Assembly (NCBI RefSeq): GCF_017916255.1
Contig: NZ_CP072827.1
Location: forward strand, 1,488,001-1,552,000
Direction of reading: 5' to 3'
DNA length: 64,000 bases
DNA from: Streptomyces mobaraensis NBRC 13819 = DSM 40847
Lineage (GTDB): Bacteria; Actinomycetota; Actinomycetes; Streptomycetales; Streptomycetaceae
Part shown: in pieces, positions 1-64,000 of the stretch
Layout: each line of letters opens with the position of its first letter
How positions within the stretch are numbered: the first letter of the stretch is position 1
Translations under genes and position numbers: made by a program
The notes under the pieces: generated by a model
Told to the model about the DNA's origin: nothing
Databases searched by the model: none
The model's input: only the letters and a program-made list of their open reading frames with translations

Positions 1-1006
1 CCTCGGTGGCCGTGCCCGTCGGCGCGTGCCGGTCGACGACGACGAAGGCGCAGGCGAGCGCGGGCGCCAGGAACACACCGGCGACACCCGCCAGGACGGT
101 CATCGGGACGACACCGGGGACCGTCAGCAGCGGCAGGTAGCAGACGGCCAGCGCGGCGATGATCACCCGCAGCCGGCCCTCCGGCGCGCCGGCCCACTGC
201 CGGCCGCCGTAGACGACACCGCCGACCAGGGCGCCGGCGCTGAGCGCGGACAGCAGATAGCTGGAGATCATCTGGTCGCCGTGCGCGTCGGCGTAGGCGA
301 CGGAGGCCACGGCTATGGAACCCAGCGCCGAGCCGACGAAGAAGAAGGTGCCCAGGACGACCAGCAGCCCCCGGGAGCGCAGGGCGCCCAGCCAGTGCGC
401 CTCGCGCGGCTCGCTGCGCCACTTCCGCGAGGGCGGCGAGCTGACCACCGCGAGCGCGCCGAGCACGCCCAGGACGTTGATGACCAGCAGCGCGGCGGCC
501 TCGGACCACTCGCGGACGAACAGCATCACGATGAGCGGGCCGACCGCGTACATGACCTCCTGGGCCACGGCGTCCAGGGCGTAGGCCGCGTGGATGCGGT
601 CCTCGCGCTCCAGGACGGACGGCCACAGCGCCCGCAGGCCGCCCTCCAGCGGCGGGGTGAAGAAGCCGGCGACGATCATGGCCGCGTAGGCGACGGGCAG
701 CGGTTCCAGGCCGACGGCGGCGAAGAGGACCATGCCCAGCGCGGACAGCACGGCCGAGGGCAGCATCACGCGCGGCTGGCCGTACAGATCGACGGCCCGG
801 CCGAGCAGCGGCTGGCCGAACGCGTTGGCGACGCCGTAGGTGGCGGAGAGGGCGCCGGCGAGGGTGTAGCTGCCGCCCTCGGCGCGGGCGAAGAGGACGA
901 CCGCCAGCGCGGCGGTGGCGGTGGGCAGCCGGCCCACCAGGGTGCCCACCAGCAACCGTGCGGCGTACCGCGTCCTGAGCATCTCGCCGTAGCCCGCCGC
1001 CATCAT
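1..1006 (-). CDS. MFS transporter, C-terminus cut by window edge
   Basis: This is a membrane transporter of the major facilitator superfamily; the substrate is unknown. The reading frame starts at ATG 1006 (a second ATG lies at 1003) and stays open to the window edge, about 335 codons. The protein begins MAAGYGEMLRTRYAARLL and then alternates hydrophobic helices with short basic loops, including a cytoplasmic-loop motif GRAVDLYGQPR of the G-x-x-x-D-R/L type found between helices 2 and 3 of MFS proteins. It is divergent from the LacI-family gene at 1128, and a perfect inverted repeat lies between them, so it is probably a target of that repressor. The six central helices are recognisable; the C-terminal end is outside the window. 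Confidence 0.85.
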   Translation of the reverse strand, partial: MMAAGYGEMLRTRYAARLLVGTLVGRLPTATAALAVVLFARAEGGSYTLAGALSATYGVANAFGQPLLGRAVDLYGQPRVMLPSAVLSALGMVLFAAVGLEPLPVAYAAMIVAGFFTPPLEGGLRALWPSVLEREDRIHAAYALDAVAQEVMYAVGPLIVMLFVREWSEAAALLVINVLGVLGALAVVSSPPSRKWRSEPREAHWLGALRSRGLLVVLGTFFFVGSALGSIAVASVAYADAHGDQMISSYLLSALSAGALVGGVVYGGRQWAGAPEGRLRVIIAALAVCYLPLLTVPGVVPMTVLAGVAGVFLAPALACAFVVVDRHAPTGTATE

Positions 1007-1038
1007 CTGCCTCTCTCGACCGGCATCCGAGCCGGTTT

Positions 1039-1066
1039 TACGTATAACGTTGACGCGTTATACGTA
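1039..1066. promoter_or_regulatory. Perfect inverted-repeat operator between MFS gene and LacI regulator
   Basis: Two 11-bp arms, TACGTATAACG (1039-1049) and CGTTATACGTA (1056-1066), are exact reverse complements separated by 6 bp. They lie in the divergent intergenic region in an AT-rich patch that contrasts with the surrounding GC-rich DNA. The symmetry and position match a LacI/GalR-family operator, so this is the likely site for autoregulation and for control of the transporter. No binding evidence is available. Confidence 0.75.
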
Positions 1067-1127
1067 CCATGTCGGCAGCTCACGGGTCCAGCCGTGGGCG
1101 AGGCGGCGGAGAGGGGCGTCACCGGTG

Positions 1128-2216
1128 GTGACGGACGGCGAACAGAGGTCGGACGGAGTGCGCGGCGGGGGCCGCTGGCCGACGGTCCGCGGGACGCACG
1201 CGGCGCCCGCCCGGGCGACCAGCAGGGACGTGGCCCGCGCGGCCGGCGTCTCCCAGGCGACCGTCTCCCTCGTCATGGGCGACAAATGGCGCGGCCGGGT
1301 CTCCGAGGCCCGCGCCGAGGCGGTCCGCTCGGCCGCCCGCGAACTCGGCTACCGGCGCAACCTCGCCGCCCGCGACCTGCGGCTGGGCCGCACGCGGACC
1401 GTCCTGCTCGTCGTCCCCGCGCTCACCAACGAGTTCTTCGCCCGCGTCTACGCCGGGGCCGCCCGGGTGGCCGGGGAACAGGGCGTCGGCGTCCTCCTCT
1501 ACCCCTCCCCCGAGGGCATCGGCCCGGCCCGGGACCCCTTCGCCTCCGCCCGCGCCGCCCTCGACGGCGTGATCGCCTCCTCGATGGCGGTCGACTCCCT
1601 GGCCGCCCTGCGGGACGGCGGGCTGCCGGTGGTCATGCTCGACAGCGACCCCGACAGCGCGGAGGCCGCCGCCACCGTCAACCCGGACATCGCCGACGGC
1701 ATGCGGCAGGTCGCCGCACACCTGCTGGCCCTCGGCCACCGGCGCTTCGCCCACCTGTCCGCCGACGTCGACTCCTGGACCTTCCGGGTCCGGGCGCGCG
1801 CCCTGGCCGACGCGCTGCGCGGCGTCCCCGACGCGCGCGTGGTGCGCACGGAGCCGGCCGCTCTGCACGTCGACGCGGGGCGGGCGGCGGCCGAACGCGT
1901 CCTCTCCGGACCCGGCCCGCGGCCGACCGCCCTGGTCTGCGACGACGACATGCTGGCCGCGGGGGCGTGCAAGGCGGCTCGGCGGCTGGGCTTGCGGGTC
2001 CCGGACGACCTCTCCGTCACCGGGTTCGCCGACCTGTCCCTCGCGACGGCCGTCGACCCGGAGCTGACGACGGTCCGGCTGCCCGCGGAGGCCGTCGGGG
2101 AGGCGGGGATGCGGGCGCTCGCGGCCGTGCTCGACGGGAGGCCCGATGGCGCGGCGGAATTGCCGGTGTCCTTGGTCGCCCGCGACTCCAGCGGCCCGGC
2201 GGCGGGTGGCGCCTGA
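1128..2216 (+). CDS. LacI-family transcriptional regulator
   Basis: DNA-binding repressor with a sugar-binding-protein-like effector domain. The N-terminal helix-turn-helix reads ATSRDVARAAGVSQATVSLV, the LacI signature, followed by a hinge region ending near LAARDLRLGRT. The rest is a periplasmic-binding-protein fold (typical strands VLLVVPALTNEFFA, GVIASSM, PTALVCDDDMLAAGA, SVTGFADLSLA). GTG 1128 was chosen because GAGAGGGG lies about 10 nt upstream; GTG 1125 and GTG 1158 are alternatives, and the longer frame back to 1050 would run into the operator. The protein is about 362 aa. It faces the MFS transporter and probably regulates it. The effector cannot be inferred. Confidence 0.88.
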   Translation: MTDGEQRSDGVRGGGRWPTVRGTHAAPARATSRDVARAAGVSQATVSLVMGDKWRGRVSEARAEAVRSAARELGYRRNLAARDLRLGRTRTVLLVVPALTNEFFARVYAGAARVAGEQGVGVLLYPSPEGIGPARDPFASARAALDGVIASSMAVDSLAALRDGGLPVVMLDSDPDSAEAAATVNPDIADGMRQVAAHLLALGHRRFAHLSADVDSWTFRVRARALADALRGVPDARVVRTEPAALHVDAGRAAAERVLSGPGPRPTALVCDDDMLAAGACKAARRLGLRVPDDLSVTGFADLSLATAVDPELTTVRLPAEAVGEAGMRALAAVLDGRPDGAAELPVSLVARDSSGPAAGGA

Positions 2217-2223
2217 CGGCGGG

Positions 2224-2428
2224 GGTTGCCCCGATCCCGCCCTTTCACCGTTTCCTGCGGGGGCAAGCCCCCGCACCCCCGCAACCGCGCTCCGCGCGGT
2301 TGTCCTCAAGCGCCGGACAGGCTGAAATCAGCCCGTCCGGCGCTTGAGGACGAGCGGCGAAGCCGCGAAAAGGGGGGTCTGGGGGCGCAGCCCCCAGGAA
2401 ACGGCGAAAGGGCGGGACCGGGGCAACC
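2224..2428. repeat. Intergenic imperfect inverted-repeat element, copy A
   Basis: A roughly 205-bp element folds back on itself: the outer ends GGTTGCCCC and GGGGCAACC pair, and the centre is a near-perfect hairpin around GCGCCGGAC and GTCCGGCGC. Each arm carries smaller hairpins, such as GCGGGGGCAAGCCCCCGC and CTGGGGGCGCAGCCCCCAG. The same family recurs at 18464-18688 and as a half element at 41811-41912. It sits between the convergent lacI-like gene and prcA, so it may also serve as a bidirectional terminator. Confidence 0.85.
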
Positions 2429-2433
2429 TCCCC

Positions 2434-3186
2434 TCAGGACGCCCCCGCGTCCCCGCCCTCGTCCTCGGAGGACGCGGACGTCTCCGCCCCTTCCTCCATC
2501 AACCGCGTCAGCTGACTCCCAAGCAACCGCTTGAACTTCCGCTGCTGCGGCCGCGTCCGATCCAGCACCGCCACCTCGAGCTGCTCCGCCGTCAACGTGC
2601 GCTCCGAGCCGTTCGCGTCCCGGGTGAGCGACTCGACGGCGAGCTTGAGCGCCTCGGCGAGGGTCATCCCGTCCCGGTGCCGCTGCCCGAGATAGCTGCT
2701 GATCTGATCGGCGTTGCCGCCGACCGCGACCGAGCCGTGCTCGTCGACGATCGAGCCGTCGTGCGGCAGCCGGTAGATCTGGTCGTCCTCCGGGCCGGCC
2801 CCGACCTCGGCGACGATCAGCTCGACCTCGTACGGCTTCTCGCCCGCGCTGGAGAAGATGGTGCCGAGGGTCTGGGCGTAGACGTTGGCGAGGCCCCGGG
2901 CAGTGACGTCCTCGCGGTCGTAGGTGTAGCCCCGCAGGTCGGCGTAGCGGACGCCGCCGATGCGCAGGGTCTCGAACTCGTTGTACTTCCCGACGGCCGC
3001 GAACGCGATGCGGTCGTAGATCTCGCTGACCTTGTGCAGCGCGCGGGACGGGTTCTCGGCAACGAAGATCACGCCATCGTTGTACTGGAGGACCACGACG
3101 CTGCGGCCGCGCGCGATGCCCTTGCGGGCGTACTCGGCGCGGTCGGCCATGGCCTGCTGGGGAGAGACGTAGAACGGCGTCGACAC
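2434..3186 (-). CDS. prcA: 20S proteasome alpha subunit
   Basis: Forms the two outer heptameric rings of the 20S core particle, which gate entry to the proteolytic chamber and dock the ARC/Mpa ATPase. The 250-aa protein starts [20 protein letters not shown], with the gate-forming N-terminus and the alpha-type H0 helix. [20 protein letters not shown] and the alpha/beta-hydrolase-like Ntn core follow. It lacks the propeptide and N-terminal threonine of the beta subunit, as expected. The C-terminus is a Ser/Asp/Glu-rich tail. It lies 62 bp downstream of prcB in the same direction and is the last gene of the pup-endonuclease-prcB-prcA run. Confidence 0.97.
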
Positions 3187-3248
3187 CGGTTATCCGTCCC
3201 TTTCTGGTCTGTGGGGAGTGCGTACGGAGGACTCGGACCCGGCGGGCC

Positions 3249-4094
3249 TCAGAGCAGCGCGGCCCGGGGCCCGTCGGGCTCCTGGAGCCGCCGCTCGTGG
3301 ATGGCCCGGACGGTCTCGGCCAGGTCGGCGTCGGTGAGCCTCCGGTACCCCTCGTCGGAGATGACGGTGACGATCGGGTAGATGCGGCGGGCGAGGTCGG
3401 GACCGCCGGTCGCCGAGTCGTCGTCGGCCGCGTCGTACAGGGCCTGTACCACCAGTGTGGCGGCCTGTTCGGCGGAGAGGTCGTCCCGGTACAGCTTCTT
3501 CAGCGAGCCCCGGGCGAAGAGCGAGCCGGAGCCGGTGGCCGCGTAGCCGTACTCCTCGGAGCGCCCGCCGGTCACGTCGTAGGAGAAGATCCGGCCCTTG
3601 CCGCGGTCCACGTCCCAGCCGGCGAACAGCGGCACCACGGCGAGGCCCTGCATGGCCATGCCGAGGTTGCTGCGGATCATGGTGGAGAGCCGGTTGGCCT
3701 TGCCCTCCAGGGAGAGCTGGGTGCCCTCGACCTTCTCGAAGTGCTCCAGCTCCAGCTGGAAGAGCTTGACCATCTCCACGGCGAGGCCGGCCGTGCCCGC
3801 GATGCCGACGGCCGAGTACTCGTCCGCCGGGAAGACCTTCTCGATGTCGCGCTGCGCGATGACGTTGCCCATGGTGGCCCGGCGGTCGCCGGCCAGCACC
3901 ACCCCGCCGGGGAAGGTCGCCGCGACGATGGTCGTGCCGTGCGGCGCCTCGACGGCGCCCATCACGGGCGGCAGCTGCCGGTTGCCGGGCAGCAGCTCGG
4001 GGGCGTGGTTCCCGAGGAAGTCCACGAACGAGGACGAGCCGGGAGTCAGGAAGGCAGCTGGTAGACGCCCAGTGCTACGAGGGTTGGCTTCCAC
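3249..4094 (-). CDS. prcB: 20S proteasome beta subunit (catalytic)
   Basis: Catalytic N-terminal nucleophile hydrolase subunit of the 20S proteasome. GTG 4094 is chosen because GGAAGG lies just upstream and the product then begins [20 protein letters not shown], the known Streptomyces PrcB propeptide. The protein is 281 aa. Autocleavage is expected between Gly53 and Thr54 in [10 protein letters not shown], making Thr54 the nucleophile. Conserved GDRRATMGN and [14 protein letters not shown] segments follow. Its 5' end overlaps the preceding endonuclease-like gene by 49 nt in another frame, which suggests translational coupling. Confidence 0.97.
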
Positions 4095-4402
4095 ACGTTT
4101 CCTTCCACGTATTCGGCGGCACGCCTGTCGGCGTCCGGCCGATCCTTGAACTGTCCTGGGGCGGCGTGGCGGCCGAAGCACAGCGCTCCGCGCACGGCGC
4201 CCGTTTTGTGATCATGATCCACGTGCTCCGCCGGAGCGGCAAGGCCGTTCGAACAGAGGGCTTGCCGGCCCTCCGGCGATCCGTCGCCCGCGGCGGCCGC
4301 CCGCGGTCCGTTTTCCCCGCACCGCGAGCGGCACTTCGCTACAGGCTTGGCGAAGATCCGACTCCCCGCGGGATTCGACCTACGATCCGTAGGCCAAATC
4401 AC
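4046..4402 (-). CDS. Endonuclease-VII-like HNH protein embedded in the proteasome operon
   Basis: A 118-aa protein whose second half resembles the recombination endonuclease VII family: H60-V-D-H63-D-H65 in [20 protein letters not shown], then a [13 protein letters not shown] segment. Cys24, Cys28, Cys50 and Cys75 could be zinc ligands, but the last zinc cysteine expected after CFG is replaced by Arg78, so activity is uncertain. The GTG start at 4402 overlaps the pup stop (GTGA), and its end overlaps prcB by 49 nt, so it is embedded in the operon. I recall a similar gene between pup and prcB in other streptomycetes. Its role in proteolysis is not known to me. Confidence 0.8.
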
Positions 4403-4617
4403 TGACCACCCTTCTGAACGAAGCTTCGAACGAAATCCTCGGCGTTCTCTTCCAGGACGTCATCGATCTCGTCCAGGACGGAGTCCACATCGTCCGACAG
4501 CTTCTCGTGCCGCTCCTTGAGGTCCTCGGACGCCTGCGCCTCCTGCGCCTGCTCCTCGGTCTCCTCGGTGGAACGCGTCGCCTTCTGCTGTCCGCCGCCG
4601 GTGTCCTTGGTCGCCAT
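4399..4617 (-). CDS. pup: Prokaryotic ubiquitin-like protein Pup
   Basis: Small disordered tag that is ligated by its C-terminal residue to lysines of target proteins, marking them for the proteasome. The 72-aa product starts MATKDTGGGQQKATRSTEE (ATG 4617), has an acidic coiled-coil-forming centre (SDDVDSVLDEIDDVLEENAE) that binds the ATPase, and ends [11 protein letters not shown]. The final Gln must be deamidated to Glu by Dop before ligation, so this is a GGQ-type Pup. A longer in-frame start at 4656 exists, but the family start is at 4617. Its stop overlaps the next gene's GTG. Confidence 0.97.
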   Translation of the reverse strand: MATKDTGGGQQKATRSTEETEEQAQEAQASEDLKERHEKLSDDVDSVLDEIDDVLEENAEDFVRSFVQKGGQ

Positions 4618-4765
4618 ACCCCTCACCCCGCTCGGTTTCGACGTACACGTACTCAAGTCCTACAGATCAGACCCTACAAGCACGGTCCGACATCGGCCCC
4701 GTACTCCCGGGAACGTCCGGGAACCACCGTGATGATTCCCGTTCCGCCTCCTCCCCAGACCCCGC

Positions 4766-6277
4766 TCAGCCCCCCGACAGCACCCGCACCAGCTCCTCCG
4801 CCGTGCGGCAGCGGTCCAGCAGCTCCTTGACGTGGTTGCGGGTGCCGCGCAGCGGCTCCAGGGTGGGGACCCGCTGGAGCGAGTCCCGCCCGGGAAGGTC
4901 GAAGATCACCGAGTCCCAGGAGGCGGCGGCCACGTCGTCCGCGTACTGGTCGAGGCAGCGGCCCCGGAAGTACGCCCGGGTGTCCTCCGGCGGCGCCGTA
5001 CGGGCCCGCTCGACCTCGGTCTCGTCCAGCAGCCGCTTGATCCTGCCGCGCGCCGCCAGCCGGTTGTACAGCCCCTTGTCGGGCCGGACGTCCGCGTACT
5101 GCAGGTCCACCAGGTGCAGCCGGGCCGCGTCCCAGTCCAGGCCGTCCCGGCGGCGGTAGCCCTCCAGCAGCTCCCGCTTGGCCACCCAGTCCAGCTCGCC
5201 GGCGAGGCTCATGGGGTCGCCCTCCAGCCGGCCCAGCACGTCCTCCCAGCGGGCCAGGACGTCCTTGGTCTGCTCGTCCGCGTCCGACCCGTACCGGTCC
5301 TCGACGTGTTTCCTGGCCAGCTCGCAGTACTCCATCTGGAGCTGGACGGCGGTCAGCGTCCGGCCGCTGCGCAGGGTGATCAGGCGGCGCAGCGAGGGGT
5401 CGTGGCTGACCCGGTGCAGGGTGCGGACGGGCTGGTCGACGGCGAAGTCGCCGGAGATGAAGCCGTCCTCGATCATGGACAGCACCAGCGAGGTGGTGCC
5501 CAGCTTGAGGTAGGTGGAGATCTCCGAGAGGTTGGCGTCGCCGATGATCACGTGCAGCCGGCGGTACTTCTCGGCGTCGGCGTGGGGCTCGTCGCGGGTG
5601 TTGATGATGGGCCGTTTGAGGGTGGTCTCCAGCCCGACCTCGACCTCGAAGTAGTCCGCGCGCTGGCTGATCTGGAAGCCGTGCTCGCGGCCGTCCTGGC
5701 CGATGCCGACCCGGCCGGCGCCGGTGACGACCTGGCGGGAGACGAAGAAGGGGGTCAGGTGGCGCACGATGTCCGAGAAGGGGGTCTCCCGCTTCATCAG
5801 GTAGTTCTCGTGGGTGCCGTAGGACGCGCCCTTGTTGTCCGTGTTGTTCTTGTAGAGGTGGATCGGCTGCGCCCCGGGCAGCCGGCCCGCCCGCTCGGCG
5901 GCCTCCGCCATGATCCGTTCGCCGGCCTTGTCCCAGAGGACCGCGTCCCGCGGGTTGGTGATCTCCGGGGAGCTGTACTCGGGGTGGGCGTGGTCCACGT
6001 ACAGCCGGGCGCCGTTGGTGAGGATGACGTTGGCGAGGCCGATGTCCTCGTCGGTGAGCTGGCTGGCGTCGGCGGCCTCCCGGGCGAGGTCGAAGCCCCG
6101 GGCGTCCCGCAGCGGATTCTCCTCCTCGAAGTCCCAGCGGGCACGGCGTGCCCGGTGCATCGCCGCCGCGTACGCGTTGACGACCTGGGACGAGGTGAGC
6201 ATGGCATTGGCGTTCGGGTGACCGGGGACGGAGATCCCGTACTCCGTCTCGATGCCCATTACTCGCCGTACGGTCAT
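4766..6277 (-). CDS. dop: Pup deamidase/depupylase
   Basis: Deamidates the C-terminal Gln of Pup and removes Pup from conjugates; it belongs to the carboxylate-amine ligase family related to glutamine synthetase and to PafA. The 503-aa protein starts [19 protein letters not shown], with the nucleotide/metal-binding Glu10. Asp95 in [13 protein letters not shown] corresponds to the catalytic aspartate. The stretch after residue 40 ([20 protein letters not shown]) is the Dop-loop that distinguishes Dop from PafA. It lies between arc and pup on the same strand. The ligase PafA is not in the window; from memory of Streptomyces synteny it would lie beyond the left edge. Confidence 0.96.
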
Positions 6278-6610
6278 GCGGCCCTCCTTGCCCGGCGGCG
6301 CCCCCTGGTGGGGTCGCCGCTCAAGTACCGCTGCGCATCCGGTCCGTGTGCGTCCCCCACGCGCGTCGCGGTGGTACCGCAGAGCCTAGAACGGCTTTGC
6401 GGCCCTGGGGAGATCATTCCAGTCATTGCCCGGGTTCGTGCCGTACCGGACCCGTCCCTCGTGCCGTACCGGACCCGTCGCGCCCGCGGGCGTCGTCCCC
6501 CGGGGTCCGTGAACGCGTCCGGCCGCGGACGGACCGTTCCGGCCCGGTCCCGCGCCGTGGGGGCGGGAGCCGGGGATCCGGGGACGGTCGGCCGCGGCCG
6601 GACGGCGGTG
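6278..6610. other. Gene-free spacer between arc and dop
   Basis: This 333-bp GC-rich spacer has no ORF with convincing family similarity or ribosome-binding site. It presumably holds the dop promoter and the end of the arc transcript. I see no clear hairpin terminator or operator. Confidence 0.5.
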
Positions 6611-8377
6611 TTACAGGTACTGACCGGTGTTGGCCACCGTGTCGATGGAGCGGCCGGTGTCCGCGCCCTGCTTGCCGGTGACGAGGGTGCGGATGAAGAC
6701 GATCCGCTCGCCCTTCTTGCCGGAGATGCGGGCCCAGTCGTCCGGGTTGGTGGTGTTGGGCAGGTCCTCGTTCTCCTTGAACTCGTCGACGCAGGCGGCG
6801 AGCAGGTGGGAGACGCGGAGGCCCTTCTGGTTGTGGTCGAGGAACGCCTTGATCGCCATCTTCTTGGCGCGGTCCACGATGTTCTGGATCATCGCTCCGG
6901 AGTTGAAGTCCTTGAAGTAGAGGACTTCCTTGTCACCGTTGGCGTAGGTGACCTCCAGGAAGCGGTTCTCCTCGGATTCGGCGTACATCTGCTCCACGAC
7001 CGACTGGATCATGCCGTCGACCGTCGCCCGGGGGTCCCCGCCGTGCTCGGCGAGGTCGTCCGCGTGCAGCGGCAGCGACTCGGTCAGGTACTTGGAGAAG
7101 ATGTCCTTGGCCGCCTCGGCGTCCGGCCGCTCGATCTTGATCTTCACATCGAGCCGGCCGGGGCGGAGGATCGCCGGGTCGATCATGTCCTCGCGGTTGG
7201 AGGCGCCGATGACGATGACGTTCTCCAGGCCCTCCACGCCGTCGATCTCGGAGAGCAGCTGCGGGACGATGGTGTTCTCCACGTCCGAGCTGACGCCGGA
7301 GCCGCGGGTGCGGAACAGCGAGTCCATCTCGTCGAAGAAGACGATCACGGGCGTGCCCTCGCTGGCCTTCTCGCGGGCGCGCTGGAAGATCAGGCGGATG
7401 TGCCGCTCGGTCTCGCCGACGTACTTGTTGAGCAGCTCGGGGCCCTTGATGTTGAGGAAGAAGCTCTTCCCCGCGGGCTTCCCGGTGACCTCCGCGACCT
7501 TCTTGGCAAGGGAGTTGGCCACCGCCTTGGCGATGAGCGTCTTGCCGCAGCCGGGCGGGCCGTACAGCAGGACGCCCTTGGGGGGCCGGAGTTCGTGCTC
7601 CTTGAAGAGGTCGGGGTAGAGATAGGGGAGCTCGACCGCGTCGCGGATGAGCTCGATCTGGTTCCCCAGGCCGCCGATCTTCGTGTAGTCGATGTCGGGG
7701 ACCTCTTCGAGGACGAGCTCCTCGACCTCGCTCTTCGGGATGACCTCGTAGACGTAGCCGGAACGGGACTCGAGCAACAGGGCGTCGCCGGGGCGGATGG
7801 TGACGTCCAGCAGCGGCTCGGCGAGCCTCACCACCCGCTCCTCGTCGGTGTGCCCGATGACCAGGGCCCGTTCGCCGTCCTCCAGGATCTCCTTGAGGGT
7901 GACGATGTCCCCGGCCCGCTCGAACGCCATGGCCTCGACCACGTTGAGGGCCTCGTTGAGCATGACCTCCTGGCCGGGCCGGAGCTCCTCGGGGTCGACG
8001 CCCGGGCTGACGTTGACCCGGAGCTTGCGGCCGCCGGTGAAGATGTCCACCGTGCCGTCGTCGTTGGCCTGCAGGAAGACGCCGAAGCCGGCCGGCGGCT
8101 GGGCGAGCCGGTCGACCTCCTCCTTGAGGGCCACGATCTGGTCGCGGGCCTCGCGGAGGGTGTTGGCGAGCCGCTCGTTCTGGGCGGACACCCCGGCCAG
8201 GTTGGTCTGGAGCTCGACGATCCGCTCTTCGAGAATCCTCGTGTGACGCGGAGAGTCGGCGAGCTTGCGGCGCAGGACGGCGATCTCCTGCTCAAGGTAG
8301 GCAACCTGGCCGGCGGGGTCGTCTGAGCCCCGTCCCGGCCGGATGCCGCGGTTCATGTCGTCGTCGTGGGCTGCCAC
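6611..8377 (-). CDS. arc: Proteasome-associated AAA+ ATPase (ARC/Mpa)
   Basis: Hexameric unfoldase that binds pupylated substrates and feeds them into the 20S core. The 588-aa protein has an N-terminal coiled coil (about residues 25-95) that captures Pup, then tandem OB folds (about 96-235), then the AAA+ domain with Walker A GPPGCGKT (273-280) and Walker B FFDEMDS (Asp349, Glu350). It ends with TGQYL, whose penultimate tyrosine is the proteasome-docking signature. GTG 8377 is preferred because GGAGGAGGTGAGG lies just upstream; an in-frame TTG at 8395 lies inside that ribosome-binding site. It is divergent from a ferredoxin gene. Confidence 0.96.
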
Positions 8378-8619
8378 GGTCCTCACCTCCTCCAAGGGGA
8401 GCTGGACGCTTCCAGACCCTACCTGGGCCGGTGCAGGTTGAAACCCCTAGATCACAAACCCGGTCGGAGTGTGTCCGATCTTCACCCTTGCGCACGTCCT
8501 CACGACTGGGGAATACCCACCCATCAACATCGGAAAGCGAGCGGTTGTATCGTCGAGTCGGTCAACACCCGTCAGTGCTGGCTCCAATTGATTCACGTAA
8601 GCAGGAAACGGCAGGCGAG

Positions 8620-8955
8620 ATGACCGTCCGGAACGAAGACCGCGCGACCGTCACCGAGGACCCGGCGGCCGAGGGCCCCGACGGCGCCCTCGAGGTCTGG
8701 ATCGACCAGGAGCTGTGTACGGGGGACGGCATCTGCGTGCAGTACGCCCCCGAGGTCTTCGAGCTCGACATCGACGGACTGGCGTATGTGAAGAGCGCCG
8801 ACGACGAGCTGCTCCAGGAGCCCGGCGCCACCACGCCCGTTCCGCTGCCGCTGCTGGCCGACGTCCGCGACTCGGCCAAGGAGTGCCCGGGCGACTGCAT
8901 CCATGTGCGGCGCGTCTCGGACAAGGTCGAGGTGTACGGCCCGGACGCCGAGTGA
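8620..8955 (+). CDS. [3Fe-4S]-type ferredoxin
   Basis: Small electron carrier of 111 aa, usually a partner of cytochromes P450 or other oxidoreductases. The cluster ligands are visible: Cys33 and Cys39 in CTGDGIC (the middle Cys of a 4Fe motif is replaced by a non-Cys residue, typical of 3Fe-4S) and Cys89 in ECPGDCI. A further Cys93 follows. The N-terminal 25 residues and an insertion after residue 60 make it longer than the usual 65-residue form. ATG 8620 follows GCAGGCGAG. It is divergent from arc and ends 4 bp from the convergent secreted-protein gene. No P450 is adjacent, so its partner is unknown. Confidence 0.9.
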   Translation: MTVRNEDRATVTEDPAAEGPDGALEVWIDQELCTGDGICVQYAPEVFELDIDGLAYVKSADDELLQEPGATTPVPLPLLADVRDSAKECPGDCIHVRRVSDKVEVYGPDAE

Positions 8956-8959
8956 CGGA

Positions 8960-9517
8960 TCAGGCGCGGCCCGTGACGGGTCGTGCCGTCGGCTCGAACT
9001 GGCCGTCGCGCCACCGCCATTCGACCGGCCGGCGCAGGTCGGGGCAGCAGCGCGGCACGTTCCGCGCGGAGTAGCCGAGCAGAGTGGCCGAAATCGTGTC
9101 CCCCGTCACCCTGAACCGGCCGACGTTCATCCGCCGGGCGGGGTCGACGAGGGTGGCGACCACCCGCGGCGGTGCGCCCGCTCCCTTGCCCGCCGCCAGG
9201 ACGTAGACGCCGTCGGGCGGGGTGCCCCCGCCGGCGCGGCAGTGGACCACGGCCACCGTCCCGGGCCGCCCGTCCCCGTCCGGGTCCACGACGGCCTTGT
9301 CCCGCACCTCGACGCCCACCGGGCCGCAGTCGAGCGGGTAGCGGGCGGCAGTCGGATCGGGTGCGGCGGCGGCCGGCGTGCGGGGCGCGTCCCCGGCGGT
9401 GGCGTCGGCCGGCCCGAGGAGTGCCGCGCCGGTCAGCACCACGGCCAGGCCAAGAGCGGTCAGCAGCCAGTGGACGGGCCTCGGGTGGGTGTGCGGAAGT
9501 CCGGCGGGGGGCTGCAC
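8960..9517 (-). CDS. Secreted protein of unknown function
   Basis: A 185-aa protein starting at GTG 9517, with AAGGAG 8 nt upstream. A short basic start leads into a hydrophobic segment (VHWLLTALGLAVVLTGAALL) and then an Ala-rich stretch, consistent with a signal peptide or membrane anchor. The mature part contains DPDGDGRPGTVAVVHCRAGG, resembling a calcium-binding or FG-GAP-like strand, and several cysteines including a CC pair near the end. I do not recognise a catalytic motif. It is convergent with the ferredoxin, with only 4 bp between stops. Confidence 0.75.
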   Translation of the reverse strand: MQPPAGLPHTHPRPVHWLLTALGLAVVLTGAALLGPADATAGDAPRTPAAAAPDPTAARYPLDCGPVGVEVRDKAVVDPDGDGRPGTVAVVHCRAGGGTPPDGVYVLAAGKGAGAPPRVVATLVDPARRMNVGRFRVTGDTISATLLGYSARNVPRCCPDLRRPVEWRWRDGQFEPTARPVTGRA

Positions 9518-9603
9518 GCGCGCCGCTCCTTCGAAGAGACTGTGACGAGAGCCGCATCGTCGCACACCGGTCCGGCGAACGGAACGGCGCCCCGGCCCCA
9601 ACG

Positions 9604-9644
9604 CGCGGAAGCCGTCCCCGAGTTCGCCGGGGACGGCTTCCGCG
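9604..9644. terminator. Perfect 16-bp hairpin terminator
   Basis: CGCGGAAGCCGTCCCC (9604-9619) pairs perfectly with its reverse complement at 9629-9644 around a 9-nt loop. It lies 17 bp past the stop of trmI on the minus strand and upstream of the secreted-protein gene. It has no T-run, as is usual for GC-rich actinobacterial terminators. Confidence 0.8.
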
Positions 9645-9660
9645 CTGGTGGGAGAAAGGC

Positions 9661-10560
9661 TCAGCCTTCGGCAGTCTGACCGCCGGGACCCGTGTAGTCC
9701 TCGCCGTACGCGCCCTTCGCCGGGCGGCGGCGGCGCATCGGCGGCTCCACGCCGTCCGCGAGACGGCGGGCCGTGAGGAGGAAGCCGGTGTGCCCGATCA
9801 TGCGGTGGTCGGGACGGACGGCCAGGCCCTCGACGTGCCAGGTGCGGACCATGGTCTCCCAGGCCGACGGCTCGGCGAAGCAGCCGATCTCGCGGATGGA
9901 CTCGACGGTCCGCGCGAGCTGGGTGGTGGTCGCCACGTAGCAGCAGAGGATGCCGCCGGGGACGAGCGCCTTGCGGACGGCCTCCAGGCACTCCCAGGGG
10001 GCGAGCATGTCCAGGATGACGCGGTCGACGTCGGTGTCGGACAGGTTGTCCTGGAGGTCGCCGACGGTGAGCTGCCAGGCCGGGTGCGGACCGCCGAAGT
10101 AGCGCTCCACGTTCTTCGTGGCGATCTCGGCGAAGTCGGCGCGGCGCTCGTAGGAGTGCAGCATGCCCTGGTCGCCGATGGCGCGCAGCAGGAAGCTGCT
10201 CAGCGAGCCGGAGCCGACGCCGGCCTCCACGACGCGGGCGCCGGGGAAGATGTCGGCCATCGCCAGGATCTGCCCCGCGTCCTTGGGGTAGACCACGGCG
10301 GCTCCGCGCGGCATGGACAGGACGTAGTCGGGGAGCAGGGGGCGCAGCGCGAGGTAGGCGACGTTTCCCGTGGTACGGACAACACTGCCCTCGGGAGCAC
10401 CGATCAGCTCGTCGTGCGGGAAGGCACCCTTGTGGGTGTGGAACTGCTTCCCGGCTTCGAGCGTGAAGGTGTAGTGGCGTCCCTTGGGGTCGGTGAGCTG
10501 GACCTGGTCCCCGACCTGGAAGGGCCCGCGACGGCGGGCGGCACCGGTCGGTTCGGACAT
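9661..10560 (-). CDS. trmI: tRNA (adenine-58-N1)-methyltransferase TrmI
   Basis: SAM-dependent enzyme that methylates A58 in the T-loop of tRNAs, stabilising their fold. The 299-aa protein has an N-terminal small beta domain (FQVGDQVQLTDPKGRHYTFT) and a Rossmann methyltransferase domain with SAM motif I VVEAGVGSGSLS (about 110-121). It then has ILDMLAPWECLEAV in the motif IV region of the TrmI/Trm61 family. The basic C-terminal tail (MRRRRPAKGAYGEDYTG) is usual in actinobacterial members. It lies 83 bp downstream of the site-2 protease gene on the same strand. Confidence 0.93.
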   Translation of the reverse strand: MSEPTGAARRRGPFQVGDQVQLTDPKGRHYTFTLEAGKQFHTHKGAFPHDELIGAPEGSVVRTTGNVAYLALRPLLPDYVLSMPRGAAVVYPKDAGQILAMADIFPGARVVEAGVGSGSLSSFLLRAIGDQGMLHSYERRADFAEIATKNVERYFGGPHPAWQLTVGDLQDNLSDTDVDRVILDMLAPWECLEAVRKALVPGGILCCYVATTTQLARTVESIREIGCFAEPSAWETMVRTWHVEGLAVRPDHRMIGHTGFLLTARRLADGVEPPMRRRRPAKGAYGEDYTGPGGQTAEG

Positions 10561-10643
10561 GTGACCAGCCTACCGGGCGCGGAGCGGGACCGGGACCACG
10601 GGCCGGGGCCCTCTCCTGGGCCGGGCCTCGGGGGGCCGGGGTC

Positions 10644-11921
10644 TCAGGGGGCCGGGGTGCGGGCCATGGCGGCGACGAAGGCCCGTTCGACGTCCGCGGT
10701 GGAGAGGACGCCGTAGACCTCGCCGGTCTCCTCGACGACCAGGTACTCGGTGGCGGGCGTCTGCCGCAGGGCCTCCAGCAGGTCCTCGCCGGAGAGCTCG
10801 GCCGAGATCCGCATGCCGTCCTGGATGTCCTGGGCGAGGGTGTCCACCGTGACCCAGGGCCGGCGGTGGACGGGGATGCCGACGATGGCGGACTCGCGGA
10901 CCAGCGCGGTGGGGGCGCCGGCCGCGTCGACGACGACCAGGGCGCGGGCGCCCTCCTCGTTGGCCCTGCGCAGCGCCTCGGAGAGCGGCGTGGTGGGGGC
11001 GACGGGCACGGCGCGCCGGGTGAGGGTGCGGGCGCGCAGGCCGGGGAGGCGCTCGCGGAGGCGGGCCATGCGGAGGCTGTTCCCGGCGCCCGTCCAGATG
11101 ATCGCGGCGAGGATGGCGGCGAGCAGGGCGTCGGTGAGGGAGTCGACGCCGCCGAAGTCGTCGGCGCGGTACGCCTGGGTGAGCAGCGGGAGGCCGACGA
11201 GGACGCTGACGGCGAGCGCGCGGCCGACCCAGGCGGCGGCGACGGTGCCGGCCATGGGCCGGCCGGTGATCTTCCAGACGACGGCGCGGAGCATCCGTCC
11301 GCCGTCCAGGGGGAGACCGGGCAGCAGGTTGAAGACGGCCACCAGGAGGTTGGAGACCATGAGCCCGGCGAGCAGCACGCCGGGGACGGTGTCGGGCTCC
11401 ACGGCCTGCATGCCGACCCAGAAGACACCGGCCAGCACCAGGGAGAGCAGCGGGCCGACGAAGGCGAGGACGAACTCCCGGCCGGGGGTCTCGCTCTCCT
11501 TCTCGATCTCGGAGACGCCGCCGAAGAACTGCAGCTGGATGCGCCGGACGGGGAGGCGGAAGCGGAGGGCGGCGACCGTGTGGGCCAGTTCGTGGACCAG
11601 GACGGAGGCGTAGAAGGCGACGGCGAAGAAGAGGGAGACCAGGTAGCGGGCCCGGCCGAGTTCGGGCAGGACGCGGTCGAGCTGGCCGCCGAAGACCCAG
11701 GTGATGAGGGCGGCGACCAGGAACCAGCTGGGGGCGACGTAGACCGGGACGCCGAACGGGCGGCCCATGAGGATCCCGCCGCCGCTCTCGCGCGGACGCC
11801 GCGGTCCGGGGCCGTGCTCTCCCGGGCCTCCCGGGCCTCCGGGTTCCCTGGGGTCTCCGGGCTGTCCGGCCTGGTGGTCGGCGCCCCCGCTGCCGGACCC
11901 GCCCTGCCCGCTGTTCTCCAC
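10644..11921 (-). CDS. Site-2-type intramembrane metalloprotease with CBS domains
   Basis: M50-family membrane protease, likely cutting membrane-embedded regulators such as anti-sigma factors. GTG 11921 is chosen because GAGGGG lies 5-6 nt upstream; the 425-aa product begins with a Gly/Pro/Ser-rich cytosolic stretch of about 50 residues. Zinc ligands are in VLVHELAHTVA (His110, Glu111, His114), with the distal Asp206 in NLLPGLPLDGGRM. About six hydrophobic segments precede a C-terminal pair of CBS domains (about 295-420), which usually bind adenosyl ligands. It is divergent from a RecB-like nuclease gene. The substrate is unknown. Confidence 0.92.
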   Translation of the reverse strand: MENSGQGGSGSGGADHQAGQPGDPREPGGPGGPGEHGPGPRRPRESGGGILMGRPFGVPVYVAPSWFLVAALITWVFGGQLDRVLPELGRARYLVSLFFAVAFYASVLVHELAHTVAALRFRLPVRRIQLQFFGGVSEIEKESETPGREFVLAFVGPLLSLVLAGVFWVGMQAVEPDTVPGVLLAGLMVSNLLVAVFNLLPGLPLDGGRMLRAVVWKITGRPMAGTVAAAWVGRALAVSVLVGLPLLTQAYRADDFGGVDSLTDALLAAILAAIIWTGAGNSLRMARLRERLPGLRARTLTRRAVPVAPTTPLSEALRRANEEGARALVVVDAAGAPTALVRESAIVGIPVHRRPWVTVDTLAQDIQDGMRISAELSGEDLLEALRQTPATEYLVVEETGEVYGVLSTADVERAFVAAMARTPAP

Positions 11922-12051
11922 GGTTTCCCCTCGTCGGTGCTGCTCCCGCACCCGCCCGGTGCGCGCGCCCTGCCACGATCATGCACGCGCGGAAGCTCTG
12001 CCGTCGATGGTATGCCGCGGAATGTCCGTGGGGGGCCGTAGGGTCTCTGCC

Positions 12052-13029
<978 letters not shown>

Positions 13030-13087
13030 CGGGCGCGCCCGGGATGGACTCAGGCAAAATGGCCCCGGTCTACCGAAGGAGTTCCCT

Positions 13088-13759
13088 GTGGCGATCCGTG
13101 TCCTGCTCGTCGACGACCAGCCCCTGCTGCGCACGGGCTTCCGCATGATCCTCGAAGCCGAGCAGGACATCGCGGTGGTCGGGGAGGCCGGTGACGGCCT
13201 GCAGGCGCTGGAGCAGGTCCGGGCGCTCCAGCCGGACGTGGTGCTGATGGACATCCGGATGCCCCGGATGGACGGGGTCGAGGCGACCCGGCAGATCACC
13301 GGCCCGGACCGGAACGGTCCGGCGAAGGTGCTGGTGCTCACCACGTTCGACCTGGACGAGTACGTGGTGGAGGCGCTGCGCGCGGGGGCCAGCGGCTTCC
13401 TGCTGAAGGACGCCCCGGCCCATGAGCTGGTGCAGGCGATCCGGGTGGTGGCGGGCGGCGAGGCGATGCTGGCGCCGAGCATCACCCGCCGGCTGCTGGA
13501 CAAGTACGCCGGGCACCTGCCGTCGGGCGAGGAGCCGCTGCCGGACACGCTGAGCACGCTGACCGACCGTGAGGTGGAGGTGCTCAAGCTGGTGGCCCGC
13601 GGTCTGTCGAACGCGGAGATCGCGGCGGACCTGTTCGTCAGCGAGACGACGGTCAAGACGCATGTCGGCCATGTGCTCACCAAGCTGGGGCTGCGCGACC
13701 GGGTGCAGGCGGCGGTCTACGCGTACGAGAGCGGGCTGGTGCGGCCGGGCGCGCAGTAG
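13088..13759 (+). CDS. NarL/LuxR-type response regulator, orphan
   Basis: Two-component response regulator of 223 aa. The receiver domain has the acidic pair in LLVDDQP, the phospho-acceptor Asp55 in VLMDIRMPR, the Thr in VLVLTTFD and Lys in FLLKDAP. The C-terminal LuxR-type helix-turn-helix spans about residues 155-215 (LTDREVEVLKLVARGLSNAE). GTG 13088 follows GAAGGAG. No histidine kinase gene is adjacent, so the cognate kinase must be elsewhere. It is separated from the RecB-like gene by 58 bp and ends before a strong bidirectional hairpin. Confidence 0.93.
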   Translation: MAIRVLLVDDQPLLRTGFRMILEAEQDIAVVGEAGDGLQALEQVRALQPDVVLMDIRMPRMDGVEATRQITGPDRNGPAKVLVLTTFDLDEYVVEALRAGASGFLLKDAPAHELVQAIRVVAGGEAMLAPSITRRLLDKYAGHLPSGEEPLPDTLSTLTDREVEVLKLVARGLSNAEIAADLFVSETTVKTHVGHVLTKLGLRDRVQAAVYAYESGLVRPGAQ

Positions 13760-13790
13760 CCGCGGCGCGAGACGAGGAGGAGCAACGCCG

Positions 13791-13822
13791 AAGGGCCCGC
13801 CGGATCGTTCCGGCGGGCCCTT
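13791..13822. terminator. Bidirectional hairpin terminator
   Basis: AAGGGCCCGCCGGA (13791-13804) pairs with TCCGGCGGGCCCTT (13809-13822) around a TCGT loop. It separates the convergent response regulator and the first peptide-binding protein gene, whose stop is 17 bp away. Confidence 0.88.
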
Positions 13823-13838
13823 GGTGTCTCGCCCGGTG

Positions 13839-15434
13839 TCAGCCCTTGTCGGACTTGGCGATCTCCCAGAAGCGGAAGACGGTGGAGGCGTCCAGGGTCC
13901 ACTGGAGGCCGGTGATCCGGTCGTTGGCGACGGCGTACTGCTTGCCCTGCCAGAGCGGCAGCACCGGGACGTCCTGGGCGACGGTCGACTGGAGCTTGGC
14001 GAAGTCGCCGACGGTCGCGGTGCGGCTGCCCTGGGCGGCGGTGGCCGGGAGGATCCGGTCGGCTATCTCCTTGGACTCGTAGTGGTTGGCGAGTTCGTTG
14101 TCCTCGCCGAAGAAGGGCGCGGTGAAGTTGTCCGGGTCCGGGTAGTCGGGCACCCAGCCCTTCACGTAGACCGCGTACTTGCCGGCCTCGATGCCCTTCT
14201 CGTACTCGGGGAAGGGCGCGGTGCGCACGTCCGCGTCGAACAGGCCGCTGGCGTTGAGCTGCTTGGCGATGGCGTTGAGCTCCGGGACGGTGCCGGGGCC
14301 GTAGCGGATCGGCGTGCCCCAGAGGGTCAGCTTGACCTTGCCCTTGATGCCGGCGGAGACCAGCGCCTCCTTGGCCTTCTCGGGCTGCGGACGGTCGCCG
14401 TAGAGGTCGAAGAACGGCGTCCGGTGGCCGGTGATGCCGCTCGGGACGACGGAGTACAGCGGTTCGGCGGTGCGCTTGTAGACGTCGCGGACGAGGGCGC
14501 TGCGGTCGACGAGGTAGGCGACGGCGCGGCGGACGGCGAGCTTGCCGGTCACCGTGTCCTTGGTGTTGAACACCAGGTGCTGGACCTCGGCGCTGGTGCC
14601 CTGGACGACCTTGAGGCCCTTGCCGGCGGTGGCGGCGGCCTCCAGGGACGAGATGTCCTCGGTGGCCAGGCCACGGTAGGCGAGGTCGACGTCGCCCTTC
14701 TGCAGGGCGGTCTTCAGGGCGTCCTGCTCGCCGTGGAAGAACTTGAGGGTCATGCCCTTGTTCTGGACGGTCGCGGGGCCCTTGTAGTCGCCGTTGACCT
14801 TGAAGACGGCCTTGTCCTTGCCGTAGGAGTCCAGCGTGTAGACGCCCGAGCCGACGGCCTTGCCGTCGGTCCTGAGCTTGTCCATCGCGTACTCCTGGTG
14901 GTCCACGATGGAACCGGCGCCGGAGGCGATCTTCAGCGGGAAGGTGGCGTCCGGCCGCTTCAGCTTGAAGACGACGGTCTTCTTGTCCGGCGTCTTGATG
15001 TCCTTGATCGTGGACAGCATGGCCGACGCGGGACCGGACTTGTCGTTGATCTTCAGGGTGCGCCGGAAGGAGTAGGCGACGTCCTCGGAGGTGAGGTCGT
15101 GCCCGTTGCTGAACTTCAGGCCGCTGTTGAGCGTGCACTCGTAGACGGTGCTCGCCTGGTCCTTGAAGCCGCACTTGCGGGCGGCGTCGGGCTGCGGCAC
15201 GTTGCTGCCCTTGGGGAAGCTCAGCAGCGACTGGAAGACGTTGTTGAACAGGATCCAGGAACCGGGGTCGTAACCCGCGGCCGGGTCCACCGAGACGACC
15301 TCGTCGGACATCCCCATGACCACCGACTCACCGGTGCCCGCCGCCTTGCCGTCCTCCGAACCGCACCCGCTCAGCAGGGCGGCGGCGAGCCCCGCACCGA
15401 GCGGGGCGGCAAGCCACTGGTCACGTTTCCTCAC
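13839..15434 (-). CDS. Oligopeptide-type ABC substrate-binding lipoprotein 1
   Basis: Extracytoplasmic solute-binding protein of family 5 (peptide/nickel/oligopeptide type), 531 aa. The N-terminus is a lipoprotein signal: VRKRDQ, a hydrophobic stretch and the lipobox LLSGC. Family landmarks include GLKFSNGHDLTSEDVAYSFR and the C-terminal DVPVLPLWQGKQYAVAND. GTG 15434 has GAGGAA 8 nt upstream; an in-frame GTG at 15449 is an alternative. No permease or ATPase genes adjoin it. It lies 147 bp downstream of a paralogue with the same layout, a tandem duplication of solo binding proteins. The ligand is unknown. Confidence 0.9.
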   Translation of the reverse strand: MRKRDQWLAAPLGAGLAAALLSGCGSEDGKAAGTGESVVMGMSDEVVSVDPAAGYDPGSWILFNNVFQSLLSFPKGSNVPQPDAARKCGFKDQASTVYECTLNSGLKFSNGHDLTSEDVAYSFRRTLKINDKSGPASAMLSTIKDIKTPDKKTVVFKLKRPDATFPLKIASGAGSIVDHQEYAMDKLRTDGKAVGSGVYTLDSYGKDKAVFKVNGDYKGPATVQNKGMTLKFFHGEQDALKTALQKGDVDLAYRGLATEDISSLEAAATAGKGLKVVQGTSAEVQHLVFNTKDTVTGKLAVRRAVAYLVDRSALVRDVYKRTAEPLYSVVPSGITGHRTPFFDLYGDRPQPEKAKEALVSAGIKGKVKLTLWGTPIRYGPGTVPELNAIAKQLNASGLFDADVRTAPFPEYEKGIEAGKYAVYVKGWVPDYPDPDNFTAPFFGEDNELANHYESKEIADRILPATAAQGSRTATVGDFAKLQSTVAQDVPVLPLWQGKQYAVANDRITGLQWTLDASTVFRFWEIAKSDKG

Positions 15435-15580
15435 GTGCACGTTCCTCACAGTTCCAAGTGGAGGGGGCGGGCACGGGCCCGCCCCTCAAGGCCGTTCTGT
15501 GGAGCTTGTTGTACAGGTGGAGCGTTGTGTTGCAAAAGGGGTGTTCTCATCACGGCCGGGTGTCATCGCCGTGTTGTGCG

Positions 15581-17179
15581 TCACTTGCCGCGGGCGAGTT
15601 CCCAGGGCTGCAGCTCGGAGGCGGCGTTGAGCGCCCACTCCGCGCCGGTGAGGCCGTTCCGGATCGCCACGTACTGCTTGCCCTGCCACAGGGGCAGCAC
15701 CGGCACCTCGTCCGCGACGATGTCCTGGGCCTGCTGGAAGAGCTTGGCCGCCGAGTCGCGCTGGGCGGTCTGCCGGGTCCGCGGGATCAGGTCGTTGATC
15801 TTGGCGTTCTGGTAGCGGGACCGGAGGAAGTTGTCCTTGCCGAAGAACGGGGCGATGAAGTTGTCCGGGTCCGGGAAGTCGGGGAACCAGCCCATGCCGT
15901 AGACCGCGTACTGGCCCTTGGCCGCGTTGGGGCGGAACTCCGACCACTTCACGTCCTGGAGCTTGACGTCGAACAGGCCGCTGCCGTTGAGCTGCTTCTG
16001 GAACGTCTTGTACGCCCGCGCGCTGGCCTCGCCGTAGTGGTCGGAGGAGTAGGCGAGGGTGAACCGCACCGGGGTGCTGATGCCGGCGCCCTTCAGCAGG
16101 GCGCGGGCCTTGTCGGCGCTGGGGTTGCCGTACTCGTTGGAGAACGAGTTCTGGTGGCCCGGGATACCGCTGGGCACCAGCGAGTACAGGGCGTCGCTGG
16201 TCCGGTCGTAGCCCTCGCGGGCCAGCGCCTGACGGTCCACCAGCTGGGCCATGGCCTGCCGGACGGCCTTGGGCTTCACGGCCGGGTCGTCGGTGTTGAA
16301 GGCCAGGTAGCCGATCTCCGAGCCGGCCGACTCCAGCAGCCGGACGTCCTGGCCGGTGGTGTCGCGCAGCCGGCCGATCTGCTCGGGCGACAGGGTGCGG
16401 TTCGCCAGGTCGACGTCGCCGCCCTTGAGGGCGTTCTCCAGCGTCTTGGCGTCGTCGTAGAAGCGCATCTCGACCTTGTCGTTCTGCACGTTGACCGAAC
16501 CCTGGTAGTCCGGGTTCTTGGAGAGCACGACCTTGACCGCGCGGCCGTCCTTCTCCTCGGTGTCCAGGGTGTACGGACCCGAGCCGACGACCTTGAAGCC
16601 GTCGCCCATCAGCTTGTTCTTGGGGTACGACCGGCTGTCGACGATGGCCGCGGCCGGGGTGGCGAGCTTCTGCGGGAACGTCGCGTCGGGCGTCTTCAGC
16701 TGGAAGACGACCTCGCGGTCGTTCGGGGTCTCGACCCGGTCGATGTTGCTCAGCAGCGAGACCGGACCGTTCTCGAAGTTGATCGTGCGGGCGCGCTCGA
16801 TGGAGAACTTGACGTCCTTGACGGTCATCTCGTGACCGTTGCTGAACTTGAGCCCGCTGCGCAGGGTGCAGCGGTACTGCTCGTTGCGGCGGTCGCTGAA
16901 CGTGCACTTGGAGGCGGCGTCCGGCACCGGGTCCGAGCCGGAGCGGGGCAGCCGGAGCAGCGTCTGGAAGGCGCTGTGCAGCACGTTCCAGACGCCGACG
17001 TCGTACGCGGCGGCGGGGTCGAAGGGGGCCGGAGCGTCGGTCGTCTGCTCGAACCGGTCGGTGGTGCCGACGACGATGGCGCCCTTGCCCTTGCCCGCTC
17101 CGTCGCCCCCACCACAGGCGACGAGCACGGGGGCCAGCAGGCCCACCACGGTCGGCAGCACCAACGTCTTGCGGTTCAT
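15581..17179 (-). CDS. Oligopeptide-type ABC substrate-binding lipoprotein 2
   Basis: Family 5 solute-binding lipoprotein of 532 aa. It starts at ATG 17179 as MNRKTLVLPTVVGLLAP and has the lipobox LVACGG. The same core segments as its neighbour are present (RSGLKFSNGHEMTVKDVKFS; VPVLPLWQGKQYVAIRNGLT; GWFPDFPDPDNFIAPFFGKD). The longer open frame upstream to 17491 has no family similarity. GGGAGAA lies about 12 nt before the start. With the downstream copy it forms a pair lacking transporter partners, so it must use permeases encoded elsewhere or act as a sensor-type binding protein. Confidence 0.9.
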   Translation of the reverse strand: MNRKTLVLPTVVGLLAPVLVACGGGDGAGKGKGAIVVGTTDRFEQTTDAPAPFDPAAAYDVGVWNVLHSAFQTLLRLPRSGSDPVPDAASKCTFSDRRNEQYRCTLRSGLKFSNGHEMTVKDVKFSIERARTINFENGPVSLLSNIDRVETPNDREVVFQLKTPDATFPQKLATPAAAIVDSRSYPKNKLMGDGFKVVGSGPYTLDTEEKDGRAVKVVLSKNPDYQGSVNVQNDKVEMRFYDDAKTLENALKGGDVDLANRTLSPEQIGRLRDTTGQDVRLLESAGSEIGYLAFNTDDPAVKPKAVRQAMAQLVDRQALAREGYDRTSDALYSLVPSGIPGHQNSFSNEYGNPSADKARALLKGAGISTPVRFTLAYSSDHYGEASARAYKTFQKQLNGSGLFDVKLQDVKWSEFRPNAAKGQYAVYGMGWFPDFPDPDNFIAPFFGKDNFLRSRYQNAKINDLIPRTRQTAQRDSAAKLFQQAQDIVADEVPVLPLWQGKQYVAIRNGLTGAEWALNAASELQPWELARGK

Positions 17180-17633
17180 TGTCCGGTGTTCTCCCTGTGG
17201 TGCGAACGGCGCCCGGGACTCCGTACGGATGCGTTGCTGCACGGGCCCCACGGGGTGCCGTGAAGTACTCGCCAAGAGATTAGTGGCGGCGCCGAGGGGA
17301 CCGGAACGCGGTCTCTCTGATGCGATATCACGCGGCGATAACGGCGGCGGGTTGACGGATATCCCGGCAGGGGAACGATTCGCGCACCAGCGAACCAATC
17401 GGGACACAAGGGTGCACCCAGCCCGTCGACAAAGCGTCAGAACGGCGCAGAATCGACGTCGCGATAGCCCCGGGCCGGTGACGAAGGTCACTCCTTAAAT
17501 GACCTTGCACCTCTTGGCTTTTACCGTCGCTTTGATCACGGAAAACGACGGGACCGGCGCTCAGAGTTTCTTGAGCATTCCACCGTCAACGCTCGGTGTA
17601 CGCGCCAAACACCTGTCGTGACCGGCCGTTCCC
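17180..17633. other. Gene-free promoter region upstream of binding-protein gene 2
   Basis: This stretch of 454 bp has no supported gene. Its part near 17490-17540 is AT-richer than the flanks (ACTCCTTAAATGACC and CTTTTACCGTCGCTTTG), so it probably holds the promoter of the minus-strand binding-protein gene at 17179. No perfect operator was seen. Confidence 0.4.
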
Positions 17634-18335
17634 TCAAGATCCGACCAGGCTCCGCAGAAAACGGAGATCGACTTCTTCGAGGGAGCGGACGACCGTCCGG
17701 CCGGCCGCGGACGGGATCGCCCCCACCGAGGGCACCGCCACCACCCGGCAGCCCGCCGCCTCGGCCGCCGTCACCCCCGTCATGGTGTCCTCGACCACCG
17801 CGCAGCGCTCCGGGGCGACCCCGAGTCTCGCGGCGGCCGTCAGGTACGGGTCGGGGTGCGGCTTGGTGCGCTCCAGCTCGTCCCCCGCGACGGTCAGCGT
17901 GAAGTGCTCCGGACCCAGGGTGCGCAGCACCCGGTCGATGATGTGCCGGTGCGACGCGGAGACCAGCGCGGTCGGCACGTCGTGCGCCGCCAGCTCGGTC
18001 AGCAGGCGCTTGGCGCCCGGCATGAGGGGGACGCCGGAGCCGATCATCTCCGCGAAGCGGGAGTTCAGGAGGGCGGTCAGCTCGGCGAGGGCGATCTTGG
18101 CGCCCGTCGCCTTGATCAGGAACGCGGCGCTGCGGGTCATCGGGCCGCCGACGACGATCTCGCGGTACTCCTCCAGGAGCTGGTGGCCCAGCTCGGCGAA
18201 GACCGCGACTTCCACCTCCCACCAGAAGCCCTCGGTGTCGACCAGGGTGCCGTCCATGTCGAGGAGGACGGCTTGCAGGGCGTTGCCGCCGCCCTTGGCG
18301 GTCCTGGTCGCGACCGTGGGAATGCCGCTCGTCAT
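17634..18335 (-). CDS. HAD-superfamily phosphatase
   Basis: Haloacid-dehalogenase-type hydrolase of 233 aa, of the beta-phosphoglucomutase/phosphoglycolate-phosphatase subgroup. Motif I is VLLDMDGTLVDTEG with nucleophile Asp26 and acid/base Asp28. Motif II is ALVSASH, motif III is a Lys in ERTKPHPDPYL, and motif IV is VVEDTMTGVTAAEAAG. A helical cap domain lies between residues 40 and 105. It is on the same strand as metH but separated from it by a repeat element and a hairpin. The substrate is probably a small phosphorylated metabolite. Confidence 0.93.
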   Translation of the reverse strand: MTSGIPTVATRTAKGGGNALQAVLLDMDGTLVDTEGFWWEVEVAVFAELGHQLLEEYREIVVGGPMTRSAAFLIKATGAKIALAELTALLNSRFAEMIGSGVPLMPGAKRLLTELAAHDVPTALVSASHRHIIDRVLRTLGPEHFTLTVAGDELERTKPHPDPYLTAAARLGVAPERCAVVEDTMTGVTAAEAAGCRVVAVPSVGAIPSAAGRTVVRSLEEVDLRFLRSLVGS

Positions 18336-18357
18336 CCGCGCACCTCCAGAGGGGACG

Positions 18358-18403
18358 AGAAGGCCGGCCCGCCTTGCCCTCGCGGGCGGCGGACCGGCCT
18401 TCT
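18358..18403. terminator. Hairpin upstream of the HAD phosphatase gene
   Basis: AGAAGGCCGG (18358-18367) pairs with CCGGCCTTCT (18394-18403), with an inner CCCGC/GCGGG stem. It lies between metH and the HAD gene, so it may end metH transcripts or attenuate the downstream gene. Confidence 0.6.
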
Positions 18404-18463
18404 TCTACCGGACGACAAGTCTACGGCCGGGCGCGCCGGAGCGCTCCTTCGTTTTCGGGCGGG

Positions 18464-18688
18464 GGGGTGCCCCGGTCCCGCCCTTTCACCGCTTCTTGCG
18501 GGGGCGAGCCCCCGCACCCCCTGAAACCGCGCTCCGCGCGGTTGTCCTCAAACGCCGGACGGGCTGGATGTCGCGCCCGGGCGCACGATTCAGCCCGTCC
18601 GGCGTTTGAGGACGAGCGGCGAAGCCGCGAAAAGGGGGTCTGGGGCGCAGCCCCAGGAAACGGCGAAGGGGCGGGACCGGGGCACCCC
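18464..18688. repeat. Intergenic imperfect inverted-repeat element, copy B
   Basis: A roughly 225-bp element of the same family as 2224-2428. Outer ends GGGGTGCCCC and GGGGCACCCC pair; the centre pairs CAAACGCCGGACGGGCTG with its reverse complement, and a 20-bp loop differs from copy A. Sub-hairpins (GCGGGGGCGAGCCCCCGC, CTGGGGCGCAGCCCCAG) are shared with A. It lies just after metH. Confidence 0.85.
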
Positions 18689-18708
18689 AACCCCCACAGA
18701 GCCCCGCG

Positions 18709-21700
18709 CTACCGCGCGTTGAAGTACTTCGCCTCCGGATGGTGGATCACGATCGCGTCCGTCGACTGCTCGGGGTGCAGCTGGAACTCCTCCGACAGCC
18801 GCACCCCGATCCGCTCGGGCTCCAGCAGTTCCGCGATCTTCGCCCGGTCCTCGAGGTCGGGGCAGGCGCCGTACCCGAGGGAGAACCGCGCGCCGCGGTA
18901 CTTGAGCGCGAACATGTCCTCCACGTCGGAGGGGTCCTCGCCGCCGAAGCCCAGCTCCGAGCGGACCCGTGCGTGCCAGTACTCGGCGAGGGCCTCGGCC
19001 AGCTGCACGGAGAGGCCGTGCAGTTCCAGGTAGTCGCGGTACGCGTCGGAGGCGAAGAGTTCGGCCGTGGCCTCGCCGATGCGCGAGCCGACGGTGACGA
19101 CCTGGAGGCCGACGACGTCGCGCTCCCCCGACTCCTCCGGGCGGAAGAAGTCGGCCAGGCAGAGCCGCCGGCCGCGGCGCTGGCGGGGGAAGGTGAAGCG
19201 GGTGCGCTCGGTGCCGTCCTCGTGGAGGAGGATGAGGTCGTCGCCCTTGGAGTAGCAGGGGAAGTAGCCGTAGACGACGGCCGCTTCCAGCAGGTTCTCC
19301 GTGTGCAGCTTGTCGAGCCAGCCGCGCAGCCGCGGCCGGCCCTCGGTCTCGACGAGCTCCTCGTAGCTGGGGCCGCCCGCGCGGGCCTGCTTCAGGCCCC
19401 ACTGGCCCTTGAAGAGGGCGCCCTCGTCCAGCCACGACGCGTAGTCCTTCAAGGGGATGCCCTTGACGACGCGGGTGCCCCAGAAGGGCGGCGCGGGGAC
19501 GGGGTTGTCGGTGGCGACGTCGGAGCGGACCGCGCCCTTGGGCTCCTCGTCCACGACCACCGGGGTGTCCCGCTTGGGCACCCGCCGCTGCTTGAGTTCG
19601 GGGAGCGTGGCGCCGGGGACGCCGCGCTTGACGGCGATGAGGGCGTCCATCAGCCGGAGCCCCTCGAAGGCGTCGCGGGCGTAGCGGACCTCGCCCTCGT
19701 AGATCTCGTGCAGGTCCTGTTCGACGTAGGCGCGGGTGAGGGCGGCACCGCCGAGGATCACCGGATAGGTGGCGGCCAGCTTGCGCTGGTTCAGCTCCTC
19801 CAGGTTCTCCTTCATGATCACGGTGGACTTCACCAGGAGACCCGACATGCCGATCACGTCCGCGCGGTGTTCCTCCGCGGCTTCCAGGATGGCCGAGACG
19901 GGCTGCTTGATGCCCAGGTTGACGACGTTGTAGCCGTTGTTGGAGAGGATGATGTCGACGAGGTTCTTGCCGATGTCGTGGACGTCGCCGCGCACGGTGG
20001 CCAGCACGATGGTGCCCTTGCCCTCCGCGTCGCTCTTCTCCATGTGCGGTTCGAGGTAGGCGACGGCGGTCTTCATCACCTCGGCGGACTGGAGGACGAA
20101 CGGCAGCTGCATCTGGCCGGAGCCGAACAGCTCGCCGACGACCTTCATGCCCTCCAGCAGGGTGTCGTTGACGATGTCGAGGGCCGGGCGCTCGGTCAGC
20201 GCCTCGTCGAGGTCGGCCTCCAGGCCGTTCTTCTCGCCGTCGATGATGCGCCGCCGCAGCCGCTCCTCCAGCGGCAGGGCGAGCAGTTCCTCGGCCTTGC
20301 CCGCCTTCAGCGACTTCGCCGTGGCGCCCTCGAAGAGCTGCATGAGCTTCTGCAGCGGGTCGTAGCCCTCGGAGCGGCGGTCGTAGATGAGGTCGAGGGC
20401 GGTGGCGACCTCCTCCTCGTCGAAGCGCGCGATGGGGAGGATCTTGGAGGCGTGCACGATGGCCGAGTCCAGGCCCGCCTTGACGCACTCGTCGAGGAAG
20501 ACGGAGTTGAGCAGGATCCGCGCGGCCGGGTTGAGGCCGAAGGAGATGTTGGACAGGCCGAGGGTGGTCTGGACGTCCGGGTGGCGGCGCTTGAGCTCGC
20601 GGATCGCCTCGATGGTGGCGATGCCGTCCTTGCGGGACTCCTCCTGGCCGGTGCAGATGGTGAAGGTGAGGGTGTCGACGAGGATGTCCTCCTCCCGGAT
20701 GCCCCAATTGCCGGTGAGGTCGGCGATCAGCCGCTCGGCGATCTCCACCTTCTTCTCCGGCGTGCGGGCCTGGCCCTCCTCGTCGATGGTCAGCGCGATC
20801 AGTGCCGCGCCGTGCTCCTTGGCGAGGCGGGTGACCTGGGCGAACCGCGACTCGGGCCCGTCGCCGTCCTCGTAGTTGACGGAGTTGATGACGGCCCGGC
20901 CGCCGAGCTTCTCCAGGCCGGCCCGGATGACGTCCACCTCGGTGGAGTCGAGCACGATGGGCAGGGTGGAGGCGGTGGCGAAGCGGCCGGCCAGTTCCTC
21001 CATGTCGGCGACGCCGTCCCGGCCGACGTAGTCCACGCAGAGGTCGAGCATGTGGGCGCCCTCGCGGATCTGCTCGCGGGCCATCTCCACGCAGTCGTCC
21101 CAGCGGCCGTCCAGCATGGCCGTGCGGAACTTCTTCGAGCCGTTGGCGTTCGTCCGCTCGCCGATGGCCAGGTACGAGGTGTCCTGGCGGAAGGGGACGG
21201 TCTGGTAGAGGGAGGCGGCGCCCGGCTCGGGGCGCGGCGTGCGCTCGGTCGGGGTCAGGCCGCGGACGCGCTCCACGACCTGCCGCAGGTGCTCGGGGGT
21301 GGTGCCGCAGCAGCCGCCGACCAGCGACAGGCCGTACTCGCGGACGAACGTCTCCTGCGCGTCGGCCAGTTCGGCCGGGGACAGCGGGTAGTGCGCGCCG
21401 TCCTTGCCGAGCACCGGCAGACCGGCGTTGGGCATGCAGGAGAGGGCGACGCGGGAGTGCCGGGCGAGGTAGCGCAGGTGCTCGCTCATCTCGGCGGGGC
21501 CGGTGGCGCAGTTGAGGCCGATCATGTCGATGCCCAGCGGCTCCAGCGCGGTGAGCGCCGCGCCGATCTCCGAGCCGAGGAGCATGGTGCCGGTGGTCTC
21601 CACGGTCACCGAGACGATCACCGGCAGGTCGGCACCGGTGGCCTCCAGGGCGCGGCGGGCGCCGAGGACGGACGCCTTGGTCTGGAGGAGGTCCTGGGTG

Positions 21701-22209
21701 GTCTCGACGAGCAGCGCGTCGGCGCCGCCGGAGATCAGCCCCTCGGCGTTGGCCTGGTAGGCGTCGCGGAGGACGGTGTAGGGGGCGTGGCCCAGGGTGG
21801 GGAGCTTGGTGCCGGGGCCGATGGAGCCCAGCACCCAGCGGGGGCGGCCGTCGGCGGCGAAGGCGTCGGCGGTCTCGCGGGCGACGCGGGCGCCGGCCTC
21901 GGAGAGTTCGAAGACGCGGTCGGCGATGTCGTACTCGCCGAGGGCGGCGTGGTTGGCACCGAAGGTGTTGGTCTCGACGCAGTCGACACCGGCGGCGAAG
22001 TACGCCTCGTGGACCGAGCGGACGATGTCGGGCCGGGTGACGTTCAGGATCTCGTTGCAGCCTTCGAGCTGCTGGAAGTCGTCAAGGCTGGGGTCCTGTG
22101 CCTGGAGCATGGTTCCCATGGCCCCGTCGGCGACCACGACCCGGGTGGCGAGTGCCTCCCGGAGCAGGTCGGAGCGGGATGAACGGACGGTCGATGGCTG
22201 CAGGGCCAT
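18709..22209 (-). CDS. metH: Cobalamin-dependent methionine synthase
   Basis: Transfers a methyl group from 5-methyltetrahydrofolate to homocysteine via methylcobalamin. The 1166-aa protein starts at ATG 22209 (MALQPSTVRSSRSDLLREAL), with GGGAG 7 nt upstream. In order there are a homocysteine domain with zinc cysteines in GLNCATG and GGCCGTTP, a pterin-binding domain (YLAIGERTNANGSKKF), and a cobalamin cap and Rossmann domain with DVHDIGKN near residue 741, whose His is the lower cobalt ligand. The C-terminal AdoMet reactivation domain starts after about residue 900. No cobalamin riboswitch consensus was recognised upstream. The gylR gene lies divergently. Confidence 0.97.
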   Translation of the reverse strand: MALQPSTVRSSRSDLLREALATRVVVADGAMGTMLQAQDPSLDDFQQLEGCNEILNVTRPDIVRSVHEAYFAAGVDCVETNTFGANHAALGEYDIADRVFELSEAGARVARETADAFAADGRPRWVLGSIGPGTKLPTLGHAPYTVLRDAYQANAEGLISGGADALLVETTQDLLQTKASVLGARRALEATGADLPVIVSVTVETTGTMLLGSEIGAALTALEPLGIDMIGLNCATGPAEMSEHLRYLARHSRVALSCMPNAGLPVLGKDGAHYPLSPAELADAQETFVREYGLSLVGGCCGTTPEHLRQVVERVRGLTPTERTPRPEPGAASLYQTVPFRQDTSYLAIGERTNANGSKKFRTAMLDGRWDDCVEMAREQIREGAHMLDLCVDYVGRDGVADMEELAGRFATASTLPIVLDSTEVDVIRAGLEKLGGRAVINSVNYEDGDGPESRFAQVTRLAKEHGAALIALTIDEEGQARTPEKKVEIAERLIADLTGNWGIREEDILVDTLTFTICTGQEESRKDGIATIEAIRELKRRHPDVQTTLGLSNISFGLNPAARILLNSVFLDECVKAGLDSAIVHASKILPIARFDEEEVATALDLIYDRRSEGYDPLQKLMQLFEGATAKSLKAGKAEELLALPLEERLRRRIIDGEKNGLEADLDEALTERPALDIVNDTLLEGMKVVGELFGSGQMQLPFVLQSAEVMKTAVAYLEPHMEKSDAEGKGTIVLATVRGDVHDIGKNLVDIILSNNGYNVVNLGIKQPVSAILEAAEEHRADVIGMSGLLVKSTVIMKENLEELNQRKLAATYPVILGGAALTRAYVEQDLHEIYEGEVRYARDAFEGLRLMDALIAVKRGVPGATLPELKQRRVPKRDTPVVVDEEPKGAVRSDVATDNPVPAPPFWGTRVVKGIPLKDYASWLDEGALFKGQWGLKQARAGGPSYEELVETEGRPRLRGWLDKLHTENLLEAAVVYGYFPCYSKGDDLILLHEDGTERTRFTFPRQRRGRRLCLADFFRPEESGERDVVGLQVVTVGSRIGEATAELFASDAYRDYLELHGLSVQLAEALAEYWHARVRSELGFGGEDPSDVEDMFALKYRGARFSLGYGACPDLEDRAKIAELLEPERIGVRLSEEFQLHPEQSTDAIVIHHPEAKYFNAR

Positions 22210-22441
22210 GGAGGTGCTCCCGTGGTTGCGACGGCTGTCGGCTTTACGCCCTCCCGGAGAGGGCGCACGCCGCAAGCGTAGCCGCAGCGCCCGTGGAAAG
22301 CAGGGGGTGTCCCATGGCGCGGACATCGGGTATGGGGCCGGCTACGGCGTCCGGCGGGCCGTGCGGTACGCGCCCGGGCGGAGCCTCAGCGATCATGATC
22401 ACGCCAGCGTCGGCTACCCCGTGGTCGGCATCGGCCGATAG

Positions 22442-22465
22442 TGTTCAGCAATGCCGAACGGCATT
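22442..22465. promoter_or_regulatory. Candidate GylR autoregulatory site
   Basis: Just before the gylR ribosome-binding site lies AATGCCGAACGGCATT (22450-22465), a perfect inverted repeat of 7-bp arms. The overlapping 15-mer at 22442-22456, read on the minus strand, is CGGCATTGCTGAACA. It matches a 15-mer upstream of glpF (23489-23503) at 13 of 15 positions. The shared sequence suggests a binding site for the adjacent IclR-type regulator. Confidence 0.6.
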
Positions 22466-22482
22466 TTGGAGGAGGTTGCTCG

Positions 22483-23247
22483 ATGGCACGGACCATCCAG
22501 TCGCTCGAACGGGCGGCGGCGATGCTGCGGCTGCTCGCGGGCGGCGAGCGGAGGCTGGGGCTGTCGGACGTCGCCTCCGCGCTGGGGCTCGCCAAGGGCA
22601 CCGCGCACGGCATCCTGCGCACGCTCCAGCAGGAGGGGTTCGTGGAGCAGGACCCGGCCTCCGGGCGCTACCAGCTGGGCGCCGAACTCCTCCGGCTGGG
22701 CAACAGCTACCTGGACGTCCACGAGCTGCGCGCCCGCGCGCTGGTCTGGGCGGACGACCTGGCCCGGGCCAGCGGCGAGAGCGTCTACCTCGGCGTCCTC
22801 CACCAGCAGGGCGTCCTGATCATCCACCACGTCTTCCGGCCGGACGACAGCCGCCAGGTGCTGGAGGTCGGCGCGATGCACCCGCTGCACAGCACCGCCC
22901 TCGGCAAGGTGCTGTGCGCCTACGACCCGGTGGCCCACAGCCAGCTCACCGAGACCGGCCCCGAGGCGTTCACCGACCGCACCGTGACCGACCTCGCGGG
23001 CCTGGAGGGGATGCTGGACCTCACCCGCGCCCGGGGCTGGGCCGCGGACGTCGAGGAGACCTGGGCGGGCGTCGCGTCCGTCGCCGCCCCGATCCACGAC
23101 CGGCGTCGGATGCCGGTCGGCGCGGTGGGCGTCACGGGCGCCGTCGAGCGCGTCTGCGAGGGCGGCGAGCTGCGGCCGCAGCTGATCGCGGCGGTACGGG
23201 ACTGCGCCCGCGCGGTCTCCCGCGACCTCGGCGCCGGCCGGTTCTGA
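22483..23247 (+). CDS. gylR: Glycerol operon regulator GylR (IclR family)
   Basis: Repressor of glycerol catabolism. The 254-aa protein starts at ATG 22483 after TTGGAGGAGG. The N-terminal winged helix-turn-helix (about 5-65) reads [20 protein letters not shown], and the C-terminal IclR effector domain includes [20 protein letters not shown] and [14 protein letters not shown]. The start [20 protein letters not shown] matches Streptomyces GylR as I remember it. It is immediately upstream of glpFKD in the same direction and is divergent from metH. Its effector is expected to be glycerol 3-phosphate or glycerol. Confidence 0.95.
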
Positions 23248-23409
23248 CCCCTCTTCCGGCCCACCGCCCTCCGCCCTTTTCCGGCCCCTTCCGGGTCACC
23301 GCTCTCCCCCGGGCCCGCCCCTCCGGCGGGCCCATGAAGATCCACTTCGCCGCCCGTTCCGGGCCCCGCGAGACCCCTTCGTTACCGGTCGGTATCCAAA
23401 CGTACATTT

Positions 23410-23425
23410 CAGGCCAGTTGGCCTG
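23410..23425. promoter_or_regulatory. Palindrome in the glpF leader
   Basis: CAGGCCA and TGGCCTG flank a 2-bp centre, forming a perfect inverted repeat about 35 bp before a TTGACG hexamer at 23447-23452 that could be a -35 box. It may be a second operator for the glycerol operon. The sequence differs from the shared GylR motif. Confidence 0.35.
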
Positions 23426-23488
23426 GAGTTTCCGGTCACAGAACCCTTGACGCGCCCCTTACGGTGCAGAAAACTGCCGTGCATCGGT

Positions 23489-23515
23489 CGGCATTGTCGA
23501 ACACCTGACGACAAT
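23489..23515. promoter_or_regulatory. Candidate GylR operator upstream of glpF
   Basis: The motif CGGCATTGTCGAACA (23489-23503) resembles the one before gylR at 13 of 15 positions. It overlaps an inverted repeat ATTGTCG (23493-23499) with CGACAAT (23509-23515). It lies about 140 bp upstream of the glpF start, inside a 406-bp gene-free leader (23248-23653) that must carry the operon promoter. A possible -35 box TTGACG lies at 23447-23452. Confidence 0.6.
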
Positions 23516-23653
23516 ATTCGCTATGGTGTGCAGTGCGTGCAGTGCTGCAGGGCTGCAATGCCATGGGGCCGATCACCGCCCTCACGGAGGGCGCGGACCT
23601 CCGGAGGGACCCGGGGTTCGCCTTCCCCTGGACGAAGGACAAAGGAGTCGCGG

Positions 23654-24436
23654 GTGTCCAGCTCCGACATCTTCATCGGCGAGACCATCGGTACCGCCGT
23701 CTTGATTCTGCTCGGCGGTGGCGTCTGCGCCGCCGTCACCCTGAAGCGCTCGAAGGCGCTGAACGCGGGCTGGCTCGCCATCACCTTCGGGTGGGGCTTC
23801 GCCGTGCTGACGGGCGCGTACATCGCGAAGCCCTCCGGCGCCCACCTCAACCCGGCCGTCACCATCGGCCTGGCCATAGACGGCGGCACCAAGTGGAGTG
23901 ACGTTCCGCTCTACATCGGCTCCCAGATGCTCGGCGCGATGATCGGCGCCACCCTGGTCTGGATCACCTACTACGGGCAGTTCCAGGCCCACCTGACCGA
24001 CCCCGAGCTGGTGGCCACGCTCAACCCCAAGGAGGGGATGGTCGACCAGACCGCCACTCCGCAGGCCGGCCCGGTGCTCGGCATCTTCTCCACCGGTCCG
24101 GAGATCCGGAACGTCGTGCAGAACCTCGCGACCGAGATCATCGGCACCGCCGTGCTCGTGCTCGCCATCCTCACCCAGGGCCTGACGGAGGGTCTGGCCG
24201 TCAGCGGCACCGGCGTCCTGATGACCGCGTTCGTGGTCGTCGGCATCGGCCTCTCGCTGGGCGGCCCCACCGGTTACGCGATCAACCCCGCGCGCGACCT
24301 CGGCCCGCGTATCGTGCATGCGCTGCTTCCGCTGCCCAACAAGGGCGGATCCGACTGGTCCTACGCCTGGATCCCGGTGGTCGGCCCGCTGGCCGGCGCC
24401 GCCCTGGCGGCAGGCATCCACAAGCTCGCGTTCTGA
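23654..24436 (+). CDS. glpF: Glycerol uptake facilitator
   Basis: Aquaglyceroporin channel for passive glycerol entry. The 260-aa protein starts at GTG 23654 with AAAGGAG 7 nt upstream; the longer open frame upstream is not conserved. Six hydrophobic helices and both pore NPA motifs are visible ([12 protein letters not shown] and [12 protein letters not shown]). The second motif is followed by the D-x-x-x-R glycerol-channel signature. It is the first gene of glpF-glpK-glpD, with 44 bp to glpK. Confidence 0.96.
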
Positions 24437-24480
24437 CGCACGACAGCCGAGACCCTCAGACTTCAGGAGCAAGAGACCAC

Positions 24481-26007
24481 ATGACCAGCACCCACGGGCA
24501 CGGCCCGTTCATCGCGGCCATCGACCAGGGCACGACGTCCTCCCGCTGCATCGTCTTCGACCGCGACGGCCGCATCGTCTCCGTCGACCAGAAGGAGCAC
24601 GAGCAGATCTTCCCCAAGCCGGGCTGGGTCGAGCACGACGCCAAGGAGATCTGGGAGAACGTCCAGCAGGTCGTCGCCGGTGCCGTCGAGAAGGCCGGCA
24701 TCACGGCCGCCGACGTCAAGGCGATCGGCATCACCAACCAGCGTGAGACCACGCTGATGTGGGACAAGAACACCGGTGAGCCCGTCCACAACGCCATCGT
24801 CTGGCAGGACACCCGCACCGACGCCCTCTGCCGCGAGCTCGGCCGCAACGTGGGCCAGGACCGCTTCCGCCGCGAGACCGGCCTCCCGCTGGCCTCCTAC
24901 TTCTCCGGCCCCAAGGTCCGCTGGCTGCTGGACAACGTCGAGGGCCTGCGCGAGCGCGCCGAGCGCGGCGACATCCTCTTCGGCACCATGGACTCCTGGG
25001 TCATCTGGAACCTCACCGGTGGTGTGGACGGCGGTGTGCACGTCACGGACGTCACCAACGCCTCCCGCACCATGCTGATGAACCTCCGCACCCTGGAGTG
25101 GGAGGAGCGCATCCTCTCCTCCATGGGCATCCCGGCCGCCGTGCTGCCGGAGATCCGCTCCTCCGCCGAGGTCTACGGCAACGCCAAGGGCGGCGCCCTG
25201 GACGGCGTCCCCGTCGCCTCCGCGCTCGGCGACCAGCAGGCCGCCCTCTTCGGCCAGACCTGCTACGACCAGGGCGAGGCCAAGTCCACCTACGGCACCG
25301 GCACGTTCATGCTGATGAACACCGGCACCGAGCCCGTCCAGTCGTACAACGGCCTGCTGACGACCGTCGGTTACCGCATCGGCGACCAGAAGCCCGTCTA
25401 CGCCCTGGAAGGCTCCATCGCCGTCACCGGTTCGCTGGTGCAGTGGATGCGCGACCAGATGGGCCTCATCAAGTCCGCCGCGGAGATCGAGACCCTCGCC
25501 TCCAGCGTCGAGGACAACGGCGGCGCCTACTTCGTCCCGGCCTTCTCCGGCCTGTTCGCCCCCTACTGGCGCTCCGACGCGCGCGGTGTCATCGCGGGCC
25601 TGACCCGCTACGTCACCAAGGCGCACATCGCCCGCGCCGTCCTCGAGGCGACCGCCTGGCAGACCCGCGAGATCACCGACGCCATGACCAAGGACTCCGG
25701 CGTCGAGCTGACCGCGCTCAAGGTCGACGGCGGCATGACCTCCAACAACTTGCTGATGCAGACCCTCTCGGACTTCCTGGACGCGCCCGTGGTGCGCCCG
25801 ATGGTCGCCGAGACGACCTGCCTCGGCGCCGCCTACGCCGCCGGCCTGGCCGTCGGCTTCTGGCCCGACACCGACGCCCTCCGCGCCAACTGGCGCCGGG
25901 CCGCCGAGTGGACCCCCCGCATGGACGCTGACAAGCGTGACAGCGAGTACAAGAACTGGCTCAAGGCCGTCGAGCGGACCATGGGCTGGATCGACGACGA
26001 GAGCTGA
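24481..26007 (+). CDS. glpK: Glycerol kinase
   Basis: Phosphorylates glycerol to sn-glycerol 3-phosphate with ATP, trapping it in the cell. The 508-aa FGGY-family protein begins [20 protein letters not shown] with the phosphate-binding DQGTTSSR loop. It has [17 protein letters not shown], the FGGY signature region around [15 protein letters not shown], and the C-terminal ATPase segment [29 protein letters not shown] precedes the ATG. It lies 44 bp after glpF and 14 bp before glpD in one operon. Confidence 0.97.
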
Positions 26008-26021
26008 CTGAGGAGCAACTC

Positions 26022-27629
26022 ATGACTACCCCGCAGAGCGTGCCCACCCTGGGAACGCACCCGGCCGCCGGTGCCAACCCGGGCCGCGCCGAGACCCGGG
26101 AGCGCCTGTCCAACGCGACGTACGACCTCCTGGTCATCGGTGGCGGCATCCTGGGCACCTCGGTCGCCTGGCACGCCGCGCAGTCGGGACTGCGGGTCGC
26201 GATGGTGGACGCCGGCGACTTCGCCGGCGCCACCTCCTCCGCGTCCTCCAAGCTCGTCCACGGCGGTCTGCGCTACCTGCAGACCGGCGCGGTCAAGCTG
26301 GTCGCGGAGAACCACCACGAGCGCCGGGTGCTGGCCAAGGACGTGGCCCCGCACCTGGTCAACCCGCTCACCTTCTACCTGCCCGTCTACAAGGGCGGAC
26401 CGGTCGGCGCCGCCAAGCTCGGCGCCGGTGTCTTCGCCTACTCGGCGCTGTCCGCCTTCGGCGACGGCGTCGGCAAGGTGATCTCGCCGTCCCGCGCCAA
26501 GGCCGACAACCCCGGTCTGCGCACGGACAACCTCAAGGCCGTCGCGGTCTACTACGACCACCAGATGAACGACTCCCGCGTGGCGGTCATGACCGTCCGC
26601 GCGGCCGTCGAGTCCGGCGCGGTCGTCCTCAACCACGCCGAGGTCACCGGCCTGCGCTTCACGCACGGCAAGGTCTCCGGCGCGGAGCTCAAGGACCGTA
26701 TCGACGGCGCCGAGTTCGGCATCGACGCCCGTGTGGTGCTCAACGCCACCGGCCCGTGGGTCGACCACCTGCGCAAGATGGAGGACAAGGGCGCGGCCCC
26801 CTCCATCCGCCTCTCCAAGGGCGCGCACATCGTGATGAAGCGCAAGTCGCCGTGGAAGGCCGCCATGGCCACCCCGATCGACAAGTACCGCATCACCTTC
26901 GCCCTCCCCTGGGAGGACCAGCTCCTCCTCGGCACCACCGACACCCAGTACGAGGGCGACCCGGCCGACGTGCGCGCCACCGAGGAGGACATCCAGCAGA
27001 TCCTGGACGAGGCCGCCTACTCCATCGTCGACGAGGACCTCGACCGCTCCCTGATGACCTACGCGTTCGCCGGCCTGCGGGTGCTGCCCGGCGGCCCCGG
27101 CGACGTGGCCCAGGCCAAGCGCGAGACCGTGGTCACCGAGGGCAAGGGCGGCATGCTGTCCGTCGCCGGCGGCAAGTGGACCACGTACCGCCACATCGGC
27201 CGTACGGTCATGAACAAGCTGGCCAAGGTACCCGGCAGCCCGCTGACCGAGGAGATGGAGCCCGTCTCCAACCTGGTCCGCCGCACCCCGCTGCCCGGCG
27301 TCGCCAACCCCAACGCCGTCGCCCACCGCCTGCTCGTGGACCGCGAGCCCGGCACCCGGATGGACCCGCTGACGGCCCGTCACCTCGCCACGCACTACGG
27401 CTCGCTGTCCTTCGACATCGCGCGCATGGTCAACGAGAACCCGGAGCTCGGCGAGCGCATCCACCCCGACGGCCCGGAGATCTGGGCCCAGGTCGCCTAC
27501 GCCCGCGACCACGAGTGGGCGGAGACGGTCGACGACGTGCTGCGCCGCCGCACCACGCTGACCATCCGCGGCCTGGACGACGAGAACGTCCGCACCCGGG
27601 TCAAGGACATGCTGGAGCGCAAGGGCTGA
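26022..27629 (+). CDS. glpD: Aerobic glycerol-3-phosphate dehydrogenase
   Basis: FAD-dependent enzyme that oxidises glycerol 3-phosphate to dihydroxyacetone phosphate and passes electrons to quinone. The 535-aa protein has the FAD-binding Rossmann motif VIGGGILGTSVAW near residue 38 and the family signature SSKLVHGGLRYLQTG. The C-terminal helical domain starts around residue 400. GAGGAGCAACTC precedes ATG 26022. It completes the glycerol pathway started by glpF and glpK, with only 14 bp after glpK. Confidence 0.97.
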   Translation: MTTPQSVPTLGTHPAAGANPGRAETRERLSNATYDLLVIGGGILGTSVAWHAAQSGLRVAMVDAGDFAGATSSASSKLVHGGLRYLQTGAVKLVAENHHERRVLAKDVAPHLVNPLTFYLPVYKGGPVGAAKLGAGVFAYSALSAFGDGVGKVISPSRAKADNPGLRTDNLKAVAVYYDHQMNDSRVAVMTVRAAVESGAVVLNHAEVTGLRFTHGKVSGAELKDRIDGAEFGIDARVVLNATGPWVDHLRKMEDKGAAPSIRLSKGAHIVMKRKSPWKAAMATPIDKYRITFALPWEDQLLLGTTDTQYEGDPADVRATEEDIQQILDEAAYSIVDEDLDRSLMTYAFAGLRVLPGGPGDVAQAKRETVVTEGKGGMLSVAGGKWTTYRHIGRTVMNKLAKVPGSPLTEEMEPVSNLVRRTPLPGVANPNAVAHRLLVDREPGTRMDPLTARHLATHYGSLSFDIARMVNENPELGERIHPDGPEIWAQVAYARDHEWAETVDDVLRRRTTLTIRGLDDENVRTRVKDMLERKG

Positions 27630-27755
27630 TCCGCACCGCGACCGGCATCGAAGGGGAGGGACGTGTGACGTCCCTCCCCTTCCCCGTCGTTCCCGGGCCC
27701 GCGAGGCAACCGGTGGCGCCCCTCCCCCGTCCCTGGAGGAGAAAGGGGGGCCATC

Positions 27756-28814
27756 ATGACCTGGCCGCAGATCCGGGCCCGGCTGCGCCGGCTCCGGCGC
27801 CTGCCGCGCCGGCGGACCGTCAAGCGCGTCGCACTCGCCCTGCTCCTCGTCGTCGTGGTGCCGGTGGTGGCCGCCGCCGGGGCGCTGCGCGCCTCGTACG
27901 CGGGCGCGCCCGCCGACGACGCCGTCACCCGCGGCCGGGACGCCGTCTGGCTCGGGCACGCCTGGGTCGACGGCCGCCGCTCGGAGAAGGACCTGGCCGG
28001 GCTCAAGCAGCGCGTCGCCGGCACCGGCATCCGGGACCTGTACGTCCACGCGGGCCCGCTGGAGCACGACGGCACCCTGCCCGCCTCCGCCTACCGCGGC
28101 GCGCGCCGGCTGATCGACGCCGTCCACCGCGAGCTGCCCGGGGTCCGGGTGCAGGCGTGGCTCGGCGACGTGGTCGCGCACGGCAGTACGGACGGGCTGA
28201 AGCTGGGGTCCGCCGCCACCCGGGACGCGGTGGTGGCGAGCGCCCGACAGGTGCTGACGGCCGGTTTCGAGGGCGTCCACCTCGACGTCGAGCCGGTGTC
28301 CGACGGCGACGGCGGCTTCCTGGCGCTGCTGGACTCCCTGCGGCCGGCGGTCCGTTCGGGCGGCGGGGTGCTGTCGGTGGCCGCGCAGCAGATCGACCCG
28401 CTGCCGTCGATGCACGCGGCGTCGCGCGCGTTCGGCGGGCGGAAGTGGTGGTCGCAGGGGTACTTCGCGAAGGTGGCCCGGCGCACCGACCAGATAGCCG
28501 TCATGTCGTACGACACGGCGCTGCCCTGGGAGAGCCTGTACGGCGGCTACGTCGCCCAGCAGACACGGCTGGCCCTGGAGGTCACCCCGACCGGCACGGA
28601 CCTGCTGATGGGCCTGCCGTTCTTCCACACCGACGACATGGGCCACCACGGTTCGGCGGAGACCGCCGCCGCGGCGCTGCGCGGCGCCCGGCTCGGACTG
28701 ACGCGCGAGGACCGGCACCGCGAGCGGTTCGGCGTCGCCCTGTACGTGGACTTCGCCGCGACGGAGGGCGACTGGCGTGCGTATCGCGAGGCGTGGGGTA
28801 AGCGGGGGCAATGA
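27756..28814 (+). CDS. Membrane-anchored glycoside-hydrolase-like protein
   Basis: A 352-aa protein with a basic cytosolic start (RLRRLRRLPRRRTVKR) and one transmembrane or signal segment (residues 25-45), placing the rest outside the membrane. The segment GFEGVHLDVEPV (Asp177, Glu179) resembles the catalytic strand of TIM-barrel glycosidases of the GH18 or related type, and further barrel-like strands follow (QIAVMSYDTALPW, DLLMGLPFF). The full D-x-x-D-x-D-x-E consensus is not met, so the activity is uncertain. It lies 126 bp downstream of glpD and could be read through from it. Confidence 0.75.
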   Translation: MTWPQIRARLRRLRRLPRRRTVKRVALALLLVVVVPVVAAAGALRASYAGAPADDAVTRGRDAVWLGHAWVDGRRSEKDLAGLKQRVAGTGIRDLYVHAGPLEHDGTLPASAYRGARRLIDAVHRELPGVRVQAWLGDVVAHGSTDGLKLGSAATRDAVVASARQVLTAGFEGVHLDVEPVSDGDGGFLALLDSLRPAVRSGGGVLSVAAQQIDPLPSMHAASRAFGGRKWWSQGYFAKVARRTDQIAVMSYDTALPWESLYGGYVAQQTRLALEVTPTGTDLLMGLPFFHTDDMGHHGSAETAAAALRGARLGLTREDRHRERFGVALYVDFAATEGDWRAYREAWGKRGQ

Positions 28815-28980
28815 CGGAGGGGCCGGCGCGAGGGTGATGAGCATCCCTTGCGCGCACTGCGGACAGCGGTCCCGGAAGTCGTAGGCTTGGGGGCGCACGC
28901 ACGAGACCTGCAATCAACTGCATTGAACGGCAACCGGCGGTGGAAGGGACCCCTCCGCGCCGGTCGGAAGGAGGCGCTGG

Positions 28981-30339
28981 GTGATCGAGCTTGAGGGAGT
29001 TCCCGAGCTGATCGACCCGGTCATGATCTGTGCCTTCGAGGGCTGGAACGACGCGGGAGACGCCGCCTCCAGTGCGGTCGCGCACCTGGACCGGGAGTGG
29101 AAGGGCGAGGTCTTCGCCGCGCTGGACGCGGAGGACTACTACGACTTCCAGGTCAACCGGCCCACCGTCTGGCTGGACGGCGGGGTCCGTAAGATCACCT
29201 GGCCGACGACCCGGCTGTCCGTGGTGCGCACCGGCGGCGCGGGCGGTTCGCGGGGCACGGGTGAGGCCGGGGACGCCGGGGGCACGGGTGGCATCGGGGA
29301 CTCGGGTGGCATCGGGGGACCATTGGGCATCGGGGGCTCGAAGGGCCCGCGTGACCTGGTGCTCGTCCGGGGCATCGAGCCGAGCATGCGCTGGCGTTCG
29401 TTCTGCAACGAGATCCTGGGCTTCGCCCACGAACTGGGCGTGGAGATGGTGGTGATCCTGGGCTCGCTGCTCGGCGACACCCCACACACCCGGCCGGTGC
29501 CGGTCAGCGGGGTCACGTCCGACCCCGACCTGGCGCGCACCATGGATCTCGAGGAGTCCCGCTACGAGGGCCCGACCGGCATCGTCGGCATCCTCCAGGA
29601 GGCGTGCACGCACGCGGGCGTGCCCACCGTGAGCCTGTGGGCGGCGGTGCCGCACTACGTGTCGCAGCCGCCGAACCCCAAGGCCACGCTGGCCCTCCTC
29701 AACCGCCTCGAGGACCTGATCGACCTGCGCATCCCGCAGGGCGACCTGCCCGAGGACGCGCGCGCCTGGCAGCTCGGCGTGGACCAGCTGGCGGCGGAGG
29801 ACAGCGAGGTGGCCGAGTACGTCCAGTCGCTGGAGCAGGCACGGGACACGGCGGACCTGCCGGAGGCGTCGGGCGAGGCCATCGCCCGCGAGTTCGAGCG
29901 CTACCTGCGGCGGCGGGACGGGCAGTCGGGGCCGGGGGCCGGTCCCGGGCCGGCCGGCGGTCCCGGCGGTCCTGCCGGTCCCGGCGCGGTTCCGGGGCCG
30001 GGGCAGCCGGGCGGCCTGGCGGCCGAACCGGGGTTCGGCGAGCCGGGCGGCCGGGACGCCTCGTACCTGCGTGACACGACGAGCGGACGGACGCGTCCGC
30101 CGCGCCGGGCGCCCAAGGAGCAGGCGGAGGGGGCCGAGGGCGGCGAAGGCGCTTCGGGCTCGGCTTCCGGTTCGGGCTCGGCTTCCGGTTCGGGCTCGGC
30201 TTCCGGTTCGGGCTCGGCTTCCGGTTCGGGCTCGGCTTCGGCTTCCGGCTCCGGCTCCGGCTCCGGCGAGGAGGGCCGTACCGGCGGCGAGCGCGGCGGC
30301 GGTGAGGACGAGAACGGTCCGCCGCGACAGGGCGAGTAG
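28981..30339 (+). CDS. PAC2-family protein with low-complexity tail
   Basis: A 452-aa protein with a PAC2 domain at residues 1-300 (VMICAFEGWNDAGDAASSAV; VEMVVILGSLLGDTPHTRPV; PHYVSQPPNPKATLALLNRLE). In eukaryotes the family includes proteasome assembly chaperones; the actinobacterial members have no settled function. A Gly-rich insertion (about 88-118) interrupts the domain. After residue 310 the chain is Pro/Gly-rich, then a Ser/Ala/Gly repeat, then a Glu/Gly-rich end. GTG 28981 follows GGAAGGAGG. A perfect hairpin follows the gene. Confidence 0.88.
   Translation: MIELEGVPELIDPVMICAFEGWNDAGDAASSAVAHLDREWKGEVFAALDAEDYYDFQVNRPTVWLDGGVRKITWPTTRLSVVRTGGAGGSRGTGEAGDAGGTGGIGDSGGIGGPLGIGGSKGPRDLVLVRGIEPSMRWRSFCNEILGFAHELGVEMVVILGSLLGDTPHTRPVPVSGVTSDPDLARTMDLEESRYEGPTGIVGILQEACTHAGVPTVSLWAAVPHYVSQPPNPKATLALLNRLEDLIDLRIPQGDLPEDARAWQLGVDQLAAEDSEVAEYVQSLEQARDTADLPEASGEAIAREFERYLRRRDGQSGPGAGPGPAGGPGGPAGPGAVPGPGQPGGLAAEPGFGEPGGRDASYLRDTTSGRTRPPRRAPKEQAEGAEGGEGASGSASGSGSASGSGSASGSGSASGSGSASASGSGSGSGEEGRTGGERGGGEDENGPPRQGE
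30153..30242 (+). repeat. 18-bp tandem repeat inside the PAC2-family gene
   Basis: The unit TTCGGGCTCGGCTTCCGG occurs four times without change (30153-30224) and once with changes (30225-30242). It encodes a six-residue Gly/Ser/Ala unit in the C-terminal tail. Being in-frame, copy number changes would only lengthen or shorten the linker. Confidence 0.92.
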
Positions 30340-30353
30340 GCCCGACGCTTGAA

Positions 30354-30389
30354 CGGAAGGGGCGCCACCCGACGGTGGCGCCCCTTCCG
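30354..30389. terminator. Perfect 16-bp hairpin terminator
   Basis: CGGAAGGGGCGCCACC (30354-30369) pairs with its exact reverse complement (30374-30389) around a CGAC loop, 14 bp past the PAC2 gene stop. Confidence 0.88.
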
Positions 30390-30499
30390 CTGTCCGCCCG
30401 GACCCGCTGTCCGCTCGGACTCGGGCGACGCGTACGCTTCTCTTTCACCCTATACGTCACATCGCTTGTCATATCGCTCAACAAAAGGACAGAACGGCC

Positions 30500-31345
30500 G
30501 TGAAGGCGCTCAGGAACTACGTCATGGCGGCCACCGGAACCGCCCTCGCGCTCTCGCTCACCGCGTGCGGCGGCGGTGAGAAGGAAGACACCCGCGACCC
30601 GCAGGCCGTACTGAAGGCCGCGGCGGAGAAGACGGCGGGGGCGAACTCCTACCGCACGAAGCGGCAGGTCACCAACGCCGAGGGCACGGAGCGCGGCGAG
30701 TACGCCTTCTCGCGCAAGCCCGACCTGGCGGAACGCAAGACCTGGCGGACCCGGGCGAAGGACGGCAAGAAGGAGCCGGAGCGCTTCACGCACACGATGA
30801 GCGAGGACCAGACCCTCTACACGCGCGACGCGAAGATCGCCGACGGCCGCTGGGTCAGCAGCAGCCTGCTGGCCAGGGGCGAGGAGCCGCCGAAGCCGGA
30901 GGACGTCCAGAAGACCGCCGAGGGCTCGCTGCCCAAGCTGCTGAGCGTCCTGCGCACGTCGAAGGACGTGCGGAAGGTAGGCCGCGAGACGGTGAACGGC
31001 CGCAAGGCCACGCACTTCGCCGGCACGGTCGTCCTCGCCGACCTGGCGGCGTACAAGGGCGACGTGATGCGGGACTGGCTCCGCGAGTTGTACGTCAAGA
31101 ACCACCGGGAGGACGGCCTGGAGAAGGTCGACATCGACCTGTGGATCGGCAAGGACGACATCCCGGTCAAGGGCGCGGAGCACGGCAAGGGCTCCAAGGG
31201 GAGCACGGGCGTGACCGAGGAGTACGCGGACTTCGGCGCCGACCCCGGGATCCGCATCCCGAAGGGCAAGGACGTCGTCACGGAGGACGCCTGGCTCCAG
31301 GAGGTCCGCGACAAGGCGTACCGGGGCATCACTCCCGTGAGCTGA
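30500..31345 (+). CDS. Putative lipoprotein of LppX/LprG-like type
   Basis: A 281-aa exported protein. GTG 30500 starts a lipoprotein signal peptide ending in the lipobox SLTACGGG. The mature part alternates polar beta strands (SYRTKRQVTNAEGTERGEYAF; GRETVNGRKATHFAGTVVLA; LEKVDIDLWIGKDDIPVKG), as in the half-barrel fold of the LolA/LppX/LprG lipid-binding proteins. I do not see enzyme motifs. Its function is probably in envelope or signal sensing, but this is inference. The gene stands alone between two terminator-like regions and is convergent with the VOC-domain gene, 12 bp from its end. Confidence 0.8.
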   Translation: MKALRNYVMAATGTALALSLTACGGGEKEDTRDPQAVLKAAAEKTAGANSYRTKRQVTNAEGTERGEYAFSRKPDLAERKTWRTRAKDGKKEPERFTHTMSEDQTLYTRDAKIADGRWVSSSLLARGEEPPKPEDVQKTAEGSLPKLLSVLRTSKDVRKVGRETVNGRKATHFAGTVVLADLAAYKGDVMRDWLRELYVKNHREDGLEKVDIDLWIGKDDIPVKGAEHGKGSKGSTGVTEEYADFGADPGIRIPKGKDVVTEDAWLQEVRDKAYRGITPVS

Positions 31346-31357
31346 TCCGCTCGCCGT

Positions 31358-32059
31358 TCAGCCGCGCAGTTCGCCGAGCCGGGCGAGGTCGTCGCGGAAG
31401 GACTCCCGCTCCTCGGCGGTGAGTTCGACGGCGGCGGCCCCGGCCAACGCCTCCTCCCGGGCCGCCTCGTCCCCGAGCCGTCCGGCGACGTCCGCCCGCA
31501 GCACCAGCAGCCGCAACAGCTGCACGGCCGTGGGGCGTTCGCCCTCCGTGCGCAGCGCCCGGTCGATGACACGGGCGGCGCCGGCCGCGTCACCCTTGGA
31601 GTCCGCGAACAGCGACGCGTAGTGCAGCGCCCGGGCGAACGTCTCCTTCGGCGCGGGCCGGTGGCTCTGATCGTCGCTCGTCACGGTCCCGATCCGGACG
31701 CAGTTGCCGCCCGGGTCCGTCATCAGGAACTGCCGCACCCCGTGCGAGGTGTCCCGCACCGCCCCGAACCGCGGCAACCCACGCGTCGGCACCTTCCCGT
31801 ACGCCTCCTTCAACCCCCTGCGGAACGCCTCGTGCAGCCCGTCGACGTCGTCCGTGCGGACGTAGCAGGTGCTGTACGAGGTGGCGGGATCATGCTGCTT
31901 CACACCGAAGAAGTGCAACTCGATCCCGCCGTACCGGACCACGGCGTAGGGGTTGGGACTCGTCTGATGGTGCGTCACCTCGAACCCGAGGGCGGTGTAG
32001 AAGTCGAGCACGGGGCGAAGGTCCGGGCAGGGAAGGATGGGAATCGTCGTCTCGGCCAT
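31358..32059 (-). CDS. VOC (glyoxalase/bleomycin-resistance-like) protein with C-terminal helical domain
   Basis: A 233-aa protein from ATG 32059. Residues 1-125 form a vicinal-oxygen-chelate domain (TIPILPCPDLRPVLDFYTAL; YGGIELHFFGVKQHDP; FLMTDPGGNCVRIGTV), the type found in bleomycin-resistance proteins and small dioxygenases. The remaining 100 residues are alpha-helical and TPR-like (LHYASLFADSKGDAAGAARV). The fusion is seen in actinobacterial relatives annotated as bleomycin resistance. The true substrate is unknown. Only 69 bp separate it from the toxin-like gene at 32129-33055, which lies upstream on the same strand. Confidence 0.85.
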   Translation of the reverse strand: MAETTIPILPCPDLRPVLDFYTALGFEVTHHQTSPNPYAVVRYGGIELHFFGVKQHDPATSYSTCYVRTDDVDGLHEAFRRGLKEAYGKVPTRGLPRFGAVRDTSHGVRQFLMTDPGGNCVRIGTVTSDDQSHRPAPKETFARALHYASLFADSKGDAAGAARVIDRALRTEGERPTAVQLLRLLVLRADVAGRLGDEAAREEALAGAAAVELTAEERESFRDDLARLGELRG

Positions 32060-32128
32060 GCCCGGCACTGTAGTCAAACTTGACTAGCGAACGCACCGGC
32101 TTTCCCGAACGACGGTCGGCGAGACCGC

Positions 32129-33055
32129 TCAGAGCTCGTCGTGGTTCCAGTTGCCGTTGGCCATGTTGGTGCTGCCCAGGGCCAGGCGAAGGTAGCGGCG
32201 CACCTGGTCGAGGCCGTTCACCGTGCCGATCGACGGGATGAAGGGGGCCGTGGCGTTCTGGCCCGCCGAGACGCGCTGGTAGTACTCGGAGAGGGAGTCC
32301 CAGGAGTTCTCCAGCTCCTGCTGCTGGTGCGGCAGGCCGTACTGGAACTCCCACGTCCCCATGGCGGTGCGGAAGGTGCCCTCGACGTCGTTGAAACGGG
32401 CGGCCTCGGAGAGCATCTGGACCACCAGGCTGAGCGAACGCGCCGTGTTCTGGCGCTCGTTGCCGCTGTTCGGGTTGTTGACCGTGGCCAGCTGCACGAG
32501 GGAGGCCCGGATGTCGTTGTAGCTGATCGTCATGGCCTCCCGGCCGCGGCCGGCCGTGCCGCTGAGGGAGTTGTAGTTGGAACCGAAGTTCAGCGTCTGG
32601 ACGTTGGTGTTGACGTCCGGACGCGGGGTGGTGGTCTCCGCCAGCCGGCTGCCCAGGGCGCCGTTGATGTCGTTGAACTGGTAGGTGGTGCCGCTCTCCG
32701 TGGAGAAACCCCAGACGTAGAGGTTGGAGGGGTTGATCCAGATGCGCACCTGGTGCCGGTTGCCGCGGTCGTCGGGCGCGGTCAGCGACGCCTGGATGAT
32801 GCCGACGTTCTCGAGCTGCGTCTCCTGGGTGTTGTACCCGGCTGCGGCGTTGCGCAGGCTCTGGACGAACGCCGAGTAGGCGTCGCGCTGGTGGTCACTG
32901 GCACCCTCATCCGCCAGGTCGACGTACACGTGCGACATGTGGCGCCACTCGGTGCGCGCCTCGGCGGTGCCGGCGGTGGTGAGCGTGCCCGTGACGGCCA
33001 TCGCCAGGCCGACACCGGACAGGAGGAGGGAGCGGGTGAGCCGGGACTTGCGCAT
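32129..33055 (-). CDS. Secreted ribosome-inactivating protein, ricin A-chain family
   Basis: A predicted rRNA N-glycosylase, 308 aa. An export signal at residues 1-33 (MRKSRLTRSLLLSGVGLAMA, ending near AEA) precedes a RIP domain. All five catalytic-site residues of the family can be placed: Tyr113 in NLYVWGF, Tyr161 in FGSNYNSL, Glu217 and Arg220 in QMLSEAARF, and Trp252 in LENSWDSLS. These segments closely resemble ricin A chain as remembered. A similar secreted RIP is known from S. coelicolor. No lectin B chain or immunity gene is recognisable. Neighbours are a VOC protein and an ASCH protein. The target ribosome is unknown. Confidence 0.9.
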   Translation of the reverse strand: MRKSRLTRSLLLSGVGLAMAVTGTLTTAGTAEARTEWRHMSHVYVDLADEGASDHQRDAYSAFVQSLRNAAAGYNTQETQLENVGIIQASLTAPDDRGNRHQVRIWINPSNLYVWGFSTESGTTYQFNDINGALGSRLAETTTPRPDVNTNVQTLNFGSNYNSLSGTAGRGREAMTISYNDIRASLVQLATVNNPNSGNERQNTARSLSLVVQMLSEAARFNDVEGTFRTAMGTWEFQYGLPHQQQELENSWDSLSEYYQRVSAGQNATAPFIPSIGTVNGLDQVRRYLRLALGSTNMANGNWNHDEL

Positions 33056-33290
33056 GAGGTTGTGCTCTTTCTGCGGGGCTGGATCGGGTCTCTGAGGACC
33101 GTCCGCTTCCGCGCGGCCCCGCGCACGGGGGAGGCGCGCGGCCGACGGAAGCGGACGACCGGCTTCACCGTAGGCCCGGCCCCACGGCCCGAACTGTGCG
33201 CTGCGCGCACACTCGTACTCCGCGAGCGCACACCGGCCGGCGACCGGCGAGCGCGTTCGCCCGCGCTACCCACCCTCGCCCCCGAGCCCC

Positions 33291-33737
33291 CTACCGCCCG
33301 GCCCCGGCTCCCTCCCTCGGATCCGTCACCAGGCGGAACCGCTGCAGCACCACCAGGGTGGAGTCGTCCACCGTGAACTCCGGGTCGTCCAGGGCCTCCC
33401 GCATCTCGTCGCTGTGCCAGAACGCCTCGTGGTTGGCCCGCCATTCGGCGACGGAGGCGTCGCCCTCGCCCTCGTCGACGACGTGCGCGAAGTCCACCTC
33501 GGACAGCGGCACGACGCGTACGTCCGTCACCTCGATGACCGCCACCGGACGGTCGTCGGAGTCGACGACCACGCTCCGCTCCCCGACCCGGGGCAGCGCC
33601 TCGCCCTCGTGTTCGTAGTCGACGACCAGTCCGGTGGTGGAAATCTTCGAGCCGTCGAGAACGGCGGCGACGAGACGGTCCCGGAGAGGCCCGGGAAAGG
33701 CGAACTCGACGCGGGGCAGGCCGGCGGTGGGTTCCAT
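33291..33737 (-). CDS. ASCH-domain protein
   Basis: A 148-aa protein of the ASC-1 homology fold, a predicted RNA-binding beta-barrel. The start MEPTAGLPRVEFAFPGPLRD leads into AAVLDGSKISTTGLVVDY, the region with the conserved GxKxxT-like motif of ASCH proteins, then strands GERSVVVDSDDRPVAVIEVT and DVRVVPLSEVDFAHV. The gene lies between the RIP gene and a GH31 gene on the same strand. Some ASCH proteins hydrolyse N4-acetylcytidine, but no substrate can be assigned here. Confidence 0.85.
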   Translation of the reverse strand: MEPTAGLPRVEFAFPGPLRDRLVAAVLDGSKISTTGLVVDYEHEGEALPRVGERSVVVDSDDRPVAVIEVTDVRVVPLSEVDFAHVVDEGEGDASVAEWRANHEAFWHSDEMREALDDPEFTVDDSTLVVLQRFRLVTDPREGAGAGR

Positions 33738-33792
33738 GGCCGCACTCTAGTGCGGTGATCACCGTCGCGCCTGGGCGGTGGTTACGCCCGCG

Positions 33793-36066
33793 TCAGTCGA
33801 GCGCGCTCGCGCCCGGCAGGTTGAGGGTGAATGGGTGGTCGGTGGAGCGGCTGGGGGTGGTGAGGTGGATGGTGCCGCCGTGGTCGGTGGGGGCGTACCA
33901 CCAGCCGGGGGTGGAGGAGTCGGATGTGACGCGGGGCAGGGGGCGGCCGTCCAGGAGGACCGTCCGGGGGGCCGTGCGGGAGTGGACGGTGAAGGTGTAC
34001 GGGCGGGACGTCTGCTTGCCCGCGTAGGAGCCGTGGGAGGCGCCTACCCGGACCGTGACGTCCCCCCGGCCGGTGCGGGGTGCGTGGACGGTCACCGTCT
34101 GGCGGGCGGAGGCGCCGGTGCGGTGGGCGCGGGTGGCGCCGTCGTCCTCGTAGAGGGTGAAGGACGAGGTGCCCTTGGGGTAGAGGTCCCAGCCGAGCGG
34201 GGAGCCGGCGGTGCGGTCGCGGTGCGAGCGGATGCCGGGCCACATGGGGATGTTCGCCCCGGCCTTCACGAAGAGGGGGAGGGTGTCGAGGGGGGCGCGG
34301 TAGCCGTCGACGGTGATCGGACCGTGGTACGTACGGCCGGTCCAGTAGTCGGTCCAGGTGCCGCGCGGCAGGTAGATTCCGTCGCGCGTCTCCTTGTCCT
34401 CGTACACCGGGGCGACGAGGAAGTACTCACCGCTCAGGAACTCGTACTTCGCCGCGTCCGTGGCCGCCTTGGGGTCGTCCGGGTACTCCAGGGCCAGCGG
34501 GCGGACCGGGCCGACGCCCGTGCGGGTCGCCTCGGCCGCGTACGTGTACATGTACGGGAGCAGGGATTCCTTGAGCTTCAGGTACCTGCGGTTGATCGAG
34601 GTGTACGGCTCGCCGTACCGCCAGGGCTGCTTGTCGCTCGGCGCCCAGCCGTCCATGGTCATGACGGCGGGCAGGAACGCCTTCCACTGGAGGTCGCGGA
34701 CGTACGTCTTGGGGCTGCCGCCGAAGATGCCGTCGATGTCGCCGGTGGTGTAGGCGAGGCCGGACATCGTCGCGCCCGCGTAGGTGGGGATCTGCCAGCG
34801 GATGTAGTCCCAGGAGCCCTTCTGGTCGCCGGACCACTGGACGCCGCAGCGCTGGGCGCCGGACCAGCTCTCGGGGGCCCAGGTGAAGCCGCGGGCGTCG
34901 CTGTTGTCCTCGATGCCCCGGTAGGCGTCCTTGCAGCCGTCGAGGGCGAACTTGTAGCCGTCGCCGACCCAGGCGACGTCCAGTTTGGCGACGCGCTGGC
35001 CGGCCCTCACCTGATCGGCGAGTTTGCCGAGGCCGTCCTCGGTCCACAGGCCCATGGTCATCTTGCGGTCGGCGAGGCCCTTGTTCACCTCGGGGAGGTT
35101 CTCGTAACCGCAGCCGTAGCCGTCGTTGACGAGCATCCAGCCGAGCGGCATGTCGTGCTCCACGTAGCCGTCGGCGACCTTGAGCGCGTCGAGGGTGCGG
35201 CGCTCGCCGCGGTTCTTGTTGTGCAGGTAGCAGTCGGAGTCGCCGACCTCCAGGCCGTACAGCGGCGGCAGGAAGGGGCGGCCGGTCAGCCGGGTGTAGC
35301 CGCCGATGACGTCCTTGGGCGTCCGGCCCGCGAAGTAGTAGGCGTCGAAGCGCTGTTCGCGGGCCGTGGCCCGCACCGGGTCGGCGAAGTCGTAGGTGTT
35401 GTGCGCGTACGTGTTGCGGTAGACGCCGTAGCCGGCCGAGGAGAGGTAGAAGGGTACGGAGTTGGGGTGGCCGCCGTCGTTCCAGTCGTAGTCGACGCCG
35501 ACCTCGACCTTCTTGCCGCGGTGCGAGGTGTTGCCGCGGCCGTTCTGCATGCCCGCGCCGTAGAACCGCTCGTCGGCGCCGCGGGCGAGCGTCTGTGTCG
35601 TGCCGTCCTTGTCCCAGGTCAGGCCCTTGGTCTCGGACCAGAGGCGGGTGCCGTCGGCGCGGTGGAGGGCGAAGCGGAGCGGCGCCTTGTAGGCGCTCAG
35701 GGTGAGGCGGGAGGTGCTCAGCTCGTAGCGGTCGCCGCGGTCGCGCCAGCGGGTGGGCGGGGGCGCGCCCTGCGGCAGGACGATGTCCTTGCCCGTGGGA
35801 TCGGTGAACTCGCCGTCGGGGGCGAGTTCGAGGCGGAAGGTGTCAGGGGTGACGAAGTGGATACGGGCCTCGGTCCGGCCCGCTGTTAAGCGGTAGTCGG
35901 GGCCTTGGCGGGTGAAGGAGGTGACGTCGCCGACGGTCCGCGGCTCGGGCGGGCCGTCGGCGCGGGCCACTGCCTGCGGGACCATGGCCGCGAGGAGGGC
36001 GAGGGGGCCGAGGAGGGCGAGAGGGCGGAGGGCCTTGGGGGTTCTGAGTCGGGTGCGGATGGTCAT
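33793..36066 (-). CDS. Secreted glycoside hydrolase family 31 enzyme
   Basis: Alpha-glucosidase/alpha-xylosidase-type enzyme of 757 aa, exported by an N-terminal signal (residues 1-40: basic start, hydrophobic LALLGPLALLAAMVPQAVA, then ARADG). The GH31 barrel has a candidate nucleophile in VAKLDVAWVGDG (near residue 360) and a candidate acid/base in TTGDIDGIFGG (near 442). Late GH31 landmarks are SLLPYMYTYAAEA and PLALEYPDDPKA, and the C-terminal beta domains include YLPRGTWTDYWTGRTYHGP. It acts outside the cell, probably on plant or bacterial alpha-glycans or xyloglucan. ATG 36066 is used. Confidence 0.92.
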   Translation of the reverse strand: MTIRTRLRTPKALRPLALLGPLALLAAMVPQAVARADGPPEPRTVGDVTSFTRQGPDYRLTAGRTEARIHFVTPDTFRLELAPDGEFTDPTGKDIVLPQGAPPPTRWRDRGDRYELSTSRLTLSAYKAPLRFALHRADGTRLWSETKGLTWDKDGTTQTLARGADERFYGAGMQNGRGNTSHRGKKVEVGVDYDWNDGGHPNSVPFYLSSAGYGVYRNTYAHNTYDFADPVRATAREQRFDAYYFAGRTPKDVIGGYTRLTGRPFLPPLYGLEVGDSDCYLHNKNRGERRTLDALKVADGYVEHDMPLGWMLVNDGYGCGYENLPEVNKGLADRKMTMGLWTEDGLGKLADQVRAGQRVAKLDVAWVGDGYKFALDGCKDAYRGIEDNSDARGFTWAPESWSGAQRCGVQWSGDQKGSWDYIRWQIPTYAGATMSGLAYTTGDIDGIFGGSPKTYVRDLQWKAFLPAVMTMDGWAPSDKQPWRYGEPYTSINRRYLKLKESLLPYMYTYAAEATRTGVGPVRPLALEYPDDPKAATDAAKYEFLSGEYFLVAPVYEDKETRDGIYLPRGTWTDYWTGRTYHGPITVDGYRAPLDTLPLFVKAGANIPMWPGIRSHRDRTAGSPLGWDLYPKGTSSFTLYEDDGATRAHRTGASARQTVTVHAPRTGRGDVTVRVGASHGSYAGKQTSRPYTFTVHSRTAPRTVLLDGRPLPRVTSDSSTPGWWYAPTDHGGTIHLTTPSRSTDHPFTLNLPGASALD

Positions 36067-36446
36067 GCGGCATGCTTAGCGCACTGTCGTGCGCATGACT
36101 ATGGGGCGTTCCTCGGCCCCCCAAAGGGGGCGCCCCCGTGCATGATCCTGAGTATGCGGGAGACCGCCACGGCGGCCCGTACGCCCACCTCCGTTCCGCG
36201 CGACATCGCCGACTGTTCGGCATCCTCGCCTGCCGTGCAGGTCAGGGTTGGTTTCGCGGCCCGCGGCCGCACGGGCCGGGATCGGCACCGGCCGGCCGCC
36301 GGCCCGGGCCTCCGGCGGCGCCGGCGCGAGCGACGGGTACTCCCCCGAGGCCCGGTCCCCTGCGACCAGGGGTGTGCCGGCCCGTCCGGAACGCGGCGGA
36401 CTCGTGGTCAAGGTCGTTCTTCTGATCCCGCCCCTACCGTCCGCCC
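36067..36446. other. Gene-free region between response regulator and GH31 gene
   Basis: In these 380 bp I found only weak, unlikely ORFs. Near 36115-36135 lies a GC hairpin around CCCCCCAAAGGGGG that could terminate transcription from the upstream kinase/regulator pair before the GH31 gene. The rest should carry the GH31 promoter. Confidence 0.45.
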
Positions 36447-37130
36447 CTACCGCCTACGCGGCACAAGTCCGGTTTCGAAGGCGGTGATCGCCAGGTGGAC
36501 GCGGTCCCGAGCCCCGAGCTTGGCGAACAGGCGTGCCACATGGGTCTTCGCGGTCGCCGCGCTGATCACCAGCCGCTCGGCTATCTCGGTGTTCGACAAT
36601 CCCTGTCCGACCAGTGCCAGCACCTCGCGCTCCCGGTCGGTGATCCCCGCGATGGGACTCGAGTCCGCGGCGGGCTCGGCGTCCGGTTCGGGGGCCGGGG
36701 GGCCGGGCGTTCCGGCGAAGTCCGCGATCAGCCGTCGGGTCACGCTCGGCGCGATCAACGCGTCGCCCGCGGCCACCACGCGGATCGCGTCCAGGATCGC
36801 GTCCAGGGCCATGCTCTTGAGCAGGAATCCGCTTGCCCCGGCGCGCAGGGCACCGTAGACGTACTCGTCGTCGTCGAAGGTCGTCAGCACCAGGACCTTG
36901 GGCGGGTCCGGCTCGGCGGTCGCCTGCCGGGTCGCCTCGATCCCGTTCACGCCCGGCATCCGGATGTCCATCACCACGACGTCCGGCCGCAGTTCACGCA
37001 CCAGGCGCACCGCCTCGCGGCCGTCGCCGGCCTCGCCGACCACCTCCAGGTCGTCGGTGTCGCCGATCAGGATCGCGAGCCCGACCAGCATCAGCGGCTG
37101 GTCGTCGACCAGCAGCACCCGCACGCTCAT
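36447..37130 (-). CDS. NarL/LuxR-type response regulator
   Basis: Response regulator of 227 aa whose partner kinase is the upstream gene. ATG 37130 overlaps the kinase stop by ATGA. The receiver has LLVDDQP, the phospho-acceptor Asp55 in VVMDIRMPG, and Lys in FLLKSMA. A 25-residue Pro/Ala/Glu-rich linker separates it from the LuxR-type helix-turn-helix (ITDREREVLALVGQGLSNTE; about 160-215). The longer open frame to 37364 lies inside the kinase gene and is not used. It likely controls the divergent secreted hydrolase and its own operon. Confidence 0.94.
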   Translation of the reverse strand: MSVRVLLVDDQPLMLVGLAILIGDTDDLEVVGEAGDGREAVRLVRELRPDVVVMDIRMPGVNGIEATRQATAEPDPPKVLVLTTFDDDEYVYGALRAGASGFLLKSMALDAILDAIRVVAAGDALIAPSVTRRLIADFAGTPGPPAPEPDAEPAADSSPIAGITDREREVLALVGQGLSNTEIAERLVISAATAKTHVARLFAKLGARDRVHLAITAFETGLVPRRR

Positions 37131-38347
37131 GCCGGGAGCCTCGCAGCCACCCGGAATCCGCCCTCCGGACGCCGGCCCGCGCTGAACTGGCCGGACAGCA
37201 ACGTCACCCGCTCGCGCATGCCGAGCAGGCCGAAGCCGCTCCCGCCGGCCGCTGCCGGGAGCCTCGGACGGCCGGGCCCGCCGAGACCGTCGTCCCCGTC
37301 GCCCCCGTCGTCCACCACCTCGATCGTCACTCCTGTCGGCTCGTAGCCGACCGCGACCCGGCACGTCCGCGCACCGGAATGCCGCACCACGTTCGTCACC
37401 GACTCCTGGACGATCCGGAACGCCGACAGCTCGATCTCCGGCGGCAGCGGACGCCGCTCGCCCCGCCAGGTCACATGAACCCGCACCCCGGCGCCGGCCG
37501 TGCGTTCGGCGAGCTGCGGGACGTCGGCCAGGCTGCCGGCCGGCGCCAGTGGAGCGGCCTGCGGCATGGCGTCGTCCGGCTTGGCGCGGCGGAGCGCCCC
37601 GAGCATGCGCTGCAGCTCGAGCAGAGTCTCCCGGCTGGTGGTCTCGATGCCGGTCAGCGCCTGCCGCGTCTGCTCGGGCTTGGTCTCCACGACCCGCGCC
37701 GCCGCTCCCGACAGCACCGTGATGATCCCGATGCTGTGCGCGACGCTGTCGTGCAGCTCGCGGGCGATCCGCAGCCGCTCGGCCATGACGACGCGGGCCG
37801 CGGTCTGCTCCCGCAGGGCTTCGAGGTATTCACGGCGTTTGCGGTACACCCCGCCGAAAACCCACGCGACCGCGAACCACAACGCGAACTGCCCGGCCCA
37901 CTGGGCCGCGTCGCCGACGTTCTGCTCGCGTTCGTGGAGGTCGTTGAGGAACGCGGCCGCGACGGCCGCGACCGAGCCGACGGCGGCGGCCCTGGGCCGC
38001 CGGACGGCGAGGTACCAGTCCAGGCCGACGAGCAGGACGAACACGATCAAGGGCCGCGCGCCGAAGGCGTCGCCGAGGACCGCTTCGCCCAGGACCACCG
38101 CGAAGACGACCGTCGGCAGCCGGCGCACCAGCAGAACCGGCAGGGCGAGCACGACGCAGAGACCGAGCATCTGGAAGGGCTCGAGGTCGGGGAACCGGAA
38201 CAGCCCGTCGTAGTGCGCCCAGTCAGTGGGCAGCATCGTCAAGGCGAGGATCAGCGCGTACAAGCAGGTGGTGGTCAGCACCACGGCCTGTGACATCAGC
38301 CAGGTCACGCGCTTGGATGTCGACAGACGCTGGAGAAGCTGTTCCAT
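37127..38347 (-). CDS. NarL-type sensor histidine kinase
   Basis: Membrane sensor kinase of 406 aa. Five or six hydrophobic segments fill residues 14-165, followed by the HisKA_3 dimerisation domain with His199 in ERLRIARELHDSVAHSIGII and a HATPase_c domain (IVQESVTNVVRHSGA; EVVDDGG; GFGLLGMRERV). The start ATG 38347 lacks a strong ribosome-binding site, and no better in-frame start is seen. It overlaps the response-regulator gene by 4 bp. The divergent gene at 38489 encodes a secreted lipase-like enzyme, a plausible target. The signal is unknown. Confidence 0.93.
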   Translation of the reverse strand: MEQLLQRLSTSKRVTWLMSQAVVLTTTCLYALILALTMLPTDWAHYDGLFRFPDLEPFQMLGLCVVLALPVLLVRRLPTVVFAVVLGEAVLGDAFGARPLIVFVLLVGLDWYLAVRRPRAAAVGSVAAVAAAFLNDLHEREQNVGDAAQWAGQFALWFAVAWVFGGVYRKRREYLEALREQTAARVVMAERLRIARELHDSVAHSIGIITVLSGAAARVVETKPEQTRQALTGIETTSRETLLELQRMLGALRRAKPDDAMPQAAPLAPAGSLADVPQLAERTAGAGVRVHVTWRGERRPLPPEIELSAFRIVQESVTNVVRHSGARTCRVAVGYEPTGVTIEVVDDGGDGDDGLGGPGRPRLPAAAGGSGFGLLGMRERVTLLSGQFSAGRRPEGGFRVAARLPA

Positions 38348-38488
38348 GCGGTGATCGTATTCAGTGACGTCGGCTCGGCGCGTCGCCCCGGGGATGTACG
38401 CCGGATACACCCCCGGGCCGATGACCTGGGAAGAAGTGACATCCGCCGGCCGACGCGGTGGATCCGGTCGGTACCTAGCGTCGATCCC

Positions 38489-39697
38489 ATGAAACGCGAT
38501 CACCGTCTCAGCGCTGTCGCGGCGTTGGCACTCGCCGCCCTCGTCACCGGAACCGGCGCCGGGTCCGCCGCCACGACCACACCGTCGGCCACATCAGTGA
38601 CCACGCACGCCTTCGACTCCGCACCGGCCACGGCCACCGCGCCCACGCACTCCTTCCGGGGCGTGCTCCCCGTGCCGACCGGCCCCCACGCCGCCGGCGA
38701 GGAGGTCATCCACCTCACCGACGCGAGCCGCCTCGACCCGTGGGTGCCGTCGTCCGGCCCTCGCCGACTGACCGTCACGATGGTCTACCCGGCCGTCCCC
38801 GGGACCGGAACCCCGGCCCCCTACATGACCCTCGGCGAGGCAGCCGGAATCATCCAGCGCCAGAAGTTCCCCGCGAGCTCCGGCATCACCCCGCAGACCC
38901 TCTCCGGCGTCACCACTCACGCCTTCGAGGGCGCACGGCCGGAGCACGGCAAGTATCCGCTGGTGGTCCTCTCGGCCGCGGCCGAGAACCCGCGCATGAC
39001 GCTCACCTCGCTCGCGACCGAACTGGCCGGTCACGGTTACGTCGTCGCGCTCGTCGGCCACACCTACGAGGACTCCGGGGAGACGCTGGCGAACGGCGAG
39101 ACGCCGTCGTGCGCGATCTGCGATCACCCGGAAACGAACGACCTCGACGTCCAGACCGCCGGCCGCGCGCGGGACGAGTCCTTCGTGATCGACCAGTTGA
39201 CGCACGGCAACACCGCGTGGCGGCTGGCCCACCTCATCGACAAGCACGCGATCGGCGCGGCCGGACACTCCCTCGGCGGAGCGGCGGCCGCCGCCACGAT
39301 GCTCGCCGACCCGCGGGTACGGGCCGGGGTGGACATGGACGGCTCCTTCCACCCGGCCCCGAAGCCCGGCCGGCTCAACCGGCCGTTCCTCATGCTGGGC
39401 AGGGCCGACAACCACTCGCCCGGTGGCACCGGCACCACCTGGGACCAGACCTGGGCCGCCCTCGGCGGCTACAAGAAGTGGCTGACGGTCTCCGGCGCCG
39501 ACCACTTCAGCTTCGCCGACCAGAAGGTGCTCCAGGAGCAGGCCGGGTTCCCGACACCGCCCCTCTCCCCGGAACGCGGGGTGGCGATCACCCGCGCGTA
39601 CGTGAGGGCGTTCTTCGACCAGACGCTGAAGGGGATTCACCGTCCGCTGCTGGACGGCCCCTCGCCGAACAATCCGGAAGTACTCTTCCAGCCCTAG
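38489..39697 (+). CDS. Secreted alpha/beta hydrolase, PAF-acetylhydrolase-like
   Basis: A 402-aa secreted hydrolase. ATG 38489 begins MKRDHRLSAVAALALAALVT, a signal peptide with an Ala-rich end. The nucleophile elbow is GAAGHSLGGAA with Ser261; candidate partners are the Asp in VDMDGSFHP and the His in SGADHFSFADQ. The overall layout (YPLVVLSAAAENPRMTLTSL, then a lid-like insert) resembles platelet-activating-factor acetylhydrolase and PET-hydrolase-type lipases. It is divergent from a kinase/regulator pair with a 141-bp shared promoter region. The substrate is likely an ester lipid or polyester. Confidence 0.88.
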   Translation: MKRDHRLSAVAALALAALVTGTGAGSAATTTPSATSVTTHAFDSAPATATAPTHSFRGVLPVPTGPHAAGEEVIHLTDASRLDPWVPSSGPRRLTVTMVYPAVPGTGTPAPYMTLGEAAGIIQRQKFPASSGITPQTLSGVTTHAFEGARPEHGKYPLVVLSAAAENPRMTLTSLATELAGHGYVVALVGHTYEDSGETLANGETPSCAICDHPETNDLDVQTAGRARDESFVIDQLTHGNTAWRLAHLIDKHAIGAAGHSLGGAAAAATMLADPRVRAGVDMDGSFHPAPKPGRLNRPFLMLGRADNHSPGGTGTTWDQTWAALGGYKKWLTVSGADHFSFADQKVLQEQAGFPTPPLSPERGVAITRAYVRAFFDQTLKGIHRPLLDGPSPNNPEVLFQP

Positions 39698-39896
39698 CGC
39701 AGCGCCGCGTTGGTCCTTCGGGGGTTCATGCGGCTGTGAGTGGGCTGCCGTCGCAGGTCCCGCGGCAGGGCGTGGTGCCGTGTTCGTCGCAGGCCGAGCC
39801 GAAGGTGTCGTTGGCCGCGGCCGGTTCGTCGCGGGAGCCGTGCCCCCGCACCCCCCAGCACGCCGTCCGCCGTCTTCGAACACCGGACGGTCCGGA

Positions 39897-40334
39897 TCAT
39901 CCCTCCCCCCGCGTCGCCCCCAGATCGAAGTAGTCCCGCCACGCCGCGATCAGCCCGTCCCGGATCTCGAAGACGCCCGCCACCCGCACCCGCACCACCG
40001 CCCCCGACCGCAGCCGCATCTCGTCCGTCCGTTCGTTGAACACCACTCCCCCGCCCTCCGTCGCGGACGAAGCCTGGTGGTGGACGGTGAAGTCGGCGGC
40101 GGTGAAGCGGGCGAGGAAGTCGGTGAAGTAGGCGTGGATGCGGTCACGTCCGACCACGGGCGGCAGGGGCATGCTGTGGTAGGTCCCGTCCTCCGCGAAG
40201 AAGGACGCCAGCCGGGCGGGGTCCAGCCCGTCCCACGCCGCGAAGAAGCGTGCGACGACGTCCTCCGGCCCGGTCCCCGTCTCCGTCATGGACGTCACGG
40301 GCGTCACGGGCGTCAGGGGCTTCACGGACGTCAT
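39897..40334 (-). CDS. SnoaL/NTF2-like protein
   Basis: A 145-aa protein with the cone-shaped SnoaL fold: helix DVVARFFAAWDGLDPARLAS, then FFAEDGTYHSMPLPPVVGRD and strands RVAGVFEIRDGLIAAWRDYF. Members include polyketide cyclases and limonene-epoxide hydrolases, and many are of unknown activity. ATG 40334 has AGAGGTG upstream, and an internal Met16 is possible. The N-terminal 18 residues contain a Thr/Pro repeat. It is separated from mshC by 136 bp on the same strand. Confidence 0.85.
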   Translation of the reverse strand: MTSVKPLTPVTPVTSMTETGTGPEDVVARFFAAWDGLDPARLASFFAEDGTYHSMPLPPVVGRDRIHAYFTDFLARFTAADFTVHHQASSATEGGGVVFNERTDEMRLRSGAVVRVRVAGVFEIRDGLIAAWRDYFDLGATRGEG

Positions 40335-40470
40335 GGAAAGGCACCTCTTTCCGGCTCGGCTCGACGTGTCCGAAGCCTACGAGGACCCCGCGCGGCGGAA
40401 CGGACGAGGGTGCCCGCCCGCCTTCCCGGCGGTGGGCACCCTCGTCGTACTCCCGAACGCGTCGCGACGC

Positions 40471-41700
40471 CTAGAGCGCCACGCCCAGCAGCGCGTCCAC
40501 CGTGCGCGACACCAGGCCGGGCGCGCCCTCGTCCGTACCGCCCCCGGCGGCCTGGGCGGCGGCCCAGCGGTCGACGGCGGCCAGGGCGGCCGGGGCGTCG
40601 AGGTCGTCGGCGAGGGCCTCGCGTACCTCGTCGAGCAGGGCGTCGGCGGACGGGCCGTCCGGGCGGGAGACGGCGGCACGCCAGCGGCCGAGGCGCTCGA
40701 CGGCCTCGGCGAGGACGTCGTCCGTCCACTCCCAGTCGGCCCGGTAGTGGTGGGACAGCAGCGCGAGGCGGATCGCGGCCGGGTCCACGCCCTCGCGGCG
40801 CAGGGCGGAGACGAAGACGAGGTTGCCCTTGGACTTGGACATCTTCTCGCCGTGCAGGGCGACCATGCCCGCGTGCACGTACGACTTGGCGAACGGGTGC
40901 TCGCCGGTCAGCGCCTGCGCGTGCGAGGCGCCCATCTCGTGGTGCGGGAAGATCAGGTCGGAGCCGCCGCCCTGGACGTCGAAGCCCATGCCGAAGTGCT
41001 CCAGGGCGATGGCGACGCACTCGATGTGCCAGCCGGGTCGCCCGGGGCCGAGGGAGGCGCCGTCCCAGCTGGGCTCGCCCGGGCGGGCGGCCATCCACAG
41101 CATCGGGTCGACGGGGTTCTTCTTGCCCGGGCGGTCCGGGTCGCCGCCGCGCTCGGCGGACAGCAGCCGCATGGCCTCGGCGTCCAGGCCGGAGACCTCG
41201 CCGAAGTGGGCGTCGGAGGCGACGGAGAAGTAGATGTCGCCGTCGAGCTCGTAGGCGGCGCCCGCGTCGCGCAGGCGCTCCACCAGCGGGACGATCTTGG
41301 GTATCGACTCCACGGCGCCCACGTAGTGGCGCGGCGGCAGCAGCCGCAGGGCGGTCATGTCCTCGCGGAACAGGGCGGTCTCGCGCTCGGCGAGGGCCTC
41401 CCACTCGTCGCCGTTGGCGGCGGCCCGCTCCAGCAGCGGGTCGTCGATGTCCGTCACGTTCTGGACGTAGTGGACCTGCCGCTTGGTGTCGAGCCACACG
41501 CGCTGCACGAGGTCGAACGCGTTGTAGGTCGCCGCGTGCCCCATGTGGGTGGCGTCGTAGGGCGTGATGCCGCAGACGTAGAGGCGGGCGACGGGGCCGG
41601 GGACGAGGGTCACTCGTCCACCGGTCGCGGTGTCGTGGATCCGGAGGTCGCGGCCCTTGCCGGGCAGGGCGGGAACCTCAGAAGCGGGCCAGGCATGCAT
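40471..41700 (-). CDS. mshC: L-cysteine:GlcN-Ins ligase of mycothiol synthesis
   Basis: ATP-dependent ligase that joins cysteine to 1-D-myo-inosityl-2-amino-2-deoxy-alpha-D-glucopyranoside, the third step of mycothiol synthesis. The 409-aa protein is a cysteinyl-tRNA-synthetase relative without the tRNA-binding part. Zinc ligands are Cys43 (YVCGITPYD), Cys228 (HIECVA) and His253/254. The HIGH-like motif is THMGH (residues 51-55) and the KMSKS motif is at 286-290. The start [14 protein letters not shown] at ATG 41700 agrees with the Streptomyces family. The next genes upstream on the same strand are the SCO1664-family and DUF3090 genes, a conserved actinobacterial grouping. Confidence 0.96.
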
Positions 41701-41810
41701 GTCCTGAGCGTAACCGGATGCGGGTTCCGGATACGAACCGGAGGGGGCGGTTGGCTGAGAAGGGGGTCTTGCGCGGGGGGCTTGGGTGTGCGTCGGTGGG
41801 CTGCGCCCTT

Positions 41811-41912
41811 CGGCCCGTCCGGCGTTTGAGGACGAGCGGCGAAGCCGCGACAAGGGGGGGCCGGGAGCGCAGCCCCCAGGACACGGCGAAAGAGCAGGGC
41901 CGGCGCACCCCC
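41811..41912. repeat. Half copy of the intergenic inverted-repeat element
   Basis: Only the right arm is present: CGGCCCGTCCGGCGTTTGAG, followed by GCGGCGAAGCCGCG, CGCAGCCCCCAG, ACGGCGAAAGAG and CGGCGCACCCC. These match the right arms of the elements at 2224-2428 and 18464-18688. It sits between mshC and the kinase-like gene. The left arm has been lost. Confidence 0.8.
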
Positions 41913-41924
41913 CGCCGCAGGCGC

Positions 41925-42935
41925 CTACACCGGCGGCCAGGGAATCGCGGGCCACTGCCCGCTCGGCTCCCGGTGCCGCCCGGTCCGCAGCAGCTCCCCC
42001 ACCCGCCCCCGCAGAGCGTCGATCTCCGCGGGAGTGATCAGCTCGGCCAGGCGGGCCGCCAGGGGGCGCCCCTCGGCCAGATCGGCCGAAAGTCGCCGTA
42101 GCGCCTCCAGCGCCTCCTCCGTCAGCGGCTCCCCCGCCCACCCCCACAGCAACGTCCGCAACTTGTCCTCGGCGTTGAAGGTGACACCGTGGTCGATGCC
42201 GTAGAGCCGGCCGTCGGCGGCGGGCAGCAGGTGGCCGCCCTTGCGGTCGCCGTTGTTGATCACGGCGTCGAGGACGGCCAGCCGGCGCAGCCGCTCGTCG
42301 TCGGCGTGCACGAGCAGGGCCGGGCGGCCCTCCCCCACCTCCGCGTAGCCGACGGCCTTCCAGCCGGGACCGGGTTCGTCGCCCTCGACCAGGGCGAGCA
42401 GCCGCCGGGTCTCCTCGGCGGCGCCGTCGTCGGCCGGGCCGTCGATCCACAGCTGGCACATGCCCGGCCCGTAGGGGCCGTCCCGGAGGACGGTCGGGGG
42501 GACCAGGCCCCAGCCCATCGCCTCGGAGAGTTCGTAGGCGGCCACCTCGCGCTGGGCGAGGGTGCCGTCCGGGAAGTCCCAGAGCGGGCGCTCCCCGGCG
42601 ACCGGCTTGTAGACGCAGGCGGCGGTCACGCCCTCGTACGCGACCGTGCAGTACAGGACGGCGTTGGACGCCTCGCGGATCCGTCCGCGCACCGTGAGCT
42701 CGCCGCGGGCCAGCAGTTCCTGCGGGGTCACGCCCGGCCCGGCGGGCTCGTGCCCGTCCTTACGGGCGGGCTCACCCGACCCGGCAGGCCCGTCCGACCC
42801 GGCAGGCCCGTCCGACCCGGCAGGCCCGTCCGACCCGGTAGACCGGTCCAGCCCGGCAGACCCATCCAGCCCACCCGTCCCGGCGCGCTCGCGCGGGGTC
42901 ACGCTCCCCGACGGTATCCGTTCTGGCGCGGACAT
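41925..42935 (-). CDS. SCO1664-family kinase-like protein
   Basis: A 336-aa protein of an actinobacterial family related to phosphatidylinositol 3-/4-kinases (HipA-like fold). The N-terminal 65 residues are a low-complexity Gly/Ser/Asp/Pro repeat. The core has a Lys in [19 protein letters not shown] (ATP binding), a catalytic loop [13 protein letters not shown] and a metal-binding [10 protein letters not shown]. These kinase residues look intact, so phosphotransfer is plausible, but no target is known. ATG 42935 overlaps the end of the DUF3090 gene by 37 nt, and mshC lies downstream. The neighbourhood suggests a link to mycothiol or inositol metabolism. Confidence 0.9.
42783..42836 (-). repeat. 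18-bp tandem repeat in the SCO1664-family gene
   Basis: GGCAGGCCCGTCCGACCC occurs three times exactly (42783-42800, 42801-42818, 42819-42836), with diverged copies on both sides. It encodes a six-residue Gly/Ser/Asp/Pro/Ala unit in the N-terminal linker and keeps the frame. Confidence 0.9.
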
Positions 42936-43489
42936 ACGTGTCCCTCCGGGTCGAGCGGCAGGCTGCACAGCGGGCAGGGCGGCCGGCCGGCGTTGACGAT
43001 GTCCAGGGCGCGCTTGGCGAAGGCACGGGCCATGGTGCCGGTGATGCGCACCCGCAGCATGGGCGGCCCGTTGGTCTCGTCCTGGAGGAGGCGCTCCTCG
43101 GCGGCGGCCAGGTCCTCGTCGGTGTCGGCCTCCAGCTCGACCAGGGCCTGTGCCTCGACGACCATCCGCTGCCCCTCGGCGTCCCAGGCCAGGGCCATGG
43201 TGCCGACGCGGAACTCCTCCTCGACGGGGGTGTCCAGCGGAGCGGTGTCGGCGTACTCGACGGGCGCCACGGCCGGGACCGGGGCACTGCCGCCGGTGCG
43301 CCGGACGACCTCGTCCAGCAGTTCGTCGATGCGCTCGGCGAGCGCCTCCACCTGCGCCTTCTCCAGGGCGACGCTGGTGGTCCGGCCGGCCGCGCTGGCC
43401 TGGAGGAAGAAAGTGCGGCGGCCCGGCAGCCCGACCGTACCGGCGACGAAGCGGTCCGGCGGATCGTAAAGGAACACCTGACGGGACAA
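42899..43489 (-). CDS. DUF3090 protein
   Basis: A 196-aa conserved actinobacterial protein of unknown function. The TTG start 43489 has GGAGCAGGACG upstream; the product begins MSRQVFLYDPPDRFVAGTVG, as in family members. An alpha/beta domain follows (TFFLQASAAGRTTSVALEKA), and the C-terminus carries [15 protein letters not shown], a likely zinc-binding C-x2-C...C site. The gene overlaps the SCO1664-family gene by 37 nt, which argues for a shared function, and mshC follows. Confidence 0.92.
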   Translation of the reverse strand: MSRQVFLYDPPDRFVAGTVGLPGRRTFFLQASAAGRTTSVALEKAQVEALAERIDELLDEVVRRTGGSAPVPAVAPVEYADTAPLDTPVEEEFRVGTMALAWDAEGQRMVVEAQALVELEADTDEDLAAAEERLLQDETNGPPMLRVRITGTMARAFAKRALDIVNAGRPPCPLCSLPLDPEGHVCPRQNGYRRGA

Positions 43490-43623
43490 CGTCCTGCTCC
43501 ATTGGGTCGGTGGGGTCGGTGGGAAGTCAGCGATCGGAGGGGAGTCTGGGGAACCACGGGAAGCCCGGCGGGCTCAGGCGCCGCAGCGGTGCCCCCGCGC
43601 CCCCACCCTACTGCGCATGTGGA

Positions 43624-44328
43624 TCACGGTGCTCCCGCACCGCCTCCCACCACGGCCTCTCCGGGGTCGTCCGCCGCTCCGCCCTGCGGCGTCGCGCGCG
43701 GGGCGAGCGACGCGGTCTCGCCGGTGTCCCCCAGCCGCAGCAGGTACGGCCGCAGAGGGGTGTAGCGGATCACCGTGAGCGAGCAGGGGTCGACGGCGAT
43801 GCGCTGGAACTGGTCGAGGTGCAGCCCGAGCGCGTCGGCCACGACCGCCTTGATCGGGTCGCCGTGCGAGCACATGACGTAGACGGCGTCGGAGCCGTGC
43901 TCGCGCTCGATCCGGTCGTTCCAGTCGCGGACCGCGTCCACGGCGCGGGCCTGCATCGCGCGTAGGGACTCGCCACCGGGGAAGGAGGCGGCGGAAGGGT
44001 GCCGCTGGACGACGGTCATCAGCGGCTCGTCGTGGAGTTCGGCGAGCTTGCGGCCGGACCAGTCGCCGTAGTGGCACTCGCCGATCCGCTCGTCCGTGTG
44101 CGACGGCAGCTCCGGGCGGGCGGCGAGCAGGGGGGCCACGGTCTCCTGACAACGCTGGAGGGGACTGGTGACGAGAGCGGCGAGCGGGATCTCCCGCAGG
44201 CGGTCCGGGAGGGCCGCGGCCTGGGCGGCGCCCCGCTCGTCCAGGGCGACACCGGGGGTCCATCCCGCCAGCACGCCGCCGGTGTTGGCGGTGGACCGGC
44301 CGTGCCGGACCAGGATCAGGGTGGGCAT
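43624..44328 (-). CDS. Phosphoglycerate-mutase-family phosphatase
   Basis: Histidine phosphatase of 234 aa, of the actinobacterial MSMEG_4193-type family. The signature is LILVRHGRSTANTGGVLAGW with the phospho-acceptor His near residue 9, and the second catalytic His is in YVMCSHGDPIK. Arg pairs include SPLQRCQETV. The C-terminus is low complexity. It is located beside DUF3090 and the SCO1664-family gene, with which it is often grouped. The substrate is unknown, so it should not be called a glycolytic mutase. ATG 44328 is used. Confidence 0.93.
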   Translation of the reverse strand: MPTLILVRHGRSTANTGGVLAGWTPGVALDERGAAQAAALPDRLREIPLAALVTSPLQRCQETVAPLLAARPELPSHTDERIGECHYGDWSGRKLAELHDEPLMTVVQRHPSAASFPGGESLRAMQARAVDAVRDWNDRIEREHGSDAVYVMCSHGDPIKAVVADALGLHLDQFQRIAVDPCSLTVIRYTPLRPYLLRLGDTGETASLAPRATPQGGAADDPGEAVVGGGAGAP

Positions 44329-44550
44329 GCCCGCCAGCCTACGACGGCCCCCGGACGGACACCGAGGGCGGTGGGCGACGGACACCGGCGGCGGGGCGGT
44401 ACGCGCCTCCGGCTGGGCGACGGGCGCCTCCGGCAGTGCGGTGCGCGCCTCCGGCGGTGCGGCGGACATCTCCGACGGTACGACGGACGTCTCCGGTGCC
44501 GCGGACGACGAACGGCCCCGGGATCGGGGCCGGGAAGGGAGAATGCCCGC

Positions 44551-45534
44551 GTGATCGTGGACTTCGCCATCTACCGGAACGGACGCCGCACGGACGGCCC
44601 GGCCGACTTCTCCGACGCGCTCGACCAGGCGCGCGCCGACGGGGACGCCTTCCTCTGGGTCGGTCTGCACGAACCGACGGAGAGCGAGTTCGCGCTGGTC
44701 ACCAGCGAGTTCGGGCTGCACCCGCTGGCCGTCGAGGACGCCCTCAAGGCGCACCAGCGGCCCAAGCTGGAGGTGTACGCCGACTCGCTGTTCGTCGTCC
44801 TCAAGCCCGTCGTCTACGACGACCACGCGGACACCGTGAGCACCGGCGAGCTGATGATGTTCCTCGGCGACTCCTTCGTGGTGACGGTCCGGCACGGCGT
44901 CGGCAACCCGCTGACCGAGCTGCGGGCCCGTCTTGAAGACCAGCCCGACCTGCTGCGCTGCGGGCCTACGGCCGTGCTGTACGCGGTGAGCGACGCGGTC
45001 GTGGACCACTACACGGAGGTGTCCGGGCTGCTCCAGGCCGACCTGGACGAGCTGGAGACCGAGGTGTTCGCCCCGCTGGGCATCGACAACAAGAACATCG
45101 CGTCGCGGATCTACGCGTTCAAACGGCAGGTGGTGGAGTTCCGGCGGGCCACCGTGCCGCTCGCCGACCCGGTGGCCCGGCTGGCGGGCGCCGGGCTGCC
45201 GTTCGTCAACGAGGAGGCGCGGCCGTTCTTCCGCGACGTGGGCGACCATCTGGCGCGGGCCAACGAGGCGGTGGAACAGCTCGACCGGCTGCTGTCCGAC
45301 ATCCTCTCCGCCCATCTGGCCCAGATGGGCGTGCAGCAGAACGACGACATGCGGAAGATCTCCGCCTGGGCGGCGATGGCGGCGGCCCCGACGATGATCG
45401 CCGGGGTGTTCGGGATGAACTTCACGCATATGCCGGAGTTGCGGCAGGTGTGGGGGTATCCGGCGGCGCTGATGCTGATGGTGGGTGTGGTGGCGCTGCT
45501 GTACCGGCTGTTCAAGCGGCGGGGGTGGCTGTAG
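44551..45534 (+). CDS. corA: CorA-family magnesium/cobalt transporter
   Basis: Divalent-metal channel of 327 aa. The cytosolic alpha/beta N-domain (VIVDFAIYRNGRRTDG; HPLAVEDALKAHQRPKLEVY) is followed by a long helix region (QADLDELETEVFAPLG; HLAQMGVQQNDDMRKISAWA) and two C-terminal transmembrane helices. The CorA signature is FGMNFTHMP after the first helix, and the basic end KRRGWL follows the second. GTG 44551 has AAGGGAG upstream. It is divergent from the phosphoglycerate-mutase-like gene. Confidence 0.93.
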   Translation: MIVDFAIYRNGRRTDGPADFSDALDQARADGDAFLWVGLHEPTESEFALVTSEFGLHPLAVEDALKAHQRPKLEVYADSLFVVLKPVVYDDHADTVSTGELMMFLGDSFVVTVRHGVGNPLTELRARLEDQPDLLRCGPTAVLYAVSDAVVDHYTEVSGLLQADLDELETEVFAPLGIDNKNIASRIYAFKRQVVEFRRATVPLADPVARLAGAGLPFVNEEARPFFRDVGDHLARANEAVEQLDRLLSDILSAHLAQMGVQQNDDMRKISAWAAMAAAPTMIAGVFGMNFTHMPELRQVWGYPAALMLMVGVVALLYRLFKRRGWL

Positions 45535-45645
45535 GGGCGGTCCGTGGCGCGTCCAGGCGCGTCCGTGGGACGTTAGCGGGACGCCCATGGGACGTCCGCG
45601 GCGCGCCCGACAGCAGGCCCCTCCCACAGGACAGCCGGCCCGTCC

Positions 45646-46437
45646 TCAGGCGAGTTCCGGCGCCACCGCCACCGCACCGCCGCCCAGCGCGTCCCGCCGC
45701 TCCGGCATCCGCAGGGAGACCATCCGCCGCCAGCCGCCGAGCCGTTCGGCCGCGTACACGGCGTGGACGCCCCCGGCGAGGGCGGCCGACTTGGCGCGGG
45801 GCCAGCCCAGCAGGCGTCCCATGCGGCCCATGACGGCGAGGCCGACGTCCCGATGGATGCCGATCTCGGCGAGGGCGCACTCCCGCAGCAGGGTGTGGAT
45901 CGTCCGGCCGTGCCCGGCGGCGGCGAGCCGCAGCAGTTCCTCGTGGCAGTACGCGAGGTGGTTGTCCTCGTCGTGGCAGATCATCCGGAGGGCGCGGCCG
46001 ACCTCGGGGTGGTCGCCGAAGTGGTGGGTGAGCATCCGCATCTGGTCGGCGGAGCGCTGCTCGGTGACCCGGCTGTGCGCCAGGTACGCGATGACGTCCC
46101 GGACGGTCAGCGGCTCGTCCGCCCGCAGTTTGGCGTGCGGCAGCCCGATGCCACGGCGTTCGAGGAGCATCGTGTAGTCGGCCTCCGGGGGCACCTCGAC
46201 CGGTTCCAGGCCGCGTCGGCGCAGCAGGGCCAGGAAGATCCGGCCGTGTTTGTCCTCGTCCGCGCCGTGCCGGGCGATCTTGGGGGCGAGGGCGCGGAGA
46301 CTCTCGGGCACCAGGGCGGAGATCCGGCCGTTCTCCCAGCCGCCCTGCGCCTCGCCGCTCGCGGCGATGGAGCAGAACAGGCGGTACGCCTGGTCGTCGT
46401 CGAGGATCTCCTGGAACAGACTTCTGACCGTGAGCAT
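45646..46437 (-). CDS. Ferritin-like di-iron domain protein
   Basis: A 263-aa helical protein with ferritin-like di-iron ligand motifs: E-x-x-H in HGADEDKHGRIF and E-D-x-H/C-H-E-E in ICHDEDNHLAYCHEELL. It also contains AYRLFCSIAASGE in the first helix. This type includes rubrerythrin-like and tRNA-hydroxylase-like enzymes, but I cannot tell which. ATG 46437 is preferred over GTG 46446 because GGAGG lies 8 nt before it. It is next to corA (convergent) and an LLM oxidoreductase. The activity is unknown. Confidence 0.85.
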   Translation of the reverse strand: MLTVRSLFQEILDDDQAYRLFCSIAASGEAQGGWENGRISALVPESLRALAPKIARHGADEDKHGRIFLALLRRRGLEPVEVPPEADYTMLLERRGIGLPHAKLRADEPLTVRDVIAYLAHSRVTEQRSADQMRMLTHHFGDHPEVGRALRMICHDEDNHLAYCHEELLRLAAAGHGRTIHTLLRECALAEIGIHRDVGLAVMGRMGRLLGWPRAKSAALAGGVHAVYAAERLGGWRRMVSLRMPERRDALGGGAVAVAPELA

Positions 46438-46593
46438 GGCCCTCACCTCCGTGGGAACCAGTCAAGGTCCCCACGGAGGGGGGCGCCAGCCAGGAGGCGG
46501 CGGGCGCTCGGCCGAACGGACGACGACGGGCGCGCGCCCCACGCGCCCCCGGCCGCGTAACCCGCCGGACGTACGGGCGTTGAGCCCGGTGCC

Positions 46594-46632
46594 GGCCGTG
46601 GCGGGGAAGACCCCCGAGCCCCCACCACGGCC
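46594..46632. terminator. Hairpin terminator after the LLM oxidoreductase gene
   Basis: GGCCGTGG (46594-46601) pairs with CCACGGCC (46625-46632), extended by a G/C-rich inner stem. It lies 44 bp past the minus-strand LLM gene and before the ferritin-like gene. Confidence 0.55.
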
Positions 46633-46675
46633 GCGGGGTCCCTCGGGGCTCGGGGCCACGCGGCCCCGGGGAGCG

Positions 46676-47725
46676 TCAGGCGAGCCCGGCCCGCTCCAGC
46701 GCCTCGACACCGGCGCGCAGCCCGGCGATCCGCTCCTCCAGCGTGAAGCCCGCGGGGTTGAGGGACAGCGTGGTGACGCCCGCGTCGGCGTAGGCGCGCA
46801 TCCGGTCGGAGATCCGCTCCACCGGGCCGAGCAGCGACGTCGAGTCGATGAGCTGCTGCGGGACGGCCGCGGCGGCGCCCTTCTTGTCCCCGGAGAGGTA
46901 CTTCTCCTGGATCTCGGCGGCCTCCTTCTCGTAGCCCATGCGCACCGCGAGCCGGTTGTAGAAGTTCTGCTTGGCGCTGCCCATGCCGCCGACGTACAGC
47001 GCGGTGTAGGGGCGGAACGTGTCGGCGAGGGCGGCGACGTCGTCGCCGAGGGCGAGCGGGACGGTCGGGACGAGGTCGAAGCCGTCCATGTCCTTGCCGG
47101 CCTTGGCGCGGCCCGCGCGGAGCGAACCGAGGGTCGTCTCCTCGGCGAGTTCGGGGGCGAAGAAGAGGACGAGGGCGCCGTCGGCGATCTCGCCGGTCTG
47201 CTCCAGGTTCTTGGGGCCGATGGCCGCGATGTACAGCGGGATGTGCTCGCGCACCGGGTGCACGGTCAGCTTGATCGGCTTGCCGGGGCCGCCGGGCAGC
47301 GGCAGCGTCCAGTGCTCGCCCTCGTGCGTCAGGCGCTCGCGGGCCATGGCCTTGCGGACGATCTCGACGTACTCGCGGGTGCGGGCGAGCGGCTTGTCGA
47401 ACTTCACGCCGTACCAGCCCTCGGAGACCTGCGGCCCGGAGACGCCGAGGCCGAGCCGGAACCGGCCGCCGGAGAGCGAGTCGAGGGTGGCGGCGGTCAT
47501 GGCCGTCATGGCGGGGGTGCGGGCGGGGATCTGGAAGATGGCCGAACCGACGTCGATGCGCTCGGTCTGCGCGGCGACCCAGGAGAGGACGGTGGGCGCG
47601 TCGGAGCCGTACGCCTCGGCGGCCCAGCAGACCGCGTAGCCGAGCCGGTCGGCCTCCTTGGCGACCGCGAGATTGTCCGCGTCCATCCCGGCGCCCCAGT
47701 AGCCGAGGTTGATTCCGAGCCGCAT
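46676..47725 (-). CDS. LLM-class F420-dependent oxidoreductase
   Basis: Luciferase-like monooxygenase-fold enzyme of 349 aa using coenzyme F420 or FMN. ATG 47725 starts MRLGINLGYWGAGMDADNLA, with GGGAGAGCGGG upstream. Typical segments are CWAAEAYGSDAPTVLSWVAA, RIDVGSAIFQIPARTPAMTA and the conserved GVSGPQVSEGWYGVKF and PLYIAAIGPKNLEQTGEIAD. It resembles N5,N10-methylenetetrahydromethanopterin-reductase-like proteins of actinobacteria, whose substrates are mostly unknown. The upstream region contains a tandem repeat. Confidence 0.93.
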   Translation of the reverse strand: MRLGINLGYWGAGMDADNLAVAKEADRLGYAVCWAAEAYGSDAPTVLSWVAAQTERIDVGSAIFQIPARTPAMTAMTAATLDSLSGGRFRLGLGVSGPQVSEGWYGVKFDKPLARTREYVEIVRKAMARERLTHEGEHWTLPLPGGPGKPIKLTVHPVREHIPLYIAAIGPKNLEQTGEIADGALVLFFAPELAEETTLGSLRAGRAKAGKDMDGFDLVPTVPLALGDDVAALADTFRPYTALYVGGMGSAKQNFYNRLAVRMGYEKEAAEIQEKYLSGDKKGAAAAVPQQLIDSTSLLGPVERISDRMRAYADAGVTTLSLNPAGFTLEERIAGLRAGVEALERAGLA

Positions 47726-47833
47726 CCCGCTCTCCCTACCCATCAGTAACGTCGTCGTCGCGGGGACTCTAGCGCGCGGAGCGGTGGTACGTCACCGGGT
47801 GCTTCGGCGCGCGGGGGCGCCGGGGGTGCTGGG

Positions 47834-48039
47834 GACGGGGGTCGGGCCGGACCGTCCGGCGCCGGGGACGGGGGCCGGGCCGGGAACGCCCGGACACCAG
47901 AGACGGCGGCCGGGCCGGGAACATCGAACACCAAGGACGACGGCCGGTCCGGGAGCGTCCGGGCGCCAGGGACGGCGGCCGGCCAGGAACGCCCGAACAC
48001 CAAGGACGACGGCCGGGCCAGGAACGTCTGACGTCGGCG
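47834..48039. repeat. 34-35 bp degenerate tandem repeat
   Basis: Six contiguous units starting with GACGG/GACGAC cover the gap between the LLM gene and the next aldo/keto reductase (approximate unit starts 47834, 47868, 47903, 47937, 47972, 48006). Each contains CCGGGCCGGGAAC or CCGGGCCAGGAAC and most contain AACACCAAG. The units abut with no unique spacers, so this is a minisatellite-like repeat and not CRISPR. Together with the surrounding 459 bp (47726-48184) it holds no gene. Confidence 0.85.
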
Positions 48040-48184
48040 GGGCGGGGAACCGGCCGTCGAGGTGCCGGAGGCCGGGTGCGCCGGGCCGGGTGCCGAGCCC
48101 GCGTGCCGGGCGCGAGTGCCGGGGCGCCTGCGGCTGATCGTCCGGGGCCGAACGGCCCCCGTCCGGCCGATACGCTCACCCGTC

Positions 48185-49168
48185 ATGGAGCAAAGGCATG
48201 TCGGCCGTACGGGCCTGCGCGTCTCCCGGATCGGACTCGGCACGCTCACCTGGGGACGGGACACCGACGAGCAGGAGGCCGGCGAGCAGCTCAGGGTCTT
48301 CCACGAGGCGGGAGGGACGCTCGTGGACACGGCGGACGTGTACGCGGGCGGGGCCGCCGAGTACCTCCTCGGCCGGCTCCTCGACACGGTCGTCCCGCGC
48401 CGCGACCTCGTCCTGGCGACGAAGGCCGGCAGCGTCCTCGACCCCGCCCACCGCGCCGACACCTCGCGCGGCCATCTGCTGGCCGCCCTCGACGCCTCCC
48501 TCGCCCGCCTCGGCACGGACCACGTCGACCTGTGGCAACTGCACGCCTTCGACGCGGGTACGCCGTTGGAGGAGACCCTCCAGGCCGTCGACACGGCCGT
48601 CGCCAGCGGCCGCGTCCGGTACGCCGGCGTCTCGAACTTCTGCGGCTGGCAGCTCGCCAAGGCCGCGACCTGGCAACTGGCCGCGCCCGGCGCGCGCACC
48701 CGGCTGGCGAGCACACAGATGGAGTACTCCCTGCTCCAGCGCGGCATCGAACGGGAGGTACTGCCCGCCGCCCTGGACCTGGGCATCGGCGTCCTGCCCT
48801 CCTCCCCGCTGGGCCGGGGCGTGCTCACCGGCAAGTACCGGCGCTCGACCCCCGCCGACTCCCGGGGCGCCTCCGCGCACCTCGCGCCCTTCGTCGCCCC
48901 CTACCTGGAGGAGCCCGCGCGCCGGGTCGTCGACGCCGTCGCCACGGCCGCCGACGGCCTCGCCACCACGCCCCTCCGGATCGCCCTCGCCTGGGTCCGC
49001 GACCGCCCCGGCGTCACCGCCCCGATCGTCGGCGCCCGCACAGCGCGGCAGCTCAGAGCGGCGTTGTCAGTGGAAGCCCTTACGCTTCCGGACGAGATCT
49101 GCCAAGCGCTCGACGACGTGTCGGCGCCGGTGCACCGCTACCCCGACCAGGACTGGAGCGAGCTGTGA
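48185..49168 (+). CDS. Aldo/keto reductase
   Basis: NADPH-dependent reductase of 327 aa in the AKR TIM-barrel family. The start is MEQRHVGRTGLRVSRIGLGT at ATG 48185. Catalytic residues visible are Asp and Tyr in VDTADVYAGG, Lys in LATKAG, and His in DLWQLHAFD, and NADPH-binding SNFCGWQLAKA and PIVGARTARQLRAAL are present. Its TGA overlaps the next gene's GTG (GTGA), so it is co-translated with the RecD2-like gene, an unusual pairing. The substrate is unknown. Confidence 0.94.
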   Translation: MEQRHVGRTGLRVSRIGLGTLTWGRDTDEQEAGEQLRVFHEAGGTLVDTADVYAGGAAEYLLGRLLDTVVPRRDLVLATKAGSVLDPAHRADTSRGHLLAALDASLARLGTDHVDLWQLHAFDAGTPLEETLQAVDTAVASGRVRYAGVSNFCGWQLAKAATWQLAAPGARTRLASTQMEYSLLQRGIEREVLPAALDLGIGVLPSSPLGRGVLTGKYRRSTPADSRGASAHLAPFVAPYLEEPARRVVDAVATAADGLATTPLRIALAWVRDRPGVTAPIVGARTARQLRAALSVEALTLPDEICQALDDVSAPVHRYPDQDWSEL

Positions 49169-51969
49169 ACACGGACCGCCTCGACGGCGAGGCCGCCCCC
49201 GCGGCCACGGACGGGACGACGTCCGCGACACCGAACCCGACCCCGGCCCGGGCGGACGGCCCCGACACGGCGGCCGGGGGCACCGAGCCCGGCGCGGACG
49301 CGGCCGGCACGGAACCCGCCCGCGCGGAGCGAGCCGACGCCCCGACGACAGGGGACGCGGGCGCGTCAGGTGCACCGGCGGTCGGCGCATCGGCGGCCGA
49401 AGGCATCGAGCCCGGCCCGCCGGAGGGTGGGGACGGGAACGGCCTGCGGACGACGGCCGACGACGCTCGGGACGCCGCTGGCGCGGAACCCGCCGGCGCT
49501 CCGGAACCTGCCGGTACGGAACGTGCCGGTACGCGGACAGCCGCCGTGCCGGCAGGCGGCGAGGCGCCCGCCGCTCCGTACGCCTCCGGCGCGTCGGCGG
49601 CTCGGACCGCCGAGCCGGCCCCGGGCGGGTCGGCCGCGGCCGAGGGCGCGGGAGGGCCCGGTACCGCACCGGGCCACGGGCCCGGCGCACCGGACGACGT
49701 ACCGACCGGTCGGCACGCGGCTGACGTGCCCGACGCGGCGGCGGACGGCGAGCCGGTCGGGGGCCCGGAGGCGCCGAGCCCTCGTCGGAGCGCCGACACG
49801 CCCCCCGAGGACGCGGCGAGCGTCCCGGCCGGCCGGGAGACCGCCGACGAGGCGGACCCGCGGGCCGCCGCGCGGGCGAGCGGCGCGGCGCAGGATGGCC
49901 CGGCCGCTTCCGACGGCACCGGCACCGACGGCGGGGCACCCGTCGCTCCCGAGAGCGAAGAGGCGGCGGCCGCCCCTGCCGCTTCCGACGGTCAACGGGA
50001 CCGTGCGTCCGCCCAGGACGCGGCCCCGGCCGCCGGCCGGGACGCCGGCACGCCCGTCGCCCCCGAAGGCGGCGGCACGCCGCCCAAGCGTTCCGCCGTC
50101 GCGGAGGCGCTGGCCGCGGCCGTGCGGGCCGTGGAGAGCGGGGAGCGGTCGGCCGCGTCGTTCTTCACGGAGCCGGCCCGGCCGGCGGCGCGGGCGCAGC
50201 GGCGGGTGAGCCGGCCCGCGGCCGCCGTGGAAGGACCGGTCGCCGAGGCGCCGGTGGACGAGGAGGTGCTCGCGGAGGTACGGCGGGTGCTGGCCGCGGG
50301 CGGGGCGCCCGAGGGGCTGGCCGGCGCGGTGGTGACCGCGCTCGGGGAGCCGGCCGCCGAGGCGCTGCGCGAGGACCCGTGGCTGCTGCTGGGCGTCGCG
50401 GGCGTGCGCCCCGAGCAGGCGGACGGCTTCGCCCGCGCACTGCTCGGCGACGCGTGCGGGCCGGACGACGCACGGCGGGCCCGGGCCCTCACGTCCTGGC
50501 TGCTGGAGCGGGCCGCGCTCGCCGGGCACACCGTCCTGGAGGCGCCCGCCCTGCGCGAGGAGCTCGCCCGCCGGGCCGTCCCGGATCCGGACGAGGCGCT
50601 GCGCGAGGTGATCGCGGACGGCACGGTGCTGGTCTTCCAGGAACCGCTGCGGGCCCCGCAGACCCCCGAGGAGGAGGCCGGCGAGGCCGAGGTGCCGGTC
50701 CGGACCCTGTTCGGCCTGGACCGGTACGCCATGGCCGAGGAGAGCCTGGCCGACGGGCTCGCCCGGCTGCTCGGCACGCTCGCCGCCGCCCCGGCCCGCG
50801 ACTGGGAGGGCGCCGCCGCCGCTGCTCCCTCGCCGTCGGCGGCGGAGCTGATCCGCGCCGTGGCCGCCTCGGGCCTGGTGGCGCACAGCGGCGGCGAGGC
50901 GGCGCGCGCCGAGCCGGCGGCGGTCGTCGCGGCGGCTCGCGCGCTCGGCCTCCGCGCGGTGGCCGCCGCCTTCACCGAGGACGGCCGGCGGCGCCTGGCC
51001 GCCGCCGGGGACGCCGAGGCGGTCACGGTCGCCGGCCTGCTCGCCGGCCGGGAGGGACCGGAGCGCGACGCCGAGGGGACGCTCCCCGTCGACGTCCTGG
51101 CGGTGCTCGACGCGCCCCGGCTGGACGTCGAGACCGCCGCCGCGCTGGTGGAGTCGCTGCCCGACGGCGCCCGGCTGATCCTCTCCGGTGACCCCGCCGA
51201 GCTGTGGTCGGCCGGTCCCGGGCGGGTGTTCGCCGACGTCCTGGCGGCCCGCGCCTGCCCGGTCGTCGTCTCCCGCACCCCTGACCCCGGCCCCCTCGGC
51301 GAACTGCTCTCCGGCATCGGGGCGGGCGAGTTGCTGCGGGTGGACGCCCCCGGCAAGGAGGTCGTCATCGTCCCGGTGCGGGACGCGGGCGAGGCCGTGC
51401 ACCGCACGGTGCAGCTCGTCGCCGACTCCGTGCCCCGCGCGATCGGCATCGCGCCCGAGGCCACGCAGGTCGTCACGGTCGGCCACGGCGGCCCGGCCGG
51501 CACCCGCGCGCTCAACGCCGCCCTGAAGGAGCGGCTCAACCCCGGGCCGGGCCGCTTCGGCGGCTTCGACCCGGGCGACCGGATCGCGTACGTCCCCGCC
51601 CCCGGCCGGATGGTCCCGGGGACCGTGGTCTCCGGCGACGCGGCCGGGCTGCGGCTCGACTGCTCGGGCACCCAGGTCGTCGTCCCGCCCGGCCGGGTCG
51701 CCGAGGCGGTACGGCACGGCTGGGCCGTCACCGCCCACCAGGCGGCCGGCACCCGCTGGCCGGCCGCGGTGGTGGTCCTGCCCGGCGACGCGGGTCCGGG
51801 CCTGACCAGGTCCTGGGTCTACACGGCGTTCGGCCGCGGCGAGCGCCACCTGTCCGTCGTCCACGGCGCGGGCCAGGACCTGCCCCGGGCCGTGGCGGAG
51901 TCCCCGGCGAAGGAACGGAGCACGCGCCTGCGGACACTCCTGAAGCCGCAGCCGGCACCCGCCGGCTGA
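49165..51969 (+). CDS. Degenerate RecD2-like helicase protein
   Basis: A 934-aa protein starting at GTG 49165. Residues 1-310 are low-complexity Ala/Pro/Gly/Asp. After that a helix-hairpin-helix-type region (VLAAGGAPEGLAGAVVTALG) and an SF1 helicase-like core resemble RecD2. However, the Walker A position reads AHSGGEAARAEP in place of a GxxGxGKT loop, the Walker B position is VLAVLDAPRLD, and the late motif is AVTAHQAAGTRW. The helicase fold is likely, but ATP hydrolysis is doubtful. The preceding aldo/keto reductase overlaps it by 4 bp and a strong terminator follows. Confidence 0.82.
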   Translation: MNTDRLDGEAAPAATDGTTSATPNPTPARADGPDTAAGGTEPGADAAGTEPARAERADAPTTGDAGASGAPAVGASAAEGIEPGPPEGGDGNGLRTTADDARDAAGAEPAGAPEPAGTERAGTRTAAVPAGGEAPAAPYASGASAARTAEPAPGGSAAAEGAGGPGTAPGHGPGAPDDVPTGRHAADVPDAAADGEPVGGPEAPSPRRSADTPPEDAASVPAGRETADEADPRAAARASGAAQDGPAASDGTGTDGGAPVAPESEEAAAAPAASDGQRDRASAQDAAPAAGRDAGTPVAPEGGGTPPKRSAVAEALAAAVRAVESGERSAASFFTEPARPAARAQRRVSRPAAAVEGPVAEAPVDEEVLAEVRRVLAAGGAPEGLAGAVVTALGEPAAEALREDPWLLLGVAGVRPEQADGFARALLGDACGPDDARRARALTSWLLERAALAGHTVLEAPALREELARRAVPDPDEALREVIADGTVLVFQEPLRAPQTPEEEAGEAEVPVRTLFGLDRYAMAEESLADGLARLLGTLAAAPARDWEGAAAAAPSPSAAELIRAVAASGLVAHSGGEAARAEPAAVVAAARALGLRAVAAAFTEDGRRRLAAAGDAEAVTVAGLLAGREGPERDAEGTLPVDVLAVLDAPRLDVETAAALVESLPDGARLILSGDPAELWSAGPGRVFADVLAARACPVVVSRTPDPGPLGELLSGIGAGELLRVDAPGKEVVIVPVRDAGEAVHRTVQLVADSVPRAIGIAPEATQVVTVGHGGPAGTRALNAALKERLNPGPGRFGGFDPGDRIAYVPAPGRMVPGTVVSGDAAGLRLDCSGTQVVVPPGRVAEAVRHGWAVTAHQAAGTRWPAAVVVLPGDAGPGLTRSWVYTAFGRGERHLSVVHGAGQDLPRAVAESPAKERSTRLRTLLKPQPAPAG

Positions 51970-51987
51970 CTCCACGACAGTGCCCTC

Positions 51988-52027
51988 CTCCGGGCTCGGC
52001 TGCGGACGCCCGCAGCCGAGCCCGGAG
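51988..52027. terminator. Perfect 17-bp hairpin terminator
   Basis: CTCCGGGCTCGGCTGCG (51988-52004) pairs exactly with CGCAGCCGAGCCCGGAG (52011-52027) around GACGCC, 18 bp after the RecD2-like stop. Confidence 0.9.
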
Positions 52028-52140
52028 AACCGGCGCCCAAGCCCCGGGGCCGAGGTCCGAAGCCCGAGGCCCAGGAAGCCGGGCCCGAAGCGGAACGCAA
52101 AGCCCAAGGCCCAGGGCCCGAGGCCCGGGCCAAAGGCCGG

Positions 52141-52204
52141 GAGGCCAGGAGTTCGGGAGGCCAGGAGTTCGGGAGGCCAGGAGTTCGGGAGGCCAGGAGT
52201 CCGG
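52141..52204. repeat. 16-bp tandem repeat in an intergenic region
   Basis: GAGGCCAGGAGTTCGG occurs three times exactly and once with one change (52141-52204). It lies in the 445-bp gene-free stretch between the RecD2-like gene and the acidic-protein gene. That stretch is purine-rich and repetitive and otherwise holds only the terminator. Confidence 0.92.
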
Positions 52205-52414
52205 GGCCGGGGCCCACCCACCCGGGGTCCAGAACCCAGGACACCACCCCCGGGCGTCGGCGCCCGACCCACGGTCCGAGCCGCCCCGGGCCCCAGTGCC
52301 CGAGACACGCCCCGAAACCGGAGCCCCAGGTCCGCGCCCCGAAACCCGCCCGGAGGTCAGAGACCGCCCGGCACCGACCCAGGGCCTGCGGGCGGTGTCC
52401 GGGCACCGCGCCCG

Positions 52415-53284
52415 TCAGCGGGCGGTACCCGGGCCGCCCTTCCTGCCGCCGCCCGGCGTCCTCGCGCCGTCCCTTCCCGTCGTCGCCGCGCCACCGGCGT
52501 CGTCGGTCTCGCCCGTGCCGCCCTCGCTCTCGTCGTCGAGGTCCTCGACCACCTCGATGTCGTCGTCATCGGACACGACACCCAGCATCCCGTCGTCCTC
52601 CGCGACCAGCATCGCGTCGTCCAGCCCGTCGTCGTCGAGATCGTCCAGCTCCTCGTCGAACACGGCGCTGACGTCGAACCGGCAGACCACCCGCTGCGGA
52701 TCGGCCTGGTCGAAGGGGGCCGACAGCCACTCCCCCGGTTCGGCCAGGTCGTCGAGCGCGGCCACCCAGAGCGTGGAGTCACCCTCCTCCAGGCCGAACT
52801 CCTTGTGCCGCGAGGCGATTTCGTCCGGTTCGTACTCGCCGAAGAGGACGCCGAGGGCCGCGTGCACACTGCCGCCCGCGATCCCCGCGCCGCCTCCGGG
52901 CCGGTGGGAGCCGGGCGCCAGGTCGGGGACGTCGGGGTCCAGGTCGGCGACCCGCTGGGCCTGGGCGAGCAGCCGTTGCGGCTCGGCCACCGCGTAGTCC
53001 CGGCGGATCAGCACGCTCAGCGCGCTGGGCTCGTCGGGGCCGGCGTAGGCGGGCAGCGAGTCGTCACCCGGGATCTCGAAGGGGGTGACCTCGTCGTAGG
53101 CGTCGTACAGCAGCTCGTCGTACGCCTCGGCTGCCGCGGCCAGCTCGTTGAACGCGGCGTAGACGGCCGGGTCGTCCTCCCCCGACCGGCGTTCGACGGC
53201 GTCGAGGTGGCGGTCCAGAGCGGCTTTGACCGCCTCGGCGGCGGCCCGTACCTCGGCAGCGGTTGGCTGCGCAGCATCAGACAT
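52415..53284 (-). CDS. Conserved actinobacterial acidic protein, function unknown
   Basis: A 289-aa protein from ATG 53284 (MSDAAQPTAAEVRAAAEAVK). The first 80 residues form helices (ALDRHLDAVERRSGEDDPAV; FNELAAAAEAYDELLYDAYD), the middle is alpha/beta, and residues 205-265 are very acidic (DEELDDLDDDGLDD; SDDDDIEVVEDLDDESE). The last 25 residues are Gly/Arg-rich. I recognise no catalytic motif. It is divergent from the DUF5703 gene with 47 bp between starts. An in-frame start at 53323 is less likely. Confidence 0.8.
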   Translation of the reverse strand: MSDAAQPTAAEVRAAAEAVKAALDRHLDAVERRSGEDDPAVYAAFNELAAAAEAYDELLYDAYDEVTPFEIPGDDSLPAYAGPDEPSALSVLIRRDYAVAEPQRLLAQAQRVADLDPDVPDLAPGSHRPGGGAGIAGGSVHAALGVLFGEYEPDEIASRHKEFGLEEGDSTLWVAALDDLAEPGEWLSAPFDQADPQRVVCRFDVSAVFDEELDDLDDDGLDDAMLVAEDDGMLGVVSDDDDIEVVEDLDDESEGGTGETDDAGGAATTGRDGARTPGGGRKGGPGTAR

Positions 53285-53331
53285 AGTGCAGACGCTATCC
53301 GTACCGGGGCCGTTCCCGCACAATAGATGCG

Positions 53332-53520
53332 ATGCCGGAATACGAATTCTGTGATGTGTATGTGCCGCGAGGGGTCTCCCGAGGTGCTGCCACGCGACTG
53401 CTGACCGACCACGCCGAGTACGGACACTGGGAGTTGGACCGACTGCGCCTCTTCCCCGACGGCAGCCGAAGAGTCCGGCTGCGCCGCCGGATCATCCGCC
53501 AGCTGCGCGCCACCTGGTAG
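53332..53520 (+). CDS. DUF5703 small protein
   Basis: A 62-aa conserved actinobacterial protein: MPEYEFCDVYVPRGVSRGAA, then TRLLTDHAEYGHWELDRLRL, ending with an Arg-rich tail (RRVRLRRRIIRQLRATW). It has no known function. There is no clear ribosome-binding site before ATG 53332, and the short 47-bp divergent spacing suggests a leaderless or near-leaderless transcript; a -10-like ACAATAG lies directly upstream. Confidence 0.88.
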   Translation: MPEYEFCDVYVPRGVSRGAATRLLTDHAEYGHWELDRLRLFPDGSRRVRLRRRIIRQLRATW

Positions 53521-53978
53521 GGCCGCGCCCGGACCGTGGAGCGGCGCCGAGAGCGCCTTCCGGCGCCGGGCGGCGGCAGCCGGGGCCCGGAGCCGAACGA
53601 CGGGCCGCCGCGCGGCCGGACACGGCGGCCGGACACGACGGCGGCCCGGACGGCGACGGTGGCCCGGACCGCGACGGCGGCCCAGACGGCGACGGGCCGG
53701 ACGACAAAGAACCGGACGCCGCCGAGCCCGGCGGAAACGACGGGAGCGGGCCCCGGTGTCCGGGACCCGCTCCCGCGCTTCGGTGCGCCCACTCGGCCGC
53801 GCCAACCGGCCCGGCCGGAAACCCAGCCGGACAGGCCGACAGCCCGACAGCCGAACAGCTCCGCCGGATCGACCCAGCGCGATCTCCCCAGCCGCGATCG
53901 GCTCCGCCGGCTCAACCCGACCGGATCACCCCGGCCGCCGAGCCGGCCTCACCGCCTCGGCCCACCGCCTCGGCGGAC
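53521..53978. other. Gene-free GC-rich repetitive stretch
   Basis: Between the DUF5703 and chaplin genes are 458 bp with no supported ORF. Three degenerate 18-bp units of the type GGCGGCCCGGACGGCGAC are adjacent at 53640-53693. Open frames here are shadows produced by the high GC. Confidence 0.5.
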
Positions 53979-54884
53979 TCAGCCCTGCTGACCGGCGCGC
54001 GACCGGCGGTAGAGGACGGCGCCGCCGAGCAGCAGGGCCGCGCTCGCGGCACCGGCCATGCCCAGCTCACCCGCGCCGGTGTGCGCGAGCTGGTCGTCCT
54101 TCTCCTCCACCGCGGCCTGCTGGGCCGGCCGGTGCGCGTCCTTCACCACGGCCACCGGGACGATCGGGCCCGAGGCGAGCGGACCCGGGGTGACGTGACC
54201 GGGCTTGTGCGCCGAGTGCTCGGCGGGCGGGTTGTGGTGCCCGGCCGGCCGGTGCTCGTCGCACGGCTTGTCCTTGTCCCCGTGAGTCCCGTGGTCCTCG
54301 TGGGTCCCGTGGTCCCCGTGCGGCTTGTCGGCCGGCGGGTGGTGGTGCGAGGGCTCGCCCGGGTGGTGCGGCCGGGTGTGGTCCGGGCCCCTCCCGTGGT
54401 CGTGGCCCCCGTTGATGCAGGCGTTGCCGAAGGTGGGGTTGGCGACGGCGGCCACGTCCACGGTGTTGCCGCAGGCGTTGACCGGGACGTCCACCGGAGC
54501 CTGGACGACGTTGCCGGAGGCGATGCCGGGCGAGCCGACGGCCGCGCCCTCCGCCCCGGCGCCACCGCCGTGGTGACCGCCGCCGTGCCCGTGGCCCTGG
54601 CCGTGGGATGCGTGGCCGCCGTGGCTGCCGTGACCCCCGTGACCACCGTTGACACAGGTGTTGCCGGAGGCGGGGTTGAGCGCTCCGACGACGTTCACGG
54701 TGTTGCCGCAGACGTTGACCGGCACGTGGACCGGCACCTGGACGGTGTTCCCGGACGCGACGCCCGGGGAGTGCGCGGCGGCGCCCTGGGCACCCGAGTC
54801 CGCGTACGCGTAGCCACCGGTCACGGCGAGCACGCTGCCCGCTGCCGCGACGGTGAGCAGGCCCTTTTTGGCGACCTGTCGCAT
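53979..54884 (-). CDS. chpC: Long chaplin with sortase signal
   Basis: Cell-wall-anchored hydrophobic surface protein that helps aerial hyphae become water-repellent. The 301-aa protein has a signal peptide (1-29), two chaplin domains (about 35-80 and 110-160) with cysteine pairs Cys59/Cys77 and Cys138/Cys156, a long His/Gly-rich linker (about 81-108 and 161-230), and a LAHTG sortase motif (266-270). A C-terminal membrane helix (274-292) and the basic tail YRRSRAG follow. It is the next gene after a short chaplin on the same strand. Assignment as the chpC orthologue is from its layout and neighbours. Confidence 0.93.
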   Translation of the reverse strand: MRQVAKKGLLTVAAAGSVLAVTGGYAYADSGAQGAAAHSPGVASGNTVQVPVHVPVNVCGNTVNVVGALNPASGNTCVNGGHGGHGSHGGHASHGQGHGHGGGHHGGGAGAEGAAVGSPGIASGNVVQAPVDVPVNACGNTVDVAAVANPTFGNACINGGHDHGRGPDHTRPHHPGEPSHHHPPADKPHGDHGTHEDHGTHGDKDKPCDEHRPAGHHNPPAEHSAHKPGHVTPGPLASGPIVPVAVVKDAHRPAQQAAVEEKDDQLAHTGAGELGMAGAASAALLLGGAVLYRRSRAGQQG

Positions 54885-55042
54885 TGCTTTGCCCCTCTGC
54901 TACTACTGCTTGCCATGCGGAACGCGCGCGGGCGTGCCGCCCGCGCACGGTTGTCCGGGTCGAAAGCCCGGCGGCTCCGGGGCGCATGGCGCGCGCTCCG
55001 GAGCCGCCCGGTTCTCCATCCCTCACCCGGTGAGGGGCAACG

Positions 55043-55276
55043 TCACTTGTTGACGCAGATGTTGCCGTGCGTGGGGTTGAGCACCCCGACGACGTTGACC
55101 GTGTTGCTGCACAGGTTGACCGGAACCGAGACCGGCACCTGGACGACGTTGCCCGAGGCGACGCCGGGGCTGTTCACCGCCGCGCCCTGCGCCCCGCCGG
55201 CCGCTGCTGCCAGACCCGCGCCCGCGAGCACGAGACCACCGGTGGCAGCCGCGGTGGCGGCGACCTTCTTGAGCAT
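55043..55276 (-). CDS. chpH: Short chaplin
   Basis: A secreted amyloid-forming chaplin of 77 aa. It consists of a signal peptide (MLKKVAATAAATGGLVLAGA, cleavage near residue 27) and one chaplin domain with Cys56 and Cys74, ending GNICVNK. Short chaplins assemble into fibrils on aerial structures and are held by long chaplins. It lies 158 bp upstream of the long chaplin on the same strand. The spacer between them and the separate starts allow independent expression. Neighbour order suggests the chpH orthologue. Confidence 0.94.
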   Translation of the reverse strand: MLKKVAATAAATGGLVLAGAGLAAAAGGAQGAAVNSPGVASGNVVQVPVSVPVNLCSNTVNVVGVLNPTHGNICVNK

Positions 55277-55430
55277 TGGATTCCTCCTTGTTGGGATGCG
55301 GTCCCAGCCGCGGACCGCACCCCCTGTAACGACACGGAGGGAATCGGGCTACGTAACCTTGAGCGCGTTCACTCTTTCCGGCTAAAAAAGCGCCAACTCC
55401 GCACAACCTGACGCTCTTTCAGAAAACGTG

Positions 55431-56747
55431 TCAGCACTCATCCAGGAACCGGTCGAGCACGCGCGCACCGAATGTCAGACCATCGACGGGGACGCGCTCG
55501 TCCACTCCGTGGAACATCCCGGCGAAGTCCAGCTCGGGCGGCAGCTTCAGGGGGGCGAACCCGAAGCCGCGGATCCCGAGGTCGTCGAAGGACTTGGCGT
55601 CGGTGCCGCCGGAGAGCATGTACGGCACGGCGCGGGCGATCGGGTCCTCGGCCCGCAGCGCCGTCTGCATCGCCTGGACGAGGTCGCCGTCGAACCCGGT
55701 CTCCAGCGCCTTGTCGGCGTGCACGTCCTCGCGCTTGACCCGCGGCCCGAGGATCCGGTCCAGGTCGGCGAGGAACTCCTCCTCGTACCCGGGCAGGAAC
55801 CGGCCGTCGACGTGCGCGGTGGCCTGCCCGGGAATGACGTTCACCTTGTAGCCGGCGCCCAGCATCGTCGGCGCGGCCGTGTTCCGCAGCGTCGCTCCGA
55901 TGATCTTGGCGATGCCGCCCAGCTTGGCGAGGGTGGCCTCCATGTCCTCGGGGTCCAGCGGGGTGCCCAGCGCGTCCGACAGCTCGTCGAGGAAGGACCG
56001 CACCGTCTTGGTGACCCGCACCGGGAACTGGTGCCGCCCGAGCCGGCCGACCGCCTCGCACAGCTCGGTGATCGCGTTGTCGGTGTTGGTCATGGAACCG
56101 TGGCCGGCGGTGCCCTCCACGGTCAGCCGCATCCAGTGCATGCCCTTCTGGGCCGTCTCGACCAGATACAGCCGCAGGTTCTCGTTCACGGTGAACGAGA
56201 AGCCGCCGACCTCGCTGATCGCCTCCGTGACCCCCTCGAAGAGGCCGGGGTGCTTGTCCACCAGGTAGCGGGCGCCGTACGTGCCGCCCGCCTCCTCGTC
56301 CGCGAGGAAGGCCAGCACCACGTCGCGCGGGGGCTTGCGCCCGGTCCGCATCCGGTCGCGGACGACCGCGAGGGTCATCGCGTCCATGTCCTTCATGTCG
56401 ACCGCGCCACGCCCCCACAGGCACCCGTCGGCGATCTCGCCCGCGAACGGATGATGGGTCCAGTCCGCGGCGTCGGCCGGGACGACGTCCGTGTGCCCGT
56501 GGATCAGCAGCGCCGGCCGCGAGGGGTCCTCACCCTCGATCCGCGCCACGGTCGAGGCCCGCCCGGGGTGCGACTCGAAGATCCGCGGCTCCAGCCCCAC
56601 CTCGGCGAGCTTCTCGGCCACGTACTCGGCGGCGGCGCGCTCGCCGGGCCCGGAGTGGTCGCCGTAGTTGCTGGTGTCGATCCGGATCAGGTCGCGGCAG
56701 ATGTCCACGACCTCGTTCTCGGCGCCCGTTGTGTGTTCCGCGCTCAC
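55431..56747 (-). CDS. M20-family metallopeptidase
   Basis: Zinc peptidase or deacylase of 438 aa of the ArgE/DapE/carboxypeptidase type. GTG 56747 follows GAGGAGGCAGC. Metal ligands are visible in LLIHGHTDVVP (His), RGAVDMKDMDAMT (Asp) and FLADEEAGGTYGARY (Glu with the catalytic Glu), with a late His in FHGVDERVPVDGL. The dimerisation domain lies at about residues 190-310 (HWMRLTVEGTAGHGSMTNTD). The gene is next to tRNA-Leu and the chaplins. The substrate is unknown. Confidence 0.93.
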   Translation of the reverse strand: MSAEHTTGAENEVVDICRDLIRIDTSNYGDHSGPGERAAAEYVAEKLAEVGLEPRIFESHPGRASTVARIEGEDPSRPALLIHGHTDVVPADAADWTHHPFAGEIADGCLWGRGAVDMKDMDAMTLAVVRDRMRTGRKPPRDVVLAFLADEEAGGTYGARYLVDKHPGLFEGVTEAISEVGGFSFTVNENLRLYLVETAQKGMHWMRLTVEGTAGHGSMTNTDNAITELCEAVGRLGRHQFPVRVTKTVRSFLDELSDALGTPLDPEDMEATLAKLGGIAKIIGATLRNTAAPTMLGAGYKVNVIPGQATAHVDGRFLPGYEEEFLADLDRILGPRVKREDVHADKALETGFDGDLVQAMQTALRAEDPIARAVPYMLSGGTDAKSFDDLGIRGFGFAPLKLPPELDFAGMFHGVDERVPVDGLTFGARVLDRFLDEC

Positions 56748-56985
56748 GCTGCCTCCTCGTGGTTCGCCACCGGGAGCCGTCGCGCACGGGCCCCGGCGTG
56801 GGTCCACCGCCATCCTCCACCCGCCGCCGCCCCAGCCCAAGGCCGCAATCCTGCCGACACACTCCCGCAAGAACCCGCTGGTCGCAGCCCTGCGACGGCC
56901 CCCCGCCCAGGTGATCGAGCACCGCTCGAAACCTGGTATTGTTTTCCATGTCGCCGCGGGGAACACCCCGAGGAAACGACACCTG

Positions 56986-57070
56986 GTCCGGGTGGCGGAA
57001 TGGCAGACGCGCTAGCTTGAGGTGCTAGTGCCCTTTATCGGGCGTGGGGGTTCAAGTCCCCCCTCGGACA
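56986..57070 (+). tRNA. tRNA-Leu (anticodon GAG)
   Basis: An 85-nt tRNA: acceptor GTCCGGG pairs with CTCGGAC, discriminator A at 57070, D-arm GGCGGAATGGCAGACGC, and anticodon stem CTAGC-TTGAGGT-GCTAG giving anticodon GAG. There is a long class II variable arm (CCCTTTATCGGGCGT region) and a T-arm GGGGGTTCAAGTCCCCC. The CCA end is not encoded. It is followed by a strong terminator and by a low-GC block on the opposite strand. Confidence 0.96.
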
Positions 57071-57075
57071 CACCG

Positions 57076-57110
57076 AAGAACCCCAGCTGAGCTGGGGTTC
57101 TTTTGTTTCT
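57076..57110 (+). terminator. Rho-independent terminator of tRNA-Leu
   Basis: AAGAACCCCAGC pairs with GCTGGGGTTCTT around TGA and is followed by TTGTTTCT, a classic intrinsic terminator with a T-rich tail, 6 nt after the tRNA. Confidence 0.93.
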
Positions 57111-57157
57111 CTGACCATGGCGTGGCCATCCGAGTACGGCGCGGCCTAAGGGGGCAG

Positions 57158-58012
57158 TCAGGCGCTCACCTCGGAGTGCACCGGGACAGGTGGGCGCACT
57201 CCGGTAAGCGCCTCTGCACGGGCTACGAGGTGGGGCGTAAGGTCGGGATACCAGCCACGGGCCACGGCTTGCAGCATCTCGGCCAGGGCCGCGAGTTCCC
57301 CGGTTCGGCCGGCGGGAGTGGCGAGGATCGGTGCGAACTCCTTGCGGATGCGGGCGGCTACGTCGGGAACGAGGAGGCTGTTGGCGTGGAGGAGTCCCGC
57401 GTCATAGCCGAAGGGCACCCGTCCCCACCGCTCCCAGTCCAGCAGGCACAGGGGCGTGGCGGTGAGGTTGCCCCAGTGCAGGTCACCGTGACCGGTCACC
57501 CGCTCCACCGTGGCGGGGGCGGGGATGCCGAGGAACTGGGGGAAGGCTCGTTCGATCCAGCCGTCCCGGACCGTCGTCTTCACTCCCTCCGCTTCGGCGA
57601 GGAGGGCAAGGGCGTGGCGGAGGTCCGCCCACCACTCGTCAGGCAGCCCCGGGTCGTGGTCGATGTCGGCCCGGTCGGGGGACACGATGGGTTGCGTGAG
57701 GTAGTCCAGGACTTCCGATTCGAAGGCCCACTCGCCGTCAGTCCAGTCATGCACCGCGTACAGGTGGGGGCGGGGCACGCCGTCGGGCACCAGCTCCGAG
57801 GCGCCGACGATGCCTTCCCCCGCCTTCCTGCCCGCGTTCCTCCTCGCCGTCCGGCTCACCCGTAGCCACCGGTCCCCCGCTCGGCGCCCGAGGGTGACAC
57901 CGAGGAAGCCCCACGCCGGCGGCCCCGTGCAGGTGAGGCCCAGTGCCTTGGCCGCCCGGTCGTGGGCGGCCTCCATCAGGGCCCGCACCTCCTCATTCAC
58001 CGGCGAGTTCAC
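57158..58012 (-). CDS. Aminoglycoside-phosphotransferase-type kinase
   Basis: A 284-aa APH-family kinase. Catalytic loop HGDLHWGNL has Asp177 and Asn182, and the metal-binding Asp192 is in LLDWERWGRVPFGYD. The N-lobe includes GDRWLRVSRTARRNAG. GTG 58012 has GGAGGG 6 nt upstream. It overlaps the aldo/keto reductase by 20 nt and is the last gene of the coupled unit starting with the 45-aa peptide. APH-type kinases phosphorylate small molecules or, in some peptide pathways, Ser/Thr. The target here is unknown. Confidence 0.9.
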   Translation of the reverse strand: MNSPVNEEVRALMEAAHDRAAKALGLTCTGPPAWGFLGVTLGRRAGDRWLRVSRTARRNAGRKAGEGIVGASELVPDGVPRPHLYAVHDWTDGEWAFESEVLDYLTQPIVSPDRADIDHDPGLPDEWWADLRHALALLAEAEGVKTTVRDGWIERAFPQFLGIPAPATVERVTGHGDLHWGNLTATPLCLLDWERWGRVPFGYDAGLLHANSLLVPDVAARIRKEFAPILATPAGRTGELAALAEMLQAVARGWYPDLTPHLVARAEALTGVRPPVPVHSEVSA

Positions 58013-58898
58013 CCGTCACCCTCCTGAGTTCCCGGACCGTCAGCGGCGCAGTCAGAGCCTTGGCCACATCGTCCCAGTGGTCGCGGGTGCTCGCGGAGGT
58101 GAGGACGGCATCGAGGCCGGGGCACGAGCCGGCGGCCAGCAGGGCAGCGGCTGCGGCCGACAGGCCGGGGCGGATGAGGTTCACCAGTTCGGATGTCATG
58201 GCGTCGAGGAGTTCGCCCCCGTGCAGGGGAGCGGAGCCGAACGTGATCAGCCCCGCATCCTTCGCCTGTACCAGTGGTCCGCCGCCGTTCAGGGCCTGTG
58301 CGATCGGGGCATCCATGATCAGGCTGACGGGCATCTGCAAGCCCGTGAAGTGATGCTCGGCGGAACCGGCCGCCTGCCGGGCGAGCGTGAGCAACTCGGG
58401 CACGCTGAACGCTCCGGAGGTCAGGCCCGACCAGGTGGCGACGCCGTACCCGCCGATCCGGCCCGCTTGGGCGAACTCCTCCAGCGCCGTGAAGGCTTCC
58501 CGTACACGCCCGTGCAGAGCGGAACGGTCAAGGCCGTGCCCGTGGTGCTCGGGGTTGTGCACGAACACCAGGTCCACGCGCCCGAGCGCGGCCAACGACC
58601 GCTCCGTCTGCCAGCGGACGAAGCCCCGCTCAAGGCTGTGCCTACCAGCCGCCTCTCCCCGGGTGAGCACGCCCTCAGCCAGGGCGGTGCGGCCTTGTTC
58701 CTCCGTGAAGAACCCTATCTTCGTGGCTACCCGCACGGTCGGGTACTCCCCGAGAACCGGGCGCAGTTCCTCCTGCGCCCGACCGTGGGCGTAGTTGGGT
58801 GCCGTGTCCACCCAGGGGCTACCGGCGGCCAGGGCGGTGCGTGCCGCCTGACTGACGGCACGCACGCGGTATGTCCCCAGGCAGAGCGCGGCGGTCAC
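57993..58898 (-). CDS. Aldo/keto reductase of the peptide-associated unit
   Basis: NADPH-dependent reductase of 301 aa. The catalytic tetrad is complete: Asp31 and Tyr36 in VDTAPNYAHG, Lys60 in VATKIGFF, and His114 in VFVHNPEHHG. GTG 58898 overlaps the stop of the oxygenase gene (GTGA) and the 3' end overlaps the kinase gene by 20 nt, so the three are translationally coupled. The coupling points to a shared pathway in which this enzyme reduces or oxidises an intermediate. Confidence 0.9.
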   Translation of the reverse strand: MTAALCLGTYRVRAVSQAARTALAAGSPWVDTAPNYAHGRAQEELRPVLGEYPTVRVATKIGFFTEEQGRTALAEGVLTRGEAAGRHSLERGFVRWQTERSLAALGRVDLVFVHNPEHHGHGLDRSALHGRVREAFTALEEFAQAGRIGGYGVATWSGLTSGAFSVPELLTLARQAAGSAEHHFTGLQMPVSLIMDAPIAQALNGGGPLVQAKDAGLITFGSAPLHGGELLDAMTSELVNLIRPGLSAAAAALLAAGSCPGLDAVLTSASTRDHWDDVAKALTAPLTVRELRRVTGELAGE

Positions 58899-60082
58899 AG
58901 CGCCGTCCCCACGACTGCAACGGCGTGGCCGTCGATGAGGACGGAGACCAGTTCGGCCACCTCCTTGACCTCCAGCCCGGCGGAGTCGGCGAGTTCGCCC
59001 AGCGTGGTCGGCTGGTTGGTCAGCAGCGTGCCCAGCGCGGGAGCGGCGGACTCGGCGAAGTCCCACGCGGTACCGGCCGCCGAGAAGGTGACTGTGCCCT
59101 GTTCGCGGTTGGCCGTCAGGCGGCCCCTCGGAGTGGTGAGCTTGACCGTGATGTCCCGCTGGGCGGGGAGTCCGCCCACGTAGGGCAGGGACGGGATCGC
59201 GTGGCCCAGGTCCGTCGTGTCGATCGACTCTGCCCACCGCTCCACGAGGCGCGGGTCCGCCATCATGTCGGCCACCTCACGGCGCAGCGCGTCGGTGAAG
59301 TCCGCCTGTTCCGTCAGCGAGCCGAAGCGCGGGATGTCCCTGCGGAGCGCGAGGGACGCCCGAAGCTGGTCGACGACCCAGAGCATCAGGTCAGCGCCCG
59401 TGTGCGGGACCATCCCGAACGTGAGGTGAAGGGATTCTGTCCCCTGGTCAGCGGTGACCGAGTGCCACCAGCCGCGCGGCAGGTAGAGCACGTCACCCGG
59501 GGACATAACGAGGTCCGCCAATGGGTCGCTCTCCGGCTCCTCCGGCGACTCCACGTCCCGGAAGGTGGGCCCTTCACGGGTCATCCCCCACAGGCGCCAC
59601 CGCTTCGAGCCGTGCAGTTGGACTACGACCACATCGTGGTCGTCCCAGTGCCGGCCGAAACCCTCCCGCTCGGTCCACGAGGCGTACACGTTGGCCTGCA
59701 CGGAAGTCCCGAGGAAGCGTTCCAATCCCTCCGCAGCCGCTCCCACGGAGGGGTGGATCTTCTCCACCGCGTCCAGGACCAGCGACGCCCCGTCCCTGAG
59801 CTGGGCGTGGAAGTCGGACGGCTGGATGCGGGACCAGGTGACCGCTCGGCGGTTCGTGGTCGGGATCGCGTAGCGGTACAGCGGGACCGTCTCGCCGTCG
59901 ACCGACAGGCGCAGCCGGGGCGGCTCCAGCCGCTGCGTGGCGATGATCCGGTTCAGGTCATCCCAGGAGAACATCCCTGCCGTGTCGGCGACCCCGGGGA
60001 AGTGCGCGTAGGAGCGGTGGTACGTCTGGGCGAGGAACTTGTCCCCGCCCAGACGCCCCGCCCACGAGGCTGCGTCAAGCAA
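58895..60082 (-). CDS. JmjC/cupin Fe(II)-2-oxoglutarate oxygenase
   Basis: A 395-aa oxygenase of the cupin_4 group that includes bacterial and human ribosomal oxygenases, which hydroxylate protein side chains. Iron ligands are His145 and Asp147 in FGRHWDDHDVV and His207 in LPRGWWHSV, and Lys160 in HGSKRWRLWG may contact 2-oxoglutarate. The C-terminal half (about 235-395) has a helical dimerisation part and a winged-helix-like end (TLGELADSAGLEVKEVAELV). TTG 60082 is chosen because GGGAG lies 8 nt upstream and follows the peptide stop by 14 nt. It is coupled to the aldo/keto reductase through GTGA. Confidence 0.9.
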   Translation of the reverse strand: MLDAASWAGRLGGDKFLAQTYHRSYAHFPGVADTAGMFSWDDLNRIIATQRLEPPRLRLSVDGETVPLYRYAIPTTNRRAVTWSRIQPSDFHAQLRDGASLVLDAVEKIHPSVGAAAEGLERFLGTSVQANVYASWTEREGFGRHWDDHDVVVVQLHGSKRWRLWGMTREGPTFRDVESPEEPESDPLADLVMSPGDVLYLPRGWWHSVTADQGTESLHLTFGMVPHTGADLMLWVVDQLRASLALRRDIPRFGSLTEQADFTDALRREVADMMADPRLVERWAESIDTTDLGHAIPSLPYVGGLPAQRDITVKLTTPRGRLTANREQGTVTFSAAGTAWDFAESAAPALGTLLTNQPTTLGELADSAGLEVKEVAELVSVLIDGHAVAVVGTAL

Positions 60083-60096
60083 CGTGGGCGCTCCCG

Positions 60097-60234
60097 TCAG
60101 TCGTTGCCGTCGGAACGGCCACTGCTGACGTCGGATTCCTGCTCGGCACGGGTGCGCGCGGCCGCGATCTTCCGCTTCGCGACGAGCAGGCCACCCCCCT
60201 CGGGGGTCACCGAAGTGGTGTTCTCTTCCACCAT
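60097..60234 (-). CDS. 45-aa peptide at the head of the JmjC-AKR-kinase unit
   Basis: A 45-aa polypeptide from ATG 60234 (GAGAGG 7 nt upstream). It begins MVEENTTSVTPEGGGLLVAK, has a basic helical middle (RKIAAARTRAEQE) and ends with a Ser/Asp/Gly tail (SDVSSGRSDGND). It has no signal peptide, Cys or membrane segment. Only 14 bp separate its stop from the oxygenase start. Size, polar composition and position fit a precursor peptide for the following oxygenase, reductase and kinase, but this is inference; it might instead be a small regulatory or partner protein. I do not recognise the family. Confidence 0.75.
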   Translation of the reverse strand: MVEENTTSVTPEGGGLLVAKRKIAAARTRAEQESDVSSGRSDGND

Positions 60235-60306
60235 CGGACTACCTCTCTTCTCGGGAACTCCCACCGGGAATCCGGCGGGAGGCATCAGAGACAGCGGCCA
60301 ATGCGG

Positions 60307-60420
60307 TTACCAAAGAGCCACGGCGAGAACCAGGGCACAGCCGCCGAGGATCGCGGCCAGGTAGAGCGGCCCCGCGTACCGGCCAAAGTGGCGCAGCACC
60401 CACAGGCCCAAGCCACCCAT
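60307..60420 (-). CDS. 37-aa single-helix membrane peptide
   Basis: A short ORF from ATG 60420 whose start overlaps the stop of the upstream 68-aa gene (TGATG). The product is a basic start (LRHFGRYAG) followed by one hydrophobic helix (PLYLAAILGGCALVLAVALW) ending at the stop. The overlap and strongly non-random composition support a real gene. The function is unknown; similar tiny membrane proteins occur in mobile-element gene clusters. Confidence 0.6.
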   Translation of the reverse strand: MGGLGLWVLRHFGRYAGPLYLAAILGGCALVLAVALW

Positions 60421-60626
60421 CACGTCGCCTTCGGCTCCACCGCCACGGGGCGGAGAGCACTGGCAGGCAACGAGCTGCGGCCCGTGCACCGAGGGCACCC
60501 GCACGGCGGGTACTTGGTCGGCGAACCCAGGATCACCGCATTGCGCGGCTCCACCTGCACCTCACGCACCGGGCCGTACGTCCGGCCGCCGTCGTACGAC
60601 ACCCGCAGAGTCATACGCCCGGTCAC
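60420..60626 (-). CDS. 68-aa Cys-containing protein
   Basis: A 68-aa ORF from GTG 60626 (Met5 is an alternative). It begins MTGRMTLRVSYDGGRTYGPV and has a C-G-C-P-R-C cluster (Cys43, Cys45, Cys48) that could bind a metal. Its start overlaps the preceding 33-aa ORF by GTGA and its stop overlaps the next ORF by TGATG. I do not recognise the family. Confidence 0.65.
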   Translation of the reverse strand: MTGRMTLRVSYDGGRTYGPVREVQVEPRNAVILGSPTKYPPCGCPRCTGRSSLPASALRPVAVEPKAT

Positions 60627-60724
60627 GAGCGCACACCACCATCAGGGCCGAACGCCCGCCGGTACTCCAGCCCCCGACCTACGCCGTAGCGCACCCGCTC
60701 TTCGTTTCGCTCGGCCGCTGTCAT
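60623..60724 (-). CDS. Possible 33-aa ORF
   Basis: ATG 60724 opens MTAAERNEERVRYGVGRGLE and ends RAFGPDGGVRS, with its TGA overlapping the GTG of the 68-aa gene. An ATG at 60736 would add four residues. The upstream ribosome-binding site is weak, so support rests on the overlap and charged composition. Confidence 0.4.
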   Translation of the reverse strand: MTAAERNEERVRYGVGRGLEYRRAFGPDGGVRS

Positions 60725-60786
60725 GGGGGAAATCATTGGCCCAGAAATCGGCGGCTGTGTAGTTCTTTCCCGTCATGGACTAAAGA

Positions 60787-61620
60787 TCATGAACGGCAGG
60801 CGGCAGCCCACTCCGTCAACAAGGCTCGCGCTTCGGCCCCGAACAGCGCGTACCCCTCCAGTGTCGAGAACAGTGCCAAATGCATTTCGATGTCGCGTGG
60901 ATCTCTCAGGATCACGACACCGGTGGTGTTCTCCACAGTGGCCAGGGTGTTGTCGTAGACAGTGAAGGTGTCCATCGGAGCCATGGGCTTGTACCCCGCG
61001 ATTGGGATGACACCGAGCTTCACATTCGGCAGGTGGGTCAGTGAGGCCAGCCGGTCAATCTGCATCGCCATCGCGGCCGGGGGCAGGAGCGGCCACCTCA
61101 CGGCCTGTTCGGTGAGGATGAAGGTGAACCGCTTCTTCGTGTCGTAAAGAACCTCCTGCCGCTCCAACTTCCTCGCGATCGTCTTAGTGACATCAGCTGG
61201 GGAATGGGCGAGACTGGCGCGGATGTACTCAGGGGTGGACAGCAGTCCCGTAATCATCGAGAGCAGGAAGAAACGGAACTCGGTAGAGGAGGATTCGAGC
61301 GCGGCAAGTTCGGTCTGCTTCCTCTCCAGCCCCCTTCGCCGCAGCGAGCGCAGATCTTGCCACTCGGTGTTGGCCAGCCTCGCGAGGGCAATGACCTCCT
61401 CGATGACCTCGGGCGGAGCAACGACAGCCCGGAGGATTCTCTCCAGGTCGAGCAGGCTCGGTTGCGCTTTCCCGTTCTCGATCCGACTGATCTTCGATTG
61501 GGACATGTTGCAACGCCGAGCGAGCCGGTCCCCAGTGAGGCCGGCTCGCTTGCGTAGTTCTTTCAGCAGGGCGGCCAATTCTTGCTTCGGCTGCCCCGGC
61601 TGTAACGGGTCGAACGTCAC
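60787..61620 (-). CDS. XRE-family regulator with DUF5753
   Basis: A 277-aa DNA-binding protein. The N-terminal Cro/C1-type helix-turn-helix is at about residues 16-70 (LTGDRLARRCNMSQSKISRI), followed by the DUF5753 domain (about 100-270; TGLLSTPEYIRASLAHSPAD; DTFTVYDNTLATVENTTGVV). GTG 61620 overlaps the DUF6879 stop by GTGA; an upstream in-frame start at 61674 is not needed. Such regulators are abundant in streptomycetes and often pair with small companion proteins. It probably controls the genes downstream on the same strand. Confidence 0.92.
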   Translation of the reverse strand: MTFDPLQPGQPKQELAALLKELRKRAGLTGDRLARRCNMSQSKISRIENGKAQPSLLDLERILRAVVAPPEVIEEVIALARLANTEWQDLRSLRRRGLERKQTELAALESSSTEFRFFLLSMITGLLSTPEYIRASLAHSPADVTKTIARKLERQEVLYDTKKRFTFILTEQAVRWPLLPPAAMAMQIDRLASLTHLPNVKLGVIPIAGYKPMAPMDTFTVYDNTLATVENTTGVVILRDPRDIEMHLALFSTLEGYALFGAEARALLTEWAAACRS

Positions 61621-62129
61621 CCGCTCACGTACTCCAGGAATGGAACCGATTCGGCAACGGCAATCCGCTTCCACTGCCGGTACGGCTCAGGATCACCCTC
61701 GTACAGTTCCCGGTTGATCTGCGTCCCGTCCGCCCGGTAGTTCATCAGGACCACCTTGGACTCATCGAACATCCAGAAGTCCTGATCCGGAAGCCCGGGG
61801 TTCTCTCGGTCGGTGAGGTCGAGAATGCGGATACCCTCGCCCGCCTTCACATGGTGCCGGTAGTAATACTCGAACTCGAACCGGAGGTAATCGGAGAGCG
61901 GGCGAGTCACGACGTGCACCCTGCCGACGCTCTTCCCTTCCGAGGCCCATTGCCGAATCTCGTCCATCCAGGCCGACATATAATCGTCCGGGGATTTCTC
62001 CCCGGCGAGGAAGCGCTTCAGCCTCTCTGCTTCCTGCGGCACGGTGTAGACGGGCAGCGTTTCCAGCCGCCACGCCTCACGCTCCATGGAATCGAAGCAG
62101 CCATTCCACGCGTCACCATCCAAGTGCAC
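61617..62129 (-). CDS. DUF6879-family protein
   Basis: A 170-aa protein of a family commonly next to XRE/DUF5753 regulators. GTG 62129 follows GGGAGGCGTTCC and overlaps the 69-aa gene by 17 nt. Segments include GCFDSMEREAWRLETLPVYT, RVHVVTRPLSDYLRFEFEYY and DQDFWMFDESKVVLMNYRAD. No enzymatic motif is apparent; a sensor or partner role for the regulator is inferred. It is co-translated with both neighbours. Confidence 0.88.
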   Translation of the reverse strand: MHLDGDAWNGCFDSMEREAWRLETLPVYTVPQEAERLKRFLAGEKSPDDYMSAWMDEIRQWASEGKSVGRVHVVTRPLSDYLRFEFEYYYRHHVKAGEGIRILDLTDRENPGLPDQDFWMFDESKVVLMNYRADGTQINRELYEGDPEPYRQWKRIAVAESVPFLEYVSG

Positions 62130-62322
62130 GGAACGCCTCCCTGAGAACCGCCTCCGGGATTTCCACGAGCCCTTCCCCGGAGGGCGTGGTGAAGGCGTTG
62201 GACACGTCACCCTGCACGACGAACGACCCCGTGGCCGTGCGGTACACGTTCGGGCAGTCCTTCTCTCCGCACGCGCCGTTGCCGTTGCCCGTGAGCCGGG
62301 TGAGTGCCGAACGTTCTGACAT
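62113..62322 (-). CDS. 69-aa protein at the head of the DUF6879-XRE cassette
   Basis: A small protein starting at ATG 62322 (AAGGGG upstream): MSERSALTRLTGNGNGACGE, then KDCPNVYRTATGSFVVQGD and a C-terminal helix (EIPEAVLREAFRALGW). Cys18 and Cys23 (C-x4-C) may bind a metal. It overlaps DUF6879 by 17 nt. Similar small proteins precede XRE/DUF6879 genes in other streptomycetes, as I recall, but their role is unknown. Confidence 0.85.
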   Translation of the reverse strand: MSERSALTRLTGNGNGACGEKDCPNVYRTATGSFVVQGDVSNAFTTPSGEGLVEIPEAVLREAFRALGW

Positions 62323-62521
62323 GCCAAACCCCTTGGCTCCGACCCCGTTCGGGCCGCCTGCCCACGGACAATAGAGGGGGCGGCGCCACGCGTCCATGCG
62401 TGAACGCGACTATGCGCGTACTTGCATAAACAGGTCCCGCTCGTGGCCAATATCCCTGTGCGACAACCGCGTGACCGGCGCCCGGCCGTCTCGCGTGACG
62501 GCCGGGGCCGTTCCCCCGTGC

Positions 62522-64000
62522 TCAGTTCAAGGGCACCCGCGCCACCGGTGCGAAGGTGGTGTCCGTGAGGAGGGCGCGGCAGCGGAAGCGTTGGATTTTG
62601 CCGCTGGGGGTCTTGGGGAGGACGCCTCGGGGGAGGAAGAGGCATTCGGAGAGGGCCACGCCGGCCTTTTCCAGGGCCAGGGTGGCGGCCTCTTCGGCGA
62701 TGGGGCGGAAGTCCTTGGGGTTGCCCTGGGGTTCGACCATGAGGACGAGGCGGGTGGCGCCCGTGTCGCCGGCGTCCACCAGTGCCGCGCAGCCCTTGCG
62801 GATGTTGCGCATGGAGTCGACGGCCGACTCGATCTCCGTGGCATAGACCTTGCGGCCGCCGACCGAGAGCATGTCGTCGGCCCGGCCGAGGACGTACAGC
62901 TCGCCGTCGTGGAGGAAGCCGAGGTCGCCGGTGCGCAGCCGGCCGTCGGGGAAGCGTTCGGCGGTGCGGGCCGGGTCGGCGTAGTAGCCCTGGGCGAGGC
63001 TGGGCGAGGCCACCTCGATCTCGGCCACGCCGCCGGAGGCGCCGGCCCGGATCTCCACGCCCGGGAGGGGGACGCCGTTGGAGACGAGGCGGGTGGCGTG
63101 GGGGTCGTCCGGGGCGGTTTCCACCGCCTTGCCCTCCACCAGGGACGGGCCGTGGAAGGTGAGGGCCCGGGGCGCCTGGGCCCAGGGTTTGCCCGCCACG
63201 GCCAGCGTGGCCTCGGCCATGCCGTAGGCGGGCTGGAACGCCGTGTCGGTGAGGCCGAAGGGGCGGAACGCGGCCGTGGCGGTGGCCAGGGTGTCCCAGT
63301 CGACGCGTTCGGCGCCGATCACCGCCGCTCGGAGGCGCAGTGGTTTGGGGAGGGTGCCCCTCCCCTGGGCCCGGGCCGCCAGGTAGACGGCCGTGCTGGT
63401 GCCCGCCGTCATGGTGGCCTCGTACTCCGACATGTCGCGGAACCAGGACCGGGGCGCGAGGCCGAACCGGTCCGGCGTGGACAGGACGAAGTGGAAGTCG
63501 TACGCCCAGGAGTAGAGCAGGCAGCCGAACATGCCCATGTCGTGGGAGAGCGGCAGCCAGGACGCGACGGTGTCGGCGCCGGGGCGGCCGCCCGTCAGGT
63601 GCAGGATGATCTCCAACTGGCGTTCGATGGCACGGGTGGTGAGGGCGCAGCCCTTGGGGGTGCTGGTGCTGCCCGAGGAGTACTGGATGAAGGCCAGGTC
63701 GTCCCGGCCCGGTGGGGTCGGTTCGAAGGAAGCGGGGCCTCCGGCTCGTAGCGTCGTCCAGCCCGTGACGGGGAGGGACGCGGTCAGCTCGGCCGGGAGC
63801 GTCGCCGCTATCCAGTCGTCGGCCAGCAGGAGGACGGGGTCCAGCCGGGCGGTGAGGGCGACGAGTTGGTCCCCGTACGCCTGCCGGCTCTGGCCGCGGG
63901 TGGGCAGCGGGAGGGAGGCGACGGCGCCGCCCGCCAGCCAGGTGGCGAGCAGGCCGCGGACGGTGTCGGGGGTGTTGGTGAGGATGCAGGCGACGCGGGT
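62522..64000 (-). CDS. Fatty-acyl-AMP-ligase-like adenylating enzyme, N-terminus outside window
   Basis: C-terminal 492 codons of an ANL-superfamily enzyme that activates fatty acids as acyl adenylates, usually for transfer to carrier proteins or CoA. The P-loop-like motif is IQYSSGSTSTPKG, followed by DTVASWLPLSHDMGMFGCLL and GMAEATLAVAG. The adenylation core ends with LRTGDLGFLHDGELYVLGRA, and the C-terminal domain has LPKTPSGKIQRFRCRALL with the catalytic Lys. The LSHDMG motif is typical of fatty-acyl-AMP ligases. The frame is open to the window edge. Confidence 0.9.
   Translation of the reverse strand, partial: TRVACILTNTPDTVRGLLATWLAGGAVASLPLPTRGQSRQAYGDQLVALTARLDPVLLLADDWIAATLPAELTASLPVTGWTTLRAGGPASFEPTPPGRDDLAFIQYSSGSTSTPKGCALTTRAIERQLEIILHLTGGRPGADTVASWLPLSHDMGMFGCLLYSWAYDFHFVLSTPDRFGLAPRSWFRDMSEYEATMTAGTSTAVYLAARAQGRGTLPKPLRLRAAVIGAERVDWDTLATATAAFRPFGLTDTAFQPAYGMAEATLAVAGKPWAQAPRALTFHGPSLVEGKAVETAPDDPHATRLVSNGVPLPGVEIRAGASGGVAEIEVASPSLAQGYYADPARTAERFPDGRLRTGDLGFLHDGELYVLGRADDMLSVGGRKVYATEIESAVDSMRNIRKGCAALVDAGDTGATRLVLMVEPQGNPKDFRPIAEEAATLALEKAGVALSECLFLPRGVLPKTPSGKIQRFRCRALLTDTTFAPVARVPLN

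What the first reader, a model, noticed from the sequence alone, without database searches (positions are those of the whole stretch)
57158..60234. Undescribed-looking peptide + JmjC oxygenase + aldo/keto reductase + APH kinase unit
A 45-aa polar peptide is followed, 14 bp on, by a JmjC/cupin oxygenase with intact His145/Asp147/His207. That gene overlaps an aldo/keto reductase with a full catalytic tetrad by GTGA, and the reductase overlaps an APH-type kinase by 20 nt. The coupling means the three enzymes are made together. Ribosomal-oxygenase-like JmjC enzymes hydroxylate protein side chains, and kinases of the APH fold can act on peptides. The combination therefore suggests a ribosomally made, post-translationally modified peptide of a type I do not recognise. 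The peptide's Ser/Thr/Asp-rich ends offer possible targets. This is inference.
Basis: partly seen in the sequence, partly recalled or inferred. Interest (0 to 1): 0.85.

Follow-up and report, generated by a model that had tools for sequence, protein, structure and literature searches.

The report
Streptomyces peptide with oxygenase-reductase-kinase cassette
A tiny conserved protein of soil bacteria is nearly always encoded right before the same oxygen-using enzyme, usually with a reductase and a kinase-like enzyme behind it, so it is very probably the raw material of a modified peptide of a kind for which I found no description.

Summary
The 45-aa ORF is a conserved gene: 78 of 79 JmjC loci carry it upstream, and 69 of 70 peptide hits in 297 Streptomycetaceae genomes have the JmjC directly downstream (the two sets share genomes). 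AKR follows in 76 and APH in 79 of 79 loci. No other gene was common to 22 diverse loci, and the cassette also lies on plasmids. A second JmjC subfamily has a peptide in 16 of 16 loci fetched, with a related leader and a different C-terminus. The APH subfamily also occurs without JmjC (32 of 105), 7 times beside other RiPP-type enzymes. Best reading: an undescribed RiPP-type cassette in which a ROX-like oxygenase hydroxylates an acidic core S-D-x(3-4)-G-x-[ST]-D-x-N-D. That the peptide is modified, where, and the product are inference; APH may tailor or protect. No structure model could be made. Prior art seen: JmjC hydroxylases in biphenomycin clusters, and one sentence on JmjC proteins in RiPP-like contexts.

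The parts
60097..60234 (-). Putative precursor peptide, 45 aa: leader with GLLVAKRKIAAARTR, acidic C-terminal core SDVSSGRSDGND
   Evidence: Translation; no Pfam or NCBIfam family; conserved in 78 of 79 loci; L, D, G, D, N, D invariant over 73 unique peptides; no Cys in 78
58895..60082 (-). JmjC (ROX-like) Fe(II)/2-oxoglutarate oxygenase, 395 aa, TTG start; residues 300-395 form a predicted winged-helix-like domain
   Evidence: PF08007; relatives NO66, MINA, YxbC, RoxA in PDB; H145, D147, H207 invariant in 32; ROXA-like_wH PF20514 in 9 of 19 C-terminal pieces, not in the window's own piece
57993..58898 (-). Aldo/keto reductase, 301 aa, GTG start overlapping the JmjC stop by 4 nt
   Evidence: PF00248; tetrad invariant in 76 rows; present in 76 of 79 loci
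57158..58012 (-). APH-fold kinase-like protein, 284 aa, overlapping AKR by 20 nt
   Evidence: PF01636 below cut-off; no NCBIfam family over cut-off; H175, D177, E194, R51 invariant, N182 and D192 99% in 76 rows; in 79 of 79 loci

Best explanation
The four genes are a compact, mobile RiPP-type cassette. The 45-aa ORF is the precursor. Its GLLVAxRxIxAARxR segment is a leader, probably bound by the JmjC enzyme (C-terminal winged helix or active-site groove). The JmjC oxygenase, related to the ribosomal oxygenases NO66, MINA and RoxA, hydroxylates a side chain in the acidic core S-D-x(3-4)-G-x-[ST]-D-x-N-D; the invariant Asp and Asn residues are the likeliest targets. The reductase then acts on a carbonyl or alcohol of that core. 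The APH-fold protein either phosphorylates a hydroxyl as a tailoring step or phosphorylates and disarms the product as self-protection. Shown: gene identity, order, coupling, conservation, co-occurrence and two subfamilies. Inferred: that the peptide is modified, which residues, order of steps, leader binding and biological role.
For: Peptide upstream of JmjC in 78 of 79 loci; 69 of 70 peptide hits followed by JmjC, median distance between matches 29 nt. AKR in 76 and APH in 79 of 79; 4-nt overlap in 74 of 76. Catalytic residues kept in JmjC and AKR. Second subfamily: peptide in 16 of 16 loci, AKR in 14 and convergent APH in 15, leader homologous by profile (probability 91, P 1.1e-6) and aligned only over residues 1-34. 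Peptide annotated as a CDS by NCBI on three plasmids. A JmjC enzyme, BipG, hydroxylates a RiPP precursor in vitro (PMC12707348, section 9). The APH subfamily lies beside lantibiotic-type dehydratase proteins, a graspetide-type and an FxLD-type methyltransferase.
Against: No dedicated protease or exporter is shared by the 22 loci compared. Codon-aligned pN/pS is 0.85 in the most divergent group. The C-terminus is nearly fixed within the subfamily, unlike most RiPP cores. 3 of 79 loci lack AKR. APH occurs without JmjC in 32 of 105. APH has Arg where I recall a Lys in APH kinases. RRE-like character of the winged helix is not significant (TfuB1 E 0.16). No product, mass or activity is known.
Confidence: 0.72

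Rival explanations
1. JmjC and AKR modify the peptide, and the APH protein is self-protection: it phosphorylates and inactivates the product. APH genes without JmjC are then orphan immunity genes. This is a variant of the best reading, not an alternative to RiPP.
For: 32 of 105 strong APH hits lack JmjC. Of those 32, seven keep whole or 3' parts of the unit's AKR and two keep a C-terminal piece of JmjC (L218 in both), as if the producer genes were lost and APH kept.
Against: APH is the last gene, so loss from the 5' side would leave it in any case. 72 of 74 JmjC rows keep an APH, which suits tailoring as well. Selection on orphan APH genes was not measured.
Confidence: 0.35
2. The short ORF is a regulatory nascent peptide that controls translation of the JmjC operon; its conserved end next to the stop codon stalls ribosomes.
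For: Conserved residues lie right before the stop and the JmjC start follows closely.
Against: The upstream helical half is as well conserved in the close group; the second subfamily keeps the leader part but changes the end; it does not explain the fixed AKR and APH.
Confidence: 0.08
3. The peptide is a small partner or anchor of the JmjC enzyme, which modifies another protein such as a ribosomal protein.
For: The JmjC belongs to the ribosomal-oxygenase fold group and peptide and enzyme are nearly inseparable.
Against: Generic ROX-like JmjC genes show no AKR or APH in the short flanks held (L087-L112, 26 of 26). Plasmid carriage and 2-3 copies per genome suit an accessory product more than ribosome care.
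Confidence: 0.1
4. Kinase plus lyase dehydration as in class V lanthipeptides or thioamitides.
For: APH-like CaoK phosphorylates Ser/Thr of a precursor before elimination (PMC9486802, passages).
Against: No lyase is shared by the loci, the own genome has no HopA1 match, and none of 78 peptides has a Cys.
Confidence: 0.04

Closest known systems
Biphenomycin-type clusters (bip, bpm, pbs; JmjC proteins BipG, BpmG; cupin-like PbsQ)
   Same: A JmjC 2-oxoglutarate oxygenase acts on a ribosomal precursor: BipG gamma-hydroxylates Orn (PMC12707348, section 9; PMC12257519, passages)
   Different: Those clusters carry MNIO, B12-radical SAM, arginase and peptidase genes; here the enzymes are AKR and APH, and the core is acidic without Phe-Arg-Phe
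JmjC-RRE proteins in RiPP-like contexts (PMC12710340, section 6 read)
   Same: PF08007 domain with a C-terminal winged-helix-like domain; bacterial homologues said to lie in RiPP-like contexts
   Different: One sentence only; no precursor, AKR, APH or gene order in the parts I read; whether it means this family cannot be told
Ribosomal oxygenases NO66, MINA, RoxA
   Same: JmjC fold, HxD...H triad, C-terminal winged helix of the ROXA type in part
   Different: Dedicated short peptide, AKR and APH in the operon; substrate unknown
Class V lanthipeptide / thioamitide kinases (LanK, CaoK, LxmK, TvaC)
   Same: APH-like proteins that act on precursor peptides in Streptomyces RiPPs (PMC9486802 passages; PMC9415263 passages)
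   Different: No lyase partner, no Cys in the peptide, no sequence comparison to them made here

Membership tests
RiPP biosynthetic cassette (general) | Short conserved ORF next to modifying enzymes | tested here: met
   78 of 79 loci, 69 of 70 peptide hits
RiPP biosynthetic cassette (general) | Shared leader with differing core | tested here: met
   Type 1 and type 2 peptides align over residues 1-34 only; within type 1 the core is nearly fixed
RiPP biosynthetic cassette (general) | Post-translational modification of the peptide | not testable with these tools
   Needs expression and mass spectrometry
RiPP biosynthetic cassette (general) | Leader-binding domain (RRE) in the enzyme | tested here: inconclusive
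   ROXA-like winged helix in 9 of 19, TfuB1 E 0.16; structure prediction not available
Ribosomal oxygenase (ROX) family | JmjC_2 domain with HxD...H | tested here: met
Ribosomal oxygenase (ROX) family | Ribosomal protein as substrate | not testable with these tools
   No assay possible
Class V lanthipeptide / thioamitide | HopA1-type lyase | tested here: not met
   No PF17914 match in the own genome; no further gene common to 22 loci
Class V lanthipeptide / thioamitide | Cys in the core | tested here: not met
   0 of 78 peptides
APH kinase | HxD....N and D motif | tested here: met
   H175, D177 invariant, N182 and D192 99% of 76 rows
APH kinase | Pfam APH model at its curated cut-off | tested here: not met
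   19.7 bits against 23.2

The most novel reading that the evidence does not exclude
A new RiPP class whose lead enzyme is a ROX-like JmjC oxygenase: a four-gene, plasmid-spread cassette that makes an acidic, hydroxylated and possibly phosphorylated peptide with a near-invariant Asp/Asn pattern. Beta-hydroxy-Asp groups could make it a ribosomal metal ligand. The APH subfamily would be a shared tailoring or immunity kinase of several RiPP kinds in Streptomycetaceae.
Probability: 0.5. Interest if true: 0.82.

Novelty: new variant of a known kind. Interest (0 to 1): 0.7.

Why it matters
An oxygenase family known mainly from ribosome and chromatin biology would head a peptide-natural-product class that is common in Streptomycetaceae (peptide hits in 60 of 297 genomes sampled) and that the annotations I saw call hypothetical protein, cupin protein and reductase. 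With four genes in about 3 kb it can be tested directly by co-expression. It also points to an APH-fold subfamily that recurs beside other RiPP enzymes, which gives a handle for finding more.

Tried and rejected
Anti-phage defence: no PADLOC match for the four proteins, no phage record. Class V lanthipeptide or thioamitide: lyase and Cys missing. Link to the XRE-DUF5753 and DUF6879 genes upstream: 27 of 79 loci have the XRE gene at over 100 bits, so not part of the unit.

AKR and core Ser/Thr: I thought the AKR might act on the Ser/Thr before the second Asp. Seven rows without AKR have Gly there (L067, L077, L078, L086, L245-L247; L078 and L086 are the same contig), and 71 of 73 unique peptides have Ser/Thr, the two others being L067 and L077. 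But the AKR-less rows are one clade, one change on the tree, and L260 has an intact AKR with Gly. L173 also seems to lack AKR, and a contig end hides its peptide. One event with one counterexample: a hint only.

Results against my reading: pN/pS 0.85 in the divergent peptide group with a codon alignment (1.08 without gaps handled). APH without JmjC in 32 of 105; 16 of these 32 had no partner that I recognised. 10 of the 79 JmjC rows passed to lack a profile-A1 peptide: truncated or contig-end cases (L172, L173, G649:C29), one with broken JmjC and AKR (L178), one with only the GKGDGND end (L171), five at 35-39% identity (L174-L177, L179), in whose fetched flanks no AKR or APH was found.

Rows dropped before counts: one search used the 79 best JmjC rows and left out the lower ones (type 2 and generic JmjC); one search used APH rows of 280 bits or more; the 16 type-2 loci were picked by me among the 31-36% rows. 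Alignments used picked samples: 26 of 78 peptides plus the own-genome one counted in (A1), 32 JmjC rows (A2), 28 APH rows (A4), 22 of 79 loci for neighbours (where gene clusters of 7, 5, 4, 3 and 3 loci were not identified; the one of 5 runs antisense to AKR). The peptide profile was built from peptides found beside JmjC, and the contig and genome sets share genomes, so searches are not independent samples.

Literature: 10 searches, open-licence PubMed Central papers only. No account of a peptide-JmjC-AKR-APH cassette was seen in these listings. PMC8153245 was seen as a listing only.
Full report
What is there. Pfam gives JmjC_2, Aldo_ket_red and a sub-threshold APH; no NCBIfam family reaches its cut-off for the four. 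A tRNA-Leu (gag) lies at 56986-57071.

Is the peptide real. A genome-contig scan with the JmjC gave 79 distinct loci (best 80 of 176 relatives). In 78 of 79 a short ORF with a D-x(1-5)-[GS]-x(1-3)-D-x-N-D end lies upstream of the JmjC; in L039 the JmjC is in two pieces, and L078 keeps only an end GKGDGND. Over 73 unique peptides L, D, G, D, N and D are invariant, and S, A-A-R-x-R nearly so. Codon-aligned pN/pS is 0.30 in the close group (0.16 from the invariant Leu to the end), 0.55 (0.37) in the middle group and 0.85 (0.84) in the divergent group; the last is weak support by itself. NCBI annotates the ORF as a CDS in three plasmids that I opened. A profile of 26 peptides found 475 database proteins at E of 1 or less, 120 listed; the names shown are hypothetical or uncharacterized protein.

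Is it tied to the enzymes. The peptide profile was run over 297 Streptomycetaceae genomes: 70 hits in 60 genomes. 69 of 70 have a JmjC match on the same strand directly downstream, median distance 29 nt, range 17-284; the exception is the weakest hit, E 8e-4. Among the 79 loci AKR is present in 76 and APH downstream in 79. The JmjC-AKR overlap of 4 nt is kept in 74 of 76. In 22 diverse loci no other gene is common; the largest other cluster covers 7. In the plasmid collection 80 records match the JmjC and 36 cover at least 80% of it; the 20 listed are Streptomyces, and three opened ones show peptide, cupin protein, AKR and a hypothetical protein in that order. No phage record matched.

A second subfamily. 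The own genome has four JmjC genes. One at 50% identity has its own peptide, AKR and APH (L081). One at 32% (L082, L182) belongs to a subfamily of which I fetched 16 loci: all 16 have a short ORF ending 77-104 nt before the extrapolated JmjC start, with the pattern [DG]L[LV]xxVExLxxVxDR...SD...GD...DG. AKR is found in 14 and a convergent APH in 15 (union). Profile comparison aligns the two peptide families over residues 1-34 only (probability 91, P 1.1e-6): related leader, different C-terminus. Other JmjC genes from the phylum sample show no AKR or APH in the short flanks held (L087-L112, 26 of 26).

Enzyme state. JmjC H145, D147 and H207 are invariant in 32 proteins; the nearest solved relatives are NO66, MINA, YxbC and RoxA. 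The C-terminal 90 residues match ROXA-like_wH in 9 of 19 members, not in the window's own; the profile's second PDB hit is TfuB1 at E 0.16, which I recall to be a lasso-peptide RRE, and this is not significant. AKR D33, Y38, K62 and H116 are invariant in 76 rows. APH H175, D177, E194 and R51 are invariant, N182 and D192 at 99%; R51 stands where I recall a Lys in APH kinases. Structure prediction could not be finished.

The APH gene. In the same 297 genomes 105 APH hits reach 280 bits: 73 follow a JmjC, 32 do not. All 32 were fetched. Five directly follow a Lant_dehydr_C gene (L220, L221, L225, L227, L230), with a LanC-like gene detected in four of them. One follows a graspetide-type methyltransferase and a Gly/Asp-rich 59-aa ORF (L202; TIGR04188, 343 bits against a cut-off of 380). 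One follows an FxLD-system methyltransferase above cut-off (L226), and L211 looks alike by reading. Seven follow a whole or 3' part of the unit's AKR and two keep a C-terminal piece of JmjC, L218 being in both. Sixteen have no partner that I recognised. Of five weaker hits two lie behind a radical SAM/SPASM protein (L236, L237). So the subfamily is RiPP-associated beyond this unit. Its survival where the producer genes are gone would suit immunity, though being the last gene explains it too.

How it may work. Inference from families: JmjC hydroxylates the core, most simply to a beta-hydroxy-Asp or -Asn, since D, D, N and D are invariant; AKR acts on a carbonyl or alcohol; APH phosphorylates the peptide or disarms the product. 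AKR-less units have Gly where nearly all AKR units have Ser/Thr, but this is one clade with one counterexample, L260. No protease or exporter is shared by the 22 loci compared, so the product may stay inside or use general ones.

What is known. BipG, a JmjC enzyme, gamma-hydroxylates Orn in a biphenomycin precursor (PMC12707348, section 9 read; other passages). PMC12257519 names JmjC and cupin-like proteins in such clusters (passages). PMC12710340 (section 6 read) says in one sentence that bacterial JmjC homologues of RRE-bearing fish and algal proteins appear in RiPP-like contexts. APH-like CaoK phosphorylates Ser/Thr before elimination (PMC9486802, passages); kintamdin uses a phosphotransferase KinD and an inactive homologue KinH (PMC9415263, passages). 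Ten searches of open-licence papers (listed in Tried and rejected) showed no account of this cassette.

Verdict. Observation confirmed; interpretation supported as far as genomes can carry it. A new variant of a known kind (RiPP), plausibly a new class; the product is unknown.

Noticed in passing
window 53979-54884 and 55043-55276, minus strand: Two ORFs that look like chaplins by reading (a long one with an LAHTG-like C-terminus and a short one); no family search was run on them.
   Followed up: no
G000:C1:7036437-7039465 and G000:C1:4043539-4044504: The same genome holds a second type-1 unit (core SDGGGTGKSDSND) and a type-2 unit.
   Followed up: yes
window 57158-61674 and tRNA-Leu (gag) 56986-57071: In the close relatives the unit often lies between an XRE-DUF5753/DUF6879 pair and a tRNA-Leu (gag) gene, as if this were a variable region; no integrase was looked for.
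   Followed up: partly
L220, L221, L225, L227, L230: Class I lanthipeptide-type genes directly followed by an APH of the same subfamily; the precursor peptides were not sought.
   Followed up: partly
L236, L237: Radical SAM/SPASM proteins with Cys- and Pro-rich tails upstream of weaker APH relatives.
   Followed up: partly
L218:1883-3118 (APH-oriented strand): The C-terminal domain of the JmjC is fused behind an ORF without Pfam match that reads like a nucleotidyltransferase; may be a deletion fusion.
   Followed up: partly
window 62522-63616, minus strand: ORF that reads like an acyl-AMP ligase; not searched.
   Followed up: no
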